This document shows, piece after piece, positions 1-64,000 of a stretch of DNA of 64,000 bases. Within the stretch, counting starts at the first letter, position 1. Every line of letters begins with the position of its first letter. The notes below the pieces were generated by a model that did no database searches, was not told the DNA's origin, and saw only the letters and a list, made by a program, of their open reading frames with translations. Source of the stretch: an uncultured Anaerolineae bacterium (GTDB lineage: Bacteria > Chloroflexota > Anaerolineae > CG2-30-64-16); assembly GCA_937124585.1 (NCBI GenBank), contig CAKZKT010000055.1, forward strand, positions 53,758-117,757, written 5' to 3'. The translations under genes and the position numbers were made by a program.

Positions 1-50
1 GTCTTGCCGACGCCGCCCTTTTGGTTGGCAATAGCGATGATCTGGCCCAT
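1..50 (-). CDS. parA: ParA/Soj-family chromosome partitioning ATPase, N-terminal fragment
   Basis: Only the first 16 codons plus part of the next lie in the window; the gene runs off the left edge. The minus strand reads MGQIIAIANQKGGVGK, the deviant Walker A (KGGVGKT) motif that opens ParA/Soj/MinD-type ATPases. ParA proteins move chromosome origins with ParB and parS sites, so a ParB gene would be expected just outside the window. The ATG at 50 is the natural start because the motif sits about ten residues in, as is usual for Soj. An extended -10 lies about 50 bases upstream. ParA or Soj is strongly supported; the precise subfamily cannot be decided from 16 residues. Confidence 0.85.
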   Translation of the reverse strand, partial: MGQIIAIANQKGGVGK

Positions 51-99
51 GTCGTTCCGTCCATTTGCAATGCGACAACAAGCCGTTCAGCGTGACCAG

Positions 100-105
100 A
101 TTATA
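100..105 (-). promoter_or_regulatory. extended -10 promoter for parA
   Basis: The minus strand shows TGCTATAAT, a perfect -10 hexamer preceded by the TGn extension. No good -35 is seen at 17 bases. The expected transcription start is about 43 bases upstream of the parA ATG. Confidence 0.5.
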
Positions 106-130
106 GCATATGTTGTCCAGAAATGCATCT

Positions 131-177
131 GACGTGATACCCAGACGTGCCAGGCACGTGATCCCCAATGTGATACC
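131..177. repeat. iterated ACGTG-containing short repeats upstream of parA
   Basis: Between ubiX and parA the plus strand reads GACGTGATACC, then GACGTGCCAGG, CACGTGATCCC and AATGTGATACC, spaced at about 12-base steps. The middle part, ACGTGCCAGGCACGT (145-159), is itself a palindrome around one central base. The block lies just upstream of the parA promoter, so it could bind a regulator or be a degenerate partition-related site. It does not match the parS consensus beyond the CACGTG core. Confidence 0.4.
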
Positions 178-196
178 TCGTCGCGTTTTAGCGTGT

Positions 197-802
197 TCAC
201 GCCGGCCCGGCGCCTGGCCCGGCTGGTTTAGGGGAAGGTTGCACGCCTGTCCAGCGATAGTAGAGTTCGTTGTCGAGACCGATGCGCGCCAGCATGCGGC
301 CCACTGTGCCGCGCACGATGTCGTCGAGCGTTTGCGGTCGGCTGTAGAACGCGGGCACAGGTGGGAAAATCACGCAGCCGATCTGCGCGGCCTGCAGCAT
401 GAGCTGCAAATGGCCGACATGGAGGGGGGTTTCCCGCACCATCAGCAGCACCGGCCGTCCCTCTTTGAGCTGCACATCGGCCGCGCGTGACAGGAGATCA
501 TCGGTGTAGGAATGGGCGATGGCAGACAGAGTCTTGATGCTGCACGGCGCGACGATCATCCCGGCGGTGATGCAGGAGCCGCTGGCGATCGCGGCGGCGA
601 TGTCGTTGGGCCGATACACGACATCGGCCAGCGCCTCCACTTCGCGCGGCGTCCAGTCGGTCTCCTGGGCAATCGTGATGCGTGCCGCGGGCGTCAGCAC
701 CAGGTGCGTCTCCACTTCGCCCACGGCGCGCAGCGCCTGCAGCAGACGAATGCCGTAGACCTGGCCGGACGCGCCCGTCATGCCTACAATCAGCCGTTTC
801 AT
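197..802 (-). CDS. ubiX: UbiX/Pad1-family flavin prenyltransferase
   Basis: UbiX joins a dimethylallyl group to FMN to make prenyl-FMN, the cofactor of UbiD-type (de)carboxylases. The protein opens with MKRLIVGMTGASGQVYGIRL, the FMN-binding GxTGAxG motif. It continues with SCITAGMIVAPCSIKTLSAI and a VRETPLHVGHLQ segment, all typical of the family, and is about 200 residues long as expected. I start at the ATG at 802 rather than the upstream TTG used by the ORF track. That ATG overlaps the ubiE stop codon as ATGA, implying translational coupling. The gene is the last of the ABC-ubiE-ubiX operon. No ubiD partner is visible in the window. Confidence 0.9.
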   Translation of the reverse strand: MKRLIVGMTGASGQVYGIRLLQALRAVGEVETHLVLTPAARITIAQETDWTPREVEALADVVYRPNDIAAAIASGSCITAGMIVAPCSIKTLSAIAHSYTDDLLSRAADVQLKEGRPVLLMVRETPLHVGHLQLMLQAAQIGCVIFPPVPAFYSRPQTLDDIVRGTVGRMLARIGLDNELYYRWTGVQPSPKPAGPGAGPA

Positions 803-1545
803 TTGATCCCCCAATGGATGGCGATTGTGCCGAACATCGCCAGCCGATAGCGCACCTCGCGCAGGCCGGCCGCCGTCATGATGCGCGCCAGCGCATCCGG
901 CGGCGGGAAGACGTCCACCGACTCCGGCAGGTAACGATAGGCCTCGCGCTGACCACTGAGCAGGCCCCCGATCAGTGGGACGACGTGGAAGAAGTAGCCG
1001 CGGAACAGCCGGCCAAAGATCGGCGTGCGCGGCATGGTGAGCTCCAGGCAGACGACCCGACCGCCCGGAGCGACGACGCGCACCTGTTCGCGGAACGCCG
1101 CGGCAATGTCCACGACGTTGCGCATCATGAAGCCGGAGCAGACGGCGTCGAAGATGTTGTCGGGGAACGGCAATGCCAGCGCATCGCCCTCGGCGAACGG
1201 GACAGACAGCCCTGGATGCTTTTCACGGCCGATGAGCATCATCTGGCGGGTGAGGTCGAGGCCCACAGGCTGCGTCGTCGGGTCGAGCCGCAATGCTTCG
1301 TAGGCGATATCGCCGGTGCCGGTGGCCACGTCGAGGAGGCGGCCGCCGTGCGGCAGCGCGCACAGTTGCACGACTGCACGCCGCCAGGCCACATCGCGGC
1401 CCAGGGTCATCAGGCGATTCATCAGGTCGTAGCGATGGGCAATCGCCGCAAACATGCGCCGCACGTAGGCGCGTTTTTCCGGGGGCGGCGGCAGGACGCT
1501 GTAGGAAGTCACCACGGAATCTCGTCTCCTCGTGTTATCTGTCAC
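799..1545 (-). CDS. ubiE: UbiE/MenG demethylmenaquinone C-methyltransferase
   Basis: This class I SAM-dependent methyltransferase carries out the last C-methylation in menaquinone (or ubiquinone) synthesis. The N-terminus has FAAIAHRYDLMNRLMTLG, the UbiE signature, followed by the SAM loop LLDVATGTGDIAYEAL. The second family signature (SGFMMRNVVDIAAAFREQVRV) lies in the middle. At 248 residues it is of normal length. The start is a GTG that overlaps the 3' end of the upstream ABC permease by 11 bases, and its own stop overlaps the ubiX ATG. The three genes are therefore probably translated as a coupled set. In a Chloroflexota-like cell menaquinone is the likely product. Confidence 0.93.
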   Translation of the reverse strand: MTDNTRRRDSVVTSYSVLPPPPEKRAYVRRMFAAIAHRYDLMNRLMTLGRDVAWRRAVVQLCALPHGGRLLDVATGTGDIAYEALRLDPTTQPVGLDLTRQMMLIGREKHPGLSVPFAEGDALALPFPDNIFDAVCSGFMMRNVVDIAAAFREQVRVVAPGGRVVCLELTMPRTPIFGRLFRGYFFHVVPLIGGLLSGQREAYRYLPESVDVFPPPDALARIMTAAGLREVRYRLAMFGTIAIHWGIK

Positions 1546-2281
1546 GCGCGAACATCCACGGTGCCAGGCGCCGTTCCAGACGATCTACGACAAAGTAAAG
1601 CAGCAGACCGAGCGCGCTCATGGCGATCACGCCCACGTACATCTCTTCGTAGGCCAGGCGTCCCCAGCTTTCCACGATGATGTAGTAGCCCAATCCCGAA
1701 GTGGTCGCGAAGGATTCGGCGAAAAATAGAACGGCCACCGCCGTGCCGATGCTGACGCGCAGCGCGGTCAGGGCGGCGGGCACCGTAGCCGGCAGGTAGA
1801 CGAAGCGGAAGAGGGCGCGTCGGCCGGCGCCCAATGAGCGCACGGAATAGATCAGCTCGGGCCGCAGCGCGCTGGCCTGGTCGCGCACGACGACCAGGAT
1901 GGGGAAGAAGAGGATCAGAAAGATGATGAAAACCTTCGATGTGTCGCCGATGCCCAAAAAGAGCAGGATGATGGGCAGGAAAACGATCTTGGGAATCGGG
2001 TAAAGGATATAGATCAGCGGCGCAAACAATCGGTTGAGGCGCTGGCTCTGGCCCAGGACCAGGCCGGCCGGCACGGCGAGCGCCGTGGCGATCACAATGC
2101 TGGCGATCACCCGCCAGGCGCTGACGAGGAAATGCCATCCCAGACCGCGCAACAGCTCGCGGCCGAAGACCTGGGCCACGGCCAGCGGACCGGGCAGCAC
2201 CGCAATGCGCAGAAGCCAGGCCAGCAGTTGCCACACGATTAATAGGTTGATGGTTGCCAACAACAGTTCACGCCGACGCAT
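1535..2281 (-). CDS. ABC transporter permease, NitT/TauT (SsuC/TauC/ThiX) type
   Basis: This is a 248-residue integral membrane protein with about six hydrophobic helices. It has the binding-protein-dependent permease (EAA) loop near SVRSLGAGRRALFRFVYLPA, where the ATPase docks. Its N-terminus MRRRELLLATINLLIVWQLLAWLL is a plausible first helix and fixes the start. It belongs to the permease family that serves nitrate, taurine, alkanesulfonate, riboflavin and thiamine-precursor importers. The substrate cannot be told from sequence. It follows the ATPase gene by 124 bases, across a perfect palindrome, and overlaps ubiE by 11 bases. Confidence 0.88.
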   Translation of the reverse strand: MRRRELLLATINLLIVWQLLAWLLRIAVLPGPLAVAQVFGRELLRGLGWHFLVSAWRVIASIVIATALAVPAGLVLGQSQRLNRLFAPLIYILYPIPKIVFLPIILLFLGIGDTSKVFIIFLILFFPILVVVRDQASALRPELIYSVRSLGAGRRALFRFVYLPATVPAALTALRVSIGTAVAVLFFAESFATTSGLGYYIIVESWGRLAYEEMYVGVIAMSALGLLLYFVVDRLERRLAPWMFARDR

Positions 2282-2388
2282 AGCGACCTCATGGAGCTAC
2301 TGACGCAGTAGCTATGTTTCACACAATCCGGCCGACATAGACGAACTGAAGATAGTCATGCTATGCTCCGTTTAACGGCTTACGCACA

Positions 2389-2416
2389 CCAAAAAATGAC
2401 CGCGGTCATTTTTTGG
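2389..2416. terminator. 28-bp perfect palindrome at the ATPase stop codon (attenuator or terminator)
   Basis: CCAAAAAATGAC followed by CGCG and GTCATTTTTTGG forms a perfect 28-base inverted repeat. Read in gene direction it has an A-run on one side and a U-run on the other, and it includes the TGA stop of the ATPase gene. It sits between the ATPase and permease genes of one operon. It may reduce read-through, protect the upstream mRNA, or be a protein-binding operator. Confidence 0.6.
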
Positions 2417-3203
2417 GTTCGCCGGACTCTTCGGCCAGCAAGGTGCGCAACTCGGTGCATTTCTCCTGATAGGCAAGCTGACGGCGAAAATCGAGCGCGC
2501 CGGCGCCCGGATTCTCGACGACACGGGCCACGGTGTTCGGCGCGCGGCCCAGGAGCAGGATGCGCCGGCCCAGATAGACCGCCTCCTCGATGTTGTGGGT
2601 CACGATGACGGTGGTGACGCCGGTTTCCTGACGCAGCTCCAGGGTCAGGCGCTGCAGGTCTTCGCGCGTGAGGGCGTCGAGGGATGAGAATGGTTCATCC
2701 ATGAGGAGGAGATTGGGCTGCTGAAGCAGGCTGCGGGCAATGGCCACGCGCTGGCGCTGGCCGCCGCTGATCTGGCCGGGATATTTGTCGCGCTGATCGG
2801 CGATGCCCAGGCGGGCCAGCCAGCGGTCCACCTGGGCCGGCGCGATATCGGGCCGCGGATAGGGGCGCGGGGCATCCGGAGGCGTGTGTTTGCGCCGATA
2901 AAACTGGCCGATGCGCATCACCAGGGCCACGTTTTCCCACACCGTGGCCCAGGGCAGCAGGCCGAAGTCCTGGAGCACTAGGCCGGTGCTGGCGCGTGGC
3001 CGCGGCACCGGCCGGCCATCTACCAGGATCTGGCCGGCGTTCGGCTGGCGTAGCCCGGCAACCAGATAGAGCAGTGTGCTCTTGCCGCAACCAGACGGCC
3101 CGATCACTGCCCAGGCTTCGCCGGCCTCGACCTGCCAGTCAAAATCCTGAAAGAGCGGTGCCTGATTGGGGTAGGCAAACGTGACCTGCGAGAAACGAAT
3201 CAT
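2406..3203 (-). CDS. ABC transporter ATP-binding protein, NitT/TauT type
   Basis: This is a 265-residue nucleotide-binding subunit. Its Walker A is GPSGCGKST, Q-loop region LVLQDFGLLPW, signature ISGGQRQRVAIARSL, Walker B LLLMDEPFSSLDAL and switch histidine VTHNIEEAV. These match the SsuB/TauB/NrtD class that powers NitT/TauT-like importers. The neighbours are the matching lipoprotein (upstream) and permease (downstream). A short insert after the Q-loop (RRKHTPPDAPRPYPRPD) is slightly longer than usual. The stop codon lies inside a perfect palindrome. Confidence 0.93.
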   Translation of the reverse strand: MIRFSQVTFAYPNQAPLFQDFDWQVEAGEAWAVIGPSGCGKSTLLYLVAGLRQPNAGQILVDGRPVPRPRASTGLVLQDFGLLPWATVWENVALVMRIGQFYRRKHTPPDAPRPYPRPDIAPAQVDRWLARLGIADQRDKYPGQISGGQRQRVAIARSLLQQPNLLLMDEPFSSLDALTREDLQRLTLELRQETGVTTVIVTHNIEEAVYLGRRILLLGRAPNTVARVVENPGAGALDFRRQLAYQEKCTELRTLLAEESGEPKK

Positions 3204-3254
3204 GATGCAGCCGTGCGTCCAGCCGATCGCCGCCAGGCGTTGTCAGGTGCTCGT

Positions 3255-4217
3255 CTATTTCGGCAGGAAGGAGCGATCCACCATCTCCTCATACGGTATG
3301 TCGCGGCTGATCAGGCCTTTGGTGCGCATCCAGGCCAGGGCATCCGCCACCTCCGCCTCGGTGGGGAGGCCGCGGCCGGGGAAGGGCGGCATCTTGTAGC
3401 TGTTCTCGATGCTCTTCGGCACGCGCCCCTGCTCGATCAGGAGGCCCTGATATTTTTCGGGATGGGCGTTGATCTCCTCGACAGCACGCTCCCAGGCGAT
3501 CAGGAACTTGCGCACGGTGTTCGGCTTGTTTTTGAGCGCCTCGTTTCGAAAGGCCAGCACCGATTGCGAGAGCTCTGGTCGTTTCGTGTCGTCTATCACC
3601 AGCTTCGCGCCGCCTGCGATGGCGCCCTGCGCCAGCGGATCGGGGAGGGTGGCGAACTTCAGGTTGCCGTTCATCAGCTGCTCGAAGCGCACCGTGATGG
3701 CATTGACCTCTTCGGCCTTGACCTCTTCCGGCTTGAGGCCGGCCCCCTCCAGCAGACGCGAGGTGATATACTCGATGATGGTGTTCTGGCTCATGCCGAT
3801 CGGAACGCCCTTGACATCGGCCGGGCCGCTGACGGTGCTGTTGGGCGCAGCCAGGAGGCGGAAGAGCGGCGCGTCCGGGAAGGGCCGCCGCGCAGTGTAG
3901 ACGGCTTTCACCTGCGTGGTCTGCTTGTTGAAGATGCCAAGCACGATCAGGTCGGTCAGCATTCCGTCCACCTGGCCCGCCTGCACCACCGCGTTCTGCT
4001 CCTGGGGGCTTTTGACCGGCACCACTTCGACTTCGATGCCGACTTCTTTGAAGTAGCCGTTCTGCTGCGCGACGAAGACCGGGATGGTATCCAGCACCGG
4101 GATCAAGGAAAGCTTCAGTTTCGTGTCCCCCGCAGGCGCCGGCACGCACCCGCTCACAGAGACCACAAGCACCATGAGGCACAAGATTACGGACCACACC
4201 CAGAATCGAACCTTCAT
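3255..4217 (-). CDS. ABC transporter substrate-binding lipoprotein, NMT1/NitT-TauT type
   Basis: The 320-residue protein begins with a hydrophobic signal and a lipobox (VSVSGC), so it should be a lipoprotein outside the membrane. The start of the mature part (KLSLIPVLDTIPVFVAQQNG) and the GYFKEVGIEVEVVP segment match periplasmic binding proteins of the NMT1/THI5-like group. That group serves nitrate, taurine, thiamine precursors and, in some Chloroflexota, riboflavin (family knowledge). The substrate here is unknown. The ATG lies two bases after the stop of the upstream acidic membrane protein, with AGGAAAT as a likely ribosome binding site. Neighbouring ubiE and ubiX make a cofactor or aromatic precursor an attractive guess only. 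Confidence 0.87.
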   Translation of the reverse strand: MKVRFWVWSVILCLMVLVVSVSGCVPAPAGDTKLKLSLIPVLDTIPVFVAQQNGYFKEVGIEVEVVPVKSPQEQNAVVQAGQVDGMLTDLIVLGIFNKQTTQVKAVYTARRPFPDAPLFRLLAAPNSTVSGPADVKGVPIGMSQNTIIEYITSRLLEGAGLKPEEVKAEEVNAITVRFEQLMNGNLKFATLPDPLAQGAIAGGAKLVIDDTKRPELSQSVLAFRNEALKNKPNTVRKFLIAWERAVEEINAHPEKYQGLLIEQGRVPKSIENSYKMPPFPGRGLPTEAEVADALAWMRTKGLISRDIPYEEMVDRSFLPK

Positions 4218-4219
4218 TT

Positions 4220-4615
4220 CTATTTCCTGTTGCGAGTTTTGGGCGACGCGGCAGACTTGCTGCCCGTGCCTGCCGGCTTATCCGACGGCAATTCGCCGGG
4301 CGTCGGCCGGCTGCGACGCCACGGGACGATGGGCGGTTCTTCCGCTTGTTCTTCTTCCTCCTCTTCCTCTTCCTCCTCCCATGTGTCCACCCAGTGCGGT
4401 TCAGGAGCCGGTATCAACGACAGCCTGACGATCAGGAACGCCAAACCGCTCGCGATGGCGAGGGCGATCAGAGAGCCCTGCCACTGGGTCAGGTCGAACC
4501 AGCGATGCAACAGCAGGCCGATCAGGGCGATGCCCAGCGCACCGATGACTGTGCCGGCCAGAGCGATCACCATGAAGATGACCGCGATGATCAGGGTGAC
4601 GATCAAATTGCGCAT
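4220..4615 (-). CDS. small membrane protein with polyglutamate stretch, unknown function
   Basis: I do not recognise this protein. From the chosen ATG (MRNLIVTLIIAV...) it is 131 residues. Two or three hydrophobic segments cover roughly residues 5-75, followed by a cytosol-like tail with a run of about ten glutamates after WVDTW. The end is basic and proline-rich. The longer ORF start is rejected because the 25 extra residues look non-coding and contain the -10 box. The Glu run is encoded by GAG/GAA repeats. It is the first gene before the ABC lipoprotein, only two bases upstream, so it is probably in the same operon. Confidence 0.6.
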   Translation of the reverse strand: MRNLIVTLIIAVIFMVIALAGTVIGALGIALIGLLLHRWFDLTQWQGSLIALAIASGLAFLIVRLSLIPAPEPHWVDTWEEEEEEEEEEQAEEPPIVPWRRSRPTPGELPSDKPAGTGSKSAASPKTRNRK

Positions 4616-4663
4616 GATCTGCGATCCTTTCCGCTGCATTTGGCCAAGCGGATGCTGGACGCC

Positions 4664-4669
4664 ATTATA
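4664..4669 (-). promoter_or_regulatory. extended -10 promoter for the membrane protein-ABC-ubiE-ubiX operon
   Basis: The minus strand shows TGGTATAAT, a perfect -10 with TGn extension, about 50 bases upstream of the ATG at 4615. The -35 is weak. This is the only clear promoter ahead of the operon. Confidence 0.55.
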
Positions 4670-4686
4670 CCATATCGGCGGCGATA

Positions 4687-5241
4687 TCACATGAGATGCG
4701 ACAGCAGCACGCGCAAGCCGATCAGGATCAAGATGCCGCCGCCGACGACCTCCATGCGTTTGCCGAAGCGCTGGCCCAGCCGATGGCCGATTTTGAGGCC
4801 GATCAGCGCCAGGCCGCCGGCCACTGCCCCGATCACCAGCACCGGCAACACGATGTGCACGCGCAGCATGGCCAGCGTCAGGCCGATGGCGAAGGCATCA
4901 ATGCTGGTGGCGATGGAAAGGAGGACCAGCGTGGCGCCGCGCGAGGGGTCTTTGCTGTGGCTTTCGCCTTCGACATCCAGGCCGGAGCGGATCATGCGGA
5001 TGCCGACAAAAGCAAGCAGGCCAAACGCGACCCAATGATCTATGGCCGCCACCAGGCTGGCGATCTGCGTGCCGACCAGCCAGCCCAGCACCGGCATGAT
5101 GGCCTGAAAGAGGCCGAAGTGGAACGACAGCCGAAAAAGCGGCCGCCGACCGTGGACATACGGGGTCGTGCCGATGCCCAGCGAGACCGCGAAGCAGTCC
5201 ATGGCCAGGCCGACGGCCATCAACAGGATCTCAAGAATGGT
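4687..5241 (-). CDS. mntP: MntP-type manganese efflux pump
   Basis: MntP exports Mn(II) across the inner membrane. The protein is about 184 residues with six hydrophobic helices. It carries the family motifs LAMDCFAVSLGIG in helix 1 and a second copy, IATSIDAFAIGL, in helix 4, with the aspartates thought to be involved in metal passage. The GTG at 5241 is chosen because it aligns with usual MntP N-termini (VTILEILLMAVGLAMD). It overlaps the end of the upstream glycosyltransferase by 11 bases. No Mn riboswitch (yybP-ykoY) was seen upstream, since the preceding sequence is coding. Confidence 0.88.
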   Translation of the reverse strand, partial: TILEILLMAVGLAMDCFAVSLGIGTTPYVHGRRPLFRLSFHFGLFQAIMPVLGWLVGTQIASLVAAIDHWVAFGLLAFVGIRMIRSGLDVEGESHSKDPSRGATLVLLSIATSIDAFAIGLTLAMLRVHIVLPVLVIGAVAGGLALIGLKIGHRLGQRFGKRMEVVGGGILILIGLRVLLSHLM

Positions 5242-6808
5242 CACACGCGTCCACTTGTTTCGGGGTCCGGACAAAGGTGAGCCGCGAGCCGAGCATCATC
5301 TTCGTCTGGGCATGGAGAACGGGCAATCCGATCATCACGAACGAGGCCACCGGCATTGCGGCCCAGCCTAACACTTCCAGGAAAAGGGTGGAAAGCTGCC
5401 AATGCCGGATGCTCGAGGAGGCGCGCACACGCTCGGCAATCCACGTGCCCCACAGGCCGAGTGCGCCGAGCACGTTGGCGGCCTGCAACAGAAGCGGGTA
5501 GGGGAACCCGCCAGGCAGCGTGATCACCGGATTGCCGTCCAGGAGGATGGAAAGGATCGTGCCGATCAAAACCATGCCGCCGCCGACGCTGAAGATCAGG
5601 TGATCGTGCAGGCTCTTGACGAGCGGCACGAGCTTGCGCATCCAGGGCATTCCCTGAGCACGCCCCCATTGCTGGAGGATATAACTGGCGTCCTGACAAC
5701 CCCAGCCGTGGCGCAGCTTTTGCTTGTAGAAATACACCAGGGTCTGCCAGTAGGTGGCGCCGACGATGGTATCTCCCTTGTTCGGCAGGTAGACCGGCAC
5801 CAGGCGCACCTGGCCCAACGTGGCAAAATAGCAGCGCAGGAACATGTGCGTATCATCGGCGATGACGGCCGGGTCCCAGTAGCCGACCTGCTCGGCCAGC
5901 TTGAAGCTCAGCGTGAAGGTGCTGAGGGGCAATGGGAAAGATGCCGCGTTGCTCTGCTCCGACAGATGCACGGCATTCGTCAGGAACGTGAACAGGCGGA
6001 TGATGGTGGGAGCCCGCCAGATGTTGTTGTCGAGCAGGAGCGGTGCCTGCCAGAAGCGCCGATAGCGCTCCGGATCGGCGGCAAACAGCCGCGAGATGGC
6101 GTCGAAGTAATCCGGATGGAAGACCGAATCGGCGTCTGACGAGGTGAGCGTCAGGCGATCCATGGCCATATGCCGACGCTCCACCAGCTCGCGGCGCACC
6201 TCCTCGGCGGCCCAGCGCAGGTTCGAGCCTTTGCCTCGGATTTCGCCCGGCAGGCCGGCAGGATGAAACGTTGCCAGCAGGTCGGCGAAGCGGCCGGCAA
6301 AGCGCGCCTGCAGCGCGGCAGCCTTGGCCCGGCAGCCCGGCTCAGCTTCCTCCATGGCCAGGACAACGATCAGGCGCTGCTGCGCCTGATGCTGAATGGC
6401 GAGCGCCTCTAGCGTGCGCGCTAGCACCTCCTCAGGCTCCTGGTAGTTGGCGATCAGCACCACGTGACGCACATCGTCGGCCGACAGATTGCCGACGGCC
6501 GCCAATGCCTTGTCGGGCCGGTTGGTCGCCCATTGCCGACAATGGACGGCGCCGACGATGTAAAATCCCAGCACGATCAGGAAGCGCAGCAGGAGGAAAA
6601 GCGCCACCACGGTGGCCGCAGTCAGCACGGCTCGCGGCAGAACCCAGGCGCCGATCAGACTCAGGCCCAGGATGGTCCATGCCAGCAGGCCGGGCACTTT
6701 ATAACTGAAGTCGTGCGGATTCTCGACGATATCGAGGTCGTGATGCGCGGCAGGTTGGGTGACCGTCGAAGCGGCCCAGGACGCAACGGCCTTCATAGGC
6801 ATGCCCAT
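5231..6808 (-). CDS. membrane glycosyltransferase, family 2 (cellulose-synthase-like fold)
   Basis: The protein has two N-terminal membrane helices, a soluble catalytic part and two or three C-terminal helices, as in processive GT2 enzymes. The catalytic part shows VVLIANYQEPEEV near the start, the DxD-like SSDADSVFHPDYF motif, an IADDTHMFLR acidic motif and a Q/RxxRW-like element KLRHGWGC. The sugar and acceptor are unknown. The start chosen is the ATG at 6808 (MGMPMKAV); the ATG at 6802 fits the AGGA site better, and the ORF could begin at 6853. It is followed by, and overlaps, mntP. Confidence 0.75.
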   Translation of the reverse strand: MGMPMKAVASWAASTVTQPAAHHDLDIVENPHDFSYKVPGLLAWTILGLSLIGAWVLPRAVLTAATVVALFLLLRFLIVLGFYIVGAVHCRQWATNRPDKALAAVGNLSADDVRHVVLIANYQEPEEVLARTLEALAIQHQAQQRLIVVLAMEEAEPGCRAKAAALQARFAGRFADLLATFHPAGLPGEIRGKGSNLRWAAEEVRRELVERRHMAMDRLTLTSSDADSVFHPDYFDAISRLFAADPERYRRFWQAPLLLDNNIWRAPTIIRLFTFLTNAVHLSEQSNAASFPLPLSTFTLSFKLAEQVGYWDPAVIADDTHMFLRCYFATLGQVRLVPVYLPNKGDTIVGATYWQTLVYFYKQKLRHGWGCQDASYILQQWGRAQGMPWMRKLVPLVKSLHDHLIFSVGGGMVLIGTILSILLDGNPVITLPGGFPYPLLLQAANVLGALGLWGTWIAERVRASSSIRHWQLSTLFLEVLGWAAMPVASFVMIGLPVLHAQTKMMLGSRLTFVRTPKQVDACDHS

Positions 6809-6904
6809 ACTTCCTGTCGCTCGACGGACATACAGAGAGCTATGCCCAAGCACACAAGTGTCTCTGTCACGGGATTCACTCTTCGTACTGGAATTGCGTT
6901 GCGC

Positions 6905-8011
6905 CTAGCTCTTCTCGTAGGGCTGCCCATCGGCAGCCGGCGCAACCGCCCTGCCGACGACGCCGGTCAGGACGATGATCGTGAGCAGATAGGGCAGCAT
7001 CTGCGGGATCTGAGACGGGATGTCGGGACGGAAGATGCTGACCGTAGCGGTCACGCTATTGCCCAGGCCGAACAACAACGCGCCGAGCAGGGCGCCGAAC
7101 GGGTTCCACTTGCCGAAGATCATGGCTGCCAGCCCGATGAAGCCGAGCCCGTTAGTCATCAGGGGGCTGAAGACGTCCACCGCTTCCAGGGTGAACCAGG
7201 CGCCGCCCAGGCCGGCCACAACGCCGCCCAGCAGCGTGTTGATATAGCGCGTGCGCAGGACATCAATGCCGAGCGTATCAGCCGCGCGTGGATGCTCGCC
7301 GACCGCACGCACGCGCAGGCCCCATTGCGTGTAAAAGAGCATCCAGTAGATGCCCACGGCCAGCGCCAACATCAGATAGGTCAGCGGCTTCTGGTGAAAC
7401 AGGATCGGGCCGAGCACGGGAATCTCTGCCAGCAGCGGGATGGGCACCAACGGGAATGTACCGGGCCCGGCCGGCAGATTCTCCGCCAGAAACGCCCGAT
7501 ACATATAGCCGGTAATCCCGATCGCCAGGATGTTAATCACCGTGCCGCTGATGATCTGATCCGATTTGAAGCGAATCGAAAAGACGGCATGCAGCCCGGC
7601 CAACAGGAGCGCCGAGGCAACGGCCATTACCAGCGCCAGCCAGCGGCTCACATTGCCGGCAGCCACCGGCCCCAGCGCATCCTGCAGCAGCTGGAACCCG
7701 AAAAGATTGACGCTGTAGGCCGCCATTGCCGCCATCAGCATTTTGCCTTCGATGCCGATATCCACCACGCCTGCCCGCTCGCACAGCACGCCGCAGAACG
7801 CAGCAAAGGCGATTGGCGTAGCCACGCGCAGGGTTTGGGCCAACGCATCCACCACGCATTTGCCGTCGCACTGGCCGCCGATCACGAGATTGAGCAGCGC
7901 CCAGGCTGCCACCAGGCCGAAGGCGGTCAACAGAATCGTGGTGAGCGATCGCCGCAGCCGGACCCACGCCAGCTGCAAGGCATCGGACAGCGCAGATGTA
8001 CGCTTCACCAT
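6905..8011 (-). CDS. ABC transporter permease, BMP/nucleoside importer (NupQ/YufQ type)
   Basis: The 368-residue permease has about nine to ten hydrophobic segments. It shows family patterns such as ERAGVVDIGIEGKMLMAA near residue 80, GLRVRAVGEHPRAADTLGID (the cytosolic loop facing the ATPase) and a glycine-rich C-terminal helix GLGFIGLAAMIFGKWNPFGA. It is the partner of the larger permease just upstream, with one base between stop and ATG. In Gram-positive bacteria such systems import nucleosides (known for NupNOPQ). The substrate here is inferred by family only. Confidence 0.88.
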   Translation of the reverse strand: MVKRTSALSDALQLAWVRLRRSLTTILLTAFGLVAAWALLNLVIGGQCDGKCVVDALAQTLRVATPIAFAAFCGVLCERAGVVDIGIEGKMLMAAMAAYSVNLFGFQLLQDALGPVAAGNVSRWLALVMAVASALLLAGLHAVFSIRFKSDQIISGTVINILAIGITGYMYRAFLAENLPAGPGTFPLVPIPLLAEIPVLGPILFHQKPLTYLMLALAVGIYWMLFYTQWGLRVRAVGEHPRAADTLGIDVLRTRYINTLLGGVVAGLGGAWFTLEAVDVFSPLMTNGLGFIGLAAMIFGKWNPFGALLGALLFGLGNSVTATVSIFRPDIPSQIPQMLPYLLTIIVLTGVVGRAVAPAADGQPYEKS

Positions 8012-8012
8012 C

Positions 8013-9446
8013 TCAACCTCCCCACCCGCGCGTCAGCGGTGCTTCGGCGGCTCGTGGCGCGGCCTTGATCCGGTACATCCAGCGCACAACCGCCGGCGCG
8101 GCCACGAAGAGCAGCACCAACGCCTGAATCAGCGAGATGATATACTTCGACACGCCGGAGTTGAGCTCCATGAGGTCAGCGCCGTTGCGCATGGCGCCGA
8201 ACAGAAACGCGGATGCCAGAATGCCGAAGGGATTGTTGCGGCCCAGCAGTGCGATGGCGATGCTGTCGAAGCCGTAGCCGCTGGAGAAAAAGAGAGGCAG
8301 GCAGCGGCAGATGGAGACGCCGATGACCTCAACCGTGCCGGCCAGCCCAGCCAGCGCGCCGGAAAGGGCCATGCCGAGCACGATGTTGCGGGTAATGCTC
8401 ACGCCGGCATAACGGGCCGCGTTGGGATTGGCGCCCACCGTGCGCAGCTCGAAGCCGATCGTCGTCTTCCAGAGCAGCCACCACACGCCCACCGCAGCCA
8501 AAATCGCCAGCAACAGCCCTAGGTGCAGCCGATCATACTCGTCGGTGAAAGGCCACCAGAGACGCGTGAGGGGCGGCAGCGCAACGAAGGAGACGAGCGC
8601 CACACCGAGGCCCACGACGAGCGCAAGGTGACGGGAGGCGTGATGTGTGATGCGTGCAATGAGGCCGGCAAAAGGCGACACAGGTACGCCGATGCCTGTG
8701 TGTGCCGATGCGCCGTCTGGCGCATGTTGTCCGCCGGCGCCGGCCGCGCGGGCGATCAACCACGCGCCGAAGCCCAGCGCCAGGCTCAGGGTCAGCGCGT
8801 TCAAGGGGGCGGTCAGGCGGTTGGGGATGTCCCACAGCGCCCACAACTCGGCCGCCGGAGAGATGCGCGGCGTCTGGATCGTGCTGCCGCTCGGTGCCCG
8901 CAAGGGGCCGCTGATGATGAACTCGGTCAGGCGAAAGGCGATGTAGTTCATCATCATCGTGCTGATGACCTCGTGCGCGCCGGTCTTTGCTTTGAGATAG
9001 CCGGGGATGCCGGCCCAGATGGCGCCGCCGGCTGCGCCCGCCAGCAGCACCACCGGCAGATGTACGAGGGCGGGTACGCCCTGAATGGCCTGGCCGGCCC
9101 AGGCGGCTGCGAGCGCGCCCATGTAGAATTGCCCCTCAACACCGATATTGAACAGGCCGGTCTTGAAGCCCAGCGCCAGGCCCAGGCTGAGGAGGACGTA
9201 AGGAATGGCCGCCACCAAAGACTCCGAGAAGCCGCGTTGCTTGATGAACGCGCCGCGCAGGAGTCCCCAGTAGGCTTCGCCGACGGTCTCCAGCCGGCCG
9301 CTGGTGATGAGGATGACGACCGCGCCCAGCACAAACGCCGTTAACAACGCCAGCGCAGGCATGCTCAACAGGTCTACGACGCGTTGGAGCAGCGGGAACC
9401 AGCCCCGACCGGCGACTGCGCCTTTTGGCGATGCGGAATCAGTCAT
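8013..9446 (-). CDS. ABC transporter permease, BMP/nucleoside importer (NupP/YufP type), extended
   Basis: This is the second permease of the importer. It has the family segments [35 protein letters not shown] and [17 protein letters not shown]. At 477 residues it is about 100 longer than most relatives. The extra piece lies around residues 230-310, between [14 protein letters not shown] and the usual [14 protein letters not shown] helix. It contains a low-complexity [15 protein letters not shown] stretch and an extra hydrophobic helix. The frame is open throughout, so this is an insertion rather than a frameshift. Its ATG overlaps the ATPase stop by eight bases. Confidence 0.87.
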
Positions 9447-11037
9447 GCGCGCCCTCCCTCTGGCCCGGCCGGGCCGCAGCAGGGGTCACCCCTGCCATCA
9501 ACAGGCCCAATTGCTCGCGCGTGGCGGTCCTGGCATCCACGGTCGCGAGGATATGGCCTTTGTACATGACAGCGATGCGATCGGAAAGGCTCATAATTTC
9601 GTCCAATTCGGCACTGATGAGCAGGACGGCCGCGCCGGCATCGCGCGCCTCGACGATGCGCCGATGGATGAATTCGATGCTGCCGACGTCGAGGCCGCGC
9701 GTGGGTTGGCTGGCGATCAGCAGCGGCGCGCCGTTCTGCGCGCCATGGCGCTCGCTCAGGCGCGAAAGCTCGCGTGCCATGATGACTTTTTGCTGGTTGC
9801 CGCCGGAAAGCGCGCCGGCCGTGGTCTCGATGCCTGGCGTCCGGATGTCGAAGATGCGCACCAGTTCCGAGGCCTGGCGGGCAATGACTGCGTAATCCAG
9901 TTCGATCCCGTGCGCGTTGGGCAGACGATAATAGGTGCAGAGGACGATGTTGTCGCGCACCGGGAAGGAGAGCACCAGGCCGTGCTTGTGGCGGTCTTCG
10001 GGCACGTGGCCCATGCCCGCCTCGACGAGCTGACGCGGGGTGGCGTGGGTGGTGTCGTGGCCGTTGAGCAGGATTTTCCCACCGGCCACGCGGCGCAGGC
10101 CCGTCAGTGCCTCGGTGAGCTCGGTCTGGCCGTTGCCCTGCACGCCGGCCAGCCCCAAGATCTCGCCCGAGCGGATTTCCAGCGAGACGCCATCCACGGC
10201 CACGTGCCGACGATCATCCAGCACCCGCACCCCTTCGACCTGCAACACGGCCAGGCCGGGCCGGGCCGGCGCCTTGTCTATCGCCAGGATCACTTTGCGA
10301 CCCACCATCATTTCGGCCAACAGTTCGCGCGTGGCCTGAGCCGGCTTGAGCGAGCCCACCATCGCGCCGCCGCGCATGACGCTGATGGTGTCGGCGACGG
10401 CGAAAACCTCCCGCAGTTTGTGGGTAATGAAGACGATGGATTTGCCCTGCTTCACCATGCCGCGCATGATGACGAACAGTTCATCGGCTTCCTGCGGCGT
10501 GAGCACGGCCGTCGGTTCGTCCAGGATTAAGATGTCTGCGTCGCGGTAGAGCGCCTTAATGATCTCCACCCGCTGCTGTGCGCCGACCGGCAGGTCGCCG
10601 ACGATCGCGTCGGGATCCACGGCCAGGCCGTATTGACGGCTCAGCTCGCGGATGCGCGCGGCCGCGCTGCGCCGATCGAGCATTGCCAGTCGGCCCAGCA
10701 TGCGCGTCGCGCTGACCAGCGATTCCTGGCCCAGCATGATGTTTTCGGTGACGGTGAGGGGCGGCACGAGCATGAAATGCTGGTGAACCATGCCGATGCC
10801 ACGGGCGATGGCCTCGTGCGGGTTGCTGATTTTGACCAGCTCGCCTTTCACCCAAACCTGCCCCTCATCTGGCTGGTACAGGCCGTAGAGGATGTTCATC
10901 AAGGTGGATTTGCCCGCGCCGTTTTCGCCGAGCAAGGCGTGGATTTCTCCCTGTTGCAGGGTGAAATCCACGTGGTCGTTGGCGAGTACGCCCGGAAAAC
11001 GTTTCGTGATCCCGATGGCTTGCAAAGCCGGAGGCAT
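9439..11037 (-). CDS. double-domain ABC ATPase of BMP/nucleoside importer (NupO/RbsA type)
   Basis: The 532-residue protein contains two ABC domains. The first has GENGAGKST, a degenerate signature [11 protein letters not shown], and [11 protein letters not shown]. The second has a divergent Walker A ([14 protein letters not shown]), an intact signature LSGGNQQK and a degenerate Walker B area (ASQPTRGLD). This asymmetric pattern is normal for the RbsA/YufO class. The ATG has a strong AGGAGG site. The gene follows the binding lipoprotein after 217 bases that include a 12-bp perfect stem. It energises the two downstream permeases. Confidence 0.93.
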
Positions 11038-11055
11038 GGCCCCTCCTAATCACAG

Positions 11056-11096
11056 CAAAGGGTGCTGCACTCCTGAGCGGAACACAGCACCCTTTG
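11056..11096. terminator. 12-bp perfect stem between BMP lipoprotein and ATPase genes
   Basis: CAAAGGGTGCTG and CAGCACCCTTTG pair perfectly around a 17-base loop. The stem ends about 19 bases before the ATPase ATG. Inside an importer operon such a stem usually stops part of the transcripts or protects the lipoprotein message, giving more binding protein than membrane subunits. No clear U-run follows it. Confidence 0.55.
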
Positions 11097-11254
11097 TCTC
11101 GTCATGGCAATTTGACGGCGATGCGCATCCTGTCCGGCATCCGCTGCTTTCGACGCGTCGCCCCGTCAGCTCTCGCATGATCTTGGAGCATCGGCGCATC
11201 CACAGCCCGCTCTGCTACACTGCTCGCTTTCGTTCAGGATGCCCCGCAATACAC

Positions 11255-12313
11255 CTATGGCTTATAGCCGGTCGCCAGCTTGCCGCTCTTCAGCTCCTCG
11301 GTGGCCTGTTTGATCTTGTCCTTTACCGACTGCGGGATCTTGCTGTCCCAGTCATGGAAGGGCGCCAGACCAACGCCGTCGTTCTGCAGGTTGGCGGTGA
11401 AGACGCCCGCTTTGTCGGTGTTGTTGTTGACGGCCTTCAGATATTCGTAGACGGCGGCGTCCACGTTCTTGGCCGCGCTGCTCAACAGGGCATCTTTGAC
11501 CTCGGGATAGGTCAGATACTGATCTACGTCCACCCCGATCGCCATCAGGCCCTTTTCCTTGGCAGCCAGCAGACCACCGTTGCCAGTGTTGCCGCCGACG
11601 CCGAAGACCACATCACACCCCTGGCCGATCATGCTCTGGCCGGTCTCCTTGCCCTTTGGCGTATCTACGAAGGAGGGGATGTAGACATTCAGGGTTTTCA
11701 CGTCGGGCTTGATCCACTTGGCGCCGTTCTGATAGCCGACCACGAAGCGCACCACCGGCGGGATCTCCATGCCGGCCACCGAGCAGATGGTGCCGGTCTT
11801 GGTCATGCCGCCCGCCAGCACGCCGGCCAGGAAACCGACCTGATCTTCCTGGAACATCAGGCTGGTGACGTTCTTCAGGCCGCCGTCATCATAGCAGTTC
11901 TTGACCGTTTCAGGACAGATCTGGGAGTCCTTGGTCGGCCAGTAATCGTAGTCAATGATCGCGAACTTGATGTTCGGATATTGTTTGGCTTTGATGGCCG
12001 TGGCGTCGCCCATCATAAAGCCAACGGTGACGATCACGTCGTATTTCTCGGTGGCGAACTGGTCAATGTTCTTTTCGTAGTCCGTGGGCTGCTTGGACTC
12101 GATGAACTTGGCCTCCCAGCCGAATTCCTTGACGGCCTTTTGCACGCCGGCCCAGGCCGACTGGTTGAACGACTTATCGTTTACGCCGCCCACATCGGTC
12201 ACCAGACCGATCTTCTTCTTGGCACTTGTGCCGCCGCCCGGCGCGGCACAAGCAGCAACCACCAGAGACACGAGAACCAACAGCGTCAAGACGATGAGGA
12301 AACGGTTGCGCAT
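11255..12313 (-). CDS. BMP-family (BmpA/Med) substrate-binding lipoprotein
   Basis: The 352-residue protein has a signal peptide with lipobox VVAAC and then a typical BMP start, KIGLVTDVGGVNDKSFNQSA. A later segment, ATEKYDVIVTVGFMMGDAT, also matches the family. These proteins bind nucleosides or related compounds outside the cell and hand them to the Nup-type permeases (family knowledge). It is the first gene of the four-gene operon. A consensus promoter with a palindrome between its boxes lies about 220 bases upstream. Confidence 0.93.
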   Translation of the reverse strand: MRNRFLIVLTLLVLVSLVVAACAAPGGGTSAKKKIGLVTDVGGVNDKSFNQSAWAGVQKAVKEFGWEAKFIESKQPTDYEKNIDQFATEKYDVIVTVGFMMGDATAIKAKQYPNIKFAIIDYDYWPTKDSQICPETVKNCYDDGGLKNVTSLMFQEDQVGFLAGVLAGGMTKTGTICSVAGMEIPPVVRFVVGYQNGAKWIKPDVKTLNVYIPSFVDTPKGKETGQSMIGQGCDVVFGVGGNTGNGGLLAAKEKGLMAIGVDVDQYLTYPEVKDALLSSAAKNVDAAVYEYLKAVNNNTDKAGVFTANLQNDGVGLAPFHDWDSKIPQSVKDKIKQATEELKSGKLATGYKP

Positions 12314-12536
12314 GTCTGGACCCTCCTCGAATGGATAGAAATCTGGGCGAGAAGTAAAGGGACAGGTGCATCTTGTTCAAAGGATCGGCGGATACGTCTG
12401 GATGCTCGCCCTTGACCACCAGCGCATTCGCCGGCTGTCCAGCCACCACCTCGCTTTCCACCGGGAATCAAGCCCATCGGCGCTCAGCTCGGCGCGGGAC
12501 CCGGAGCACAGATGAGACCACTGCTATTATGGTTGC

Positions 12537-12565
12537 ATTATACCGCAGGCATCGATGCCCTGCAA
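12537..12565 (-). promoter_or_regulatory. consensus promoter of BMP operon with palindromic spacer
   Basis: The minus strand reads TTGCAG, 17 bases, TATAAT. The spacer contains the perfect 12-base palindrome GGCATCGATGCC (12548-12559), well placed for a repressor that blocks polymerase. Confidence 0.7.
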
Positions 12566-12629
12566 AATCGGATTTGCCCCCAGGCAATCGAATGCGCTCC
12601 TTGTAACTTTTGCCCACCCCAGGCATCGA
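12546..12629. repeat. three copies of CAGGCA(A)TCGA near the BMP promoter
   Basis: CAGGCATCGA at 12546, CAGGCAATCGA at 12581 and CAGGCATCGA at 12620 are direct repeats about 35 and 39 bases apart. The last two are also preceded by TTTGCCC or TTTTGCCC. The first copy is half of the palindrome inside the promoter. They look like a set of operator sites. Confidence 0.5.
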
Positions 12630-12701
12630 AGGAAAGGGATGCGGCGATGGGGGAAACCCACAGGGAGCTGTGTTCAAGTTACTGTGCGAGGAGGAAATCC
12701 G

Positions 12702-13343
12702 ATGGCATTGTTGAACGAAGCGATCCGCAAGGAAGTGCGGGCTGCGTTGGCAGATTTGAAGCACCCTGTCGTGTTGAAGGTCTTCACGCAGGCATTTGAA
12801 TGCATGTACTGCAAAGAAACGCGCGAGCTGGTCGAAGAGGTAGCGGCCCTTTCCGACAAGGTTTCGGTCGAAGTCTATGATTTCGTCAAGGATAGCGACG
12901 TCGCTCAGCAGTACGGCATTGATAAGATCCCGGCTGTCGCGGTCGTCGGCCAGCGGGACTACGGCGTACGACTCTACGGCATTCCGGCCGGCTATGAGTT
13001 CGGCACGCTGATCGAAGACATCCGGCTGGTCTCGGCGGGCGAATCGGGCTTGTCGCCGGAGACGCGTGCCACTGTGGCCAAACTCACCCGACCGATTCGC
13101 ATTCAGGTGTTCATCACGCCGACCTGTCCGTATTGCCCGCGCGCGGTCATTCTGGCGCACCAGCTGGCCGTCGAGAGTGATCTGATCACGGCCGACATGG
13201 TGGAGGTGACCGAATTCCCGCATCTGGGGCAGAAGTACGACGTCATGGGTGTGCCGCGCACCGTGATTGACGAGACGGTCCACATCGAGGGCGCGGTGCC
13301 AGAGCCGTGGCTGATGCAGGAATTCGCGAAGGTGCTGAAATAG
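12702..13343 (+). CDS. PDO/glutaredoxin-like protein with two thioredoxin folds
   Basis: The 213-residue protein has two thioredoxin-like units, each with a CxxC redox motif: ECMYCKE near residue 30 and TCPYCPR near residue 140. Each is followed by a cis-proline segment (DKIPAVAV and MGVPRTV). This is the layout of protein disulfide oxidoreductases (PDO) of thermophiles and related Chloroflexota proteins, which reduce or rearrange cytosolic disulfides. I start at 12702 because GAGGAGGAAA lies ahead of that ATG; the ORF track extends further upstream without support. It has its own terminator and is divergent from the BMP operon. Confidence 0.85.
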
Positions 13344-13351
13344 GAGTAGAA

Positions 13352-13389
13352 TCCGCGGCGGGCCGGTCTCCGACCGTGCCCGCCGCGGA
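13352..13389. terminator. strong hairpin after the redoxin gene
   Basis: TCCGCGGCGGGC and GCCCGCCGCGGA form a perfect 12-bp stem, and the loop contains a nested CGGTC/GACCG stem. It begins nine bases after the stop codon. No long U-run follows. Confidence 0.65.
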
Positions 13390-13444
13390 CAACCACCCTC
13401 GTTGCGCGAATTGGTCTCCGCCGCGCCCGTCACGCCGCGCCCGC

Positions 13445-13473
13445 TTGACGCGATCACCAGATTGCGCTATATT
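13445..13473 (+). promoter_or_regulatory. promoter of citrate synthase gene
   Basis: TTGACG, exactly 17 bases, TATATT. The predicted transcription start is near 13480, leaving a leader of about 40 bases with an AGGAGG ribosome site. Confidence 0.75.
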
Positions 13474-13521
13474 CGTGTCGTAATTAGTCTTTCCATGGCC
13501 TGCTGAAGACAGGAGGACTTG

Positions 13522-14676
13522 ATGAGCAAACCGGAAACCGGACAATCGGCCGCCAAAGGGCTGGCGGGCATTGTGGTCGGCGACACGAGCGTCAGCTACG
13601 TAGATGGCACCCAGGGCATCCTGGAATACCGGGGATACGATATCCGCGTCCTGGCCGAGCACAGCACATTCGAGGAAGTGGCCTACTTGCTGTGGAACGG
13701 CCGGTTGCCCACCATGCGCGAGCTGGACGAGATGAAGGCCCAGGCGCGCGCCTGTCGTTACCTGCCCCCGGAGATCATCTCGCTGCTGCGCAACATGCCC
13801 AAGAACGCCGATCCGATGGCCGTCATGCGCTCCGCTGTCTCGGTGCTGGCCCATTATGATCCCGAATCGGAAGAAAACACCCCTCTTGCGCATCAACACA
13901 AAGCCTGCCGTCTGCTGGGCCAGATATCGGGCGTGGTGGCTGCCTACGAGCGCATCCGTTGCGGCGAAGAGCCGATCAAGCCGCGCATGGACCTCGATCA
14001 CGCGGCGAACTTCCTCTGGATGCTCACCGGCGAGGACCCGGAACCACTGGCCGCCAAGGCGCTTGACCAGTATCTGCTCCTGTTGGCCGAACATGAACTG
14101 AACGCCTCCACCTTCACGGCGCGCGTAATCGCATCCACCGGTTCCGAGCTGCATTCGGCGATCACCGGCGCGCTGGGCGCGCTGAAGGGCCCGGCGCATG
14201 GCGCGGCCGTGCAGGAGGCCATGGTGCAATTCCTGGAGATCGGCTCATCTGCCAACGTCGAGGCATGGTTCCGGAAAGCGCGCGCAGAAGGCCGCCGGAT
14301 CATGGGAATCGGCCATCGCGTCTACAAAGTGCGCGATCCGCGCGCAGAGCCGCTGATGAAGAACGTCGAGATGATGGTGAACGCTACCGGCGACCGGCAG
14401 TGGTTCGACATCGCCCGCCAGCTCGAAGAGGTGGCGACGCAGGATCCGTACTTCCGCGAGCGCAATCTGAGCGCCAACGTGGACTTCTACTCGGCGCCGC
14501 TGCTTTACTCCATCGGCATTCCCGTGGATGCCTTCACCTGCATGTTCGCGATGAGCCGCATCGTCGGCTGGACCGCTCACGTTTACGAGCAACAGTCGGA
14601 CAACCGTCTCATCCGGCCCCTGGGCAACTACATCGGCCAGCACCAGCTGCCCTGGGTGCCGCTGGAACAACGATAG
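13522..14676 (+). CDS. gltA: citrate synthase
   Basis: Citrate synthase condenses acetyl-CoA with oxaloacetate at the entry of the TCA cycle. The 384-residue protein shows ILEYRGYDIRVLAEHSTFEE near the N-terminus. The active-site histidine segments are GALKGPAHGAAVQ and MGIGHRVYKVRDPRA, and the C-terminal catalytic aspartate lies in VDFYSAPLLYSIGIP. The length fits the short Gram-positive/archaeal type II-like group; a 2-methylcitrate synthase role cannot be excluded. I choose the ATG at 13522, behind AGGAGG, rather than the TTG three bases earlier. It has its own promoter and terminator. Confidence 0.93.
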   Translation: MSKPETGQSAAKGLAGIVVGDTSVSYVDGTQGILEYRGYDIRVLAEHSTFEEVAYLLWNGRLPTMRELDEMKAQARACRYLPPEIISLLRNMPKNADPMAVMRSAVSVLAHYDPESEENTPLAHQHKACRLLGQISGVVAAYERIRCGEEPIKPRMDLDHAANFLWMLTGEDPEPLAAKALDQYLLLLAEHELNASTFTARVIASTGSELHSAITGALGALKGPAHGAAVQEAMVQFLEIGSSANVEAWFRKARAEGRRIMGIGHRVYKVRDPRAEPLMKNVEMMVNATGDRQWFDIARQLEEVATQDPYFRERNLSANVDFYSAPLLYSIGIPVDAFTCMFAMSRIVGWTAHVYEQQSDNRLIRPLGNYIGQHQLPWVPLEQR

Positions 14677-14692
14677 TAGAGAGCGATAGCAC

Positions 14693-14734
14693 ACAACAGG
14701 CCGGACGTCTCTGCGAGGACAGCCGGCCTGTTGT
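14693..14734. terminator. bidirectional terminator hairpin between citrate synthase and GT-C genes
   Basis: ACAACAGGCCGG and CCGGCCTGTTGT form a perfect 12-bp stem with an 18-base loop, placed between two convergent genes. Confidence 0.75.
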
Positions 14735-14752
14735 CCATGTGGTGACCGGAGA

Positions 14753-16243
14753 TCAGCGCGCCAGCTGCGGTACGATCGCGGCAAACAGCCCGTAGAGCGC
14801 CAGCAGCGGCAGGATGCCGAACGGCGCGGCAAACATCAGGAGCGGCAGTGCCGGCAACGGCCGACGCCAAAACCGTTCGGCCACCATCGGCCCATAGTCG
14901 GCTTTGGCCATCCCCCACGCCATCACCAGCGTCAGCGCCAGCGGCCATTTGGGCAGGCCCGTGCGGCTGATCACCCCCCACAACGCCAACGCGACTGCGA
15001 AAATTCCCAGGGCCGCCGCCAGATAGCGGCCTGCTCGCGGCGTGGTCGCCGTCTCCCAGCCTGCGGCAAACGCCAGCGCCAGCGGAATCAGCGCAGTGAA
15101 CAGGTAGCGCCCCTGGTGCTGTACGAACTGCACGTTGTACCAGGCGTAAGCGACGAAGGTGAGCAGGGTGGAGCAGAGCAGAAAGATGGCGACGCGCCGG
15201 CGTGAAGCTTCGCACGTCGAATGTGAAGCGGCCAGGATCAGCCCGCCGGCCGCCACGCCGCTCAGGAGGACGGTCAGAAAATAGACGCGGCTGTCCATGA
15301 ACACGCCCAGCCAGCCGAACACGCCCCAGAAGCTCTTGTAGGTGAACTCGATCGCCCGGCGGCCATAGGCGGCCCAGCCGAATCGGGCCAGAAACTCCTC
15401 CGTGCGCATCTGGCCGACGACGATCTGATCGTGGCGGATCAAACCGAGAAAGTCGGGCCAGCCGTACATGGTCAGGTTGCGCGCGAACCAGGGCAGCCCG
15501 ATCACCAGCAGCGGCACGATCACCGACAGGGTCTCCCGACCGATGCGGCGCCAATCGGCCCGCTCTCGCCGCCAGCGCCACAGCAGCACCCCGGCAACCA
15601 GCGGCAGCGCGATGTAGGCGGTTGTTTTGGTCGCCAGGATCAGCCCCAGCAGCACCCCCACGGCGAACACACTGCGGTCTGCTCGACGCGCCTGTCCGTT
15701 TGGGTGCAGCCATTCGACCATCAGATACAGCACAGCCGCGAACAGCAACTCGGCCAGCACATCGTTGCCCACCTGCGCCACGGTCGCCAGATGCTGTGGC
15801 AGGAACGCCACGAAGGCCGCCGTGCCCAGCGCCACCTGTGGGCGGCCCGGCATCGCCCGTCGTGCGATCGCATACGCCAGCAGCACCACGCCGGCACCCA
15901 ACAGCACCGATGTCAGCCGCAACGGCAGCAACGCGCCACCCGTCAGGCGATAGATGGGCGCCAGCAACCCGTAGTACAGAGGCGGCTGATGGAACTCGTA
16001 GCGGATCGGCTCGATGCTCAGCTCAGGCGGGAACTTGCGGCTCTTGATCTCCTCCAGATAGCCGTGTGGATAATCACCCATCTGCAACACCGGAAAACCG
16101 CCGGTCGTCGCCACAAAACGGACATAGTTGTAATGAGCCGGCTCGTCGGGCGCCTGCCAGGCCGGTGTGCGCACGGCGAAAAGGAACCCGAGCACAGCAT
16201 ACATGATCAGAATTGCCAGGAGCACGATGTGACGCGAGCGCAT
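14753..16243 (-). CDS. GT-C superfamily membrane glycosyltransferase (GT39/DUF2142-like)
   Basis: This is a very hydrophobic protein of about 496 residues with about ten to twelve membrane helices. Near the N-terminus WQAPDEPAHYNYVRF is the first-loop acidic motif of PMT/ArnT-like and DUF2142 proteins, which use polyprenyl-phosphate sugars outside the membrane. A second motif, EFHQPPLYYGLLAP, lies about 70 residues later, as in this group. The acceptor is unknown. The start at 16243 is preferred because AAAGGT lies six bases ahead; the ORF track adds six residues. It follows prs by 27 bases. Confidence 0.78.
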   Translation of the reverse strand: MRSRHIVLLAILIMYAVLGFLFAVRTPAWQAPDEPAHYNYVRFVATTGGFPVLQMGDYPHGYLEEIKSRKFPPELSIEPIRYEFHQPPLYYGLLAPIYRLTGGALLPLRLTSVLLGAGVVLLAYAIARRAMPGRPQVALGTAAFVAFLPQHLATVAQVGNDVLAELLFAAVLYLMVEWLHPNGQARRADRSVFAVGVLLGLILATKTTAYIALPLVAGVLLWRWRRERADWRRIGRETLSVIVPLLVIGLPWFARNLTMYGWPDFLGLIRHDQIVVGQMRTEEFLARFGWAAYGRRAIEFTYKSFWGVFGWLGVFMDSRVYFLTVLLSGVAAGGLILAASHSTCEASRRRVAIFLLCSTLLTFVAYAWYNVQFVQHQGRYLFTALIPLALAFAAGWETATTPRAGRYLAAALGIFAVALALWGVISRTGLPKWPLALTLVMAWGMAKADYGPMVAERFWRRPLPALPLLMFAAPFGILPLLALYGLFAAIVPQLAR

Positions 16244-16270
16244 GATGCGACCTTTCTGCACAAACGGGTT

Positions 16271-17251
16271 TCAGCATTCCTCGCCGAAGACGAACAGACT
16301 GCCGATAGACTGACGCGTGGAGTTCCGCCAGATCGCTTCCCCGAACACCGGCCCTACCGGCAGGATCGTCATGTGCGGCGGCCGCTCGGCCGGAGGCGGT
16401 ATCGTGTCGGTCGCGACGATCTCCTTGATCTGGGCGATGGCGGCGAGCCGCTGCAGCGCGTGATTGCTGAACAGGCCGTGCGTACACACGACGATGATCT
16501 CTTCCACCCCGCTGGCGATCAGATGCTGGCTCAGCTCGATGATCGAGCCGCCGGTCGCGATCTCGTCGTCGTAGACGATCGCCCGGCGATAGCCCTGCAC
16601 CTGTCGCTCGATTGAGGCACTGATGCGCACCTGCGTATCCGAGATGCGCGTCTTGTCGGCCGAAGCCACGGTGAGGCCGAGCTGCTGGGCCAGGCGAGTG
16701 GCCGAGCCGGCGCGGCCGAAGTCGGGCGCCACAACGATTGTATCGCGCGGGCTGAAGTTGTAGCGCTGCAGATGGGCCACGATGCGCCCGCGCGCCGTCA
16801 GGGGATCGCACGGGATGCCGAAGAAGCCATGCACCTGCGGCGAATGCAGCGTCATCGTCATCACATGCGTGGCACCGGCAGTCTGGATCAGGTCGGCGAT
16901 CAGCCGCGCCGTGATCGAGATGCGGGGAGCATCCTTCTTGTCCGAGCGTGCGTACGAGAAATAGGGGATGATGGCATGTACTTCGCGCGCCGCGGCGCCG
17001 CGCGCTGCATCGAGCATCATGAAGAGTTCCATCAAGTGATCGCTGACCGGCGGGGTCAACGACTGCACGATGAAGACTACACGGCCCCGTACGCTGGCCC
17101 CCAGTTGCACGTACAGGTTATCATTGCTGAAACGGCGCACACGGGTCGGCTCCAGCGGCACAGCGAGGTAGTCGGCGATGCTGGCAGCCAGGCTCGGATG
17201 CGAACGACCGCTGAAAAAACGCACATCGTTGGGATCGAGGGCGTGACACAT
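16271..17251 (-). CDS. prs: ribose-phosphate pyrophosphokinase (PRPP synthetase), divergent
   Basis: The enzyme makes PRPP from ribose 5-phosphate and ATP for nucleotide, His and Trp synthesis. Conserved parts are FFSGRSHPSLAASIADYL at the start, IIPYFSYARSDKKDAPRISI (ATP region) and DKTRISDTQV (flexible catalytic loop). The PRPP loop is VYDDEIATGGSIIEL. It differs from classical class I enzymes: the PRPP loop has Ala where DDxxDT has its last Asp, and the usual DxGGxxRA segment reads DFGRAGSA. At 326 residues the length is normal. The GGAGAG site supports the start. Activity as PRPP synthetase is likely but not certain. Confidence 0.85.
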   Translation of the reverse strand: MCHALDPNDVRFFSGRSHPSLAASIADYLAVPLEPTRVRRFSNDNLYVQLGASVRGRVVFIVQSLTPPVSDHLMELFMMLDAARGAAAREVHAIIPYFSYARSDKKDAPRISITARLIADLIQTAGATHVMTMTLHSPQVHGFFGIPCDPLTARGRIVAHLQRYNFSPRDTIVVAPDFGRAGSATRLAQQLGLTVASADKTRISDTQVRISASIERQVQGYRRAIVYDDEIATGGSIIELSQHLIASGVEEIIVVCTHGLFSNHALQRLAAIAQIKEIVATDTIPPPAERPPHMTILPVGPVFGEAIWRNSTRQSIGSLFVFGEEC

Positions 17252-17319
17252 GGTCTCTCCGCTGAATACAGGATGGTGTGCGGACTTGAGCCCGCCACGT
17301 CAGACAGGCGGCTCGGCGC

Positions 17320-19698
17320 TCACTCTTTTTCGGGCAGCACTTCGCGGCCACGGCTGCCGCCCTGATCGGGGCCGATCACCCCATTGGCCTCGAGCTCGTC
17401 AATCAGCCGGGCGGCGCGCGAGTAGCCGATGCGCAGCCGCCGCTGCAGCAAAGAGACGCTGGCCCGGCCGGCTCGACGCACTTCGGCCACTGCCTGAGCG
17501 TACAGCTCATCCCGGCCTGCGGCGGCCTGTTCGGCTGCCGCGACTTCCTCCCACAGCGGCTGCTGGAGCACCTCCTGGCCGGGCAGCCAGGGAGGTTCCA
17601 GCGGTTCAGCCGTCGGTGCCGGCGGCGCGCCTGCACGATCCGCCGCGCTCGCTTCGGCGTGCGCGCTGGACTCGTCGGCGATCATGCTCGGATCGAGCGG
17701 CTCAAGTTCAGGCCCCAGGGTGCGCGCGCCCTTCCAGTAGCTCACCAGCCGCGCCGTCTCGCGGTCGGACACGAAGCAGCCTTGCAGGCGCTGGAGTTTG
17801 GACGCGTCCGGCGCCATGTAGAGCATGTCGCCCCGGCCCAGCAGTTGTTCGGCGCCGGGCGTGTCGAGGATGACCCGGCTGTCCACCTGCGAGGTGACGG
17901 CGAACGCGATGCGCGCCGGGAAGTTTGCCTTGATCAGGCCGGTGACCACGTCCACACTGGGGCGCTGCGTGGCGATCACCAGATGGATACCCACCGCGCG
18001 CGCCATCTGCGCGATGCGGCAGATATAGCGCTCGACTTCTTCCGGCGCCGAGAGCATCAGGTCGGCCAGCTCATCTATCAGGATGACGATGTAGGGCAGC
18101 ACCGGCTCTCCGCGCGTGGCCAGCTTGTCGTTGTACACTTCAATGTTGCGGCTGCCGGCCTTTGCCAGCAGTTTGTAGCGTCGCTCCATTTCGCGCGTGG
18201 CCCACTGCAATACCGGCACCGCCCGCTCTACGTCTACTACTACTGGCGCGATCAAATGGGGAATGCCGTTGTAGACCGTCAGCTCCACCCGTTTCGGGTC
18301 CAGCATCAGGAAGCGCAGGGTATCGGGCGTGTGGGTGAGGAGCAGCGCGGTGATGATGGCGTTGACGCATACCGATTTGCCGGAGCCGGTCGCGCCGGCG
18401 ATCAGCAGATGCGGCATGCGCGCCAGGTCGGCCACCACAGCCTGGCCCGACACATCGCGACCCAGCCCGAAGGTGAGCACGCCGTGATTGGCGGCGAATT
18501 CCTCCGATTCCATGACGCCGCGCAGCGAGACCATCGAGATCTGGACATTGGGCACCTCAACGCCCACCACATCGCGGCCGGGCACCGGCGCCTCGATGCG
18601 CAGCGGCGATGCCGCCAGCGCCAGCGACAGGTCGTTCGCCAGCGCTTGAATCTGCGAGACGCGCACTTTGACGCGAATCTCCTCGCCTTTGCGATCTTTG
18701 CGAATGATCACCCCTGGCCGCAGCCCAAATTGCGTGACTGCAGGCCCCTGGTTGGCCTCCACGACCTGCACGGGCACGCCGAAGCTCGCCAGCGTGTTCT
18801 CGATGATCTGGGCGCGTTTGCGCAGGTCTTCGCTCTGGATATCCTGCTCCGTGCTGTCTTCGAGGATCTCGGCGATGGCGGGCAGCCGCCAGCTCTGCCC
18901 GCTGCCGCCGATCACGCGCGGGGCAGGCGCGACCCCAGAGGCCGCGGCGGGCGCTGGGGCCATTGTGCCTCGGGACGTCATGGCCGGCTGGCGGGCCTCC
19001 GGCGTCGGCAACGGCGGCAACGAGGGCGGCGCGGCAGGCTGCCCGGCCGCAAGCCGTTCGCGCAGGCTGCGCCACCAGCGACGCCAGGCCGCGGTGCTCT
19101 CGCCGAGCGGCAACGGCGGATTCGGCCGCGTTCCTTCCGGCCCCGGCGTCACACCGTGCAGCCGGCGCCAGCTCTCCCGCAGCGCCTCTTCGACCTGGGC
19201 CAGGCTGATCCCGGTCAGGGCGAACAGAGAGGCCAGCAAGCTGAGCGCCAGGCCCGCCACAGCGGCCGGCCCGCCCAGGATCATGACCAGGCCCTGGCCG
19301 ATCAGATGGCCGAGCAGGCCGCCGCCCTGGCCGGAAAACGGGTCGGCGCTGCCGGCGAGGAAATAGGCGATGGCCGCACCGGTCGTGAACAGGCCGACGA
19401 GACCGAGCAGTCTCGGCAGGGTGAGGATGCGCTGGTCGCTGATCGCACGCAATGCCAGCCAGCCGCCCAGTGCAGCCAGCAGGATCGGCACAAACCATGC
19501 CATGATGCCGAACAGCGTGCGCATCGCGGCGATTATGGCTCCGGTCAGCCTGCCGTGATTGGCCGAAAGCATGCTCAGAAAAAGCAGCAAGGCGACCACC
19601 ACCAGAATGCTGCCCAGCAGTTCAGCGCGCAGGAATTGGCCCAGGTTGGGGCCGGGGCGGGGTTGCGGTTTGCCGCGTTTCGGAGATCGTTTCGCCAT
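17320..19698 (-). CDS. ftsK: FtsK/SpoIIIE DNA translocase
   Basis: FtsK pumps DNA through the division septum and helps resolve chromosome dimers. The N-terminal part has about four membrane helices (residues 25-180), then a Pro/Ala-rich linker. The motor domain has Walker A GATGSGKSVCVNAI and Walker B VILIDELADLMLSAPEE, followed by IGIHL-type strand AVGIHLVIATQRPS. The C-terminal gamma winged helix (LLQRRLRIGYSRAARLIDEL) reads DNA polarity sites. About 792 residues from MAKRSPKRG, preceded by GAGGGTG. A promoter lies within the end of rnjA. Complete and well conserved. Confidence 0.95.
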   Translation of the reverse strand: MAKRSPKRGKPQPRPGPNLGQFLRAELLGSILVVVALLLFLSMLSANHGRLTGAIIAAMRTLFGIMAWFVPILLAALGGWLALRAISDQRILTLPRLLGLVGLFTTGAAIAYFLAGSADPFSGQGGGLLGHLIGQGLVMILGGPAAVAGLALSLLASLFALTGISLAQVEEALRESWRRLHGVTPGPEGTRPNPPLPLGESTAAWRRWWRSLRERLAAGQPAAPPSLPPLPTPEARQPAMTSRGTMAPAPAAASGVAPAPRVIGGSGQSWRLPAIAEILEDSTEQDIQSEDLRKRAQIIENTLASFGVPVQVVEANQGPAVTQFGLRPGVIIRKDRKGEEIRVKVRVSQIQALANDLSLALAASPLRIEAPVPGRDVVGVEVPNVQISMVSLRGVMESEEFAANHGVLTFGLGRDVSGQAVVADLARMPHLLIAGATGSGKSVCVNAIITALLLTHTPDTLRFLMLDPKRVELTVYNGIPHLIAPVVVDVERAVPVLQWATREMERRYKLLAKAGSRNIEVYNDKLATRGEPVLPYIVILIDELADLMLSAPEEVERYICRIAQMARAVGIHLVIATQRPSVDVVTGLIKANFPARIAFAVTSQVDSRVILDTPGAEQLLGRGDMLYMAPDASKLQRLQGCFVSDRETARLVSYWKGARTLGPELEPLDPSMIADESSAHAEASAADRAGAPPAPTAEPLEPPWLPGQEVLQQPLWEEVAAAEQAAAGRDELYAQAVAEVRRAGRASVSLLQRRLRIGYSRAARLIDELEANGVIGPDQGGSRGREVLPEKE

Positions 19699-19737
19699 GA
19701 TCACCCTCATCTGCTCGCGCAAATGTTCTATGGCGCC

Positions 19738-19767
19738 ATTATACACCCATTACACGTCCAGCACCAA
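19738..19767 (-). promoter_or_regulatory. ftsK promoter overlapping the end of rnjA
   Basis: The minus strand shows TTGGTG, 18 bases, TATAAT, spanning the last codons and stop of rnjA. The predicted start is near 19731, giving a leader of about 33 bases. Confidence 0.55.
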
Positions 19768-21396
19768 CGGCAAAATGAGCGGCCGGCGGCCTGTGCGGGC
19801 ATAACAATACTGGCTCAGGACCTCCTTGATTTTGTTGCGAATCGAGGAGCCGGTGGCAGGCATCTTCAGCACTTCCCACATGCGGTCTTTGGCGCCCTCG
19901 ATCAGGTCATCAGCTTCGGCGACATAGACAAAGCCGCGCGTGAGGATCTCCGGGTCGGTGACCACCTCGCCGGTGGCCGGATTGCGCGCGACGATGGCCA
20001 CCAGGAAGCCATCGCGGGCGAGATGCTGACGGTCACGCAGGACGGCCGCGCCGAGTTCGCCGATGCTCAGCCCATCCACCAGCACATGGCCTTCGCTCAC
20101 CCGTTCGCCCACCCGAATGGCGCGCGGCCCGACCTCGACCACCTGGCCGCTTTCCACGATGACGATATTCTCGGGCGGGATGCCCATCGCCTGCGCGGTA
20201 CGGGCGTGGAGCACCAGGTGGCGGTACTCGCCATGCATGGGCACGAAGAAACGCGGCCGCACGAGCGAGATCATCATCTTGTGATCTTCGCGGCTGCCAT
20301 GCCCCGACACGTGCACATCGCACAGATCGGAGTAGATCACGTCGGCGCCCAGCCGGAAGAGATCGTCCACGATGCGATTGACCATCTCCTCGTTGCCGGG
20401 GATGGGCGTGGCCGACAGGATGACGGTGTCTCCGGGGATGATTTGTAGCTGCGGGTGCTCATCGCTGGCCAGTCGGGCCAGCACAGCGGTCGGTTCGCCC
20501 TGGCTGCCGGTGCAGACGATGACCACCTCATCGCGCGGCAGGTTGTTCATCTCCGAGGTGGTCAACAGGTCCTCGGGCGCGATGTCCAGATAGCCCATCT
20601 GGATGGCCATGCGCACGTTGTTCACCATGCTGCGACCGACCACGCCCACGCGGCGGCCGTGGCGTCGCGCGGCGTGGATCACCTGCTGGATGCGCGAGAT
20701 GTTGGAGGCGAAAGTGGCTATGACCACCCGGCCCGTTGCCTGGCCTACGATTTCGTCGAGCACCTCGCTGACGCGCTGCTCGGAAGGCGTGAACCCCTCG
20801 GTGTCGGCGTTGGTCGAGTCGGAGAGCAGCAACAGCACTCCCCGGTCGCCGAGCGCCTGCAATTTGGCCACATCGGTGAGCCGGCCATCCACCGGATGCT
20901 GGTCGAATTTGTAATCCGAAGCATACACGACCACGCCAATCGGCGTTGTGACGGCCACGCCCACGGCATCGGGGATGCTGTGACAGACGTGAAAGAATTC
21001 GACCTGGAACGGGCCGAAGTGCAGCACGTCATCGGGCGTGATGGTGTGCAGCTCGGCGTCGGCCAGCAAGCCGGCCTCGCGCAGTTTGACCTCGGCCAGG
21101 CCGCGCGTCAGCCGGGTGGCGTAGACGGGCACATCGAGGTATTTGAGCAAGTAGGGCAGTGCGCCGATATGGTCTTCATGGCCGTGGGTCAAGATCACTG
21201 CTTGCACGCGGTCGGCGCGCGCGGTCAGGTAGGTGATGTCCGGGTAGACCAGGTCAATGCCCGGCATGTCGCCATCGGGGAACATCAGCCCCACATCTAT
21301 GATCAGGATCTGCTGGTCATATTCCAGGACCATCAGGTTCTTGCCGATCTCGCCGACGCCGCCGAGCGGAATCACGCGGAGAGGAAAGTCCGACAA
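19750..21396 (-). CDS. rnjA: ribonuclease J
   Basis: RNase J is a metallo-beta-lactamase-fold enzyme with endo- and 5'-exonuclease activity in mRNA decay and rRNA maturation. The 548-residue protein begins FPLRVIPLGGVGEIGKNLMV and has the zinc site motif ILTHGHEDHIGALPYLL. Later metal ligands include FFHVCHSIPDAVGV and the GHGSREDHK / PMHGEYRH motifs of the beta-CASP region. Length is typical. It lies 13 bases after rimI, at the end of the tsaE-tsaB-rimI-rnjA group. With pnp also in the window, both main mRNA decay enzymes are present. Confidence 0.95.
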   Translation of the reverse strand: MSDFPLRVIPLGGVGEIGKNLMVLEYDQQILIIDVGLMFPDGDMPGIDLVYPDITYLTARADRVQAVILTHGHEDHIGALPYLLKYLDVPVYATRLTRGLAEVKLREAGLLADAELHTITPDDVLHFGPFQVEFFHVCHSIPDAVGVAVTTPIGVVVYASDYKFDQHPVDGRLTDVAKLQALGDRGVLLLLSDSTNADTEGFTPSEQRVSEVLDEIVGQATGRVVIATFASNISRIQQVIHAARRHGRRVGVVGRSMVNNVRMAIQMGYLDIAPEDLLTTSEMNNLPRDEVVIVCTGSQGEPTAVLARLASDEHPQLQIIPGDTVILSATPIPGNEEMVNRIVDDLFRLGADVIYSDLCDVHVSGHGSREDHKMMISLVRPRFFVPMHGEYRHLVLHARTAQAMGIPPENIVIVESGQVVEVGPRAIRVGERVSEGHVLVDGLSIGELGAAVLRDRQHLARDGFLVAIVARNPATGEVVTDPEILTRGFVYVAEADDLIEGAKDRMWEVLKMPATGSSIRNKIKEVLSQYCYARTGRRPLILPLVLDV

Positions 21397-21409
21397 AGAT
21401 GCCTCCTAT

Positions 21410-22012
21410 TCAAACAAAACGGGCGCCGAAGCACCCTGCTAATCTCTGCATAGCCTCGGCCCGCGCGGCGGCCAGGCGCGCCCGCATCGCCGGTTCCTGC
21501 AGGGCCGGCGTGGTCATCAGGAGAGCGTCTTCGCCATCCCGATAATAGTTGCGCCTCCGACCAACCAGTTGGTAGCCGAGTTTTTCGTAGAGCCGACGCG
21601 CCGGCAGATTGCTGGCGCGCACCTCCAGGGTCGAGGTGCGAGCACCGCGCGCGATCGCCGCGTCGAGCAGCGCCAACATCAGGTAAAGCCCCAGGCCGCA
21701 TCGCCGCCAGGCAGGATGGGTGGCGATGGTGGCGATATGGGCTTCGTCCACCAGCAGCCAGAATCCACCATAGGCCACGAGCTGGCCGGCCGTCGCGATC
21801 TCTTCGGGCACCGCGGCCTGCGTCGGGCCTGACGAATGGTTCGCCTTTCCGGCCGTTGGCAGACGCAGCGCCAGATAGGTCGCCATATCGTTCGCGGTCA
21901 GGTCGGTCAGGTACATGCGCCGGGTCCACGGGTCTTTGAAGCAGACGCGTTCGAGCTCCATGACGACGTCCAGGTCGGCGGGCGTCAGCGGCGTCACGAC
22001 AGGAAATCCCAT
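21410..22012 (-). CDS. rimI: RimI-type ribosomal protein N-acetyltransferase
   Basis: This GNAT-fold acetyltransferase (200 residues) probably acetylates the N-terminal alanine of ribosomal protein S18 or related targets. The acetyl-CoA loop reads RRCGLGLYLMLALLDAAIARG and is followed by LEVRASNLPARRLYEKLGYQ, a near-perfect RimI signature. An insert (LRLPTAGKANHSSGPTQAAV) makes it longer than the usual 150 residues. It lies three bases after tsaB, the classical tsaB-rimI linkage. Confidence 0.88.
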   Translation of the reverse strand: MGFPVVTPLTPADLDVVMELERVCFKDPWTRRMYLTDLTANDMATYLALRLPTAGKANHSSGPTQAAVPEEIATAGQLVAYGGFWLLVDEAHIATIATHPAWRRCGLGLYLMLALLDAAIARGARTSTLEVRASNLPARRLYEKLGYQLVGRRRNYYRDGEDALLMTTPALQEPAMRARLAAARAEAMQRLAGCFGARFV

Positions 22013-22015
22013 GAG

Positions 22016-22696
22016 TCAGCGCACCTTCGGCTGCGGCGGTTCATGCAGGTAGATCGGGCTGAGCGTCGCCGGGTCGTCGAACTGACCGGCCATCAGGCGC
22101 CGCCAGGCCAGCTCTGCGATATAGCCGGCCCGCCGCATGGCCAAGGCCGGTGAAAGGATCTGCGCGCGCGGCCGACCGCACCAGTTCAGCAATGTCTCCC
22201 GGTCGGCCGCCAGCAGCTCGCCGGCGAACGTAGTGGGCCGGGTCACGGTCTGCGCCAGTGCCTCGACGGTCGAGAGCTGATATGGGGTTTGCGGTCCCCA
22301 ACCGGCCGGCCCATGCGCGTAGAGTGCCCAGCAGACCCGTCCCCGGCCCGCCTGGATGAGCGCGATCACCGGAGTCGGCGCATTTTGGTGCGGATAGGCC
22401 ACTGCATCGAGGGTCGGCACGCCGATCAGCCTGGCGCCGGTGGCGAGGGCGATCCCTTTGGCTGCGGCCAGGGCCACGCGCAGCCCCGTGAACGAGCCCG
22501 GCCCCAAAGCCACCGCCACCGCCTGCAGGTCGGCCGGTCGGACACCCGCCTGCGCCAGCATGTGCGCGGCCTGAGGCATCAATTCGACGGTGTGGCGATT
22601 GGCCGAATGCCAGTTGTATTCGGCCATCAGGCCGCGGCCCTCGTCGTACAGCGCACAGCCGGCCAGTCGGGTGGAGGTGTCAAGCGCAAGCAACAT
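22016..22696 (-). CDS. tsaB: TsaB, tRNA t6A synthesis scaffold protein
   Basis: TsaB is an inactive ASKHA-fold partner of TsaD in making N6-threonylcarbamoyladenosine at tRNA position 37. The 226-residue protein opens [16 protein letters not shown] and has the strong motif VALGPGSFTGLRVALAAAKG. The start lies inside the tsaE 3' end, with 17 bases overlapping. TsaD and TsaC are not in the window. Confidence 0.92.
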   Translation of the reverse strand: MLLALDTSTRLAGCALYDEGRGLMAEYNWHSANRHTVELMPQAAHMLAQAGVRPADLQAVAVALGPGSFTGLRVALAAAKGIALATGARLIGVPTLDAVAYPHQNAPTPVIALIQAGRGRVCWALYAHGPAGWGPQTPYQLSTVEALAQTVTRPTTFAGELLAADRETLLNWCGRPRAQILSPALAMRRAGYIAELAWRRLMAGQFDDPATLSPIYLHEPPQPKVR

Positions 22697-23204
22697 CGGT
22701 CAGCTCGGGGACAGTATGGCCTGTATCGGTGCAGGCGATCTGACGCAACAGTTCGATGTAGTGCGCGCCGTGCGCCCGGCACACCAGGCGTCGTCGGTTC
22801 GCATCCAGATACGTCAGGGAGATCTCCAGACGCGCCGTCGGCAACAGATCGAGGATGCGATCGGCCCACTCGATGATCAGGATCTGGTCATCCACCATCA
22901 GATCGGTCAAGCCGATGTCCCACATCTCGGCCGATGCCGCCGTCAGACGGTAGCAGTCGGCATGTTGCAACACACGGCCATCGGCCGCGCGATAGCAATT
23001 GATGAGCACGAAGGTGGGGCTGGTGACCGGAACACGAATGCCCAGGCCTTCGGCCACGCCCTGCGTGAAGACGGTCTTGCCGGCGCCCAGATCGCCGATC
23101 AGGGCCAGCACGTCGCCGTTGCGCAACAATTGACCGAGCCGGGCGCCGATAGCACGGGTGGCCTCGGCGCTTTCGGTCTCGCATGTCCATTCATACGTTT
23201 CCAT
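22680..23204 (-). CDS. tsaE: TsaE, tRNA t6A synthesis ATPase
   Basis: TsaE is the small P-loop ATPase that resets the TsaB-TsaD complex in t6A synthesis. It shows Walker [19 protein letters not shown], then [12 protein letters not shown] and HADCYRL, all classical motifs, and IIEWADRI near the C-terminus. At 174 residues it carries a slightly long C-terminal tail that overlaps tsaB. Its promoter puts the transcription start only about five bases before the ATG, so translation would lack a Shine-Dalgarno site. Confidence 0.93.
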
Positions 23205-23215
23205 AATTCGCCCCT

Positions 23216-23244
23216 ATTATACCCGCGCTGCGGAGCGCGACCAA
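23216..23244 (-). promoter_or_regulatory. tsaE-tsaB-rimI-rnjA promoter, nearly leaderless
   Basis: TTGGTC, 17 bases, TATAAT on the minus strand. The -10 ends only 11 bases before the ATG at 23204, so the mRNA leader should be about five bases. The spacer holds a CGCGCT/AGCGCG inverted repeat. Confidence 0.65.
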
Positions 23245-23340
23245 ACTGACCGGGCCTGTTGACCGTGTCGCGTCGGTCCAGACTTCTCACTTCGGGCCAC
23301 CGGTGGTATGATCAGAGTGCACCAAAGGAGATACTGAACC

Positions 23341-24084
23341 ATGCGCATCCTGATTCTGTCCGACATCCACGCGAACCTGGCCGCCCTGGAGGCGGTGCTG
23401 ACCGACGCACAATCTTTCGAATATGAGGCGGTCTGGTGCCTGGGCGATATCGTCGGTTATGGGCCGGAGCCGGAAGAATGCGTGGCTCGCGTCCGTTCGC
23501 TCAAGCCGCGCGCAGTGGTCGGCAACCATGACTGGGCGGTCATCGGCCGCATGGATGCCGAGGATTTCAACGTCGAAGCCCGCCGCGTGGTTTTGTGGAC
23601 GCGCCAACGGCTGAGCGCCATCAGCTTGAACTGGCTGAGCAATCTACCGCACGAGCCGATCGTCGAGGGCGACTTCACGCTGACCCACGGCAGTCCGCGC
23701 GATCCGGTGTGGGAATACGTGGTCTATCCGGCAGTGGCGGCCGCCAACCTGGCACATTTCCAAACGCCTTTTTGCCTGGTGGGCCACACGCACGTGCCCA
23801 ATCTCTTCGTGTTTGCAGCCGGGAGCCAGCACAAAGTGAATGCGATGCGCGTCAGGCCCGGCCAGCCGATCGCGCTGGAGAAGGCAAATCGGGCCATCCT
23901 GAATCCAGGGAGCGTCGGCCAGCCGCGCGACAGCGATCCGCGCGCCGCCTATGCCATCCTGGACACCGAGCGGAGCACCTGGTTGCCGCGGCGGGCACCC
24001 TATCCCATCGAGGTGACGCAGGCGCACATGCGCGCCGCCGGCCTGCCCGAACGGCTGATCAATCGCCTGGACTTCGGCTGGTGA
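23341..24084 (+). CDS. metallophosphoesterase (YfcE/MJ0936-like)
   Basis: The 247-residue calcineurin-like phosphoesterase has the metal-binding motifs ILSDIHANLAALEAVL (D-x-H), VWCLGDIVGYGP (GD), VVGNHDWAV (GNHD), LTHGSPRD and LVGHTHVP (GHTH). It also has a late NPGSVGQPRD motif. This set is complete, so it should be an active di-metal phosphodiesterase or phosphatase; relatives act on small phosphodiesters. The substrate is unknown. AAGGAG lies ten bases before the ATG, and a weak TTCTCA/TATGAT promoter lies at 23284-23312. Confidence 0.85.
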   Translation: MRILILSDIHANLAALEAVLTDAQSFEYEAVWCLGDIVGYGPEPEECVARVRSLKPRAVVGNHDWAVIGRMDAEDFNVEARRVVLWTRQRLSAISLNWLSNLPHEPIVEGDFTLTHGSPRDPVWEYVVYPAVAAANLAHFQTPFCLVGHTHVPNLFVFAAGSQHKVNAMRVRPGQPIALEKANRAILNPGSVGQPRDSDPRAAYAILDTERSTWLPRRAPYPIEVTQAHMRAAGLPERLINRLDFGW

Positions 24085-24169
24085 CGCCGAATGCGGCGCG
24101 GTCGGCGCTTTCCGCCGTTCGTCTGCTGTACTTCGGAGCGGAACCGACCGACACCAGGCGACGTCACAA

Positions 24170-24186
24170 TGCATAGACGCTATGCA
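24170..24186. promoter_or_regulatory. TGCATAG-N3-CTATGCA inverted repeat upstream of the DUF4349 gene
   Basis: A perfect 7+7 inverted repeat with a three-base centre lies 37 bases before the ATG at 24223. It is too short for a terminator and is more like an operator. Confidence 0.3.
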
Positions 24187-24222
24187 TCCGGCATATTTCG
24201 GGAGGATTGGGGGAGGGAAACG

Positions 24223-25134
24223 ATGAGACGCAGTCTTGTTGTCCTGCTGTTTGTCGGCTTGTTGGTGAGCGCGATCGGCTGCGCGGCCCCGCGGTCCGTA
24301 GTGCGCGAAGTGGCGAGGCCGGTTGAGCTGCCGGCTCCGGCCCCGGCCTGGAACGGGGCCGCGTCGGCCGTCGCCGGAGTCGAATCGGCGGCCGACAGCG
24401 CGGAGCGCATGATCGTGCGCACCGTCGAGCTCAGCATGGTCGTGAACGATACCGAAGCGACCTTGAAAGCCGTCAATGCGTTGGTTGCCGACGCGGGCGG
24501 CTACGTGAACGATTCGCGCACCTGGCGCGAGACCGAACAGCTGCGCGCGCGCGTGGTCGTGCGCATCCCGGCCGACAGGCTCGACGCCACCCTGGAAGCG
24601 TTCAAAAAGCTGGCCGTGCGCATCGAGCGCGAAAATATCAGCGGCCGGGATGTGACGGAGGAGTACAGTGACCTGAACGCGCAGCTGACCAATCTGGAGG
24701 CAACCGAACGCGAGCTGCGCGAATTATTGAGCGAGGTGCGCCAGCGCACGCAGAAGGCCGAGGATATCCTGCAGGTCTATCAGGAACTGACCAGAATACG
24801 CGGCGAGATCGAGCGCGTGAAGGGACGGATGCAATATCTGAGCAATCAGACGGCGCTGGCGACGGTAACCCTGGACTTGATCCCCGATGTGCTCGCCCGA
24901 CCGGTGGTCGAACCGGGCTGGCGGCCGCTGGAGACGCTGAAAAACGCGGGCCGCGCGCTGGTGAACGCGCTCAAGGGGCTGGTGGATGCGGCGATCTGGC
25001 TGGTGATCTTCGTGACGCCGCTGCTGCTCGTGCTTGCCGTCCCGGTCGTGCTGCTCGCACTGCTGATCCGCTGGCTGGCGCGGCGACGTCGTCGGCCCCA
25101 GTCCGGAGGCCCGCAAGGCTCTGTCGGCCTCTAG
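24223..25134 (+). CDS. DUF4349-family membrane-anchored lipoprotein
   Basis: The protein of about 303 residues begins MRRSLVVLLFVGLLVSAIGC, a signal peptide with lipobox AIGC. A DUF4349 domain follows: MIVRTVELSMVVNDTEATL..., a middle coiled-coil rich in Glu/Arg around YSDLNAQLTNLEATERELRE, and a C-terminal hydrophobic segment ending in a basic RRRRRP tail. The role of DUF4349 proteins is not established; they look like envelope proteins. The start at 24223, behind GGAGGG, replaces the longer ORF start. A terminator follows directly. Confidence 0.8.
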   Translation: MRRSLVVLLFVGLLVSAIGCAAPRSVVREVARPVELPAPAPAWNGAASAVAGVESAADSAERMIVRTVELSMVVNDTEATLKAVNALVADAGGYVNDSRTWRETEQLRARVVVRIPADRLDATLEAFKKLAVRIERENISGRDVTEEYSDLNAQLTNLEATERELRELLSEVRQRTQKAEDILQVYQELTRIRGEIERVKGRMQYLSNQTALATVTLDLIPDVLARPVVEPGWRPLETLKNAGRALVNALKGLVDAAIWLVIFVTPLLLVLAVPVVLLALLIRWLARRRRRPQSGGPQGSVGL

Positions 25135-25161
25135 AAACTGCCTGGTTGCGCTATCGGCCGG

Positions 25162-25194
25162 AGCCCCTGAGGCCCCTGCGGGCTTTCAGGGGCT
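25162..25194. terminator. bidirectional terminator at convergent gene ends
   Basis: AGCCCCTGA and TCAGGGGCT form a 9-bp stem between the DUF4349 gene and the end of the convergent cNMP/PH gene. The right arm includes that gene's stop codon. Confidence 0.6.
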
Positions 25195-27747
25195 ATCTAT
25201 CCCATTGCGCAACTCGTGGTACACGTTCAATCCCTCAACGATGTCACGTTGACGCTCGCGAATCTGGCGTTCGGCTTGCCGGAACCGAAAAGCATCGAGC
25301 TTTTGAAAGATCGTGGCCTGGACGAACGACGGCTTGGCAACGTTATGGAAGTTGAACCCCTCGTCGGTAGCCGCGGTCAGGATTTCCACGTCGCCGTAGT
25401 CGAGCAGGTTCTTCCAGAAGCCCTCCTGGCGCGTTTGCACATTCTGGACGCGGTCGAGAGTGCCCTCGCGGCGTTTGATCGAAAGCCAGAACGGCGTCGC
25501 TTCGATGTTAATGATCCGGTCATCCCTCAGAATGTAGAGATCGTTGCGATAGTCTGCAAATTCCCACAGGATCCAGCCCACAAAGAAAAAGAAGATGACC
25601 CACCACGGCAGATGCAGCGCGATTTGATTGGCTCCGAACTCGGTGCGGAACAGCATCCAGCCCACCACCGACCAGATCAGGAGCAGCACGAGAGGCCGAC
25701 CAGCCTGAATGATCAGCTGGATCGGATGCTTTCGCCAGAGATATTCTCCCTCTTTCAGCGCGATGGCCTGTGCCGGTTCCCCGATCAATAACCTGCGCCA
25801 ACGCTCTGGCATTCTATTTGCCAGCCGCACGAATGGTCCCGGCAGTGTCCCTTTCATTGCCGGCAACGTGGCGGGGCGAGGCCGGCGTTTGCGCCGGAAG
25901 CGATCGAACCAGCGGCGCTGAGCCGGGGTTGCTTCGGCGTCGCCCAACGCCCGTCCTATGGGCGGGATCGGCAGCGCCAGCTGCAGCCCGGTCATCACGG
26001 CTTTGCGCAGCTCCTCGTGCTGCCGGCCGCGGGCGCCGGCCGTCGCTTCGGCGCGCTCCCGCTGGATCACCGCGCGCACGGAATCGGGATGAGGCACGTG
26101 CTCGAATTTGACCGAGCCGACGCGCGCCGCCGAACGGATGTTGAGATCGCCGTAATCGAACAAACGCCCCCAGAAGTCCGCGTCGTAGGTCACGTCCTGG
26201 ATCATCTCGAGCGGCGTTTCGACGCGTCCCTCGTAGAACAGGAGCAGACGATCGCGACGGGTCACCCGGCGATTGGTGACGACGTAGTAGTCGTCGTAGT
26301 AGTTGTAAACAATGAAGGCCCCTGCGGGCAGGAACAAAAACGCGAAAGCAATGAGCACAACGACGCTGACTTCATTGCGCATGTTGGGGGGAACCAGCAG
26401 GGCGAGCAGGACGAGCAACAGGAAGACCAGGAAGAGGGATGCCAGAGGCCTGGCCAGCCATAACCAGTGGGAGCGGCCTCTCCATTCGACCTTCTCGCCC
26501 TCCTGAAGCCAGTCAAATTCCCGCCGTTCCAGCTTCTTTTCGATGGGCCGGTGCAATAGCGCCCTGTAGCTTTGCCATTGTTGCGGATCTTCCTCGTACG
26601 CCACGTTCAGATCCCGCCGATCGAGGACAAGGATGTCTGTTCCGGCCAGTCGCGGCTGCTCGGTTGTCTCAGCCGACGAGACGGCGCGCACGGTGGCGTC
26701 ATGTTCTCGTCCCGCGGTCAGCGAAGTCTCGCCGTAAGCCGCCGGTGCGCGCAGAAGGTTGCGCGGCCGCGGCCGGCCGCGCTCGTCCACTGCAAGGATG
26801 ATCGCAGCGCCCTGGCGCAAGATCACCAGCTCGTGCCCGGGTTGTCCCTCCGTGGTGATGTTTTGACCGGCAGGCACGAACATCCAGCCGCAGAACTGTG
26901 CCAGATGCCGCCGCGCCTCTTGAGGGAGGTTGCGCAGCGGATCCACATTGTCCAGGTAATGGGCGATATTGAGCGGCTCGCGCACCAGGCTGTGGACATC
27001 ACCGAACTTCCTGGCCAGGGCGTTGAAAAGATCGGCAGGGAAGAAGAAGAGCCGTGATTTGTAGCGGGCAACCGCCCGATTGGCGACGCAATTCTTCCCC
27101 AAACGCCTCTCGTCCCCGGGCGTGATGAAGAAATTGCCCGCCGTCAAGCGCCATCCCGGCCGGTTCTGGGCGACCGGGCCATCCACCGTCACCTGCCCCC
27201 ACTCGATGACGAACAGGCCGGGCTCGGCCGTCAGGTTGACCTCGCTGTTGGCCGCCACTTCCACCTCGCGGATCAGGTCGGCGATCTGCCGGATGGTCGC
27301 GTCGTCCAGCGTACGCAGCAACGGCAGGCGGCGCAGGCGGCCGGCCAGGTCCTGGTGCAGCAGGAACTCCTGCAGCTTCTCGTTGCGCTCGATGGCGCCG
27401 CGCAGTTCGAACGGCTGCAGGCGATAGAGGACGGCCCGAGTCAACGCGCGCACCTCGAACTGCGGCAGATTCAGATAGAGCGTGGCCTGGCCGAAGCAGT
27501 CGCCCGGCTTCAGCTTCCACTGAAACCATGTCCGCTTTCCATGCCGCAGGATGCCCTGCAGCTCGCCTGAGCCCACGATGGTGAAGGCGCTGACCGGATC
27601 GCCCTCGGCCGCCACCAGCTGGCCCGGCTGTATCTCGACGCGTTCGAGTCGCGACAGGTAATTGGTCTCGAGTTCCTTCCAGACCTTGCTCAGGGGAGTG
27701 TCTTTGAGCGCCTCCCACGCCTCTTTCTTTTGCGCTTCGGTCAACAT
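25186..27747 (-). CDS. large membrane protein with cyclic nucleotide-binding-like domains and two PH-like (bPH2) domains
   Basis: The 853-residue protein starts with a cNMP-binding-like domain (about residues 25-125, with VEIQPGQLVAAEGDPVSAF). A weaker second copy covers about 130-255 and a third about 275-395 (FVPAGQNITTEGQPGHELVI). Two membrane helices follow (about 435-490), then a bacterial PH-like domain with YYVVTNRRVTRRDRLLLFYE and IQDVTYDADFWGRLFDYGDL. A second helix pair and a second PH-like domain (RDDRIINIEATPFWLSIKRR; VQTRQEGFWKNLLDYGDVEI) end the protein. It is translated three bases after uvrC. Function is unknown; the layout suggests a membrane sensor of a nucleotide or other ligand. 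Confidence 0.8.
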   Translation of the reverse strand: MLTEAQKKEAWEALKDTPLSKVWKELETNYLSRLERVEIQPGQLVAAEGDPVSAFTIVGSGELQGILRHGKRTWFQWKLKPGDCFGQATLYLNLPQFEVRALTRAVLYRLQPFELRGAIERNEKLQEFLLHQDLAGRLRRLPLLRTLDDATIRQIADLIREVEVAANSEVNLTAEPGLFVIEWGQVTVDGPVAQNRPGWRLTAGNFFITPGDERRLGKNCVANRAVARYKSRLFFFPADLFNALARKFGDVHSLVREPLNIAHYLDNVDPLRNLPQEARRHLAQFCGWMFVPAGQNITTEGQPGHELVILRQGAAIILAVDERGRPRPRNLLRAPAAYGETSLTAGREHDATVRAVSSAETTEQPRLAGTDILVLDRRDLNVAYEEDPQQWQSYRALLHRPIEKKLERREFDWLQEGEKVEWRGRSHWLWLARPLASLFLVFLLLVLLALLVPPNMRNEVSVVVLIAFAFLFLPAGAFIVYNYYDDYYVVTNRRVTRRDRLLLFYEGRVETPLEMIQDVTYDADFWGRLFDYGDLNIRSAARVGSVKFEHVPHPDSVRAVIQRERAEATAGARGRQHEELRKAVMTGLQLALPIPPIGRALGDAEATPAQRRWFDRFRRKRRPRPATLPAMKGTLPGPFVRLANRMPERWRRLLIGEPAQAIALKEGEYLWRKHPIQLIIQAGRPLVLLLIWSVVGWMLFRTEFGANQIALHLPWWVIFFFFVGWILWEFADYRNDLYILRDDRIINIEATPFWLSIKRREGTLDRVQNVQTRQEGFWKNLLDYGDVEILTAATDEGFNFHNVAKPSFVQATIFQKLDAFRFRQAERQIRERQRDIVEGLNVYHELRNGIDSP

Positions 27748-27750
27748 CGC

Positions 27751-29640
27751 TCACAGCCTTTCGCGCACGCTCTGCGCCGCAGCCAGCGTCATGCCGGGGA
27801 CGGCGGCCAGCTCCTCCACCGTCGCCTGGCGGATCGCCTCCAGTGAGCCGAAATGTTTGAGCAGCGCCCGGCGGCGGGCCGGGCCGATGCCCGGAATCGC
27901 GTCGAGTTCAGAGGCCACCGCAGCCTTGCCCCGTTTTTCGCGGTGCGCGGTGATGGCGAAGCGGTGCGCCTCGTCCCGGATGCGTTGGATCAGGAACAAC
28001 CCCTGGCTGGCCGGCGGCAGCAGGATGGGATCGGAGCGGCCGGGGAGGAAAAACTCTTCGCGTTGTTTGGCCAGGCCCGCCACCGGCACCACCTCGGTGA
28101 GGCCGAACTCGGCCAGCACCTCGACCGCCACGCCGAGCTGACCCTTGCCGCCGTCCACGATCAGCAGGTCGGGCAGCAACTTCCACGCTTCATCGGATTT
28201 GCGGGCTTTGGCGCCCGGATCGGGCAACGCCTCCTCGACGGCGCGGCGAAACCGACGCACGAGCACCTCGCGCATGGCCGCGAAATCGTCCGGTTCGCCC
28301 TGCGCGCCGCGGCCTTTTACGTTGAAGCGGCGATAGCTGCTCTTCTCCGGTGCGCCTTTGGCGAAAACGACCATGCTGCCGACCGTGTGCGTGCCCTGCA
28401 GCGTCGAAATGTCGAAGCATTCGATGCGGCTCGGCGGCGCGGCCAGCCCCAACGCCTCCTGGATCTGCGCCAGCGCCTCGGTTTGACGGTTGGTATCGGC
28501 CTGCCACTGCGCCTGCAACGCGGTCAGCGTGGTCGTGGCGTTTTCGGCTGCCATTTGCAGCAGCTCATGCTTCGGCCCGACGGTGGGCACGGTCAGCACC
28601 ACCTTTTCGCCGCCGCGCCGACTGCACAGCCACTGCTCGATGATGTTCCGCTCATCCAGGTCTTTTGGCAACACGATGCTGGGCGGCACAAACGCCGCTT
28701 CATCGTAGAACTGCTTGATGAACGCGGCGACCAGCTCGCCGTTTTGCTCCGCGCTCACTCCTTCCAGCACGAAGGTCTCCCGGCCGATCAGTTTGCCGCG
28801 ACGGATGAAGAAGACCTGCACGCACGCTTCGCCCGTGCGGGCATCCTGAGCAAAAGCGATGACGTCTTCGTCCTCCTGCTGGCCGCTGACGATCTTCTGG
28901 CGCGCGACGATCTGGCCGGCCGCGCGGATCTGATCGCGCAGCATGGCCGCGCGCTCGAATTGCAGGCTTTCGGCGGCCTCCTGCATTTGGGCCCGCATTT
29001 TCGCCAGCACCTGTTCGCTGTCGCCTTCCAGGAAGGCGGCCAGCCCCGCGATGATCTGGCGATAGCCGTTCCGATCCACCGCGCCGATACACGGGCCGGC
29101 GCACCGTTTGATGTGGTAATACAGGCACGGCTTGGGATCACGGCCGGTGATCTCGCGCGTGCAATCCAGATACGGGAAAACCCGGCGCAATGCGTCCAGT
29201 GTCTGGCGCACCGCATAGGCCGATGTGAAGGGGCCGTAGTAGCGACTGCCGTCGCGCTCCATCCGGCGCACGATGCTGACCTTCGGGAAGTCATCCTGCC
29301 AGTGGATCTTGATGTAAGGATAGGTCTTGTCGTCGCGTAGGCGGATGTTGAAGCGAGGCCGATAGCGCTTGATCAGCTCGTTCTCGAGGATCAGCGCTTC
29401 CAGCTCGGTGTCGGTGACGATCCACTCCAGGTCGGCGATCTCGGAGACCAGCCGCCGGATGCGACCGTCATGACGGGCGCTCTCGTGGAAATAGGAGCGC
29501 ACGCGGTGGCGCAACACCACCGCCTTGCCGACGTAGATCACCTTTCCGTCGGCCGCGCGGTAGATGTAGACTCCCGGCCGTTCGGGCAGGGTGTCGAGCT
29601 TGTGCATCAGATCCACGGCGGTCTGGGTGTTCACGGGCAT
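27751..29640 (-). CDS. uvrC: UvrC excinuclease subunit C
   Basis: UvrC makes both incisions around bulky DNA lesions after UvrAB loading. It has the N-terminal GIY-YIG nuclease (ERPGVYIYRAADGKVIYVGKA), a Cys-rich KPCLYYHIKRCAGPC segment and the UVR motif around AESLQFERAAMLRDQI. The RNase H-like endonuclease has IECFDISTLQGTHTVGSMVV and LIVDGGKGQLGVAVEVL. The C-terminal HhH pair contains LDAIPGIGPARRRALLKHFG. At 629 residues it is complete. A GGGGGAG site supports the start. Confidence 0.96.
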   Translation of the reverse strand: MPVNTQTAVDLMHKLDTLPERPGVYIYRAADGKVIYVGKAVVLRHRVRSYFHESARHDGRIRRLVSEIADLEWIVTDTELEALILENELIKRYRPRFNIRLRDDKTYPYIKIHWQDDFPKVSIVRRMERDGSRYYGPFTSAYAVRQTLDALRRVFPYLDCTREITGRDPKPCLYYHIKRCAGPCIGAVDRNGYRQIIAGLAAFLEGDSEQVLAKMRAQMQEAAESLQFERAAMLRDQIRAAGQIVARQKIVSGQQEDEDVIAFAQDARTGEACVQVFFIRRGKLIGRETFVLEGVSAEQNGELVAAFIKQFYDEAAFVPPSIVLPKDLDERNIIEQWLCSRRGGEKVVLTVPTVGPKHELLQMAAENATTTLTALQAQWQADTNRQTEALAQIQEALGLAAPPSRIECFDISTLQGTHTVGSMVVFAKGAPEKSSYRRFNVKGRGAQGEPDDFAAMREVLVRRFRRAVEEALPDPGAKARKSDEAWKLLPDLLIVDGGKGQLGVAVEVLAEFGLTEVVPVAGLAKQREEFFLPGRSDPILLPPASQGLFLIQRIRDEAHRFAITAHREKRGKAAVASELDAIPGIGPARRRALLKHFGSLEAIRQATVEELAAVPGMTLAAAQSVRERL

Positions 29641-29674
29641 ACTCCCCCCTGAACAGGATGAAGCTCCGGCCGGC

Positions 29675-30721
29675 CTAACTCATCAGCCCGGCAAACAGCA
29701 CATCCATCGCCTCCCGATCGCCGAGCCGCCCCGTCTTGATGGCCTCATCGGCCGCGAGGATCTGCTCCAGGTTGCGCTCCAGCCGGGCAAAGGTGTGGCG
29801 GCCGGCTTGAGTCAGCAATTTCGGCGCCGTCCACTCCTGAACGCCGAGCTCTTTGGCGATTTCTGGCGGCTTGAGGCCGTCGGCCTGCAGCGCTTTGGCC
29901 TGGATCAGCAGGCGATACTGGCGCGCGATCATTCCCAGCAGGCGCAGAGGCGGCTCGCCGTCCACGTCCAATGCGTGGAGCAGCAGACGACCGGCCATCG
30001 TCGCGTCGCCCATGCCCAGCGCATCCATCATTTCGAAGATGTTGGCCGCGCGCGTGGCCGGCACAATGCGGCGCACATCGTCGCGCGTCACCGGCCGCGC
30101 CGGGCCCACGTAATCGGCCAGCTTGATCAGTTCCTGGTCAATTTGCCGCAGGTCGTCGCCGATGAAATCGGTCAGATCGGCCAGGGCCAGGGGGTCGAGC
30201 TTCACCCGGCGCAGCCGGGCGCGCGCCCGAATCCACTCGGGCAGCTCGTGGCGTTTCGGCTTCGGACACGCTACGAGCCGCGCCCGGCCATCGCGCTGGA
30301 GCTCCAACAGCCGACGCAGGATCGGCCCCCCGGCCAGGAGTTCATCTTCGAGGAAGATGAGCTCGGCGGTCGCCGGAACCTGATCGAGATAGGTCAGCAG
30401 TTTTTGGCTCTGCGCCCGACTGACTTCCGGCAGCAGTGCGTCCTCGTCAGCGGTTGCGGCTTCCTCGCTTTCGGCCGGTTTCGGCCGGCGCGTCGGCGCG
30501 GCCAGACGACGCAACAGGCCCTCTACGATGACCAGGCGGCGTTCGGCCAGGAATGGCAGCGCGTCGCAGGCGTTCTGCAAATCGGCAACGGTGATCTGCG
30601 CCCCCTCCAGCCGGGCCGTGTTCAGGTCGATCAGGGCGTCATCCTCGCTGATGCGCTGTCGGATCTCGGCCAGCCCCTCACTGCGCAGCAGTTCGGCCGG
30701 GCCGTGAATCAGGGTGATCAC
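29675..30721 (-). CDS. holA: DNA polymerase III delta subunit
   Basis: HolA is the clamp-loader subunit that opens the sliding clamp. The 348-residue protein starts MITLIHGPAELLRSEGLAEI and has DALPFLAERRLVIVEGLL, both typical. The C-terminal part (ALGMGDATMAGRLLLHALDVDG; LRLLGMIARQYRLLIQAKAL) matches the HolA collar. It overlaps the DUF6391 gene by four bases and precedes uvrC by 34 bases. Confidence 0.9.
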   Translation of the reverse strand: MITLIHGPAELLRSEGLAEIRQRISEDDALIDLNTARLEGAQITVADLQNACDALPFLAERRLVIVEGLLRRLAAPTRRPKPAESEEAATADEDALLPEVSRAQSQKLLTYLDQVPATAELIFLEDELLAGGPILRRLLELQRDGRARLVACPKPKRHELPEWIRARARLRRVKLDPLALADLTDFIGDDLRQIDQELIKLADYVGPARPVTRDDVRRIVPATRAANIFEMMDALGMGDATMAGRLLLHALDVDGEPPLRLLGMIARQYRLLIQAKALQADGLKPPEIAKELGVQEWTAPKLLTQAGRHTFARLERNLEQILAADEAIKTGRLGDREAMDVLFAGLMS

Positions 30722-31218
30722 TGCGGCGCCTCCGCTGCGGCGATGACAACCCGATGTGCGGTGATCGGGCTGCCGGCCACGCGTTCGATCCGGGCGATGC
30801 GCAGGCCGGTTACCCGGCTAGACGTCGTCACGTGCTCCTGCAGCCAGCGGCCGACGGCCGGCGCGATCATCAGCGCCAGGACGGCGGCCAGGATGGCGCT
30901 GGGCAGGCGCTCCCACCACAGCGAACGCCGGGTGCCGCTGCCGGCTGCGAATGCTGCAATCCCGCTGAGAACGCCGGCCGTGGCCAGATTCGTGCCGCAG
31001 TTGGGGTGGACGGCCAGATGGCGTTCGCCGGCCTGCAGGCGGGCCAGCGCCTCTTCGGCGGCCGCGGCCAAAGCCTCCCGGCTCAGCTCGCCGACGATGA
31101 TGAAGCCGTCCAGGCCGCTGCGGGCCGCGATCTGCACGCCGGGCAGGCGCTGGTTGAGCAACGCCACGGTGGCATGTTCGATGCCGTGATGTTGACGAAG
31201 ACGATGCAACAGACTCAT
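30718..31218 (-). CDS. DUF6391-like small membrane protein
   Basis: The 166-residue protein begins HRLRQHHGIEHATVALLNQR and continues with HLAVHPNCGTNLATAGVLSG. This Cys/His-containing pattern is what I recall for DUF6391 proteins found in cyanobacteria and Chloroflexota. Two hydrophobic segments follow (about 85-105 and 112-130). Function is unknown. Its stop overlaps the holA start, so it is translationally linked to replication/repair genes. Confidence 0.65.
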   Translation of the reverse strand: MSLLHRLRQHHGIEHATVALLNQRLPGVQIAARSGLDGFIIVGELSREALAAAAEEALARLQAGERHLAVHPNCGTNLATAGVLSGIAAFAAGSGTRRSLWWERLPSAILAAVLALMIAPAVGRWLQEHVTTSSRVTGLRIARIERVAGSPITAHRVVIAAAEAPQ

Positions 31219-31251
31219 TTGCTCGCCGACCTCTGAAAATCGCTGTGCTCA

Positions 31252-31307
31252 CGTGCCAGGCATCTCGCAGAATGCCTGGCACGATGGGGCCGGTCTCTGA
31301 CCGGGCC
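31252..31307. terminator. tandem hairpins after mutS2
   Basis: CGTGCCAGGCAT and ATGCCTGGCACG form a perfect 12-bp stem (31252-31283). A second hairpin with CGGTC/GACCG core follows at 31288-31307, and a shorter CACGG/CCGTG pair at 31307-31325. They lie between mutS2 and the DUF6391-holA-uvrC group. The second core also occurs at 13361-13376. Confidence 0.65.
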
Positions 31308-31327
31308 ACGGTGATCCCTGCCGTGCC

Positions 31328-33742
31328 TCATCGTTGCACCAGCCTGGCCACAGTGACCCCCTCGCCGCCCTCGTTCAGGTCGCCGGCACGGAACTCGCTC
31401 ACCAACGGGTGGCCGCGCAGCTCCTCGCGCACCGCCTGGCGCAGAGCGCCGGTGCCTTTGCCGTGAATGATCCGCACGAACGGCAGGCCTGCGAGATAGG
31501 CCGTGTCGAGATAGCGATCCAGCTCGACCAGCATTTCGTCCACGGTGAGGCCGCGCAGGTCGAGCTCGATGCCCGGGCTGGGCGGCTTGGGCGCGGTGAT
31601 GGTCGTCTCCCGCAGGACGGCCGGTTGCTCGCCGCGCTGGCGCAGTTCGACGCGGCCCGGCGCCAGCTTGAGCCGAAAGCCGCCGACCTTAACTTCCACG
31701 TCGCGCGGGCCGACCGCGACCACTTCCCCGGAAGCCTGCAGCGAGGGCACCCAAACCTTGTCGCCTGGTTGCAGCGGTCCGTCCACCACAGCCGGCGAGG
31801 GTGTCGCGGCGGCCGGCAGGGGCCGGGCCTGTGCGGCGCGACGGCTCAAGACCTCTTCGGCTTCGGCAAGCCAGGCCTCGTGCAGGCTCTGACCGGGCCG
31901 GACCGGCGCGGCTGCAGATAGCTGGGCGCGCAGCCGGCCGATCTCGGCGCGTAATGCCTCGAGCTCGGCCTCGGCCTGGGCGCGGGCTTCTGCCAGTACG
32001 GCGCGGCGCGCCTCTTCGATTTTGGCCAGCCGATAGCGCAGGTCGGCGTTCAGCGCCTCGGCGCGGCGCAATGCGGCTTTGGCGTCGGCTTCCGCGGCCA
32101 GCGCAGCCTCGCGCGCGGCCTTAATTTCGGCCAGCATCGCCTCGGCCTCCAGCGATTGCGGCGATACCAGCGCCTCGGCGCGCGCCACGATCGGCTCGGG
32201 CAGGCCCAGGCGCCGTGCAATGGCGAACGCGTTCGAGCGGCCCGGCAGTCCGATGCTGAGCTTGTAGGTGGGGCTGAGGGTTTCGATGTCGAATTCGACG
32301 CTGGCATTGGCTACGAACGGTGTGTTGTGCGCGAAAACCTTCAGCTCCGAGTAGTGCGTCGTGGCCAGGGCCGTGATGCGCCGCTCCAGCAGGGCGCCGA
32401 GCAGGGCCTGCGCCAACGCCGCGCCTTCTTCCGGATCGGTGCCCGCGCCCAGCTCGTCCAGCAGCACCAGCGAGCGCGCATCGGCCAGGTCGAGGATCTC
32501 GACGATGTGCGTCATGTGCGATGAAAAGGTCGAGAGGCTCTGTTCGATGCTCTGCTCGTCGCCGATGTCGGCAAAAACCTGCTCGAAGACTGACAGTCTG
32601 GAGCCCTCGGCCGCCGGGATCGCCAGACCGGCCTGCGCCATCAGCGTCAACAGGCCGGTCGTCTTCAGCGTCACCGTCTTGCCGCCTGTGTTCGGCCCGG
32701 TGATGACCAGGATGAAGTAGTCGTCATCCAGATAGATGTCCACCGGCACCACGGTCAGCGGATCAAGCAGCGGATGACGCGCCTGCATCAGCCGGATCGT
32801 GCTGCCGGGGTGGTTGCCGACAGCCTTAACTTTCGACCTGGAACTTTCATCTTTCCAGGGAACCAGTTCCGGTTCGGTCGCTTGCAGCTCCTGTGCGTAA
32901 CGTGCCTTCGCGAGGATCAGGTCGAGGTCGCCCAGCGCTTCTACGGTGCGGCCGATGACATCCGCTTCCCTGGCGATCATCTCGGTCAGGCGCAGGAGGA
33001 TGCGTCGGGTCTCCTCTTCCTCGGCCAGCTGCGCCTCGCGATAGCGGTTGTTGAGCTCGACCACGGCCAGCGGCTCGATGAATAGCGTCGCGCCGCTGCC
33101 CGACTGATCGTGCACCAGGCCGGGGATGCGGCCCTTGAATTCGGCGCGCAGGGGGATCACATAGCGGCCCTGGCGCTGGGTGACGATCGCCTCCTGCAAG
33201 TAGGGCGCGTTGGCGGCTGTCGTGACGATGCGCTGCAGGCGCTCCATCAGCCGGGCATGCGCCTCGCGCAGCTCGCGCCGGATGCGGCCCAACGCCTCGC
33301 TGGCGCTGTCGAGAATCTCGCCGCGCTCATCAATACAGCGGCCGATCTCGTCAATGATGGCCGTCGGCGCGTCGAGACGCAGCGCGACATCGGCGATGTG
33401 CGGAAAACGATCTGCGACGCGACCGATGGCGCGGTTAAGTGCCCGGGCGCGCTGAAGCGTGTAGCGCACCGCCAGCAAGTCAGCAGGCAGCAATGGGCTG
33501 CCGCGCAGGGCCTGCTCCAGCAGCGGCCGCAGGTCATGGACCGCGCCCAGGTAGATGTCGCTTTTCTCGTCGAGCAGCCGTCGAGCCTCGCTCGTCTCGG
33601 CCTGCCAATCACGCACCTGGCGGATGTCGTCGCTGGGCCGCAGCGTCAGCGCGCGCTCCCGGCCGACCGAGAACGCGGTGTGACGGGCAAGCTGCTCGAG
33701 GATTTTGTCGAATTCAAGCACACGCAAAGTTCTTTCATGCAT
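31328..33742 (-). CDS. mutS2: MutS2 family protein
   Basis: MutS2 resolves branched DNA and, in Bacillus, splits collided ribosomes (family knowledge). The 804-residue protein from MHERTLRVLEFDKILEQL has core and clamp domains, ATPase Walker A GPNTGGKTVTLKTTGL, then SLVLLDELGAGTDPEEGAALA. A long coiled coil (AREAALAAEADAKAALRRAE) and a C-terminal Smr domain with LDLRGLTVDEM and IIHGKGTGALR follow. I start at 33742, not 33850, as this is the usual N-terminus. The -10 box ends just six bases before it, implying a leaderless mRNA. Confidence 0.94.
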   Translation of the reverse strand: MHERTLRVLEFDKILEQLARHTAFSVGRERALTLRPSDDIRQVRDWQAETSEARRLLDEKSDIYLGAVHDLRPLLEQALRGSPLLPADLLAVRYTLQRARALNRAIGRVADRFPHIADVALRLDAPTAIIDEIGRCIDERGEILDSASEALGRIRRELREAHARLMERLQRIVTTAANAPYLQEAIVTQRQGRYVIPLRAEFKGRIPGLVHDQSGSGATLFIEPLAVVELNNRYREAQLAEEEETRRILLRLTEMIAREADVIGRTVEALGDLDLILAKARYAQELQATEPELVPWKDESSRSKVKAVGNHPGSTIRLMQARHPLLDPLTVVPVDIYLDDDYFILVITGPNTGGKTVTLKTTGLLTLMAQAGLAIPAAEGSRLSVFEQVFADIGDEQSIEQSLSTFSSHMTHIVEILDLADARSLVLLDELGAGTDPEEGAALAQALLGALLERRITALATTHYSELKVFAHNTPFVANASVEFDIETLSPTYKLSIGLPGRSNAFAIARRLGLPEPIVARAEALVSPQSLEAEAMLAEIKAAREAALAAEADAKAALRRAEALNADLRYRLAKIEEARRAVLAEARAQAEAELEALRAEIGRLRAQLSAAAPVRPGQSLHEAWLAEAEEVLSRRAAQARPLPAAATPSPAVVDGPLQPGDKVWVPSLQASGEVVAVGPRDVEVKVGGFRLKLAPGRVELRQRGEQPAVLRETTITAPKPPSPGIELDLRGLTVDEMLVELDRYLDTAYLAGLPFVRIIHGKGTGALRQAVREELRGHPLVSEFRAGDLNEGGEGVTVARLVQR

Positions 33743-33748
33743 GATATC

Positions 33749-33777
33749 AGTATAGCACAGGCCCGGAAGCACAGAAA
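33749..33777 (-). promoter_or_regulatory. leaderless mutS2 promoter
   Basis: The minus strand reads TGCTATACT (extended -10), then GATATC, then ATG. With the usual six bases between -10 and +1, transcription starts at the A of the start codon. The -35 (TTTCTG at 17 bases) is weak. Confidence 0.6.
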
Positions 33778-33854
33778 ATCGGCCCGCAATGATTTGGTCC
33801 AGACTTTTCGGGTTTGCCGCGGCGGCGCAAGCGATGCGGCGCGTCCCCAACGAT

Positions 33855-33883
33855 TTGACGGAGGCGAGATCGAGGGGTATAGT
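33855..33883 (+). promoter_or_regulatory. promoter of RlmD/TrmA-type methyltransferase gene
   Basis: TTGACG, 17 bases, TATAGT. The predicted start is near 33890, about 22 bases before the ATG, with GAGGT as ribosome site. It diverges from the mutS2 promoter. Confidence 0.7.
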
Positions 33884-33911
33884 GCATCATGCACCTGTTC
33901 TGTGAGGTCAC

Positions 33912-35162
33912 ATGAGCGAGACCGTTGACATTACCCTCGATGCCATCGCCCATGGCGGCGAGGCTTTGGGCCGCTATGGCGGCAAAGTCATCTTTGTGCC
34001 CTATGCCATTCCCGGCGAGCGGGTGCGCGTCGAGATCGTCGAGGCAAAGGAGCGCTGGGCGCGCGGCCGGCTGGTCGAGGTGCTGCGTGCCAGCCCCGAT
34101 CGCGTCGAGCCGCCGTGCCCGTATTTCGGCCCCGAACGCTGCGGCGGCTGCCAGTGGCAGCACATCGCCTACGAGCGTCAGGCCGAGCTGAAGCATGCAA
34201 TCGTGGCCGATCAGCTGCGCCGGCTGGGTCACCTGGCTGCGCCGCCGGTCACCGATATCATCGCTCTGGCCGACGAGGCTGGCCTGCTCGATTTCGGCTA
34301 TCGCAATCATGTCCAGTTCGCGCTGAGCCCAGAGGGCCGGCCGGGCTTTCGCCGCGCGGCCAGCCACGAGGTGATCCCGATTGACCGCTGTTTGCTGCTT
34401 GTCGAGCGGCTAGACGAGCTGCACGCGGCGCTCGACCTGGCCTGGCCCGAGCTGACGGGCATCACGTTGCGGGCCGGCACCGACCGGGCGCTGCTGCTGC
34501 TGGAGACGGCCGGGAACGAACTGCCCGAGCTGGAACTCGACCTGCCCGCGGCCTGTGCCGTGCTCACCCCGCGCGGGGTGCAGCCGCTGATCGGCGAGCC
34601 ATGGATCGAAGAGATCGTGGCGTCGCGCCGCTATCGGGTCTCGGCCACGAGCTTTTTCCAGGTCAACACGTTGGGCGCGGCGGCCCTCGTCGAGGTTGTG
34701 CGCGGCTATGCCGACCTGAAGCCCACGGACATCGTCCTGGACGCGTATTGCGGCGTCGGCCTCTTCGCGTTGGCCCTGGCCGACACGGCCGCCGAGGTGA
34801 TCGGCATCGAGTCGGCTGAGTCGGCGTGCGAGGATTTCGCCCACAATGCGGCCGACTTGCCGCATGTCAGCCTGCACGAGGGCGCGGTGGACGCCGTTTT
34901 GCCCGCGCTGCGGGCCCAGGGCCAGCATGTGGACGTCGTGGTCATGGATCCGCCGCGGGCCGGTGCCGGCGAGGCCGTCCTGCGCGATCTGGCCGCGTTG
35001 CAACCCCGCCGCATCGTCTATGTCTCTTGCGACCCGGCCACCCTGGCACGTGATAGCGTGGGCCTGACCGCAGCCGGCTATCGGCTGGTCGAGGCCCAGC
35101 CGGTGGACATGTTCCCGCAGACGTATCATGTCGAGACCGTGGCGCTCTGGACGCGGCGCTGA
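33912..35162 (+). CDS. rlmD: 23S rRNA/tRNA (uracil-5-)-methyltransferase, RlmD/TrmA family
   Basis: This SAM-dependent RNA m5U methyltransferase has an N-terminal TRAM domain (VDITLDAIAHGGEALGRYGG) and an iron-sulfur cysteine set (PPCPYFGPERCGGCQW). A methyltransferase domain holds LDAYCGVGLFALALAD and the catalytic cysteine in VYVSCDPATLARD. FFQVNTLGAAALVE is a further family motif. At 416 residues it fits RlmD/RlmCD; whether it acts on 23S rRNA or tRNA cannot be told. Confidence 0.9.
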   Translation: MSETVDITLDAIAHGGEALGRYGGKVIFVPYAIPGERVRVEIVEAKERWARGRLVEVLRASPDRVEPPCPYFGPERCGGCQWQHIAYERQAELKHAIVADQLRRLGHLAAPPVTDIIALADEAGLLDFGYRNHVQFALSPEGRPGFRRAASHEVIPIDRCLLLVERLDELHAALDLAWPELTGITLRAGTDRALLLLETAGNELPELELDLPAACAVLTPRGVQPLIGEPWIEEIVASRRYRVSATSFFQVNTLGAAALVEVVRGYADLKPTDIVLDAYCGVGLFALALADTAAEVIGIESAESACEDFAHNAADLPHVSLHEGAVDAVLPALRAQGQHVDVVVMDPPRAGAGEAVLRDLAALQPRRIVYVSCDPATLARDSVGLTAAGYRLVEAQPVDMFPQTYHVETVALWTRR

Positions 35163-35206
35163 GATGGCTCTGCACCGGCTCAGCATATTCAACGGGCAAC
35201 GCCAGT

Positions 35207-35235
35207 TTGCTCTTCCATCTCTCCTGTGGTATACT
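35207..35235 (+). promoter_or_regulatory. rpsO-pnp promoter
   Basis: TTGCTC, 17 bases, TATACT. The leader to the rpsO ATG is about 75 bases and ends with AAAGGAG. S15 autoregulation in such leaders is known in other bacteria; no pseudoknot was worked out here. Confidence 0.65.
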
Positions 35236-35316
35236 TATATTGAATTAAGGGCTGGGACATGCGCCACGGTATTCCAGCGGTGTCTCGGTTAGCAAGCGAA
35301 AGGAGTTCGGATACGT

Positions 35317-35586
35317 ATGGCTCTTACGAAGGCACAGAAGGAAGCGATCATTCAGGAATACCATGTTCATCTCAATGACACGGGATCGCCTGAGGTCCAG
35401 GTAGCGATTTTGACGAAGCGCATCAATGCGCTGATCGAACACCTGAAGCAATACAAGAACGATCATCACTCGCGACGTGGTTTGCTCAAGCTGGTCGGGC
35501 AGCGCCGCCGTCACCTGGCATATCTGAGCCACAAGGACCCACAACGCTATCAGGAGTTGATCGCGCGGCTCGGTTTGCGGAAGTAA
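35317..35586 (+). CDS. rpsO: 30S ribosomal protein S15
   Basis: The 89-residue protein is a standard S15: [20 protein letters not shown], then [40 protein letters not shown] and [21 protein letters not shown]15 binds the central domain of 16S rRNA early in 30S assembly. It is the first gene of the widely conserved rpsO-pnp pair. AAAGGAG lies ahead of the ATG. Confidence 0.98.
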
Positions 35587-35753
35587 CGTTTGCCCGCGAG
35601 GCTGTCCGCGCCGTGGGCGGCAGTGGGTCTCGTGTCCGGCAGTGCGCACATCGGGGGCTGTGGTTCCCATGTGACGTCGAGGCTGTGTGTGGCATGGTAC
35701 ATGAAGGGGACGCGACAATTCGCGTCGTGTCTCCATGGAGTTGGCGTGTGTGA

Positions 35754-35785
35754 CGAGTAGATGCGCCATTTGGCGCATCTACTCG
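35754..35785 (+). terminator. perfect 15-bp hairpin after rpsO
   Basis: CGAGTAGATGCGCCA and TGGCGCATCTACTCG are separated by only TT, then TTTGGTATT follows. It may be a partial terminator for rpsO or an RNase cutting site between rpsO and pnp. Confidence 0.7.
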
Positions 35786-35829
35786 TTTGGTATTGGGGGA
35801 AGGTAAGGCAGTCCTGAGGTGCAGGAATT

Positions 35830-35868
35830 GGGGAGTGGCGCCAAACAAGACGTTTGGCGCCACTCCCC
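35830..35868 (+). promoter_or_regulatory. long stable hairpin in the pnp leader
   Basis: GGGGAGTGGCGCCAAAC and GTTTGGCGCCACTCCCC form a perfect 17-bp stem with a five-base loop. Outer CAGGA/TCCTG and AGGT/ACCT pairs lengthen it. In E. coli the pnp leader hairpin is cut by RNase III and then degraded by PNPase, giving autoregulation. The position here allows the same logic. Confidence 0.65.
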
Positions 35869-35963
35869 AGCTCCTGACCTCTGGATGCCATCGTCTCCGC
35901 GTTGCACTCTCGACGCGGAGGTCATCCGACCTGCTCAGGCAGGAGAGAGTACAAGGAGTTGTT

Positions 35964-38189
35964 ATGCAGAAGCACGTTTACACCACAGAAGTGGGCGGTC
36001 GCGCCATCACCATCGAGACCGGCACCCTGGCCAGGCTGGCCGGCGGCGCGGTCACCGTCCGTTCCGGCGATTCGGTCGTCCTGGCGACCGCTTGCGGCGC
36101 CAAGCCGCGCGAAGGCGTGGATTTCTTTCCCCTGAGCGTGGACTACGAAGAGCGCCTCTACGCTGCAGGCCGTATCCCAGGCAGTTTTCAGCGTCGCGAA
36201 GGCCGGCAATCGGATCAGGCCATCCTGATCTCTCGGCTCGTGGACCGGCCGCTGCGGCCCCTCTTCCCGAAGGGAATGACCAACGAGGTGCAGGTGATCG
36301 TGACCGCGCTGGCGCGCGATCCCGAAATCCACCTCGACATCTTGAGCATCATCGGCGCCAGCGCGGCGCTTACCATCTCGGACATCCCGTGGGATGGGCC
36401 GATCGGCGGGGTGCGCATCGGCTACGTGGACGGAACCCTGGTCGTTAACCCCACCGTGTCGCAAATGGCTGCCAGCCCTCTCGATCTGCGCATGGCGGGC
36501 ACAGCCGACGCGATCCTGATGGTAGAGGCCGGCGCAGACGAGGTCCCCGAAGATCTGCTGCTCGAAGCGCTGAAGCTGGGCCATGAAGCGATGCAGCCGC
36601 TCATCGCGCTGCAAGAGAAGATGCGCGCCGAGCTGGGCAAACCCAAGTTCGTGTACACGCCCGTCTTGTCCGATCCGGCGGTCGAAGCGGCCGCGCGAGC
36701 CTGGCTCGGCGATCGCGTGCGCGAGGCGATTGCCCAAAACCCAGGCAAAGAGGCGCAGACGGCCGCGCTGGAGGCGCTGAAGCAGGAGCTGCTGGCGGCC
36801 CTGGGCGAGACTTACGATGCGAAGGCGCTGGGCCAGGCGTTCGATAGCATCGAAAAAGCGGTCGTGCGCGAGCGCATCTTGACCGACAAAATCCGACCCG
36901 ACGGCCGTGCTTACGCCGAAATCCGGCCGATCAGCGTCGAGGTGGGCGTCCTGCCGCGCGTGCACGGCAGCGGGCTTTTCACGCGCGGGGAGACGCAGGT
37001 GCTCACCGTCTTGACATTGGGCACACCTGGCGATGCCCAAACGCTGGACACCCTCAACCCGGAGGAGTCCAAGCGTTACATGCATCACTACAACTTCCCG
37101 CCCTTCTCGACCGGCGAGGTGGCGCCCTCGCGCGGACCCCGACGCCGCGAGATCGGCCACGGCGCGCTGGCCGAGCGCGCGCTCGAGCCGATGATCCCGG
37201 CCCAGGAGACCTTCCCGTACACGCTGCGCCTGGTCTCCGAGGTGCTGTCGTCCAACGGCTCCACCTCGATGGCTTCGGTCTGCGGCAGCACCCTCGCGCT
37301 GATGGATGCCGGTGTGCCGATCAAGGCGCCGGTGGCGGGCATCGCCATGGGCCTGGTGACCGACGGCGAGGTGTCCAGCGCAGGGCTGCGCTATGCCATT
37401 CTCAGCGACATCCAGGGGCTGGAGGATCATCTCGGCGACATGGATTTCAAAGTGGCAGGCACCACCCGCGGCATCAACGCGCTGCAGATGGACATCAAGA
37501 TCCATGGCCTCACCTACCAGATCCTGGAAGAGGCGTTGGCGCAGGCGCGCGTCGGCCGACTGGCGATCCTGGAGAAGATGCTGGCCGTGTTGCCGGAGCC
37601 GCGCAAGCATCTATCGCTTTACGCGCCGCGCATCCTGACCACCCACATTGATCCGGAGAAGATCGGCAAAGTCATCGGCCCAGGTGGCAAGATGATCCGC
37701 AGCTTGCAGGATCAGTACAAAGTTAAGATTGACATCGAAGACGACGGTTCGGTCTACATCTCCGGCACGGAGGGGATCGGCGCTGAGCAAGCCCTGGCCG
37801 AGATCGAACGCATGACCGAGGAGATCAAAGTCGGTCGCATCTACACCGGCCGCGTGGTGCGCATCGAGCCCTACGGCTGTTTCGTCGAGCTCGCGCCCGG
37901 CCAGGATGGCATGGTACACATCTCGCAGCTCGCCGACTATCGCGTCGGCAAGGTGGAAGATGTCGTCCAGCTGGATGACGAGATCACCGTAATGGTTACC
38001 GATATTGATCCGACGGGCAAGATCCGTTTGAGCCGCCAGGCAGTGCTGGAGGGCTGGACGCCGGAGGAGGCGCGCGAGCGTGATCGCCAGGGCGGCGGCA
38101 AGCCGAGCGGCGCAGGCGGCCAGCGCGGCGGCGAGCGCAATGGCCGGAGCAGCGATCGCGGCCGCGGCGGATCAGATCGTCGGCGGTAA
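35964..38189 (+). CDS. pnp: polyribonucleotide nucleotidyltransferase (PNPase)
   Basis: PNPase degrades RNA 3' to 5' by phosphorolysis. The 741-residue protein has a first RNase PH domain ([36 protein letters not shown]), a helical linker and a catalytic second RNase PH domain ([40 protein letters not shown]). A KH domain ([20 protein letters not shown]) and an S1 domain ([20 protein letters not shown]) follow. The C-terminal tail is rich in Gly, Arg and Ser, common in RNA-binding tails. The start at 35964 is set by AAGGAG and the usual N-terminus. Confidence 0.97.
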
Positions 38190-38199
38190 AAGGTCACGG

Positions 38200-38237
38200 G
38201 CCGACAGGGAGCCGCCTGCACGACGCTCCCTGTCGGC
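38200..38237 (+). terminator. pnp terminator hairpin
   Basis: GCCGACAGGGAGC and GCTCCCTGTCGGC form a perfect 13-bp stem ten bases after the pnp stop. No clear U-run follows, so read-through into lepB is possible. Confidence 0.65.
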
Positions 38238-38272
38238 AGAGAGCAAGAGGCATATCCGAGCACGATCCGGCA

Positions 38273-38860
38273 ATGGATGAGTTGCAGTCACAGTCAACAG
38301 ATGCGCGGGGCACATCGCCCCAAACCAATTCGGTGCCGACCTTGCGGGCCCGTCTGCGCGGCGCGCTGCGCGACCTGTTGGGCACGATCCTGCCGGCGGT
38401 CCTCATCGCGCTGCTGATCCACGCGTTTCTGGCCCAGGCTACGCGCGTATACGGCCAGAGCATGGAGCCGAACCTCCATTCCGATGAGCGGCTGGTGGTG
38501 GAGAAGATCAGCTATCGTTTTCACGGTCCTCGACGTGGGGATATCGTGGTCCTGCACGATCCGGCCGGCGGCCCGGAGCTGCTGATCAAGCGCGTCATCG
38601 GCCTGCCCGGCGAGCGGGTCACGCTGGCCGACGGCCGCGTGTACATTGACGGCACCCCCCTGGACGAGCCGTACCTGTCGCAGCCCACGCCGGGAAACAG
38701 CCGCACGTGGCTGGTCCCGCCGTTAACGGTCTTCGTCATGGGAGACAATCGAAGCGCCAGCCGCGATTCGCGCGTTTTCGGTCCGGTGCCGCTGGATCAG
38801 ATCATCGGCCGGGTGCTCTTTCGCTACTGGCCTCCCGGCGAGATCGGGACCGTACATTGA
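38273..38860 (+). CDS. lepB: signal peptidase I
   Basis: Signal peptidase I removes signal peptides outside the membrane. The 195-residue protein has one N-terminal membrane anchor (ILPAVLIALLIHAFLAQATR), the catalytic serine in VYGQSMEPNLHSDE and the catalytic lysine in LLIKRVIGLPGERV. The family box FVMGDNRSASRDSRVFGP follows. The length matches the short Gram-positive type. Its stop is three bases from the next gene's TTG, so the two may be co-translated. Confidence 0.94.
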   Translation: MDELQSQSTDARGTSPQTNSVPTLRARLRGALRDLLGTILPAVLIALLIHAFLAQATRVYGQSMEPNLHSDERLVVEKISYRFHGPRRGDIVVLHDPAGGPELLIKRVIGLPGERVTLADGRVYIDGTPLDEPYLSQPTPGNSRTWLVPPLTVFVMGDNRSASRDSRVFGPVPLDQIIGRVLFRYWPPGEIGTVH

Positions 38861-38863
38861 CGC

Positions 38864-40687
38864 TTGGCTGCTGTGAGCACGCGCTGGAGTCCCTTCACCA
38901 AACACCTGTTCATCATCGTCAGTCTGGCCGTCGTCGTCTGGCTGATCTTCAGCGTTCGCATCCTCTGGACGCCCCTGCTGCTGGTTTTTCTGCTTTCATT
39001 CCTGGCCTCCTATCCGGTCAATCTCATCCTGAAGCATACCGGCTGGCCGCGCACGCTGGTTGTGATCCTCGTCTACCTGCTGTTGCTCCTGTTGCTGGCG
39101 CTTACCGTGGTGAACATCGTGCCGCGGCTGATTGCTCTGGGCACCGGGCTGGGCAACACGCTCCAGCGCGTCCTTTTTGAGCTGGCGCGGGCAACCCCAG
39201 AGCCGATTGAGTTTACGCCGACCCTCATCCTCGATGTGGACGAACTCTATGCGCCGATCCGAGAATCGCTGAACGGCATCCTGAATCTCGATCCGGATAC
39301 GCTGAAGACGCTGCAAGATTTCTTGTTCCCGTTCGCCAGCGGCGCGGCGGCCGTCGTCATCGGCGCAGTCAGCGGCATGCTCGGCACGTTGTTTGTGGTG
39401 GTGTCCAGCTTCTACCTGGTCAAAGATTGGCCGCATATCGGCCGTTTTCTGCTGACCCGGCTGCCACGCCGGTATCAGCCAGAGCTGGCCCGTCTCTGGC
39501 GTGAGGTGGCCGGCGTCTGGGATAGTTTCGTGCGCGGCCAGTTGCTGGCAGGCGGCATCATGGGGATCATGGTCGGCCTGATCCTGTCGGTTTTGGGGGT
39601 GCGCAATGCGATGGCGCTGGGGCTGCTGGCCGCGTTTGCCGAATTGTTGCCGGCGATCGGCCCGGTCATCTCTGCCGTCACGGGCACGCTGATCGCCCTC
39701 ACCTTTGCCTCAAACTGGCTGCCGATGAGCCACCTGTGGTTTGCCGTCACCGTGCTGGGCATCTACATCGTGCTGGGCCAGATCCAAAATCTGTACGTCG
39801 TCCCGCGCATCGTGGGCCGCCGCATTGACCTGCATCCGCTCGTCATCCTCATAGGCGTGCTGGCCGGCGCCGAGCTGCTGGGCATCCTGGGCATGTTGCT
39901 GGCCGCGCCGACCATCGCATCTCTGCGCGTGGTGTTCGGCTACGCGTTCAACAAATTGCTGGATCAAGAGCCGTTTCCCACCAGCAAGCGGCCGACCGAT
40001 CAACGGACGCTCTGGCGCGATCTGGTCACCGGTCGGCCGGTGCGGGCGGTGTTGTTCGACCTCGACGGCACGCTGATCGAGACCGATGATGTCATTGTCG
40101 AGCGCCTGGCGCACCGGCTGGGCTTTTTGGAACGCGTGCTGCCGATCATCGTGCGGCGCCGGGCGGCGCGTCGGCTGCTGATGTTCAGCGAAGCCTATTT
40201 CAACGGCTTGATCACGCTGCTGGACCGGCTTCGTCTGGACGGCGTTCTGCTCAGATTGGGCACGCTGTTACACCGCTGGCAGGGCATCCGGCCGCAGGAA
40301 CGTTTTGTGGCTGTGGAGGGCACACCGGCCGCGGTGATCGCCCTGGCCGAGCGCTACCGGATCGGGATCGTCACCAGCCGCAACCGGGCCGAGAGCCAGG
40401 CCTTCCTGACGCAGTACGGCCTGAACGATTGTGTGTCTGTGCTGATCTCGCGCGATGATTCCCCGCGGCTGAAGCCGCATCCGCTGCCGATTCGCCTGGC
40501 GGCCAAACAGCTGGCCGTGCCGGTCGAGCAATGCATCATGGTCGGCGACACGGGGGTAGATGTGCGCGCGGCGAAGGCGGCCGGTGCGCTGGCCGTGGGC
40601 GTGCTCTGCGGCTTCGGCGACCGGGACGACTTACAGGCAGCCGACCTGGTGCTCGATTCCACGGCGCAGTTGGCCGATTGGCTGTAG
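38864..40687 (+). CDS. AI-2E/PerM-family transporter fused to a HAD-superfamily phosphatase
   Basis: The first part (about residues 1-370) is an AI-2E/TqsA/PerM-family membrane protein with about eight helices. It includes SFYLVKDWPHIGRFLL, GQLLAGGIMGIMVGLILSVL and LPAIGPVISAVTGTLIALTF. The second part (about 395-607) is a complete HAD hydrolase: LFDLDGTLIETDD (nucleophile Asp399), GIVTSRNRAES (motif II), a Lys in RLKPHPLPIR, and MVGDTGVDVRAAKAAG (motif IV). It resembles phosphoglycolate-phosphatase-type HADs. The frame is open across the junction (residues 370-395), so this is one protein in the given sequence. The start is TTG at 38864 or GTG at 38873. Neither substrate is known. Confidence 0.85.
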   Translation: MAAVSTRWSPFTKHLFIIVSLAVVVWLIFSVRILWTPLLLVFLLSFLASYPVNLILKHTGWPRTLVVILVYLLLLLLLALTVVNIVPRLIALGTGLGNTLQRVLFELARATPEPIEFTPTLILDVDELYAPIRESLNGILNLDPDTLKTLQDFLFPFASGAAAVVIGAVSGMLGTLFVVVSSFYLVKDWPHIGRFLLTRLPRRYQPELARLWREVAGVWDSFVRGQLLAGGIMGIMVGLILSVLGVRNAMALGLLAAFAELLPAIGPVISAVTGTLIALTFASNWLPMSHLWFAVTVLGIYIVLGQIQNLYVVPRIVGRRIDLHPLVILIGVLAGAELLGILGMLLAAPTIASLRVVFGYAFNKLLDQEPFPTSKRPTDQRTLWRDLVTGRPVRAVLFDLDGTLIETDDVIVERLAHRLGFLERVLPIIVRRRAARRLLMFSEAYFNGLITLLDRLRLDGVLLRLGTLLHRWQGIRPQERFVAVEGTPAAVIALAERYRIGIVTSRNRAESQAFLTQYGLNDCVSVLISRDDSPRLKPHPLPIRLAAKQLAVPVEQCIMVGDTGVDVRAAKAAGALAVGVLCGFGDRDDLQAADLVLDSTAQLADWL

Positions 40688-40753
40688 GTCGTGCCGCAAA
40701 CGTGCTGCCGGCCGCAACGACAGCGCGGCCACGCGCCTGAGGCCCTCGCGAAC

Positions 40754-42625
40754 TCAGCGCAGTATGCCCCGGCTGCGCAATAACGCCAGGATCTCCTCGA
40801 CGCATGCCTCGGCTGATTGCGTCTGGGTGTCGGTGATCAGCTCGGCTGTTTGTGGTTCCTCGTACGGTGAGGAGATGCCGGTGAATTCGGCGATTTCGCC
40901 ACGACGCGCGCGCGCATAGAGGCCTTTCGGATCGCGTGCCTCGCAGGTGGCCACGTCGCATTTCACGTAGATCTCGATAAAACGTCCTGCCGGGATCAAG
41001 CTGCGGGCGAACTCGCGGTCGCGGCGGAAGGGGGAAATGAAGGTGCACAGCACGATTGCGCCGTGCTCGAAGGCCAGCTTCGCCACCTCGGCCACGCGCC
41101 GGATGTTCTCCTGACGGTCGGCCGGCGAGAAGCCCAGGTCGCCGTTCAGGCCGTGGCGCACGTTATCGCCGTCCAGCCGAAATGTCTGCACGCCCAGGGG
41201 AAAGAGGCGGCGCTCCAGCAAGCGGGCAATGGTGGATTTTCCGGAACCGGAAAGCCCGGTGAACCAGAGCACGGCAGCCAGATGGCCGTTGCGCGCCTCG
41301 CGCGCGGCGCGCGTGATCGTCGCCTCTTCCCATGCCACATCGCTGGAGCGCAGCCGCGGGGGTTGAATGTTCACCACACCGTTCTGCGCGGCCCGCCGGA
41401 TCATGCCGGCGGCCACGGTGTTGTTGGTGGCTACGTCAATCAGGATGAAGCCGCCCGTGGCCCGGTTGAGCGCATACGGATCACAGCAGAGCACCTGGCT
41501 GGTCTCCAGCGTCACGCGGCCGATCTCATTGAGATGCAGCGTCTCGGCCAGTTCTCGATGCAGCGTGTCCACATCTATCCGATAGTCCAGGCCGACGATG
41601 CGGGCCGACACCTGGCGGGTGGTGTGCCGGACGATATACGGCGCGGCCAGGCGCAGCGGCTCTTCGCTCATCCAGCACAGGGTACACTCCAGGCGGTCGG
41701 CGATCAACGGCAGATTGCGCCGACGCACGATCATATCCCCGCGGCCGACATCGAGCTCGTCGGCCAGGCGCAGGACGACCGAGTCGCCAGCTGCGGCTTC
41801 GGCCAGCGACCCGCCATAGGTGATGATCTCCTGCACGCGACTGGTTTGGCCTGAGGGCAGGACCACGATCTCTTCGCCGGGCATGATCGTGCCAGAAGCA
41901 ATCTGACCGGCATAGCCGCGGAAGTCGGGATGGTTGCGAATGGTCATTTGCACCGGGAAGCGGAAATCCACCAGGTTGCGGCCGGCGCCCACGTGGACGC
42001 GCTCGAGATGGTGCAGCAGGGTGGGGCCGTCGTACCAGGGCATGGCCTGGCTGGGGTGTACCACGTTGTCGCCGTGCAGCGCCGAGATGGGAATGAAGGT
42101 CAGGTCGGGCACGGCCAGCTTGCTGGCGAACGCGCGGTACTCGGCCACGATCGCCTCGAAGACCTCTTGCCGATACTCGACCAGGTCCATTTTGTTGACC
42201 GCTACCACGATGTGGGGGATGCCCAACAGACTGGCGATGAAGCCGTGACGCTTCGATTGCGTTACCACCCCTTTGCGGGCGTCAATCAGGACGACCGCCA
42301 GATCGGCCGTGGACGCGCCGGTGATCATGTTGCGCGTGTACTGGATGTGGCCGGGGGTATCGGCGATGATGAATTTGCGCCGGGGGGTGGCGAAATAGCG
42401 ATAGGCTACGTCAATCGTGATGCCTTGCTCGCGCTCAGCGCGCAGGCCATCGGTCAACAGTGCCAGATCAAGGTAGGGATCGCCCCGGCTTCGACTGGCA
42501 CGCTCGATGGCGGCCATCTGGTCTTCGAGGATCGCCCGACAATCAAGCAGCAGCCGGCCGATGAGGGTGCTTTTGCCGTCATCTACGCTGCCGGCCGTGG
42601 TAAAACGCAGCAGATCACCGGCCAT
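40754..42625 (-). CDS. cysNC: bifunctional sulfate adenylyltransferase subunit 1 / adenylylsulfate kinase
   Basis: The 623-residue protein joins CysN and CysC. CysN (about 1-435) is an elongation-factor-like GTPase with GSVDDGKSTLIGRLLLD, the ADTPGHIQYTRNMITGAS switch and AVNKMDLV. CysC (about 445-623) is APS kinase with WFTGLSGSGKSTIARLLERR, LDGDNVRHGLNGDLGFSPAD and IYVKCDVATCEARDPKGLYA. Together with CysD it turns sulfate and ATP into PAPS. It starts at the base where the cysD stop ends, so translation is coupled. No cysH or cysJI is in the window, so assimilation versus sulfation cannot be told. Confidence 0.95.
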   Translation of the reverse strand: MAGDLLRFTTAGSVDDGKSTLIGRLLLDCRAILEDQMAAIERASRSRGDPYLDLALLTDGLRAEREQGITIDVAYRYFATPRRKFIIADTPGHIQYTRNMITGASTADLAVVLIDARKGVVTQSKRHGFIASLLGIPHIVVAVNKMDLVEYRQEVFEAIVAEYRAFASKLAVPDLTFIPISALHGDNVVHPSQAMPWYDGPTLLHHLERVHVGAGRNLVDFRFPVQMTIRNHPDFRGYAGQIASGTIMPGEEIVVLPSGQTSRVQEIITYGGSLAEAAAGDSVVLRLADELDVGRGDMIVRRRNLPLIADRLECTLCWMSEEPLRLAAPYIVRHTTRQVSARIVGLDYRIDVDTLHRELAETLHLNEIGRVTLETSQVLCCDPYALNRATGGFILIDVATNNTVAAGMIRRAAQNGVVNIQPPRLRSSDVAWEEATITRAAREARNGHLAAVLWFTGLSGSGKSTIARLLERRLFPLGVQTFRLDGDNVRHGLNGDLGFSPADRQENIRRVAEVAKLAFEHGAIVLCTFISPFRRDREFARSLIPAGRFIEIYVKCDVATCEARDPKGLYARARRGEIAEFTGISSPYEEPQTAELITDTQTQSAEACVEEILALLRSRGILR

Positions 42626-43530
42626 CAGAAATATCCCTGGCGTTTGCGCTCCTCCATAGCCGCCTCCGAACGTTTGTCATCGGCGCGCGTGCCGCGTTCA
42701 GAGATGCGAGAAGCGATCAATTCGGCGATCACCTCGGCCACGGTTGTAGCGGCCGACTCGGTGGCGCCGGTACAGGTCATGTCGCCGATGGTGCGAAAGC
42801 GAACCAGGCGGTTCTCCGCTTTTTCGCCAGGCAACAGAGACAGATAGGGCGAAACGGCGAGCAGTACGCCGTCTCGGCTGAAGACATCCCGGCGATGGGC
42901 GAAATAGAGGGATGGCAGTTCGATACCCTGCGCCTGGATGTATTGCCAGATATCCAGCTCGGTCCAATTGCTCAGAGGGAAGACGCGGAAATGCTCGCCG
43001 GGTGTTTTGCGGCCGTTGTAGAGGTTCCACAGCTCGGGCCGCTGGTTTTTGGGGTCCCATTGTCCGAAGCGGTCGCGGTGAGAGAAGAAGCGTTCTTTGG
43101 CGCGGGCCTTCTCTTCGTCGCGGCGCGCGCCGCCGATGGCAGCGTCAGCGCGCAATTCGATCAGCGCGTCCAGCAGGGTCACGGTTTGCAGCGCGTTGCG
43201 GCTGGCGGTAGGTCCCCGTTCTTCGACCACGCGGCCTCGATCTATGGAATCCTGGACATAACGCACCAGCAGCTCCACGTCCATCTGGCGAACCAGGCGG
43301 TCGCGGAAGGCCAGAGTCTCCGGGAAATTGTGGCCGGTGTCAATGTGGAGCAGCGGAAAAGGGATACGGCCCGGCCAAAACGCCCGCCGCGCCAGGTGGA
43401 CGAGGAGGATCGAGTCTTTGCCGCCGGAGAAAAGCAGCACGGGCCGCTCGAACTGCGCGGCGACCTCGCGCAGCACATAAATGGCTTCTGCCTCAAGCTG
43501 TTGGAGATGGGTACGGGTATAATCAGGCAT
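42625..43530 (-). CDS. cysD: sulfate adenylyltransferase subunit 2
   Basis: CysD forms APS from ATP and sulfate, driven by CysN GTPase. The 301-residue PAPS-reductase-like protein shows the PP-loop LLFSGGKDSILLVHLARRAF, LLHIDTGHNFPETLAFRD, GGARRDEEKARAKERFFSHR and FPLSNWTELDIWQYIQ, and ends in ERKRQGYF, a typical CysD C-terminus. The promoter is so close to the ATG that the message is probably leaderless. Confidence 0.95.
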   Translation of the reverse strand: MPDYTRTHLQQLEAEAIYVLREVAAQFERPVLLFSGGKDSILLVHLARRAFWPGRIPFPLLHIDTGHNFPETLAFRDRLVRQMDVELLVRYVQDSIDRGRVVEERGPTASRNALQTVTLLDALIELRADAAIGGARRDEEKARAKERFFSHRDRFGQWDPKNQRPELWNLYNGRKTPGEHFRVFPLSNWTELDIWQYIQAQGIELPSLYFAHRRDVFSRDGVLLAVSPYLSLLPGEKAENRLVRFRTIGDMTCTGATESAATTVAEVIAELIASRISERGTRADDKRSEAAMEERKRQGYF

Positions 43531-43537
43531 ACCGTTT

Positions 43538-43566
43538 ATTATCTACAGCGCCGGGGGATCGTGCAA
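43538..43566 (-). promoter_or_regulatory. leaderless cysD-cysNC promoter
   Basis: TTGCAC, 17 bases, GATAAT on the minus strand, then AAACGG, T, and the ATG at 43530. The expected start is at or one base before the start codon, with no room for a ribosome binding site. Confidence 0.65.
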
Positions 43567-43684
43567 ATGGGAGAGATGGACGTCTCGGCGTCAAAGCATC
43601 GGGCACACTAAAGAATCACAAAAGGGCGGAACAGACCAGCCCCATCGCGTCGGCCCGTCCCGCCTCACCTCACCTCACCACCAA

Positions 43685-43701
43685 TCTACTTGCCTCCCTG
43701 T

Positions 43702-43708
<7 letters not shown>
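43685..43708. repeat. short octamer-like repeat at the pgk stop codon
   Basis: In gene direction the end of pgk reads GAGTAGACAGGGAGGCAAGT; the TAG stop is part of a GTAGACAG/GGAGGCAA octamer pair. These are the same kind of units as in the larger array before pgk. A GGTGA triplet repeat follows further downstream (43663-43681). Confidence 0.55.
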
Positions 43709-44877
<1,169 letters not shown>

Positions 44878-44894
44878 GGATTTCCTCCGGGAGC

Positions 44895-44991
44895 AGGCAA
44901 GGAAACAAGTAGACGAGGAAACAAGGAGACAAGGAAACAAGGAGGCAATACTTGTCTACCTGCCTACCTGTCTACCTGTCTACCTGCCTAC

Positions 44992-44994
<3 letters not shown>
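44895..44994. repeat. octamer tandem arrays between gap and pgk
   Basis: In gene direction the gap stop TAG leads straight into five GGTAGRCA octamers, then about six TTGTYTCC-like octamers. The two halves are imperfectly complementary (GGTAGACA against TGTCTCC), so the transcript could fold into a long bulged hairpin that ends 18 bases before the pgk start. Its role is unknown. It may stabilise the gap message or be a mobile or slippage-born repeat. Confidence 0.75.
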
Positions 44995-46197
<1,203 letters not shown>

Positions 46198-46238
46198 CTA
46201 AGTCACGTATGGCACTGAAATCGCGCAAGAGAGCTTGC

Positions 46239-46817
46239 TCATTCGAAAGCCCGATCGCTGAAATCCAGCGCGGCCTGATAATTGCGATCCAGCCGCTCAT
46301 ACAACCGGCCATTCTCGATCGCCACCGCACTGAGACTGGCGATCGCCTCCAGCAATTCCATCTCCTCGGCGGCAAAAACGTGCGGCGCCGCAGTATAGAG
46401 CCGCATGACGCCGATGGGTTGATCCTGGACCAGCAGAGGCATCACCACGACCGAAACGATGCCCTCCTCGCGCGCTTGCTCGCCGTATTGAAAGCGTGCG
46501 TCGGTCTGCGCGTCGGCGATGTAGACCGGTCGCTTATCGGCCAGCGCGATCTGATCCACCGGGCTGTGCGTCACGTCCACGGGGCCTTTGGCGCGATAGC
46601 TGGCGCTTAAGCCGTGCGCGGCGCCGATGAATAGCCGCTTCCCGTCCGGACTGAGCAGGCGCAGCGAACAGGCCTTCGCGTTGAGTGCCTCAGCCGTCGC
46701 GCCGACGATCATGTCCAGGATCTGCATGACATCCAGGGATGAATTGATGGTGCGCGCGACCCGATACAACGTTGCAAACAGGGCGCCACACCTGGACGAG
46801 GATGTTTCTCCGTTCAT
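46239..46817 (-). CDS. single GAF-domain protein coupled to yvcK
   Basis: The 192-residue protein is almost entirely one GAF domain (about residues 15-175). It has VARTINSSLDVMQILDMIVG at the start, then ACSLRLLSPDGKRLFIGAAH, VMPLLVQDQPIGVMRLYT and LEAIASLSAVAIENGRLYER. No output domain is present. The ATG overlaps the yvcK stop as ATGA, so the two are translated together. It may sense a small molecule or redox state and act on YvcK or on another partner. The ligand is unknown. Confidence 0.8.
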   Translation of the reverse strand: MNGETSSSRCGALFATLYRVARTINSSLDVMQILDMIVGATAEALNAKACSLRLLSPDGKRLFIGAAHGLSASYRAKGPVDVTHSPVDQIALADKRPVYIADAQTDARFQYGEQAREEGIVSVVVMPLLVQDQPIGVMRLYTAAPHVFAAEEMELLEAIASLSAVAIENGRLYERLDRNYQAALDFSDRAFE

Positions 46818-48115
46818 GTGTGCAACAGTTCCATCAAAGTTTGGGCCAGTTTGGACGGATCATGGCGCCACGGATACTGCCGGTCCACGAGATCGCGCAT
46901 CAGCAGCTGATAGTCGCGCGGGGGGTGATCCGGAGGTCGCACCCACTGCACTCCGATACCCGGTGGCGCCGGGCCGATGAACGTATTGTTGGCGAGCACG
47001 ATGCGAAAAAGATCGGGGCCGACATGTTGGCGCAGCGCCCGCACATGGGCCTCCACATCATACCCCTGGGTCTCGCCGACTTCGGTCGCCACATTGCATA
47101 CGTACACCTTCCGGCCTTCTGCCGCCGCAATCGCCGCCGCGAGATCGCGCACCAGCAGATTGGGAAGCACACTCGTGTAGAGGCTGCCCGGCCCGGCCAC
47201 GATCAAATCGGCGTCCAGGATGGCTCGCAACGCCTCGGGATAGGCGGGCGCATCTTCAGGATCCAGATAGACGCGCTGCACGCGACCGCGCGCAGCCGTG
47301 ATCGCCGACTCCCCGCGAATATGACGCCACGTCGCACCTTCGCCGTTCCCTGAATCGCCCGTCGGCAAGTACACGTCGGCGTGCAGGGTGATTTGTGTCA
47401 GGGTCGAAGGGATGACGCAGCCCCGCACGGCCAGGACCCGGCTCGACTCGAGCAGCGCCGTCTCGAAACTGCCGGTGATGGCGGTCATGGCGCTCAGGTA
47501 CAGGTTGCCGAAGCTGTGGCCGTCCAGGTCGCTGTCGTGGCCGAAACGATATTGGAACAGTTGAGCCAGCAGGCCTTCGGCGTCTGACAGCGCGGCGATG
47601 CAATTGCGAAAATCGCCCGGAGGCAGGATGCCGAAATCGCGGCGCAGGCGACCTGAGCTGCCGCCGTCATCGGCCACGGTGACGATCGCGGTGATGTTGT
47701 CGGTGTGTTCCTTCAGCCCGCGCAGCAGCGTGTTCAGGCCATGGCCGCCTCCGATGGCGACAACTTTCGGCCCGCGCTGCCGCAGGCGATGTTTGTACAC
47801 CATGTCCACTATATCGGGCTGATCGCGCCGACGCACCGCCGCCAGCAGCGACTGATTTAACCGATAAACGGCGACCCCAACCCCAGCGATGCCGGCAACG
47901 AAACAAGCTGCAATAACGATTTCTGGGCGGATGAACGAGGACTGCAGTTCGGCAATCATCGCCAGCCAGCGACTGAGGCCGGTGAACTGGCACAACCACG
48001 CGAACGCCAGACATAGCAGCAAAATGCCACCGACCAGCAAAAGCATCCACCGTTTCACGCCCATGCCGATACGGAGCCAGCCGGCCTGCGGAAAACGCAC
48101 AACCCATTGCCGCAT
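46814..48115 (-). CDS. yvcK: YvcK/CofD-like gluconeogenesis factor with N-terminal membrane anchor
   Basis: YvcK binds UDP-sugars in Bacillus and is needed for growth on gluconeogenic carbon and for cell shape (family knowledge). The 433-residue protein has two hydrophobic segments (about 20-45 and 65-85), then the CofD-like fold starting VVAIGGGHGLNTLLRGLKEH, VTVADDGGSSGRLRRDFGIL and PPGDFRNCIAALSDAEGLLA. The membrane part is absent from the Bacillus protein. The start at 48115 follows GAGAGGTG and a consensus promoter. It leads the yvcK-GAF-gap-pgk group. Confidence 0.9.
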   Translation of the reverse strand: MRQWVVRFPQAGWLRIGMGVKRWMLLLVGGILLLCLAFAWLCQFTGLSRWLAMIAELQSSFIRPEIVIAACFVAGIAGVGVAVYRLNQSLLAAVRRRDQPDIVDMVYKHRLRQRGPKVVAIGGGHGLNTLLRGLKEHTDNITAIVTVADDGGSSGRLRRDFGILPPGDFRNCIAALSDAEGLLAQLFQYRFGHDSDLDGHSFGNLYLSAMTAITGSFETALLESSRVLAVRGCVIPSTLTQITLHADVYLPTGDSGNGEGATWRHIRGESAITAARGRVQRVYLDPEDAPAYPEALRAILDADLIVAGPGSLYTSVLPNLLVRDLAAAIAAAEGRKVYVCNVATEVGETQGYDVEAHVRALRQHVGPDLFRIVLANNTFIGPAPPGIGVQWVRPPDHPPRDYQLLMRDLVDRQYPWRHDPSKLAQTLMELLHT

Positions 48116-48139
48116 AAGCACCTCTCGTAGACGGAAAAG

Positions 48140-48168
48140 AGTATAGCGCGGCTGAGGCTTTTGTGCAA
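48140..48168 (-). promoter_or_regulatory. yvcK promoter
   Basis: TTGCAC, 17 bases, TATACT. The predicted leader is about 18-20 bases and carries GAGAGGTG. Confidence 0.7.
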
Positions 48169-48251
48169 CTCGCCAACCGTTTCTGCAAGCCGGGAAGGCG
48201 CGCAACTCTGCGGGAAAGCCGCCGGATTGGTTTCGCCTTTGAATTTGCAAG

Positions 48252-48280
48252 TTGACTTTGTGGAAGCCCCTGCTTATAAT
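48252..48280 (+). promoter_or_regulatory. subtilase promoter
   Basis: TTGACT, 17 bases, TATAAT, one of the strongest promoters in the window. The leader runs from about 48287 to the ATG at 48472. Confidence 0.8.
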
Positions 48281-48387
48281 TGGCATTCTGAACACGCAGA
48301 AGTCCGTGCCCTGGTGTTCTGCTGGCTCCTTCTCGGTGTGGACAGAGTGATATCCTGCCGCCCTGTCCTTTATGGCATGGCAACACG

Positions 48388-48465
48388 AAAGGAGGTGAAA
48401 CGAACGCGAGAGTTCACGCCTGATCAGGTGTCCGGTATCTCACCTTATCCTTATCAAGTAAGGAG
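48388..48465 (+). promoter_or_regulatory. subtilase leader: orphan Shine-Dalgarno and sequestered ribosome site
   Basis: AAAGGAGGTGA (48388-48398) is a full anti-16S match but has no start codon at working distance. The true site AAGGAG (48460-48465) lies in a hairpin, TCCTTA (48448-48453) pairing with TAAGGA (48459-48464) around TCAAG. AGGTGA (48393-48398) can also pair with TCACCT (48440-48445). Translational control is plausible. Confidence 0.45.
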
Positions 48466-48471
48466 ATCACC

Positions 48472-51400
48472 ATGTCCACCAGCAAAACACGAATTGGCCG
48501 CCTTTGTGCCCTCCTTTTCGCCACAGTTCTGGCTCTGTCCACCATAAGCCCGGCCCTGGCATTTCCGCCCACACCGGTGACCGGGGCCGATTCGGCGTAT
48601 GGACCCGATGCAGTTCCGGCCGGGATTTCGGTCGAAGGCGTCACCCCGGCCAGCCTGCGCACTGCAAATCGCACCATCCAGACGGGCGTCAAGGCCCAGG
48701 TGCAAGCTCTGGCAGCGCTGGGCGATACCCAGGTGCGCGTGTCCGTGTTGCTTACCACGACGCCATTGGCCTCTCTCAGCAAAGATATGACCGCCGATCA
48801 GCGCGTTACCCATGCAGCCGCAGCCCAGGCGCTGCGGGAGGCCGTCATCGCTGATGTCGAGGCGGCCGGTGGGATTATTCTGGGGCGTTTCACCACCCTG
48901 GCTAACGGTTTCACGGCCGTTATGTCCGGTCGCGAGGCCGCTCGCCTCGCCACGCGCCCCGAGGTGGTGCGGGTCAGCCAGGTTCGGGACTACGAGCTCG
49001 ACCTGAGTGAGACCGTGCCATGGATTGGCGGCGAGACGCTCCAGAATCTCGGTTTGACCGGCAAAGGCGTCAACGTCGCTGTGCTGGATTCCGGGATTGA
49101 CTTCACTCATCGCTCTATGGGGGGCCCCGGCACGCGCGAAGCATGGGAAGCAGCGTACTTTGGCGACGACCCGACCTGCCTCACCGGCCGGGAAACCACC
49201 TGCGCGAACCGCAAACCGGCCGATCCGGCGTTTTTTGGCCCCAATGCCCCCAAAGTGAAAGGCGGCTACGACTGGGTGGGTGAAACCTGGGTCAGGGGCC
49301 TGATTGAGGAGCCCGACATCAACCCGATTCCTGCCGACAATACCGGCGGCCGCGATGGCACTCACGGCACGCATGTGGCCGATATCATCGCCGGGCTGGG
49401 CTATCCGGCGGGCGCGGGCTATCCTGCCAAGGGTCCCGGCATGGCCCCCGAAGCCAATCTGTGGTCCTTCAAGGTTTGTAGCTCCCTCAGCACCGCCTGC
49501 TCCGGCGTGGCCCTCCTGAATGCCATGGACGATGCGGCCGATCTGGACAACAACCCCGCCACGGTGGATCCGGCCGATATCATCAATATGTCGCTCGGTT
49601 CCATTTACGGCCAACCCGAAGATGACTTGAGCTACTTCACCAATCAGGCCGTAGCCTATGGCATCATCGTCGTGGCTTCGGCCGGCAACTCCGGCGACAA
49701 GCCCTACGTTGCCGGCAGCCCCTCGGTCGCCGACGGCGCCATCAGCGTGGCGCAGACAACGGTTCCTTCGGCGAAACAGTTTATTCTCTCCGTGGAACAA
49801 CCGGCAGCCATCTCCGGCACCCTGAAGTCGGCGGTTTTCCAACCGTGGTCGGTGCCGTTATCGGTCTCCGGCGCCATCAGCGGTTCGCTTCAGTATGGCA
49901 ACGCTGATGGCTCGAACAGGCTGGGCTGTGATCCCTTCACAGATGATTTGACCGGCAAGATCGTCCTGATGGACCGTGGTGTCTGCGCGTTCAGCATCAA
50001 GGGCGCGAATGCCAGCGCTGCCGGCGCATTGATGGGCATCATCGGCCTGGTCGCGCCGGGCGATCCGTTTGAGGGCGGCTATGGCGGCGGCGCGGTGACT
50101 ATTCCCGTCTTCATGATCAGCCAGGCGGAATCCAACAAGTTGAAGAGCGGATTGGCCCAGGGCGTGATCATCTCGGCCGGGCCGGACAAATTCATCGGCA
50201 TGGCCGATAGCATGGTGGGCTCTTCATCGCGCGGCCCCACCTGGAACAATAAGATCAAGCCCGACATCGGCGCACCGGGCGCCTCGGTCTCCGCGATATC
50301 TGGCTCGGGCAGTGGTTCCGGGCCCTTTGGCGGCACCTCGGGCGCGGCGCCCATGGTCTCGGGCGCGGCCGCGCTGCTCAAAGGCTTCTTCGAGCAAGGA
50401 GCCGGCATGCAGCAGGCCGACGGCGGCGGCTTCTCGTGGTTCCCGCAGATGTATCGGGCCTTGTTGATGAATACGGCCAAGACCGCCATTTATCTGGACG
50501 GCGCAATGCAGGCTGGGGGCGGCGGCACGCTGGCCCCGATCACCCGTATCGGCGCCGGGCAGGTGGATGTCGCCAAGGCCTACATGAGCCGCCTGGTGGC
50601 ATGGGATAGCACGGACACCAATCCGTTGAAGTGGACCGGCAGCATCTCCTTCGGTTATCAGCCGGTGACGGACACGTATGTGGCAACCCGCATCCTCACG
50701 GTTCGGAACCTCAGTCCGTTCAGTCAAGGCATTCGCGTTTCGAGCGTGTTTCGCTACGCCAATGACGTCGGCAAGGGCGTGACGATCACGCTGCCTATCC
50801 AGTCCGCGCTTATTCCTGGCAGGGGCGAGATCCAGGTGCCCGTGCAGCTGGAGATCAACGCGGCGGGGCTGCGCGCCTGGGGCCTGAACAAGGGGTCTCG
50901 CGGCGCCAACGGGCCGCTCTTCACCACCCAGGAAGTTGACGGTTATGTTAAAATCGAGACCTGCACAGGCAGTACCTGTACCAGCGCCATCACGGTGCCC
51001 TGGCAAGTGCTGCCCAAGGCTGTGGCCGACATTAACGTAACGGGAACCAACCAGACGGTCATCCTGGAGAATGTCGCTCCGGCGGCAGCGAGCAACACGG
51101 AAGTGTTCGCCCTGGTGGATCGCAGCGCCAACCTGTATAACTACATGGTTGGCAGTTGTGTGCTGCCGGGCGGCGGGCCGGGCTGCCAAATGAGCGCTGT
51201 GGATTTGAAAGAAGTCGGCGTGCGCGATTGGCTGTGGGACTCCAACAACGATGGCACACCGGAGTCTTATGTGGAATTCGGTCTGACGGTGTATGACTGG
51301 CCCTATCGAGCCGGGCAGTACCCCGTCGAATTCGACATCTACGTGGATGCCAATCGCGACGGCAATACAGACTACATCGTCTTCAACGCCGATGTCGCGC

Positions 51401-51882
51401 TCAACGGCAGCGATGGTCGCAACGCGGTTTTCGTGTACAATATGGCGACAAAGCAGTCATCTGTCTATTTCTACACCGACTCGGATTTCAACACGCAGAA
51501 CTGGATCCTGACCGTGCCGGCGGCTGCCATCGGGCTGGTGCCTGGACGGCAATTCAATTTCTATGTGTTGGCGTTTGATGCTTACTTCGGCGGTGGGGTA
51601 TGGGACTGCTCGCCGTTCGCCGGCGGCCGGTGCGGCACGGCCGCGCACACCTATACAGTCGGTCGGCCGCGTTTCGACGTGGGTGAGGCCAATCTCTCCC
51701 TGACGATCCCGCCGCAGGACCAGGCCGAGCTGGCCTTCACGCGGCCCGCGGGCGGCTTCCAGGCTTCGCCGTCACAGATCGGTTTCCTCTTCATGCATCG
51801 CAAGGCGCCGATCGGCCGCGAATCCTCGACCTATCTCCCGACACCCTGGCTATTCTTCGTACCCACGGTGATATCTGAGTAG
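48472..51882 (+). CDS. secreted subtilisin-family (S8) serine protease with PA domain
   Basis: The 1136-residue protein has a signal peptide cut near residue 30 (SPALA), a propeptide-like region (about 65-175), and the S8 catalytic core. The core holds Asp206 (VAVLDSGIDFTH), His298 (DGTHGTHVADIIAG) and Ser623 (GGTSGAAPMVSGAAALL). A PA domain is inserted between His and Ser (LTGKIVLMDRGVCAFSIKGA). A beta-sandwich C-terminal part of about 400 residues follows (VRNLSPFSQGIRVSSVFRY). The layout resembles lactocepin-type proteases. No LPxTG or obvious anchor is seen, so it is probably released. AAGGAG precedes the ATG. Confidence 0.92.
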   Translation: MSTSKTRIGRLCALLFATVLALSTISPALAFPPTPVTGADSAYGPDAVPAGISVEGVTPASLRTANRTIQTGVKAQVQALAALGDTQVRVSVLLTTTPLASLSKDMTADQRVTHAAAAQALREAVIADVEAAGGIILGRFTTLANGFTAVMSGREAARLATRPEVVRVSQVRDYELDLSETVPWIGGETLQNLGLTGKGVNVAVLDSGIDFTHRSMGGPGTREAWEAAYFGDDPTCLTGRETTCANRKPADPAFFGPNAPKVKGGYDWVGETWVRGLIEEPDINPIPADNTGGRDGTHGTHVADIIAGLGYPAGAGYPAKGPGMAPEANLWSFKVCSSLSTACSGVALLNAMDDAADLDNNPATVDPADIINMSLGSIYGQPEDDLSYFTNQAVAYGIIVVASAGNSGDKPYVAGSPSVADGAISVAQTTVPSAKQFILSVEQPAAISGTLKSAVFQPWSVPLSVSGAISGSLQYGNADGSNRLGCDPFTDDLTGKIVLMDRGVCAFSIKGANASAAGALMGIIGLVAPGDPFEGGYGGGAVTIPVFMISQAESNKLKSGLAQGVIISAGPDKFIGMADSMVGSSSRGPTWNNKIKPDIGAPGASVSAISGSGSGSGPFGGTSGAAPMVSGAAALLKGFFEQGAGMQQADGGGFSWFPQMYRALLMNTAKTAIYLDGAMQAGGGGTLAPITRIGAGQVDVAKAYMSRLVAWDSTDTNPLKWTGSISFGYQPVTDTYVATRILTVRNLSPFSQGIRVSSVFRYANDVGKGVTITLPIQSALIPGRGEIQVPVQLEINAAGLRAWGLNKGSRGANGPLFTTQEVDGYVKIETCTGSTCTSAITVPWQVLPKAVADINVTGTNQTVILENVAPAAASNTEVFALVDRSANLYNYMVGSCVLPGGGPGCQMSAVDLKEVGVRDWLWDSNNDGTPESYVEFGLTVYDWPYRAGQYPVEFDIYVDANRDGNTDYIVFNADVALNGSDGRNAVFVYNMATKQSSVYFYTDSDFNTQNWILTVPAAAIGLVPGRQFNFYVLAFDAYFGGGVWDCSPFAGGRCGTAAHTYTVGRPRFDVGEANLSLTIPPQDQAELAFTRPAGGFQASPSQIGFLFMHRKAPIGRESSTYLPTPWLFFVPTVISE

Positions 51883-51895
51883 CTCACCGCGATAA

Positions 51896-51929
51896 ACGTG
51901 TCAGGTGCCCGGAAGGGCGCCTGGCACGT
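51896..51929. terminator. hairpin with ACGTGCCAGGC core
   Basis: ACGTGTCAGGTGCCC and GGGCGCCTGGCACGT pair over 15 bases around GGAA, with two G-U pairs in the plus-strand RNA. It lies 14 bases after the subtilase stop. Confidence 0.6.
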
Positions 51930-51942
51930 GGGCATGGCCTTT

Positions 51943-51988
51943 GGAAACACAGCCGCCCGCAGCGATCGCTGCGGGCGGCTGTGTTTCC
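51943..51988. terminator. 46-base perfect palindrome between convergent genes
   Basis: GGAAACACAGCCGCCCGCAG and its exact complement flank a central GCGATCGC-containing core, giving 23 paired bases with no loop. It lies between the subtilase and the convergent aldo/keto reductase and probably stops both. The length and perfection are unusual. Confidence 0.7.
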
Positions 51989-52028
51989 CTGCGTATGGGC
52001 AGGCCTCCGCGCCCGTCCCCTCCATGTT

Positions 52029-53033
52029 TCAGCGGATGCGACTGTCGGGCCCCGACTGCCAGAGGTCGGCGTTGGCGCCGAGTTTTTCCTTCACGGGCTG
52101 CGTCAACCGATCCAGCTCGGCCAGCGTTTCCGGCGTCAACGACTGGCCGATGCCGCGACGAGATTCCTCGAGTTGGGCCACCGTGCGCGTGCCCGCGATG
52201 ACCGTGGTCACGCCGGGCTGCGCGGCCACCCAGGCCAGCGCCAGGTCGGCCATGGGCATGCCCAGTCGGTCGACCAGGGCCGCAATGCCGTTGAGCGCGG
52301 TGAAGGTCTCGGCTTCTGCGCCGGGCTCGCCGTGACGCGTTCCGGGCCGGCTGCTGCTGAAGTGTCGCGTGCGTCGCCGCGTCAGCGGGATCTCGTCGGC
52401 GTTGCGCCAGCGGCCGGTGAGGAGGCCCTGCATCAGCGGCATGTAGACCGCCACGCCGATGCCGTGGCGCCGACATGCCGGCAGGATCTCGAATTCGATG
52501 GCGCGATGCAGCAGGCTGTAGCCGAGCTGGTTGATCTCGATCGCAGCGCCGGTCGCCAGCGCTTCCTGCATCTGGAGCGGCCCGAAGTTGCTGATGCCGA
52601 TGGCGCGGATTTTGCCCTCGCGTCGCAGATCGGTCAGTGTGCCGAACGCATCCGCCACCGGATATTCGGTGATCGGCCAGTGCACCATGTAGATGTCAAT
52701 GACATCCGTTCCGAGCCGGCGCAGGCTGGCCTCGCAGTGCTGGCGCAGCGTGGCCGGCTCTGTGTGCTGCGGGCTGACCTTCGTGCCGATGATCGCCGCG
52801 GCCCGACGGCCTTTGAGCGCCCGGCCGAGCGCCTCCTCGCTGCGGCCTTCGTTGTAGCCCTCGGCCGTATCGAAGTAGTTGATTCCGCAGGCGAGCGCCC
52901 GCGCCACGATCTCGGCTGCCTCACGGTCGTCGTGGGGGCCCCAGTAATCCCCTTCCTGACCACCGAACGACCAGCAGCCCAGGCCCAAAAGGGAGATCTG
53001 TATGCCCGATGGGGTGAGCGTGCGTTTCTCCAT
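52029..53033 (-). CDS. aldo/keto reductase
   Basis: The 334-residue NADPH-dependent oxidoreductase has the AKR signatures NYFDTAEGYNEGRSEEALGR (catalytic Asp and Tyr), IIGTKVS (Lys) and IYMVHWP (His). IRAIGISNFGPLQMQEAL and the C-terminal VIAGTRTVAQLEESRRGIGQ also fit. The substrate is unknown; it may act on an aldehyde from the catabolic operon. The start at 53033 follows CGGAGGAAAG; the ORF track adds 18 residues. Confidence 0.9.
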   Translation of the reverse strand: MEKRTLTPSGIQISLLGLGCWSFGGQEGDYWGPHDDREAAEIVARALACGINYFDTAEGYNEGRSEEALGRALKGRRAAAIIGTKVSPQHTEPATLRQHCEASLRRLGTDVIDIYMVHWPITEYPVADAFGTLTDLRREGKIRAIGISNFGPLQMQEALATGAAIEINQLGYSLLHRAIEFEILPACRRHGIGVAVYMPLMQGLLTGRWRNADEIPLTRRRTRHFSSSRPGTRHGEPGAEAETFTALNGIAALVDRLGMPMADLALAWVAAQPGVTTVIAGTRTVAQLEESRRGIGQSLTPETLAELDRLTQPVKEKLGANADLWQSGPDSRIR

Positions 53034-53087
53034 CTTTCCTCCGTCTCGCGCGGCCGGCCGCAAGGGCGCGCGACCGGCCAGGGTCAC

Positions 53088-54464
53088 TCAGCGGGAGCTG
53101 CCCAGCAGCTCCCAATAGCGCACCCAGGCTTCCAGCCCTTCGTAGAGCCGATGAATGCGGAAGAATTCGTTCGGCGCGTGGAAGTCTTCGTCGGCGGTCG
53201 AAAAGGAGAAGAAAACCGTGTCCAGGCCCATCACTCGCTTGAACACCTCGCACACCGGCACCGTGCCGCCCATGCGCACAGTCACCGGCTCGACCCCGAA
53301 AGTCTCCCGCAACGCGGCAGCGGCCGTCTTCAGACCGAAGTGGTCGGCAGGAATCGCGTAGGGTTGCGCAGTATGGGTCTCCGGCTGGATCGTTAGGCGC
53401 ACGCCGGGGGGCAGATGCGCCTCCAGGTGATGGGCGATCCTGGCCACGATAGCGGCCGGATCCTGGTTCGGCACCAGCCGACAGGTGATTTTGGCATGGG
53501 CCTCGGCCGGGGTGACGGTCTTGACGCCAGGCCCCTGGTAGCCGCCCCACAGGCCGTTCACCTCCAGCGTTGGCCGGATCCATTGGCGTTCCAGTGTGCT
53601 GTAGCCCGGTTCGCCGAAGAGTGCCGGCGCGCCGATCTCGGCCAGATAGGCGGCTTCGTCGAACGGCAGCGCGGCGATCGCGGCCCGCTCCGCAGCCGAG
53701 AGCTCGACCACATCATCGTAGAAGTCGGCCACGGCCACGCGGCCATCCGGAGTGTGCAAGCTGGCGATCAGCGCCGCGATGGCGTGCAGGGGGTTGGTCA
53801 CCGCGCCGCCGTGGCGTCCCGAATGCAGGTCTTTGGCCGCCGCGGTCAGGCTGAACTCCAGGCCGGCCAGCCCGCGGCTGGAGACGGTGAGCGACGGCTC
53901 TTCGACGCGCCACATGCCGCCGTCGGCCGAGATCACGAAATCGGCGGCCAGCAGGGATGTGTGGGCTTGAATGAACGGCTCCAGGCTTGGGCTGCCGATC
54001 TCCTCTTCGCCCTCGAACAGGAATTTGACGTTGATCGGCAGCGCGTCCTGCGTCGCGAAGAACGCCTGGGCTGTTTTGATCGCCTGAAAGAGCGGCCCTT
54101 TGTCATCCGATGCACCGCGCGCGTACAGCCGACCGTTTCGGATCGTCGGCGTGAACGGCGGGCTGATCCACTTCTCCAGCGGGTCGGCGGGCTGCACGTC
54201 ATAGTGGCCGTAGACGAGCACGGTGGGCTTGCCCGTCGCGCCAAGCCACTGCGCGAAGACGACCGGATGGCGCTCGGTCGGAATGATCTGGACGTCAAAC
54301 GGTCCGGCCGCGGCGATCTGTCCGGCGACCCAGGCCGCAGACCGTTCGATGTCGGCCCGATGCGCTGGGTCGGTGCTGATGCTGGGAATCGCAGCGAATT
54401 CGATGAGCTCGGTCAGGATGCGTTCCTGTCGCGCAGCGAGATAATCCAACGTTGTTTGTGTCAT
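53088..54464 (-). CDS. M20-family metallopeptidase (dipeptidase-like)
   Basis: The 458-residue protein has the M20 zinc site: VYGHYDVQPADPLEKW, GASDDKGPLFQAIKTAQ, FLFEGEEEIGSPSLEPFI and FVISADGGMW, and a lid-domain AAKDLHSGRHGGAVTNPLHA. The C-terminal part has VRMGGTVPVCEVFKRVMGLD. This is the CPG2/PepV/carnosinase-like group that cleaves dipeptides or N-acyl amino acids. In the operon it could supply free amino acids to the aminotransferase. Confidence 0.9.
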   Translation of the reverse strand: MTQTTLDYLAARQERILTELIEFAAIPSISTDPAHRADIERSAAWVAGQIAAAGPFDVQIIPTERHPVVFAQWLGATGKPTVLVYGHYDVQPADPLEKWISPPFTPTIRNGRLYARGASDDKGPLFQAIKTAQAFFATQDALPINVKFLFEGEEEIGSPSLEPFIQAHTSLLAADFVISADGGMWRVEEPSLTVSSRGLAGLEFSLTAAAKDLHSGRHGGAVTNPLHAIAALIASLHTPDGRVAVADFYDDVVELSAAERAAIAALPFDEAAYLAEIGAPALFGEPGYSTLERQWIRPTLEVNGLWGGYQGPGVKTVTPAEAHAKITCRLVPNQDPAAIVARIAHHLEAHLPPGVRLTIQPETHTAQPYAIPADHFGLKTAAAALRETFGVEPVTVRMGGTVPVCEVFKRVMGLDTVFFSFSTADEDFHAPNEFFRIHRLYEGLEAWVRYWELLGSSR

Positions 54465-54558
54465 GGAAGGCTCCAGGGAAGGGAAATGTCAGGTGTGAGA
54501 CGTTAAGCGTGAAATGTGAGTGGATGACGCAGGGATGTGGGCATTGGGCTGCCGCGTG

Positions 54559-55332
54559 TCATTTGCCTCCATCAATCGAGAGCACCTGGCCGGTGATCCA
54601 GCCAGCGTAATCGGACGCGAGGAAAAGCACGCCGTAGGCGATATCTTCGGCCGAGCCGAGGCGCTTGAGGGCGATCCGTTCGAGCAGCTGCTGCTGGCCC
54701 TCGGCGCCGTAGGACTGCCATTGGCGCTCGCTCATCGGGTTGGAGCGGATGAAGCCGGGCGCGATGTTGTTTACGGTGATGCCCCAGGGGCCGAGTTCGT
54801 GGGCAAGCTGGCGGGTCAGGCCGATCTGCGCGGCTTTGGCCGATGCGTAGGCCTGGATGCCGGTCAGGCTGATGCCCAACCCGGCGCCGCTGGAGATGTT
54901 GATGATGCGACCGGAACGGGCCGCTTTCATGCCCGGCGCCACTGCCTGCGCAAACCAGAACGCGGCAGTCACGTTCACGTCGAAGATCGCCTGCCATTGT
55001 GCTGGCGTCACTTGCTCCAGGGGCTGTCCCACCTGGCCGAGAACGCCGCCCGCGTTGTTCACCAGTATATTCACATGGCCGTTGCGGGATGATTGCTCGG
55101 CCGCGGCCACGAAGGCGAATACGGCATCGCGATCGGTCACGTCCACCGTTTCGACGCGGCACCATCTGCCCGCGAGCAGGCACAGGCGCCGCGTCTCGGC
55201 CAGCTCATCCGTCAGGATATCGCAGGCCCAGACGCGGCCGCCGCGCGCCGCAAATGCCAGCGCGATCGCGCGGCCGAAGCCATGTGCCGCGCCGGTGACG
55301 ATCACCGTTTTGTCGGAGAAGTGAATGTTCAT
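54559..55332 (-). CDS. short-chain dehydrogenase/reductase
   Basis: The 257-residue SDR has the cofactor loop VIVTGAAHGFGRAIALAFAA, the NNAG motif ILVNNAGGVLGQ, the catalytic Ser in IINISSGAG and Tyr-x-x-x-Lys in QAYASAKAAQIGL. It ends TGQVLSIDGGK, typical for the classical type. The Asp after the first beta-alpha unit (ACDILTDEL) suggests NAD. The substrate is unknown. Confidence 0.9.
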   Translation of the reverse strand: MNIHFSDKTVIVTGAAHGFGRAIALAFAARGGRVWACDILTDELAETRRLCLLAGRWCRVETVDVTDRDAVFAFVAAAEQSSRNGHVNILVNNAGGVLGQVGQPLEQVTPAQWQAIFDVNVTAAFWFAQAVAPGMKAARSGRIINISSGAGLGISLTGIQAYASAKAAQIGLTRQLAHELGPWGITVNNIAPGFIRSNPMSERQWQSYGAEGQQQLLERIALKRLGSAEDIAYGVLFLASDYAGWITGQVLSIDGGK

Positions 55333-55369
55333 CGGCTACTCCTGGGGGGCTTCCCTGTGTCGGAGTACA

Positions 55370-56077
<708 letters not shown>

Positions 56078-56090
56078 GGTCAGGCGCGCC

Positions 56091-57302
56091 TCAGTCTCGC
56101 AGGTTGTCCACGAATCGCTTGATGCGCCGCGCGCCTTCCTGCAGCATTTCATCGGAATTGGCGTAGGAGAGGCGCACGTAGCCCTCGCCGCCCGGCCCGA
56201 ACGCCTCTCCCGGCGTGACGGCCACTCCCTCGGCATCCAGGAGCCGATCCGCGAATTCCAACGAGCTCAGGCCGGTGCCTGAAATGTTCGGAAACGCGTA
56301 GAACGCGCCCTGGGGCCGGTCGCAGTGGATGCCGGGGATGGCGTTCAGGTCGGCCACTAGGCGATCTCGCCGGGCTTTGTAGCGGCTGATCATCCAATCG
56401 GTGTAGTCTTGCGGGCCGTTCAGCGCCGCGACCGCCGCCTCCTGGACGAAGGAGGCGGCGCAGGTCGAGGAGTGCTGGTGGATCTTGAGCATTTCGCCGA
56501 TCAGCGGCTCGGGGCCGGCGATGTAGCCCAGGCGCCAGCCGGTCATGGCGTGGCTCTTGCTGAGGCCGTTCAGGATCATTGTGCGTTCCCACATGCCGTC
56601 CAGGCCGGCGATGGAGATGTGTGGCTGGCCATCGTAGATCAGCTTCTCGTAGATCTCGTCCGAGAGCACGAGGAAATCGTGCGTCTGGGCCGCGTCGGCC
56701 ACCACCTGGAGCAGTTCGCGGCTCCAGACCTGGCCGGTCGGATTGTTGGGCGTGTTCACGATGGCGAGTTTGGTGCGGGGCGAGATGGTTGCGGCCAACC
56801 GGGCCCGCAGCGTTTCGACGGTCGTATCCATGTTCATGGGCACGTACACTGTCGTCGCGCCGGCCAGCGCCGCGCACGGCTCATAGGAGACCCAGGCCGG
56901 ACTGAAAAGGATCATCTCGTCGCCCGGGTTGAGGAGCGCCTGCGCAGCCACAAAAAGCGCCTGTTTGGCGCCCGGCATCACGATGATTTCTTTCGCAGGC
57001 TCATAGGTCACACCGTTTTCGGTGGCCAGCTTGTGCGCAATGGCTTTCAGCAGCGCGGGGATGCCGCGGCTGGGCGTGTAATGCGTAAAGCCGTTGCGCA
57101 ATGATTGGATTGCCGCTTCGGTGACGTTCGGTGCGGTCGGGAAATCGGGATCGCCGCCGCTCAGGTCCACGATTGAACGGCCTTCGGCCTGCAGGCGACG
57201 TGCTTTGTCCATCACCTGAACCGTGGCCGAGCCCGCCAGGCCGCGAACGCGTTGAGCTGTTTTGCCACGCAGGGCTTCTCGTTGTTGTGAGGTGAGCGCC
57301 AC
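56091..57302 (-). CDS. class I/II pyridoxal-phosphate aminotransferase (aspartate aminotransferase-like)
   Basis: The 403-residue enzyme has the PLP lysine in LNGLSKSHAMTGWRLGYIAG, NTPNNPTGQVWSRELLQ, and VLSDEIYEKLIYDGQPHISI, the fold I subgroup Ib/Igamma pattern. FTHYTPSRGIPALLKAIAHK and the C-terminal GYVRLSYANSDEMLQEGARR fit aspartate/prephenate aminotransferases. The start codon is GTG after GGAGGAG. It is the first gene of the five-gene operon behind a strong promoter and a long leader. Confidence 0.92.
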   Translation of the reverse strand: MALTSQQREALRGKTAQRVRGLAGSATVQVMDKARRLQAEGRSIVDLSGGDPDFPTAPNVTEAAIQSLRNGFTHYTPSRGIPALLKAIAHKLATENGVTYEPAKEIIVMPGAKQALFVAAQALLNPGDEMILFSPAWVSYEPCAALAGATTVYVPMNMDTTVETLRARLAATISPRTKLAIVNTPNNPTGQVWSRELLQVVADAAQTHDFLVLSDEIYEKLIYDGQPHISIAGLDGMWERTMILNGLSKSHAMTGWRLGYIAGPEPLIGEMLKIHQHSSTCAASFVQEAAVAALNGPQDYTDWMISRYKARRDRLVADLNAIPGIHCDRPQGAFYAFPNISGTGLSSLEFADRLLDAEGVAVTPGEAFGPGGEGYVRLSYANSDEMLQEGARRIKRFVDNLRD

Positions 57303-57484
57303 TTTTGACTCCTCCAGGAGTGAAATCGTCGCTGCTATCGCCCGGAGCGAACGCCCGACACAGCGCGTCCCTGCACTGCTCGTGAGGGCCGTCGGGCGCT
57401 ACACAACGCTGGCGCCCGGACTGGCCTGCGCAACCTTGCGAGGCGGAAGAGGGGGCGACTATGGCTGGCCAGGACAGCATAACA
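57303..57484 (-). promoter_or_regulatory. structured 5' leader of the aminotransferase operon
   Basis: The predicted leader is about 180 bases. It has a GGGCGC/GCGCCC stem and longer pairing between CGCCCGAC and GTCGGGCG. I do not recognise a known riboswitch or T-box consensus in it. Confidence 0.35.
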
Positions 57485-57490
57485 GGCTCC

Positions 57491-57518
57491 AGTATAGCCA
57501 AAGCGTGGGCATTGTCAA
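57491..57518 (-). promoter_or_regulatory. aminotransferase operon promoter
   Basis: TTGACA, 16 bases, TATACT on the minus strand, just downstream of the hybrid kinase stop. Confidence 0.75.
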
Positions 57519-57529
57519 ACGTTGGCAGT

Positions 57530-60500
57530 TTACGCATCCACTTTCGGCCACCACCGCTCCACGATGCGGCGCAGCTCGCCTTGGGTGATTGGCTTGCTGA
57601 GGTAGTCGTCCATGCCGGCGGCCAGGCAGCGGTCGCGGTCGCGCTCCAGCGCATTGGCCGTCAACGCGATGATCGGCACATGGCGGCCGGTCGTCATCTC
57701 GATGCGACGGATGGCATGGGTGGCGCCGAAGCCATCCAGATCGGGCATTTGCACGTCCATCAGGATCACGCCGATTTTGTCGGGCGTCGCCATGTAGGCA
57801 TCGAACGCCTGGCGGCCGTTCTCGACCATCTTGATCGGATAGCCCAGACGCTCGAGCAACAGCTCCACGACCATGCGGTTCGCCGGGTTGTCCTCGGCGA
57901 CCAGGACGAACCGATCGCCGTCCGCTCTGCGACGTATGGCCGTTGTTGCTCCGGCCGACGCATGGGGCATGGCCGCCTCAGGCGCAGCGCGCTGATCGGT
58001 TGGCCGGATTTTGCTCGAAACCGCATTGGCCAGCGCGTCGAAGAGCTGCGACTGGCGCACCGGTTTGGTCAGATAGGCGGCGAAGCCGGCCTGGAGCGCC
58101 TGCTCGCCCTGGCCGCGTTCGTCGTAGGCCGTCAACAGGATCACCGGCGTATCGGCCAGCTTCGGGTCTCGCTTGATCGCGCGGGCCAGCGCAAAACCGT
58201 CCATGTCCGGCATCGCCAGGTCGGTGATGACGACCGCATAGGGCGCACCGTCGGCACAGGCGGAACGCAGCCGCAACAGGGCCAGACGCACATTGTTGAC
58301 CGTGTCGGCCTGCATGGTCCAGGCAGTCAGGTAGCGCAGCAGGATGTCGCCGTGACGGATGTTGTCATCTACCACCAGCACGCGCAGGCCGACCAGGTCG
58401 AGGAACGATGGCCGTGTGTCTGTTTCCGTGCGCGACGATTTGTCGAAGCGGGCGGTGAAGGAAAAGGTCGAACCGACGCCGAGCTGGCTTTCCACCGTAA
58501 TCGTGCCGCCCATCATCTCGATCAGTCGCTTGCAGATCGCCAGCCCCAGGCCGGTGCCACTGTAACGCCGCGTTGTCGAGCCGTCGGCCTGAGTGAAAGG
58601 CAGGAACAGGCGGCGCCGTGCCTCCTCGCTGATGCCGATGCCGGTATCGCTCACCGCGAATTGCAGGGTGACATCAGCCTTCGTCTCGCCGGCCAGGGCC
58701 ACGTTCACCATGATCTCGCCCTGTTCGGTGAATTTGATGGCATTGCTGAGCAGATTCAGCAGCACCTGGCGCAGTCGTCCCGCGTCGCCGTGCAGGTAGC
58801 GCGGGATTTCGGGCGCGACGAACGTCATCAGCGGCAGGTTCTTTTCGCGCGCCCGGCCCGACAGCATTTCGGCAGCACCTTCGACGATCTGGATAAGCTC
58901 GAAGTCGGCGTGGTCCAGAATCAAGCGGCCCGCTTCGATCCGGGAGAAGTCGAGGATGTCGTTGATGATCGCCAGCAACGACTGACCGGCTTCGCGCACC
59001 AGGCGGGCATATTCGCTCTGCTCCTCGTTGAGGGGCGTGTCGAGCAGCAGTTCGGACATGCCGATGATCGCGGTCATCGGCGTGCGAATCTCGTGGCTCA
59101 TCGTGGCCAGGAATTCGGACTTGAGCCGCGAGGCCTCCAGCGCCTGGTCACGGGCGATGGCCAGTTGTTCGGCTGTCTCGGCGAGCTGGGCGGCGTAATC
59201 CTGTAGTTGGCGGGTCTTCTGGTTGCGCTCGATCTCGCTACCGACCCATTGCGCCATCAGGCTCAGGAATTCGCGGTCGGCCGGCGTGAATGGTTCGGCC
59301 AGGCGCTGCGTGCTGAAGAAGCTGAGCGTGCCGTACACCTGGCCGGCTACGATGAGGCGCGTCCCCAGATAGGCTTCGATGCCGGCAATGCGATGGCAGG
59401 GATGATCGGCCCATGGCGAGCCCGTCGCTTCCTCGAAGCTGATCGGCTCGGTCGCGGCGATGGTCTCGCGGCAGCAGGTCTGGTCCAGGTCCAGGATGCT
59501 GCCGGGGGCAATGCTTTGATGGGCCGAGCAGGCTTCCATCACCTCGTAGCGCGTCCCGGTGATGCGCGCCACCACGCCCGTGTCCAGGCCGAAGTGCTGA
59601 CAGCCCATCTCCAGCAGTGCCTGGATTTTGGCGCTGGTACTCATTGTCTGGTCCGCCGCGATCCGATACAGGCGGCGGATCGCATCTTCGCTTTCGCGCA
59701 GGGTTTCTTCGGCGCGTTTGTGTTTCAGCGCGTTGACGATGATCTCGCTGACGATGCGCAGCAGGACGATGTGGGCTTCGGCCCATGATTTGGCAGAGCG
59801 CACGGCATCGAAGCCGAGGAAGCCGATCAGCTGCTGGCCGTAGATCAGGGGAACGACAACCGCCGATTGCACGTCGCGCGCTTTGAGGATCGCCTGTTCG
59901 GCTGCGGCTTCAGAGGGCAGATCGGCGACGCAGGGAACATGCACATCTTTCCCCTGGTACAGTTGTTGCATCAGCCACGGCAATTCGCGGGCAGGGATGT
60001 TTTGCAGTCGGGATTGTTGCGGCTCGATCCCCGGCGCGCACCATTCGCAGGTGTTGTTCAGTACTCTGGCATGATCGGCCAGCAGGAACACATAGGCGCG
60101 ATCTACGGCGGTGAATTCGCCGACGGCCGCGAGGGCATGGCGGATGCCGGCGTCTACCTCGTCGGGCGCCAGCTTGATGAAGCTCGTCGAGAGCGAGGTG
60201 ATGAGTTCTTCGAAGGCGATGCGGTAGACCAGCTCGCGCTCGATCTGGGTGCGCTCGGTCAATTCCTGCTGCGCATGTTCGAGCAGGCGCGCGTTTTCCA
60301 GGGCAATCGCGGCCTGCTCGGCGAAGAGGCTCACCAGGCGTACCTGCTCGGTGTCGAACGGCCCGGTCTGTTCGTCGTCGGCGATCGAGATGACGCCGAT
60401 CACGCGGTCGCCCGCTGTGAGCGGCACAGACAGCACGCGGCGGATGCCGCTGCCAGCGTAACCGGGCGCCTGGCCCTCCCAAGCGGCATAGTCGTTGACC

Positions 60501-61144
60501 ATCAGGGCCCGGCCGACGCGTGCCACCCGACCGGCGACCCCCTCGCCGAAGCGCAAGACGGTGCCGAAGTATTTCTCCGGCATGTTGTGCGCCACGGCCA
60601 GTTCCAGCGATTTCTGGTCTGGTCGGACGAGGTAGAGCGCGCCCATGGGTGCACCGGCCAGTTCGGCGGCGCGACGTACCAGCGTCTGCAACAGGGCCGC
60701 TACTTCCTGGCGGGCGTTGATTTCCAGCGCGATCTCGTGGAGGGCAGTCAGGGCTTTGGCCCGCCGCGCCAGCTCCAGTTCGGCTTGACGGCGATCGCTG
60801 ACATCGTGGCCGTAGACATTGACGCGACCCGGTACGTCGGCCGGCACAAAACAACAGGCATAGACGGCCGTGCCGGCATCGTATTCCAGCTCGGCAACCT
60901 GGCCCGATGCCCGCACACCAGACAGAGTCGGCAGCCAGGCCGCGGGCACCCGGCGCTCGGCCGGTTCCTGCTGGGACCAGCCCAACATGGACATAGCGGC
61001 CGGATTGGCATAGAGGATGGCGTCGTCTTCCGCGATTTGCAGGACCGGATGGGGAGCCTTTGCCCAGAGAGTGGCCAGTGTCCGGTCATCGGGGGCCGCG
61101 CCCGCCGCGGTGTGCGTGTCAGGTGGAAGAAAGGCTGTCATCAT
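57530..61144 (-). CDS. hybrid sensor histidine kinase with PAS, GAF domains and two receivers
   Basis: The protein of about 1204 residues has a PAS domain (about 20-130), two or three GAF domains (about 140-690) and a HisKA box ([20 protein letters not shown]). The HATPase domain has [36 protein letters not shown] and [14 protein letters not shown]. Two receiver domains follow, with phospho-Asp in [17 protein letters not shown] and [18 protein letters not shown]. No membrane segment is evident, so it probably senses in the cytosol. The start at 61144 follows AGGGA. It is the last gene of the Rsb-like operon. Confidence 0.93.
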
Positions 61145-61172
61145 CTGTTCCCTGGCGCCTCTGGGTACACGA

Positions 61173-61535
61173 TCAGTCCAGCAGCCGCTGCACCGTATCG
61201 AGCAATTCATGTGAGCTTACCGGCTTGGAGAGGAAATCGTTGGCGCCCGCCTCGCGCGCCGTGATGCGATCCTGGTCCTGGCCGCTGGCCGTCAGCATGA
61301 TGATCGGCATGTTCTGATAGCGGCCATCGGCTCGCAACTGGCGCAGCAGCGTCAGTCCATCCACCTCGGGCATGGCGATGTCGAGAATCGCCAGGTCGGC
61401 CGGCGTCTCAGCCAGTCGTTCCAGCGCTTCGCGCGCGCTTCCGGCCATGATCACCTCATAGCCGTGCTTGCGCAACTGCGCGCTCAACACGCGCAACGTC
61501 ACTGCATAGTCGTCTACTACCAGAATGGTCGCCAT
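61173..61535 (-). CDS. single-domain response regulator (CheY-like)
   Basis: This 120-residue receiver has [20 protein letters not shown], the phospho-acceptor in [20 protein letters not shown], and the conserved Lys in [20 protein letters not shown]. No output domain follows. It probably receives phosphate from a nearby kinase. The start at 61535 is placed behind AGGTGAT. It lies 28 bases before the hybrid kinase. Confidence 0.92.
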
Positions 61536-61573
61536 GGAATTATCACCTCGGCAGCGCTCGGCCCGGGAATCAG

Positions 61574-61906
61574 TCAAAAGCCTTTGAGCGCAGCAGCCTG
61601 CGTCTCGGCGATCTTGAAAACGCGATCGAATTTGGTCAGGCGCAGGATGCGCTGGGTCTCTTCTCGTTTGGGCCACACCAGCCGCACGTCGCCCTCGGCG
61701 CTGCGGGCCCGTTTCAGGAGATTGACCAGCACGGCCATGCCGGCACTATCGAGGAACGGCACATCCGACAGGTCGAGCACGAAGCGCGTGATCCCCTCGG
61801 CGAGGAGCTGATCCAGGCGGCTGCGCAGTTCTGGCGCGTTGAATGCGTCTATGCGGTCTCGCACGACGACGATGGCGATGGAGTACAGCGAGATATCCAG
61901 GTTCAC
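61574..61906 (-). CDS. STAS-domain anti-anti-sigma factor (SpoIIAA/RsbV-like)
   Basis: The 110-residue protein has a STAS fold with VVVRDRIDAFNAPELRSRLD and the phosphorylatable serine in DVPFLDSAGMAVLVNLLKRA. The GTG at 61906, preceded by GGAGG, gives a normal N-terminus (VNLDISLYSI). Its unphosphorylated form would bind the RsbW-like kinase encoded upstream. Confidence 0.92.
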   Translation of the reverse strand: MNLDISLYSIAIVVVRDRIDAFNAPELRSRLDQLLAEGITRFVLDLSDVPFLDSAGMAVLVNLLKRARSAEGDVRLVWPKREETQRILRLTKFDRVFKIAETQAAALKGF

Positions 61907-61920
61907 GGAATCCTCCGGGA

Positions 61921-62343
61921 TTAGAAATGTTTGATCAGCCGCCAATGATTGCGGCCGGGCAGGCGCTCATAGGTGACCACATCCATGAGCTGGTTCATCA
62001 GAAACAGGCCGTAGCCGCGCTCCTGGCCATGCTCCAGGTCGGGCTGGCGTGCCTGGCCCGGCTCGAACGGCCGGCCGGCATCGTAGATCTCGGCCACCAG
62101 GCACCGCGGCTCGGCCTGGACCGAGAGTTCGATGTGGATGCGGCCGTCCTCTGCGCCGGCGTAGGCGTGATCCACGATGTTGGCGCAGGTCTCCTGGACG
62201 GCGAGCTGCAACGCGTAGCTGACCATGCCTCGATCCGGCACGTCTTCGATCCGTTCGATCCAGGCCGCGATGCAGGCCGTGGCGATGTTCAGATAACGGT
62301 GTGCGGCAGGCAGTTCCAGCACGACGGCAAAGGGAGTGCTCAT
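61921..62343 (-). CDS. RsbW/SpoIIAB-like serine kinase (anti-sigma-type HATPase)
   Basis: The 140-residue GHKL ATPase has the N-box AVQETCANIVDHAYAGAEDG, the G1-type box IYDAGRPFEPGQ and the G2-type box ERGYGLFLMNQLMDVVTYER. The start overlaps the SpoIIE-type gene stop as ATGA. It should phosphorylate the STAS partner and bind another factor. No sigma factor gene is in the window. Confidence 0.88.
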   Translation of the reverse strand: MSTPFAVVLELPAAHRYLNIATACIAAWIERIEDVPDRGMVSYALQLAVQETCANIVDHAYAGAEDGRIHIELSVQAEPRCLVAEIYDAGRPFEPGQARQPDLEHGQERGYGLFLMNQLMDVVTYERLPGRNHWRLIKHF

Positions 62344-63878
62344 GTGGGCATACCCTTCAGGATGATCAGAGTCTGGTCGTCGTCCTGTGAGTGGCCCGCG
62401 CTGAACTCGGCGACGGCAGCATAAAACTGGCCGGCGATCTCATCGGCGCGACGAGCTGCCGTCTGCTCGGTCAGCGCCAGCAAGCGTTCATAGCCGAACA
62501 GATCGCCGGCCGCATTGCGTGCCTCGTTGAAGCCGTCGGTGGCCACGATCAACAGGTCGTCGGGGCCGAAGGGCGTTGTCTGGTTCTCGGACAGGTTGAG
62601 CGGCAACATGCCGAGCGCCGGGCCATCGGCCTCCAGCAGGCGAGTCGGGCCACCGGCCGGCCGGTAGATGACAGGCGAGTGTCCCAGGTTGGCATAGCAG
62701 AGTTGCCGTTGTTGCGGATCATACTGGCCCAGGAAGACGGTGACGAACATGCCCACTTCGGTCAGGTCATCGTACAATTCCTCGGTGGCGCGGCTCATGA
62801 TCTCGGCCGGGGTGGGCCAGGCCGGCCGGGCGCCGACCGGGCGGCCGGCGCTGCGCAGTACGGTGCGCGTCATGGCCATGATGAGCGCGGCCGAGATGCC
62901 TTTGCCCGACACATCGCCCACAGCGAAGGTGAGCGGGCCGCCGGGCGTGTGCCCCAGGTCGTAGAAATCGCCGCCCACCTCCAGGGCCGGCTGGGTGCGG
63001 GCGAAGATGTCCACGCCGGACAGGGTCGGCAGCTGCTGCGGCAGGAGATGCATCTGCACTCGCCGCGCCAGCGCCATCTCGGTTTCCAGCCGCGTCTGTG
63101 CCAGTTTTTCCTGGTACAGCTGCACGTTTTCGATCTGTGCGCCGGCCTGTTCGGCAATGGCGCGCGTCAACTTCATGTCGGGCGAGCCGAAGGGGCCATC
63201 CGGCTTGTTCAGCACGACGAGCGCGGCCGTGATCCGGCTCTGGATTTGGATCGGCGCCATGAAAAGGTTGTAGATCCCGGCGGGCAGGTCGGCGCCGCCG
63301 GCGTCCTCGCGGGCCAACAGCAAGCCACGGCCACGCGCTCGCATTTGGGTGAACACGCGCAGGAGCCAGGCCGCGTCGGTCTGGTTCGGTGGATGTTGGA
63401 CAACGATCGGCGACTCGCCGTCGGGCCACATCAGGGCGGCCGCGGCCTCGGTTTTGACCAGCCGCGCGGCCTCGCGCGCCAGCGCGGAGAGGGTTTCGGG
63501 GATGCTGAGATGGCTGCGCATGGAGCGGGCCAGATCATAGAGGGCCAGGATTTGATCCTGCGCCTCAATCAGCTCGTTGGTGATACTGTCCATCTCAGCC
63601 TCGAGCTGGCTCCAGTGGCTCAGGAGCGCGGCGTCCGCGATCAGGCGGGCCTGGGCTTTTGGGCCGGCCAGACCCGTCACGAGCAGCTCGCCCGACTGGC
63701 CGACCGGTGCCTGCACGGCTGCGCGCAGGTCTGGCTCGCCGATGAGTGTGCCGGCCGGCCACACTGCGAGCGGCTTGCCGTCGGCCCACGCGCTGAAGCT
63801 CTGCGCGCCGGCGCGCAGCCAGGCGTCGGCCAACGTCGCGATCTGCGACCGATGTGCGGAGATCAGCTGTGCCAACAT
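62340..63878 (-). CDS. GAF-SpoIIE (PP2C-type) serine phosphatase, RsbU-like
   Basis: The 512-residue protein has an N-terminal region (1-110), a GAF domain (about 115-270) and a linker coiled coil. The SpoIIE/PP2C phosphatase domain (about 280-510) has DIFARTQPALEVGGDFYDLG, TFAVGDVSGKGISAALIMAM, CYANLGHSPVIYRP, ATDGFNEARNAAGDLFGYER and a C-terminal HSQDDDQTLIIL. The metal-binding Asp residues are present. It would remove phosphate from the STAS protein, switching partner binding. Confidence 0.92.
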   Translation of the reverse strand: MLAQLISAHRSQIATLADAWLRAGAQSFSAWADGKPLAVWPAGTLIGEPDLRAAVQAPVGQSGELLVTGLAGPKAQARLIADAALLSHWSQLEAEMDSITNELIEAQDQILALYDLARSMRSHLSIPETLSALAREAARLVKTEAAAALMWPDGESPIVVQHPPNQTDAAWLLRVFTQMRARGRGLLLAREDAGGADLPAGIYNLFMAPIQIQSRITAALVVLNKPDGPFGSPDMKLTRAIAEQAGAQIENVQLYQEKLAQTRLETEMALARRVQMHLLPQQLPTLSGVDIFARTQPALEVGGDFYDLGHTPGGPLTFAVGDVSGKGISAALIMAMTRTVLRSAGRPVGARPAWPTPAEIMSRATEELYDDLTEVGMFVTVFLGQYDPQQRQLCYANLGHSPVIYRPAGGPTRLLEADGPALGMLPLNLSENQTTPFGPDDLLIVATDGFNEARNAAGDLFGYERLLALTEQTAARRADEIAGQFYAAVAEFSAGHSQDDDQTLIILKGMPT

Positions 63879-63911
63879 GGATGTGCTCCCGCAAGAGGCT
63901 TCGCGCCGAGA

Positions 63912-64000
63912 TTATGGCGCGGTCGGCAGCGTGAAATAGAACGTGCTCCCCTGGCCGGGCTGCGATTCGACCCAGATGCGGCCGCCGTGGCGCTCCACGA
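63912..64000 (-). CDS. sensor histidine kinase, C-terminal fragment
   Basis: Only the last 29 codons and the stop are in the window. They read VERHGGRIWVESQPGQGSTF and end YFTLPTAP, the G2/F-box end of a histidine kinase ATPase domain. The rest lies beyond the right edge. It is the most upstream gene of the signalling operon, 33 bases ahead of the SpoIIE-type phosphatase. Confidence 0.85.
   Translation of the reverse strand, partial: VERHGGRIWVESQPGQGSTFYFTLPTAP

What the first reader, a model, noticed from the sequence alone, without database searches (positions are those of the whole stretch)
38864..40687. AI-2E/PerM transporter fused to a complete HAD phosphatase
One open frame joins an eight-helix AI-2E-family membrane protein to a C-terminal HAD domain with all four motifs (LFDLDGTL, TSRN, Lys in LKPHP, VGDTGVD). 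AI-2E proteins are normally single-domain. The fusion suggests that what passes through the transporter is a phosphorylated compound, or is dephosphorylated on entry.
Basis: partly seen in the sequence, partly recalled or inferred. Interest (0 to 1): 0.7.

Follow-up and report, generated by a model that had tools for sequence, protein, structure and literature searches.

The report
Membrane transporter fused to phosphatase-like enzyme
In many Anaerolineae-type bacteria two neighbouring genes, one for a membrane transporter and one for a phosphate-removing enzyme, have merged into a single protein; in one large family the enzyme half has lost its catalytic residues yet is still conserved by selection, so its job there is probably not catalysis.

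Summary
One 607-codon frame (38864-40687, +; probable start GTG 38873) joins an AI-2E_transport domain to a HAD-IA domain with all four motifs. It is not an assembly artefact. The same two-domain frame, without stops, occurs in every family member whose contig is intact and in about 75 of 396 genomes sampled from the class. It lies at the end of a conserved rpsO-pnp-lepB-AI2E-HAD cluster.

The halves are separable operon partners: adjacent separate genes in several families, HAD alone behind lepB in others, transporter alone in others. In family f38 (30 proteins) the fused HAD is a pseudo-phosphatase: motif III Lys is gone in 30/30, the second motif IV Asp in 29/30, the nucleophile in 9/30. 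Its dN/dS is nevertheless 0.04-0.14, close to the transporter half. One member of the window's own family degenerated independently. No luxS was found in 10 family genomes, so AI-2 of own make is an unlikely cargo.

Best reading: a fused operon pair whose cytosolic HAD tail is an active phosphatase here and a maintained non-catalytic domain elsewhere. Coupling to transport and the cargo remain unproven. New variant of a known kind.

The parts
38864..40687 (+). AI-2E-HAD fusion gene (607 codons; probable start GTG 38873)
38909..39934 (+). AI-2E_transport domain (PF01594), residues 16-357
39935..40039 (+). linker, residues 358-392; in frame and of similar length in the fused relatives printed
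40040..40684 (+). HAD-IA phosphatase-like domain, residues 393-607
40052..40075 (+). HAD motif I LFDLDGTL (nucleophile D399, acid/base D401)
40373..40384 (+). HAD motif II TSRN (T504; R506 kept in active and f38 degenerate forms)
40469..40483 (+). HAD motif III LKPHP (K537)
40541..40561 (+). HAD motif IV VGDTGVD (D562, D566)
38273..38860 (+). lepB, type I signal peptidase (Peptidase_S26), directly upstream of the fusion (3-12 bp gap)
35787..38189 (+). pnp, polynucleotide phosphorylase (true start probably about 35964)
35317..35583 (+). rpsO, ribosomal protein S15 (translated match region)

Best explanation
The gene is a fusion of two operon neighbours at the end of a conserved rpsO-pnp-lepB-AI2E-HAD cluster. 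SHOWN by sequence: the transporter and HAD genes recur as adjacent co-oriented genes and as one frame; the halves can also occur singly at the same locus; the window's HAD has a complete HAD-IA active site; in family f38 and in G008 the tail has lost catalytic residues; f38 tails are still under purifying selection. INFERRED: the AI-2E half is an oligomeric exporter/channel like TqsA, and the HAD sits on its cytosolic face. In the window it hydrolyses a small cytosolic phosphoester whose product, or whose occupancy of the site, is linked to transport. The link is facultative: catalysis is dispensable in some lineages, where the tail remains as a ligand-binding or structural/regulatory domain. 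Cargo unknown; AI-2 made by the cell itself is unlikely.
For: Architecture and recurrence. Synteny in nearly all fused loci whose contig reaches far enough. Adjacent unfused pairs (f6, f13, f51, and f70 in another class, where the HAD ATG overlaps the AI-2E stop). Trees: one large clade holding 66 fused transporters, with f2, f14 and f29 fused elsewhere. Pseudo-HAD in f38; divergence ratio HAD/TM 1.6 against 1.0 in intact families, but within-genus dN/dS 0.042-0.141 for the pseudo-HAD versus 0.049-0.081 for TM. R506 and D401 are kept in all degenerate f38 tails, which suggests that binding is retained. Sampled second HADs in f38 are of other subfamilies, so no replacement was found. No luxS in 10 family genomes, with positive controls.
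Against: No substrate, activity, oligomer or transport is measured. HAD alone (f21, f16, G209) and transporter alone (f25, f26, f34) show that neither needs the other, which weakens any obligate coupling. The AlphaFold2 model is poor in the membrane half (mean pLDDT 57.5), so no interface can be read. Similarity to the solved AI-2 exporter TqsA is weak (E 0.006).
Confidence: 0.5

Rival explanations
1. Neutral operon fusion: two unrelated housekeeping functions joined by loss of a stop/start, with no functional coupling; the HAD is an ordinary metabolite phosphatase that happens to be membrane-tethered.
For: Separate adjacent genes with a near-zero gap; HAD or transporter alone at the same locus; trees needing several changes of state.
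Against: Catalytically incomplete tails remain fused and selected across f38. In G239 the HAD-IA has been swapped for a Cof-type HAD in the same frame, though this is a single draft genome.
Confidence: 0.33
2. One reading: the cargo is phosphorylated, or is dephosphorylated on entry, by the fused HAD.
For: Complete HAD active site next to a transporter domain in one chain.
Against: Catalysis lost in f38 and in G008 with fusion retained; halves separable; the tail is expected in the cytosol, so it could act before export more easily than at the outer face.
Confidence: 0.12
3. The cluster serves secretion or the cell envelope: the AI-2E protein acts with signal peptidase/Sec or cell-wall lipid-carrier physiology, and the HAD tunes it.
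For: Position directly behind lepB. The AI-2E protein YfgO, together with secD1, secF1 and ppiD, came up as suppressors of a C55-P translocase mutant in V. cholerae (PMC9876793).
Against: Gene order alone; the published link is genetic and to a distant family member.
Confidence: 0.15
4. Assembly or frameshift artefact.
For: Draft genomes; reads not available.
Against: Same in-frame junction in dozens of independent assemblies, including genomes in one contig such as G299 and G235.
Confidence: 0.01

Closest known systems
AI-2E family transporter (PF01594, UPF0118/PerM; TqsA/YdgG, PDB 7nb6)
   Same: Passes the Pfam cut-off by a wide margin; the core aligns to TqsA over residues 15-356.
   Different: Known members (TqsA, the L. 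acidophilus AI-2E protein, Halobacillus UPF0118) are described without a catalytic tail; similarity to TqsA is weak; no luxS in these genomes.
HAD superfamily subfamily IA phosphatases (phosphoglycolate phosphatase Gph, PpaX, AlnB 4ex6)
   Same: All four motifs, Pfam HAD_2, nearest solved folds 2hsz, 2ybd/3m9l, 4ex6.
   Different: Scores far below every equivalog cut-off (PpaX 83 of 218, PGP 80 of 180), so substrate unassigned; covalently tied to a transporter; catalytically degenerate in f38.
Bifunctional HAD fusion enzyme MtlD (7ocn/7ocu, Acinetobacter mannitol-1-phosphate dehydrogenase/phosphatase)
   Same: A HAD phosphatase fused to a partner protein; found by fold search.
   Different: Partner is a soluble dehydrogenase in one pathway, not a membrane transporter.

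Membership tests
AI-2E_transport (PF01594) | Pfam profile match over nearly the whole domain above gathering score | tested here: met
   profile positions 5-322 of 327, 155.3 bits vs 34.3
AI-2E_transport (PF01594) | About eight TM helices in the transporter part | tested here: inconclusive
   hydropathy shows a multi-pass pattern ending near residue 362; helix count not resolved, AF2 poor here
AI-2E_transport (PF01594) | AI-2 export / pentameric assembly as in TqsA | not testable with these tools
   no assay; absence of luxS argues against own AI-2
HAD superfamily, subfamily IA | Motifs I-IV (DxD, T/S, K, acidic pair) | tested here: met
   D399/D401, T504, K537, D562/D566 in the window; D399 42, D401 42, T504 41, K537 40, D562 42, D566 41 of 42 intact sequences
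HAD superfamily, subfamily IA | Fold similarity to solved HAD-IA phosphatases | tested here: met
   C-terminal HAD core pLDDT mostly 80-94, cap region lower; best PDB hits are HAD phosphatases, E 5e-9
Phosphoglycolate phosphatase / PpaX equivalogs | Curated NCBIfam equivalog cut-off | tested here: not met
   80-83 bits against cut-offs 180-218
Active phosphatase in all fused relatives | Catalytic motifs kept in every fused protein | tested here: not met
   30 f38 proteins and G008 lack two or more catalytic residues

The most novel reading that the evidence does not exclude
A phosphatase domain recruited by fusion to an AI-2E transporter has, in one bacterial family, evolved into a conserved pseudo-phosphatase that binds a phosphorylated metabolite without hydrolysing it and thereby gates or scaffolds the transporter.
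Probability: 0.25. Interest if true: 0.7.

Novelty: new variant of a known kind. Interest (0 to 1): 0.45.

Why it matters
AI-2E proteins are widespread but their cargoes are mostly unknown. A lineage with an enzymatic tail, natural tail-less relatives, and natural catalytically incomplete tails gives a ready comparative set for finding what the transporter carries and whether the tail regulates it.

Tried and rejected
Artefact or missed stop: rejected by recurrence. AI-2 as self-made cargo: no luxS in ten family genomes with positive controls. Replacement phosphatase in f38: the sampled second HADs are other subfamilies, also seen in a genome with an intact fusion. Motif III Lys shifted rather than lost: 14 of 30 f38 tails have no Lys at 533-541; most genus g128 and all g46 members have K at 535, so for them a shifted Lys is not excluded. 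Second-type fusion as a widespread pattern: the AI-2E-Cof form is in one genome only. Literature: three full-text searches found no description of an AI-2E-HAD fusion. Structure: transporter half unusable from the shallow alignment allowed. Presence of the fusion outside the phylum was not tested: the one attempt failed because the chosen centre was not accepted.

Full report
What is there. Window 38864-40687 (+) is one open frame of 607 codons, with an AI-2E_transport domain at residues 16-357 and a HAD-IA domain at residues 393-580. Homologues start at residue 4, so GTG 38873 is the likelier start. The frame begins 3-12 bp after the lepB stop, consistent with translational coupling.

It is not an artefact. 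A close relative in an independently deposited record (L003, Anaerolineae isolate Prado095) matches residues 4-607 at 67%. Six other genomes of the family carry the full-length stop-free fusion, a seventh matches up to its contig end, and in G001 and G004 only fragments were found, probably because of contig ends. Of 396 genomes sampled from the class, about 75 (my count from the table) have a single frame covering both domains. In the phylum sample no fusion appeared outside the class; there one genome (G405) has the two genes adjacent, the HAD ATG overlapping the AI-2E stop.

Genomic setting. tblastn with S15, PNPase, LepB, AI-2E and HAD queries shows the order rpsO-pnp-lepB-AI2E-HAD in the window and in nearly all fused loci whose contig reaches far enough (independent clustering; Pfam identities). 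The downstream minus-strand CysN/C and CysD-like genes did not cluster with genes at other fused loci in that comparison.

The halves are separable. Separate, adjacent, co-oriented genes occur in f6, f13, f51 and f70. In f21 (G064, G133, G114, G029), f16 (G250, G286) and G209 the HAD stands alone directly behind lepB; in f21 a fused sister (G091) and linker-like residues before motif I (e.g. G064, G133) suggest that the transporter part was deleted. In f25, f26 and f34 the transporter stands in the operon without this HAD. In G239 the fused tail is a Cof-type HAD (PF08282) joined at the LFDLDGTL sequence, seen in one draft genome only. In f10 and f59 the transporter carries an acetyltransferase (GNAT) tail instead.

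Trees. In the transporter tree 66 fused rows fall in one well-supported clade (with G002, whose contig is cut, and G239, the Cof variant), while f2, f14 and f29 fusions lie among unfused rows; starred branches force at least four changes of the fused label, part of which reflects those two specially labelled rows. In the HAD tree f2 groups with the f6 adjacent-gene HADs at 88/92. One old fusion plus a few later fusions or splits fits best; the exact number is not settled.

Loss of catalysis. In f38 (30 proteins, many genera) K537 is replaced in 30/30, D566 in 29/30 and the nucleophile D399 in 9/30, while D401 and R506 are kept in 30/30. For 14 of 30 there is no Lys at 533-541; in most g128 and all g46 members a Lys lies two positions upstream, so a shifted role cannot be excluded there. 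G008, in the window's own family, lost motifs III and IV independently. Across pairs the f38 HAD has diverged faster than the transporter (log-distance ratio 1.6 against 1.0 in intact families). Within genera dN/dS of the HAD is 0.091, 0.141 and 0.042 in g128, g92 and g46, against 0.081, 0.069 and 0.049 for the transporter (Nei-Gojobori; few pairs in g92 and g46, and synonymous distances near or above 1 in g128 and g92). The domain is therefore maintained, but not, on this evidence, as a standard phosphatase. Sampled second HADs in those genomes belong to other subfamilies.

Function. The HAD matches no curated equivalog; nearest solved relatives are phosphoglycolate phosphatase-like and other HAD-IA phosphatases. 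AI-2 of own make is unlikely as cargo: no luxS in ten family genomes, with five control genomes positive. The published AI-2E literature names AI-2 export, Na+(Li+)/H+ antiport and envelope links (PMC9134010, PMC5379678, PMC9876793), so the family name does not fix a substrate. The cytosolic position of the tail is an inference from an even number of TM helices with the N-terminus inside; hydropathy alone did not resolve every helix, and the model is poor there.

Verdict. A real, conserved fusion, already present in public genomes but not described in the papers searched. The strongest new point is not the fusion itself but its fate: a maintained, catalytically incomplete tail in one family. 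Whether the tail acts on the cargo, gates the pore or is merely tethered is open.

Noticed in passing
L120:5805-7844 (G018, f10); L070:544-2853 (G288, f59): AI-2E transporter fused to a C-terminal GNAT acetyltransferase region, a different tail on the same transporter family.
   Followed up: partly
L132:6127-8046 (G239, f15): AI-2E fused to a Cof-type HAD (PF08282) in place of HAD-IA, in the same operon position; single genome.
   Followed up: partly
L129:5300-7454 (G064) and L131:1-1900 (G133), f21: Transporter part absent, active-looking HAD directly behind lepB; the stretch before lepB holds tandemly repeated sequence (seen by eye in the translations).
   Followed up: partly
L094:6435-7588, L095:9245-10672, L096:6467-7620 (G009, G006, G007): Two tandem lepB-like signal peptidase genes upstream of the fusion; the window has one.
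   Followed up: no
L115:3319-6042 (G175, f6): A P-type cation ATPase gene sits between pnp and the unfused AI-2E/HAD pair.
   Followed up: no
L021:1501-3339 (G008, same family as the window): Independent decay of HAD motifs III and IV with the fusion retained.
   Followed up: yes
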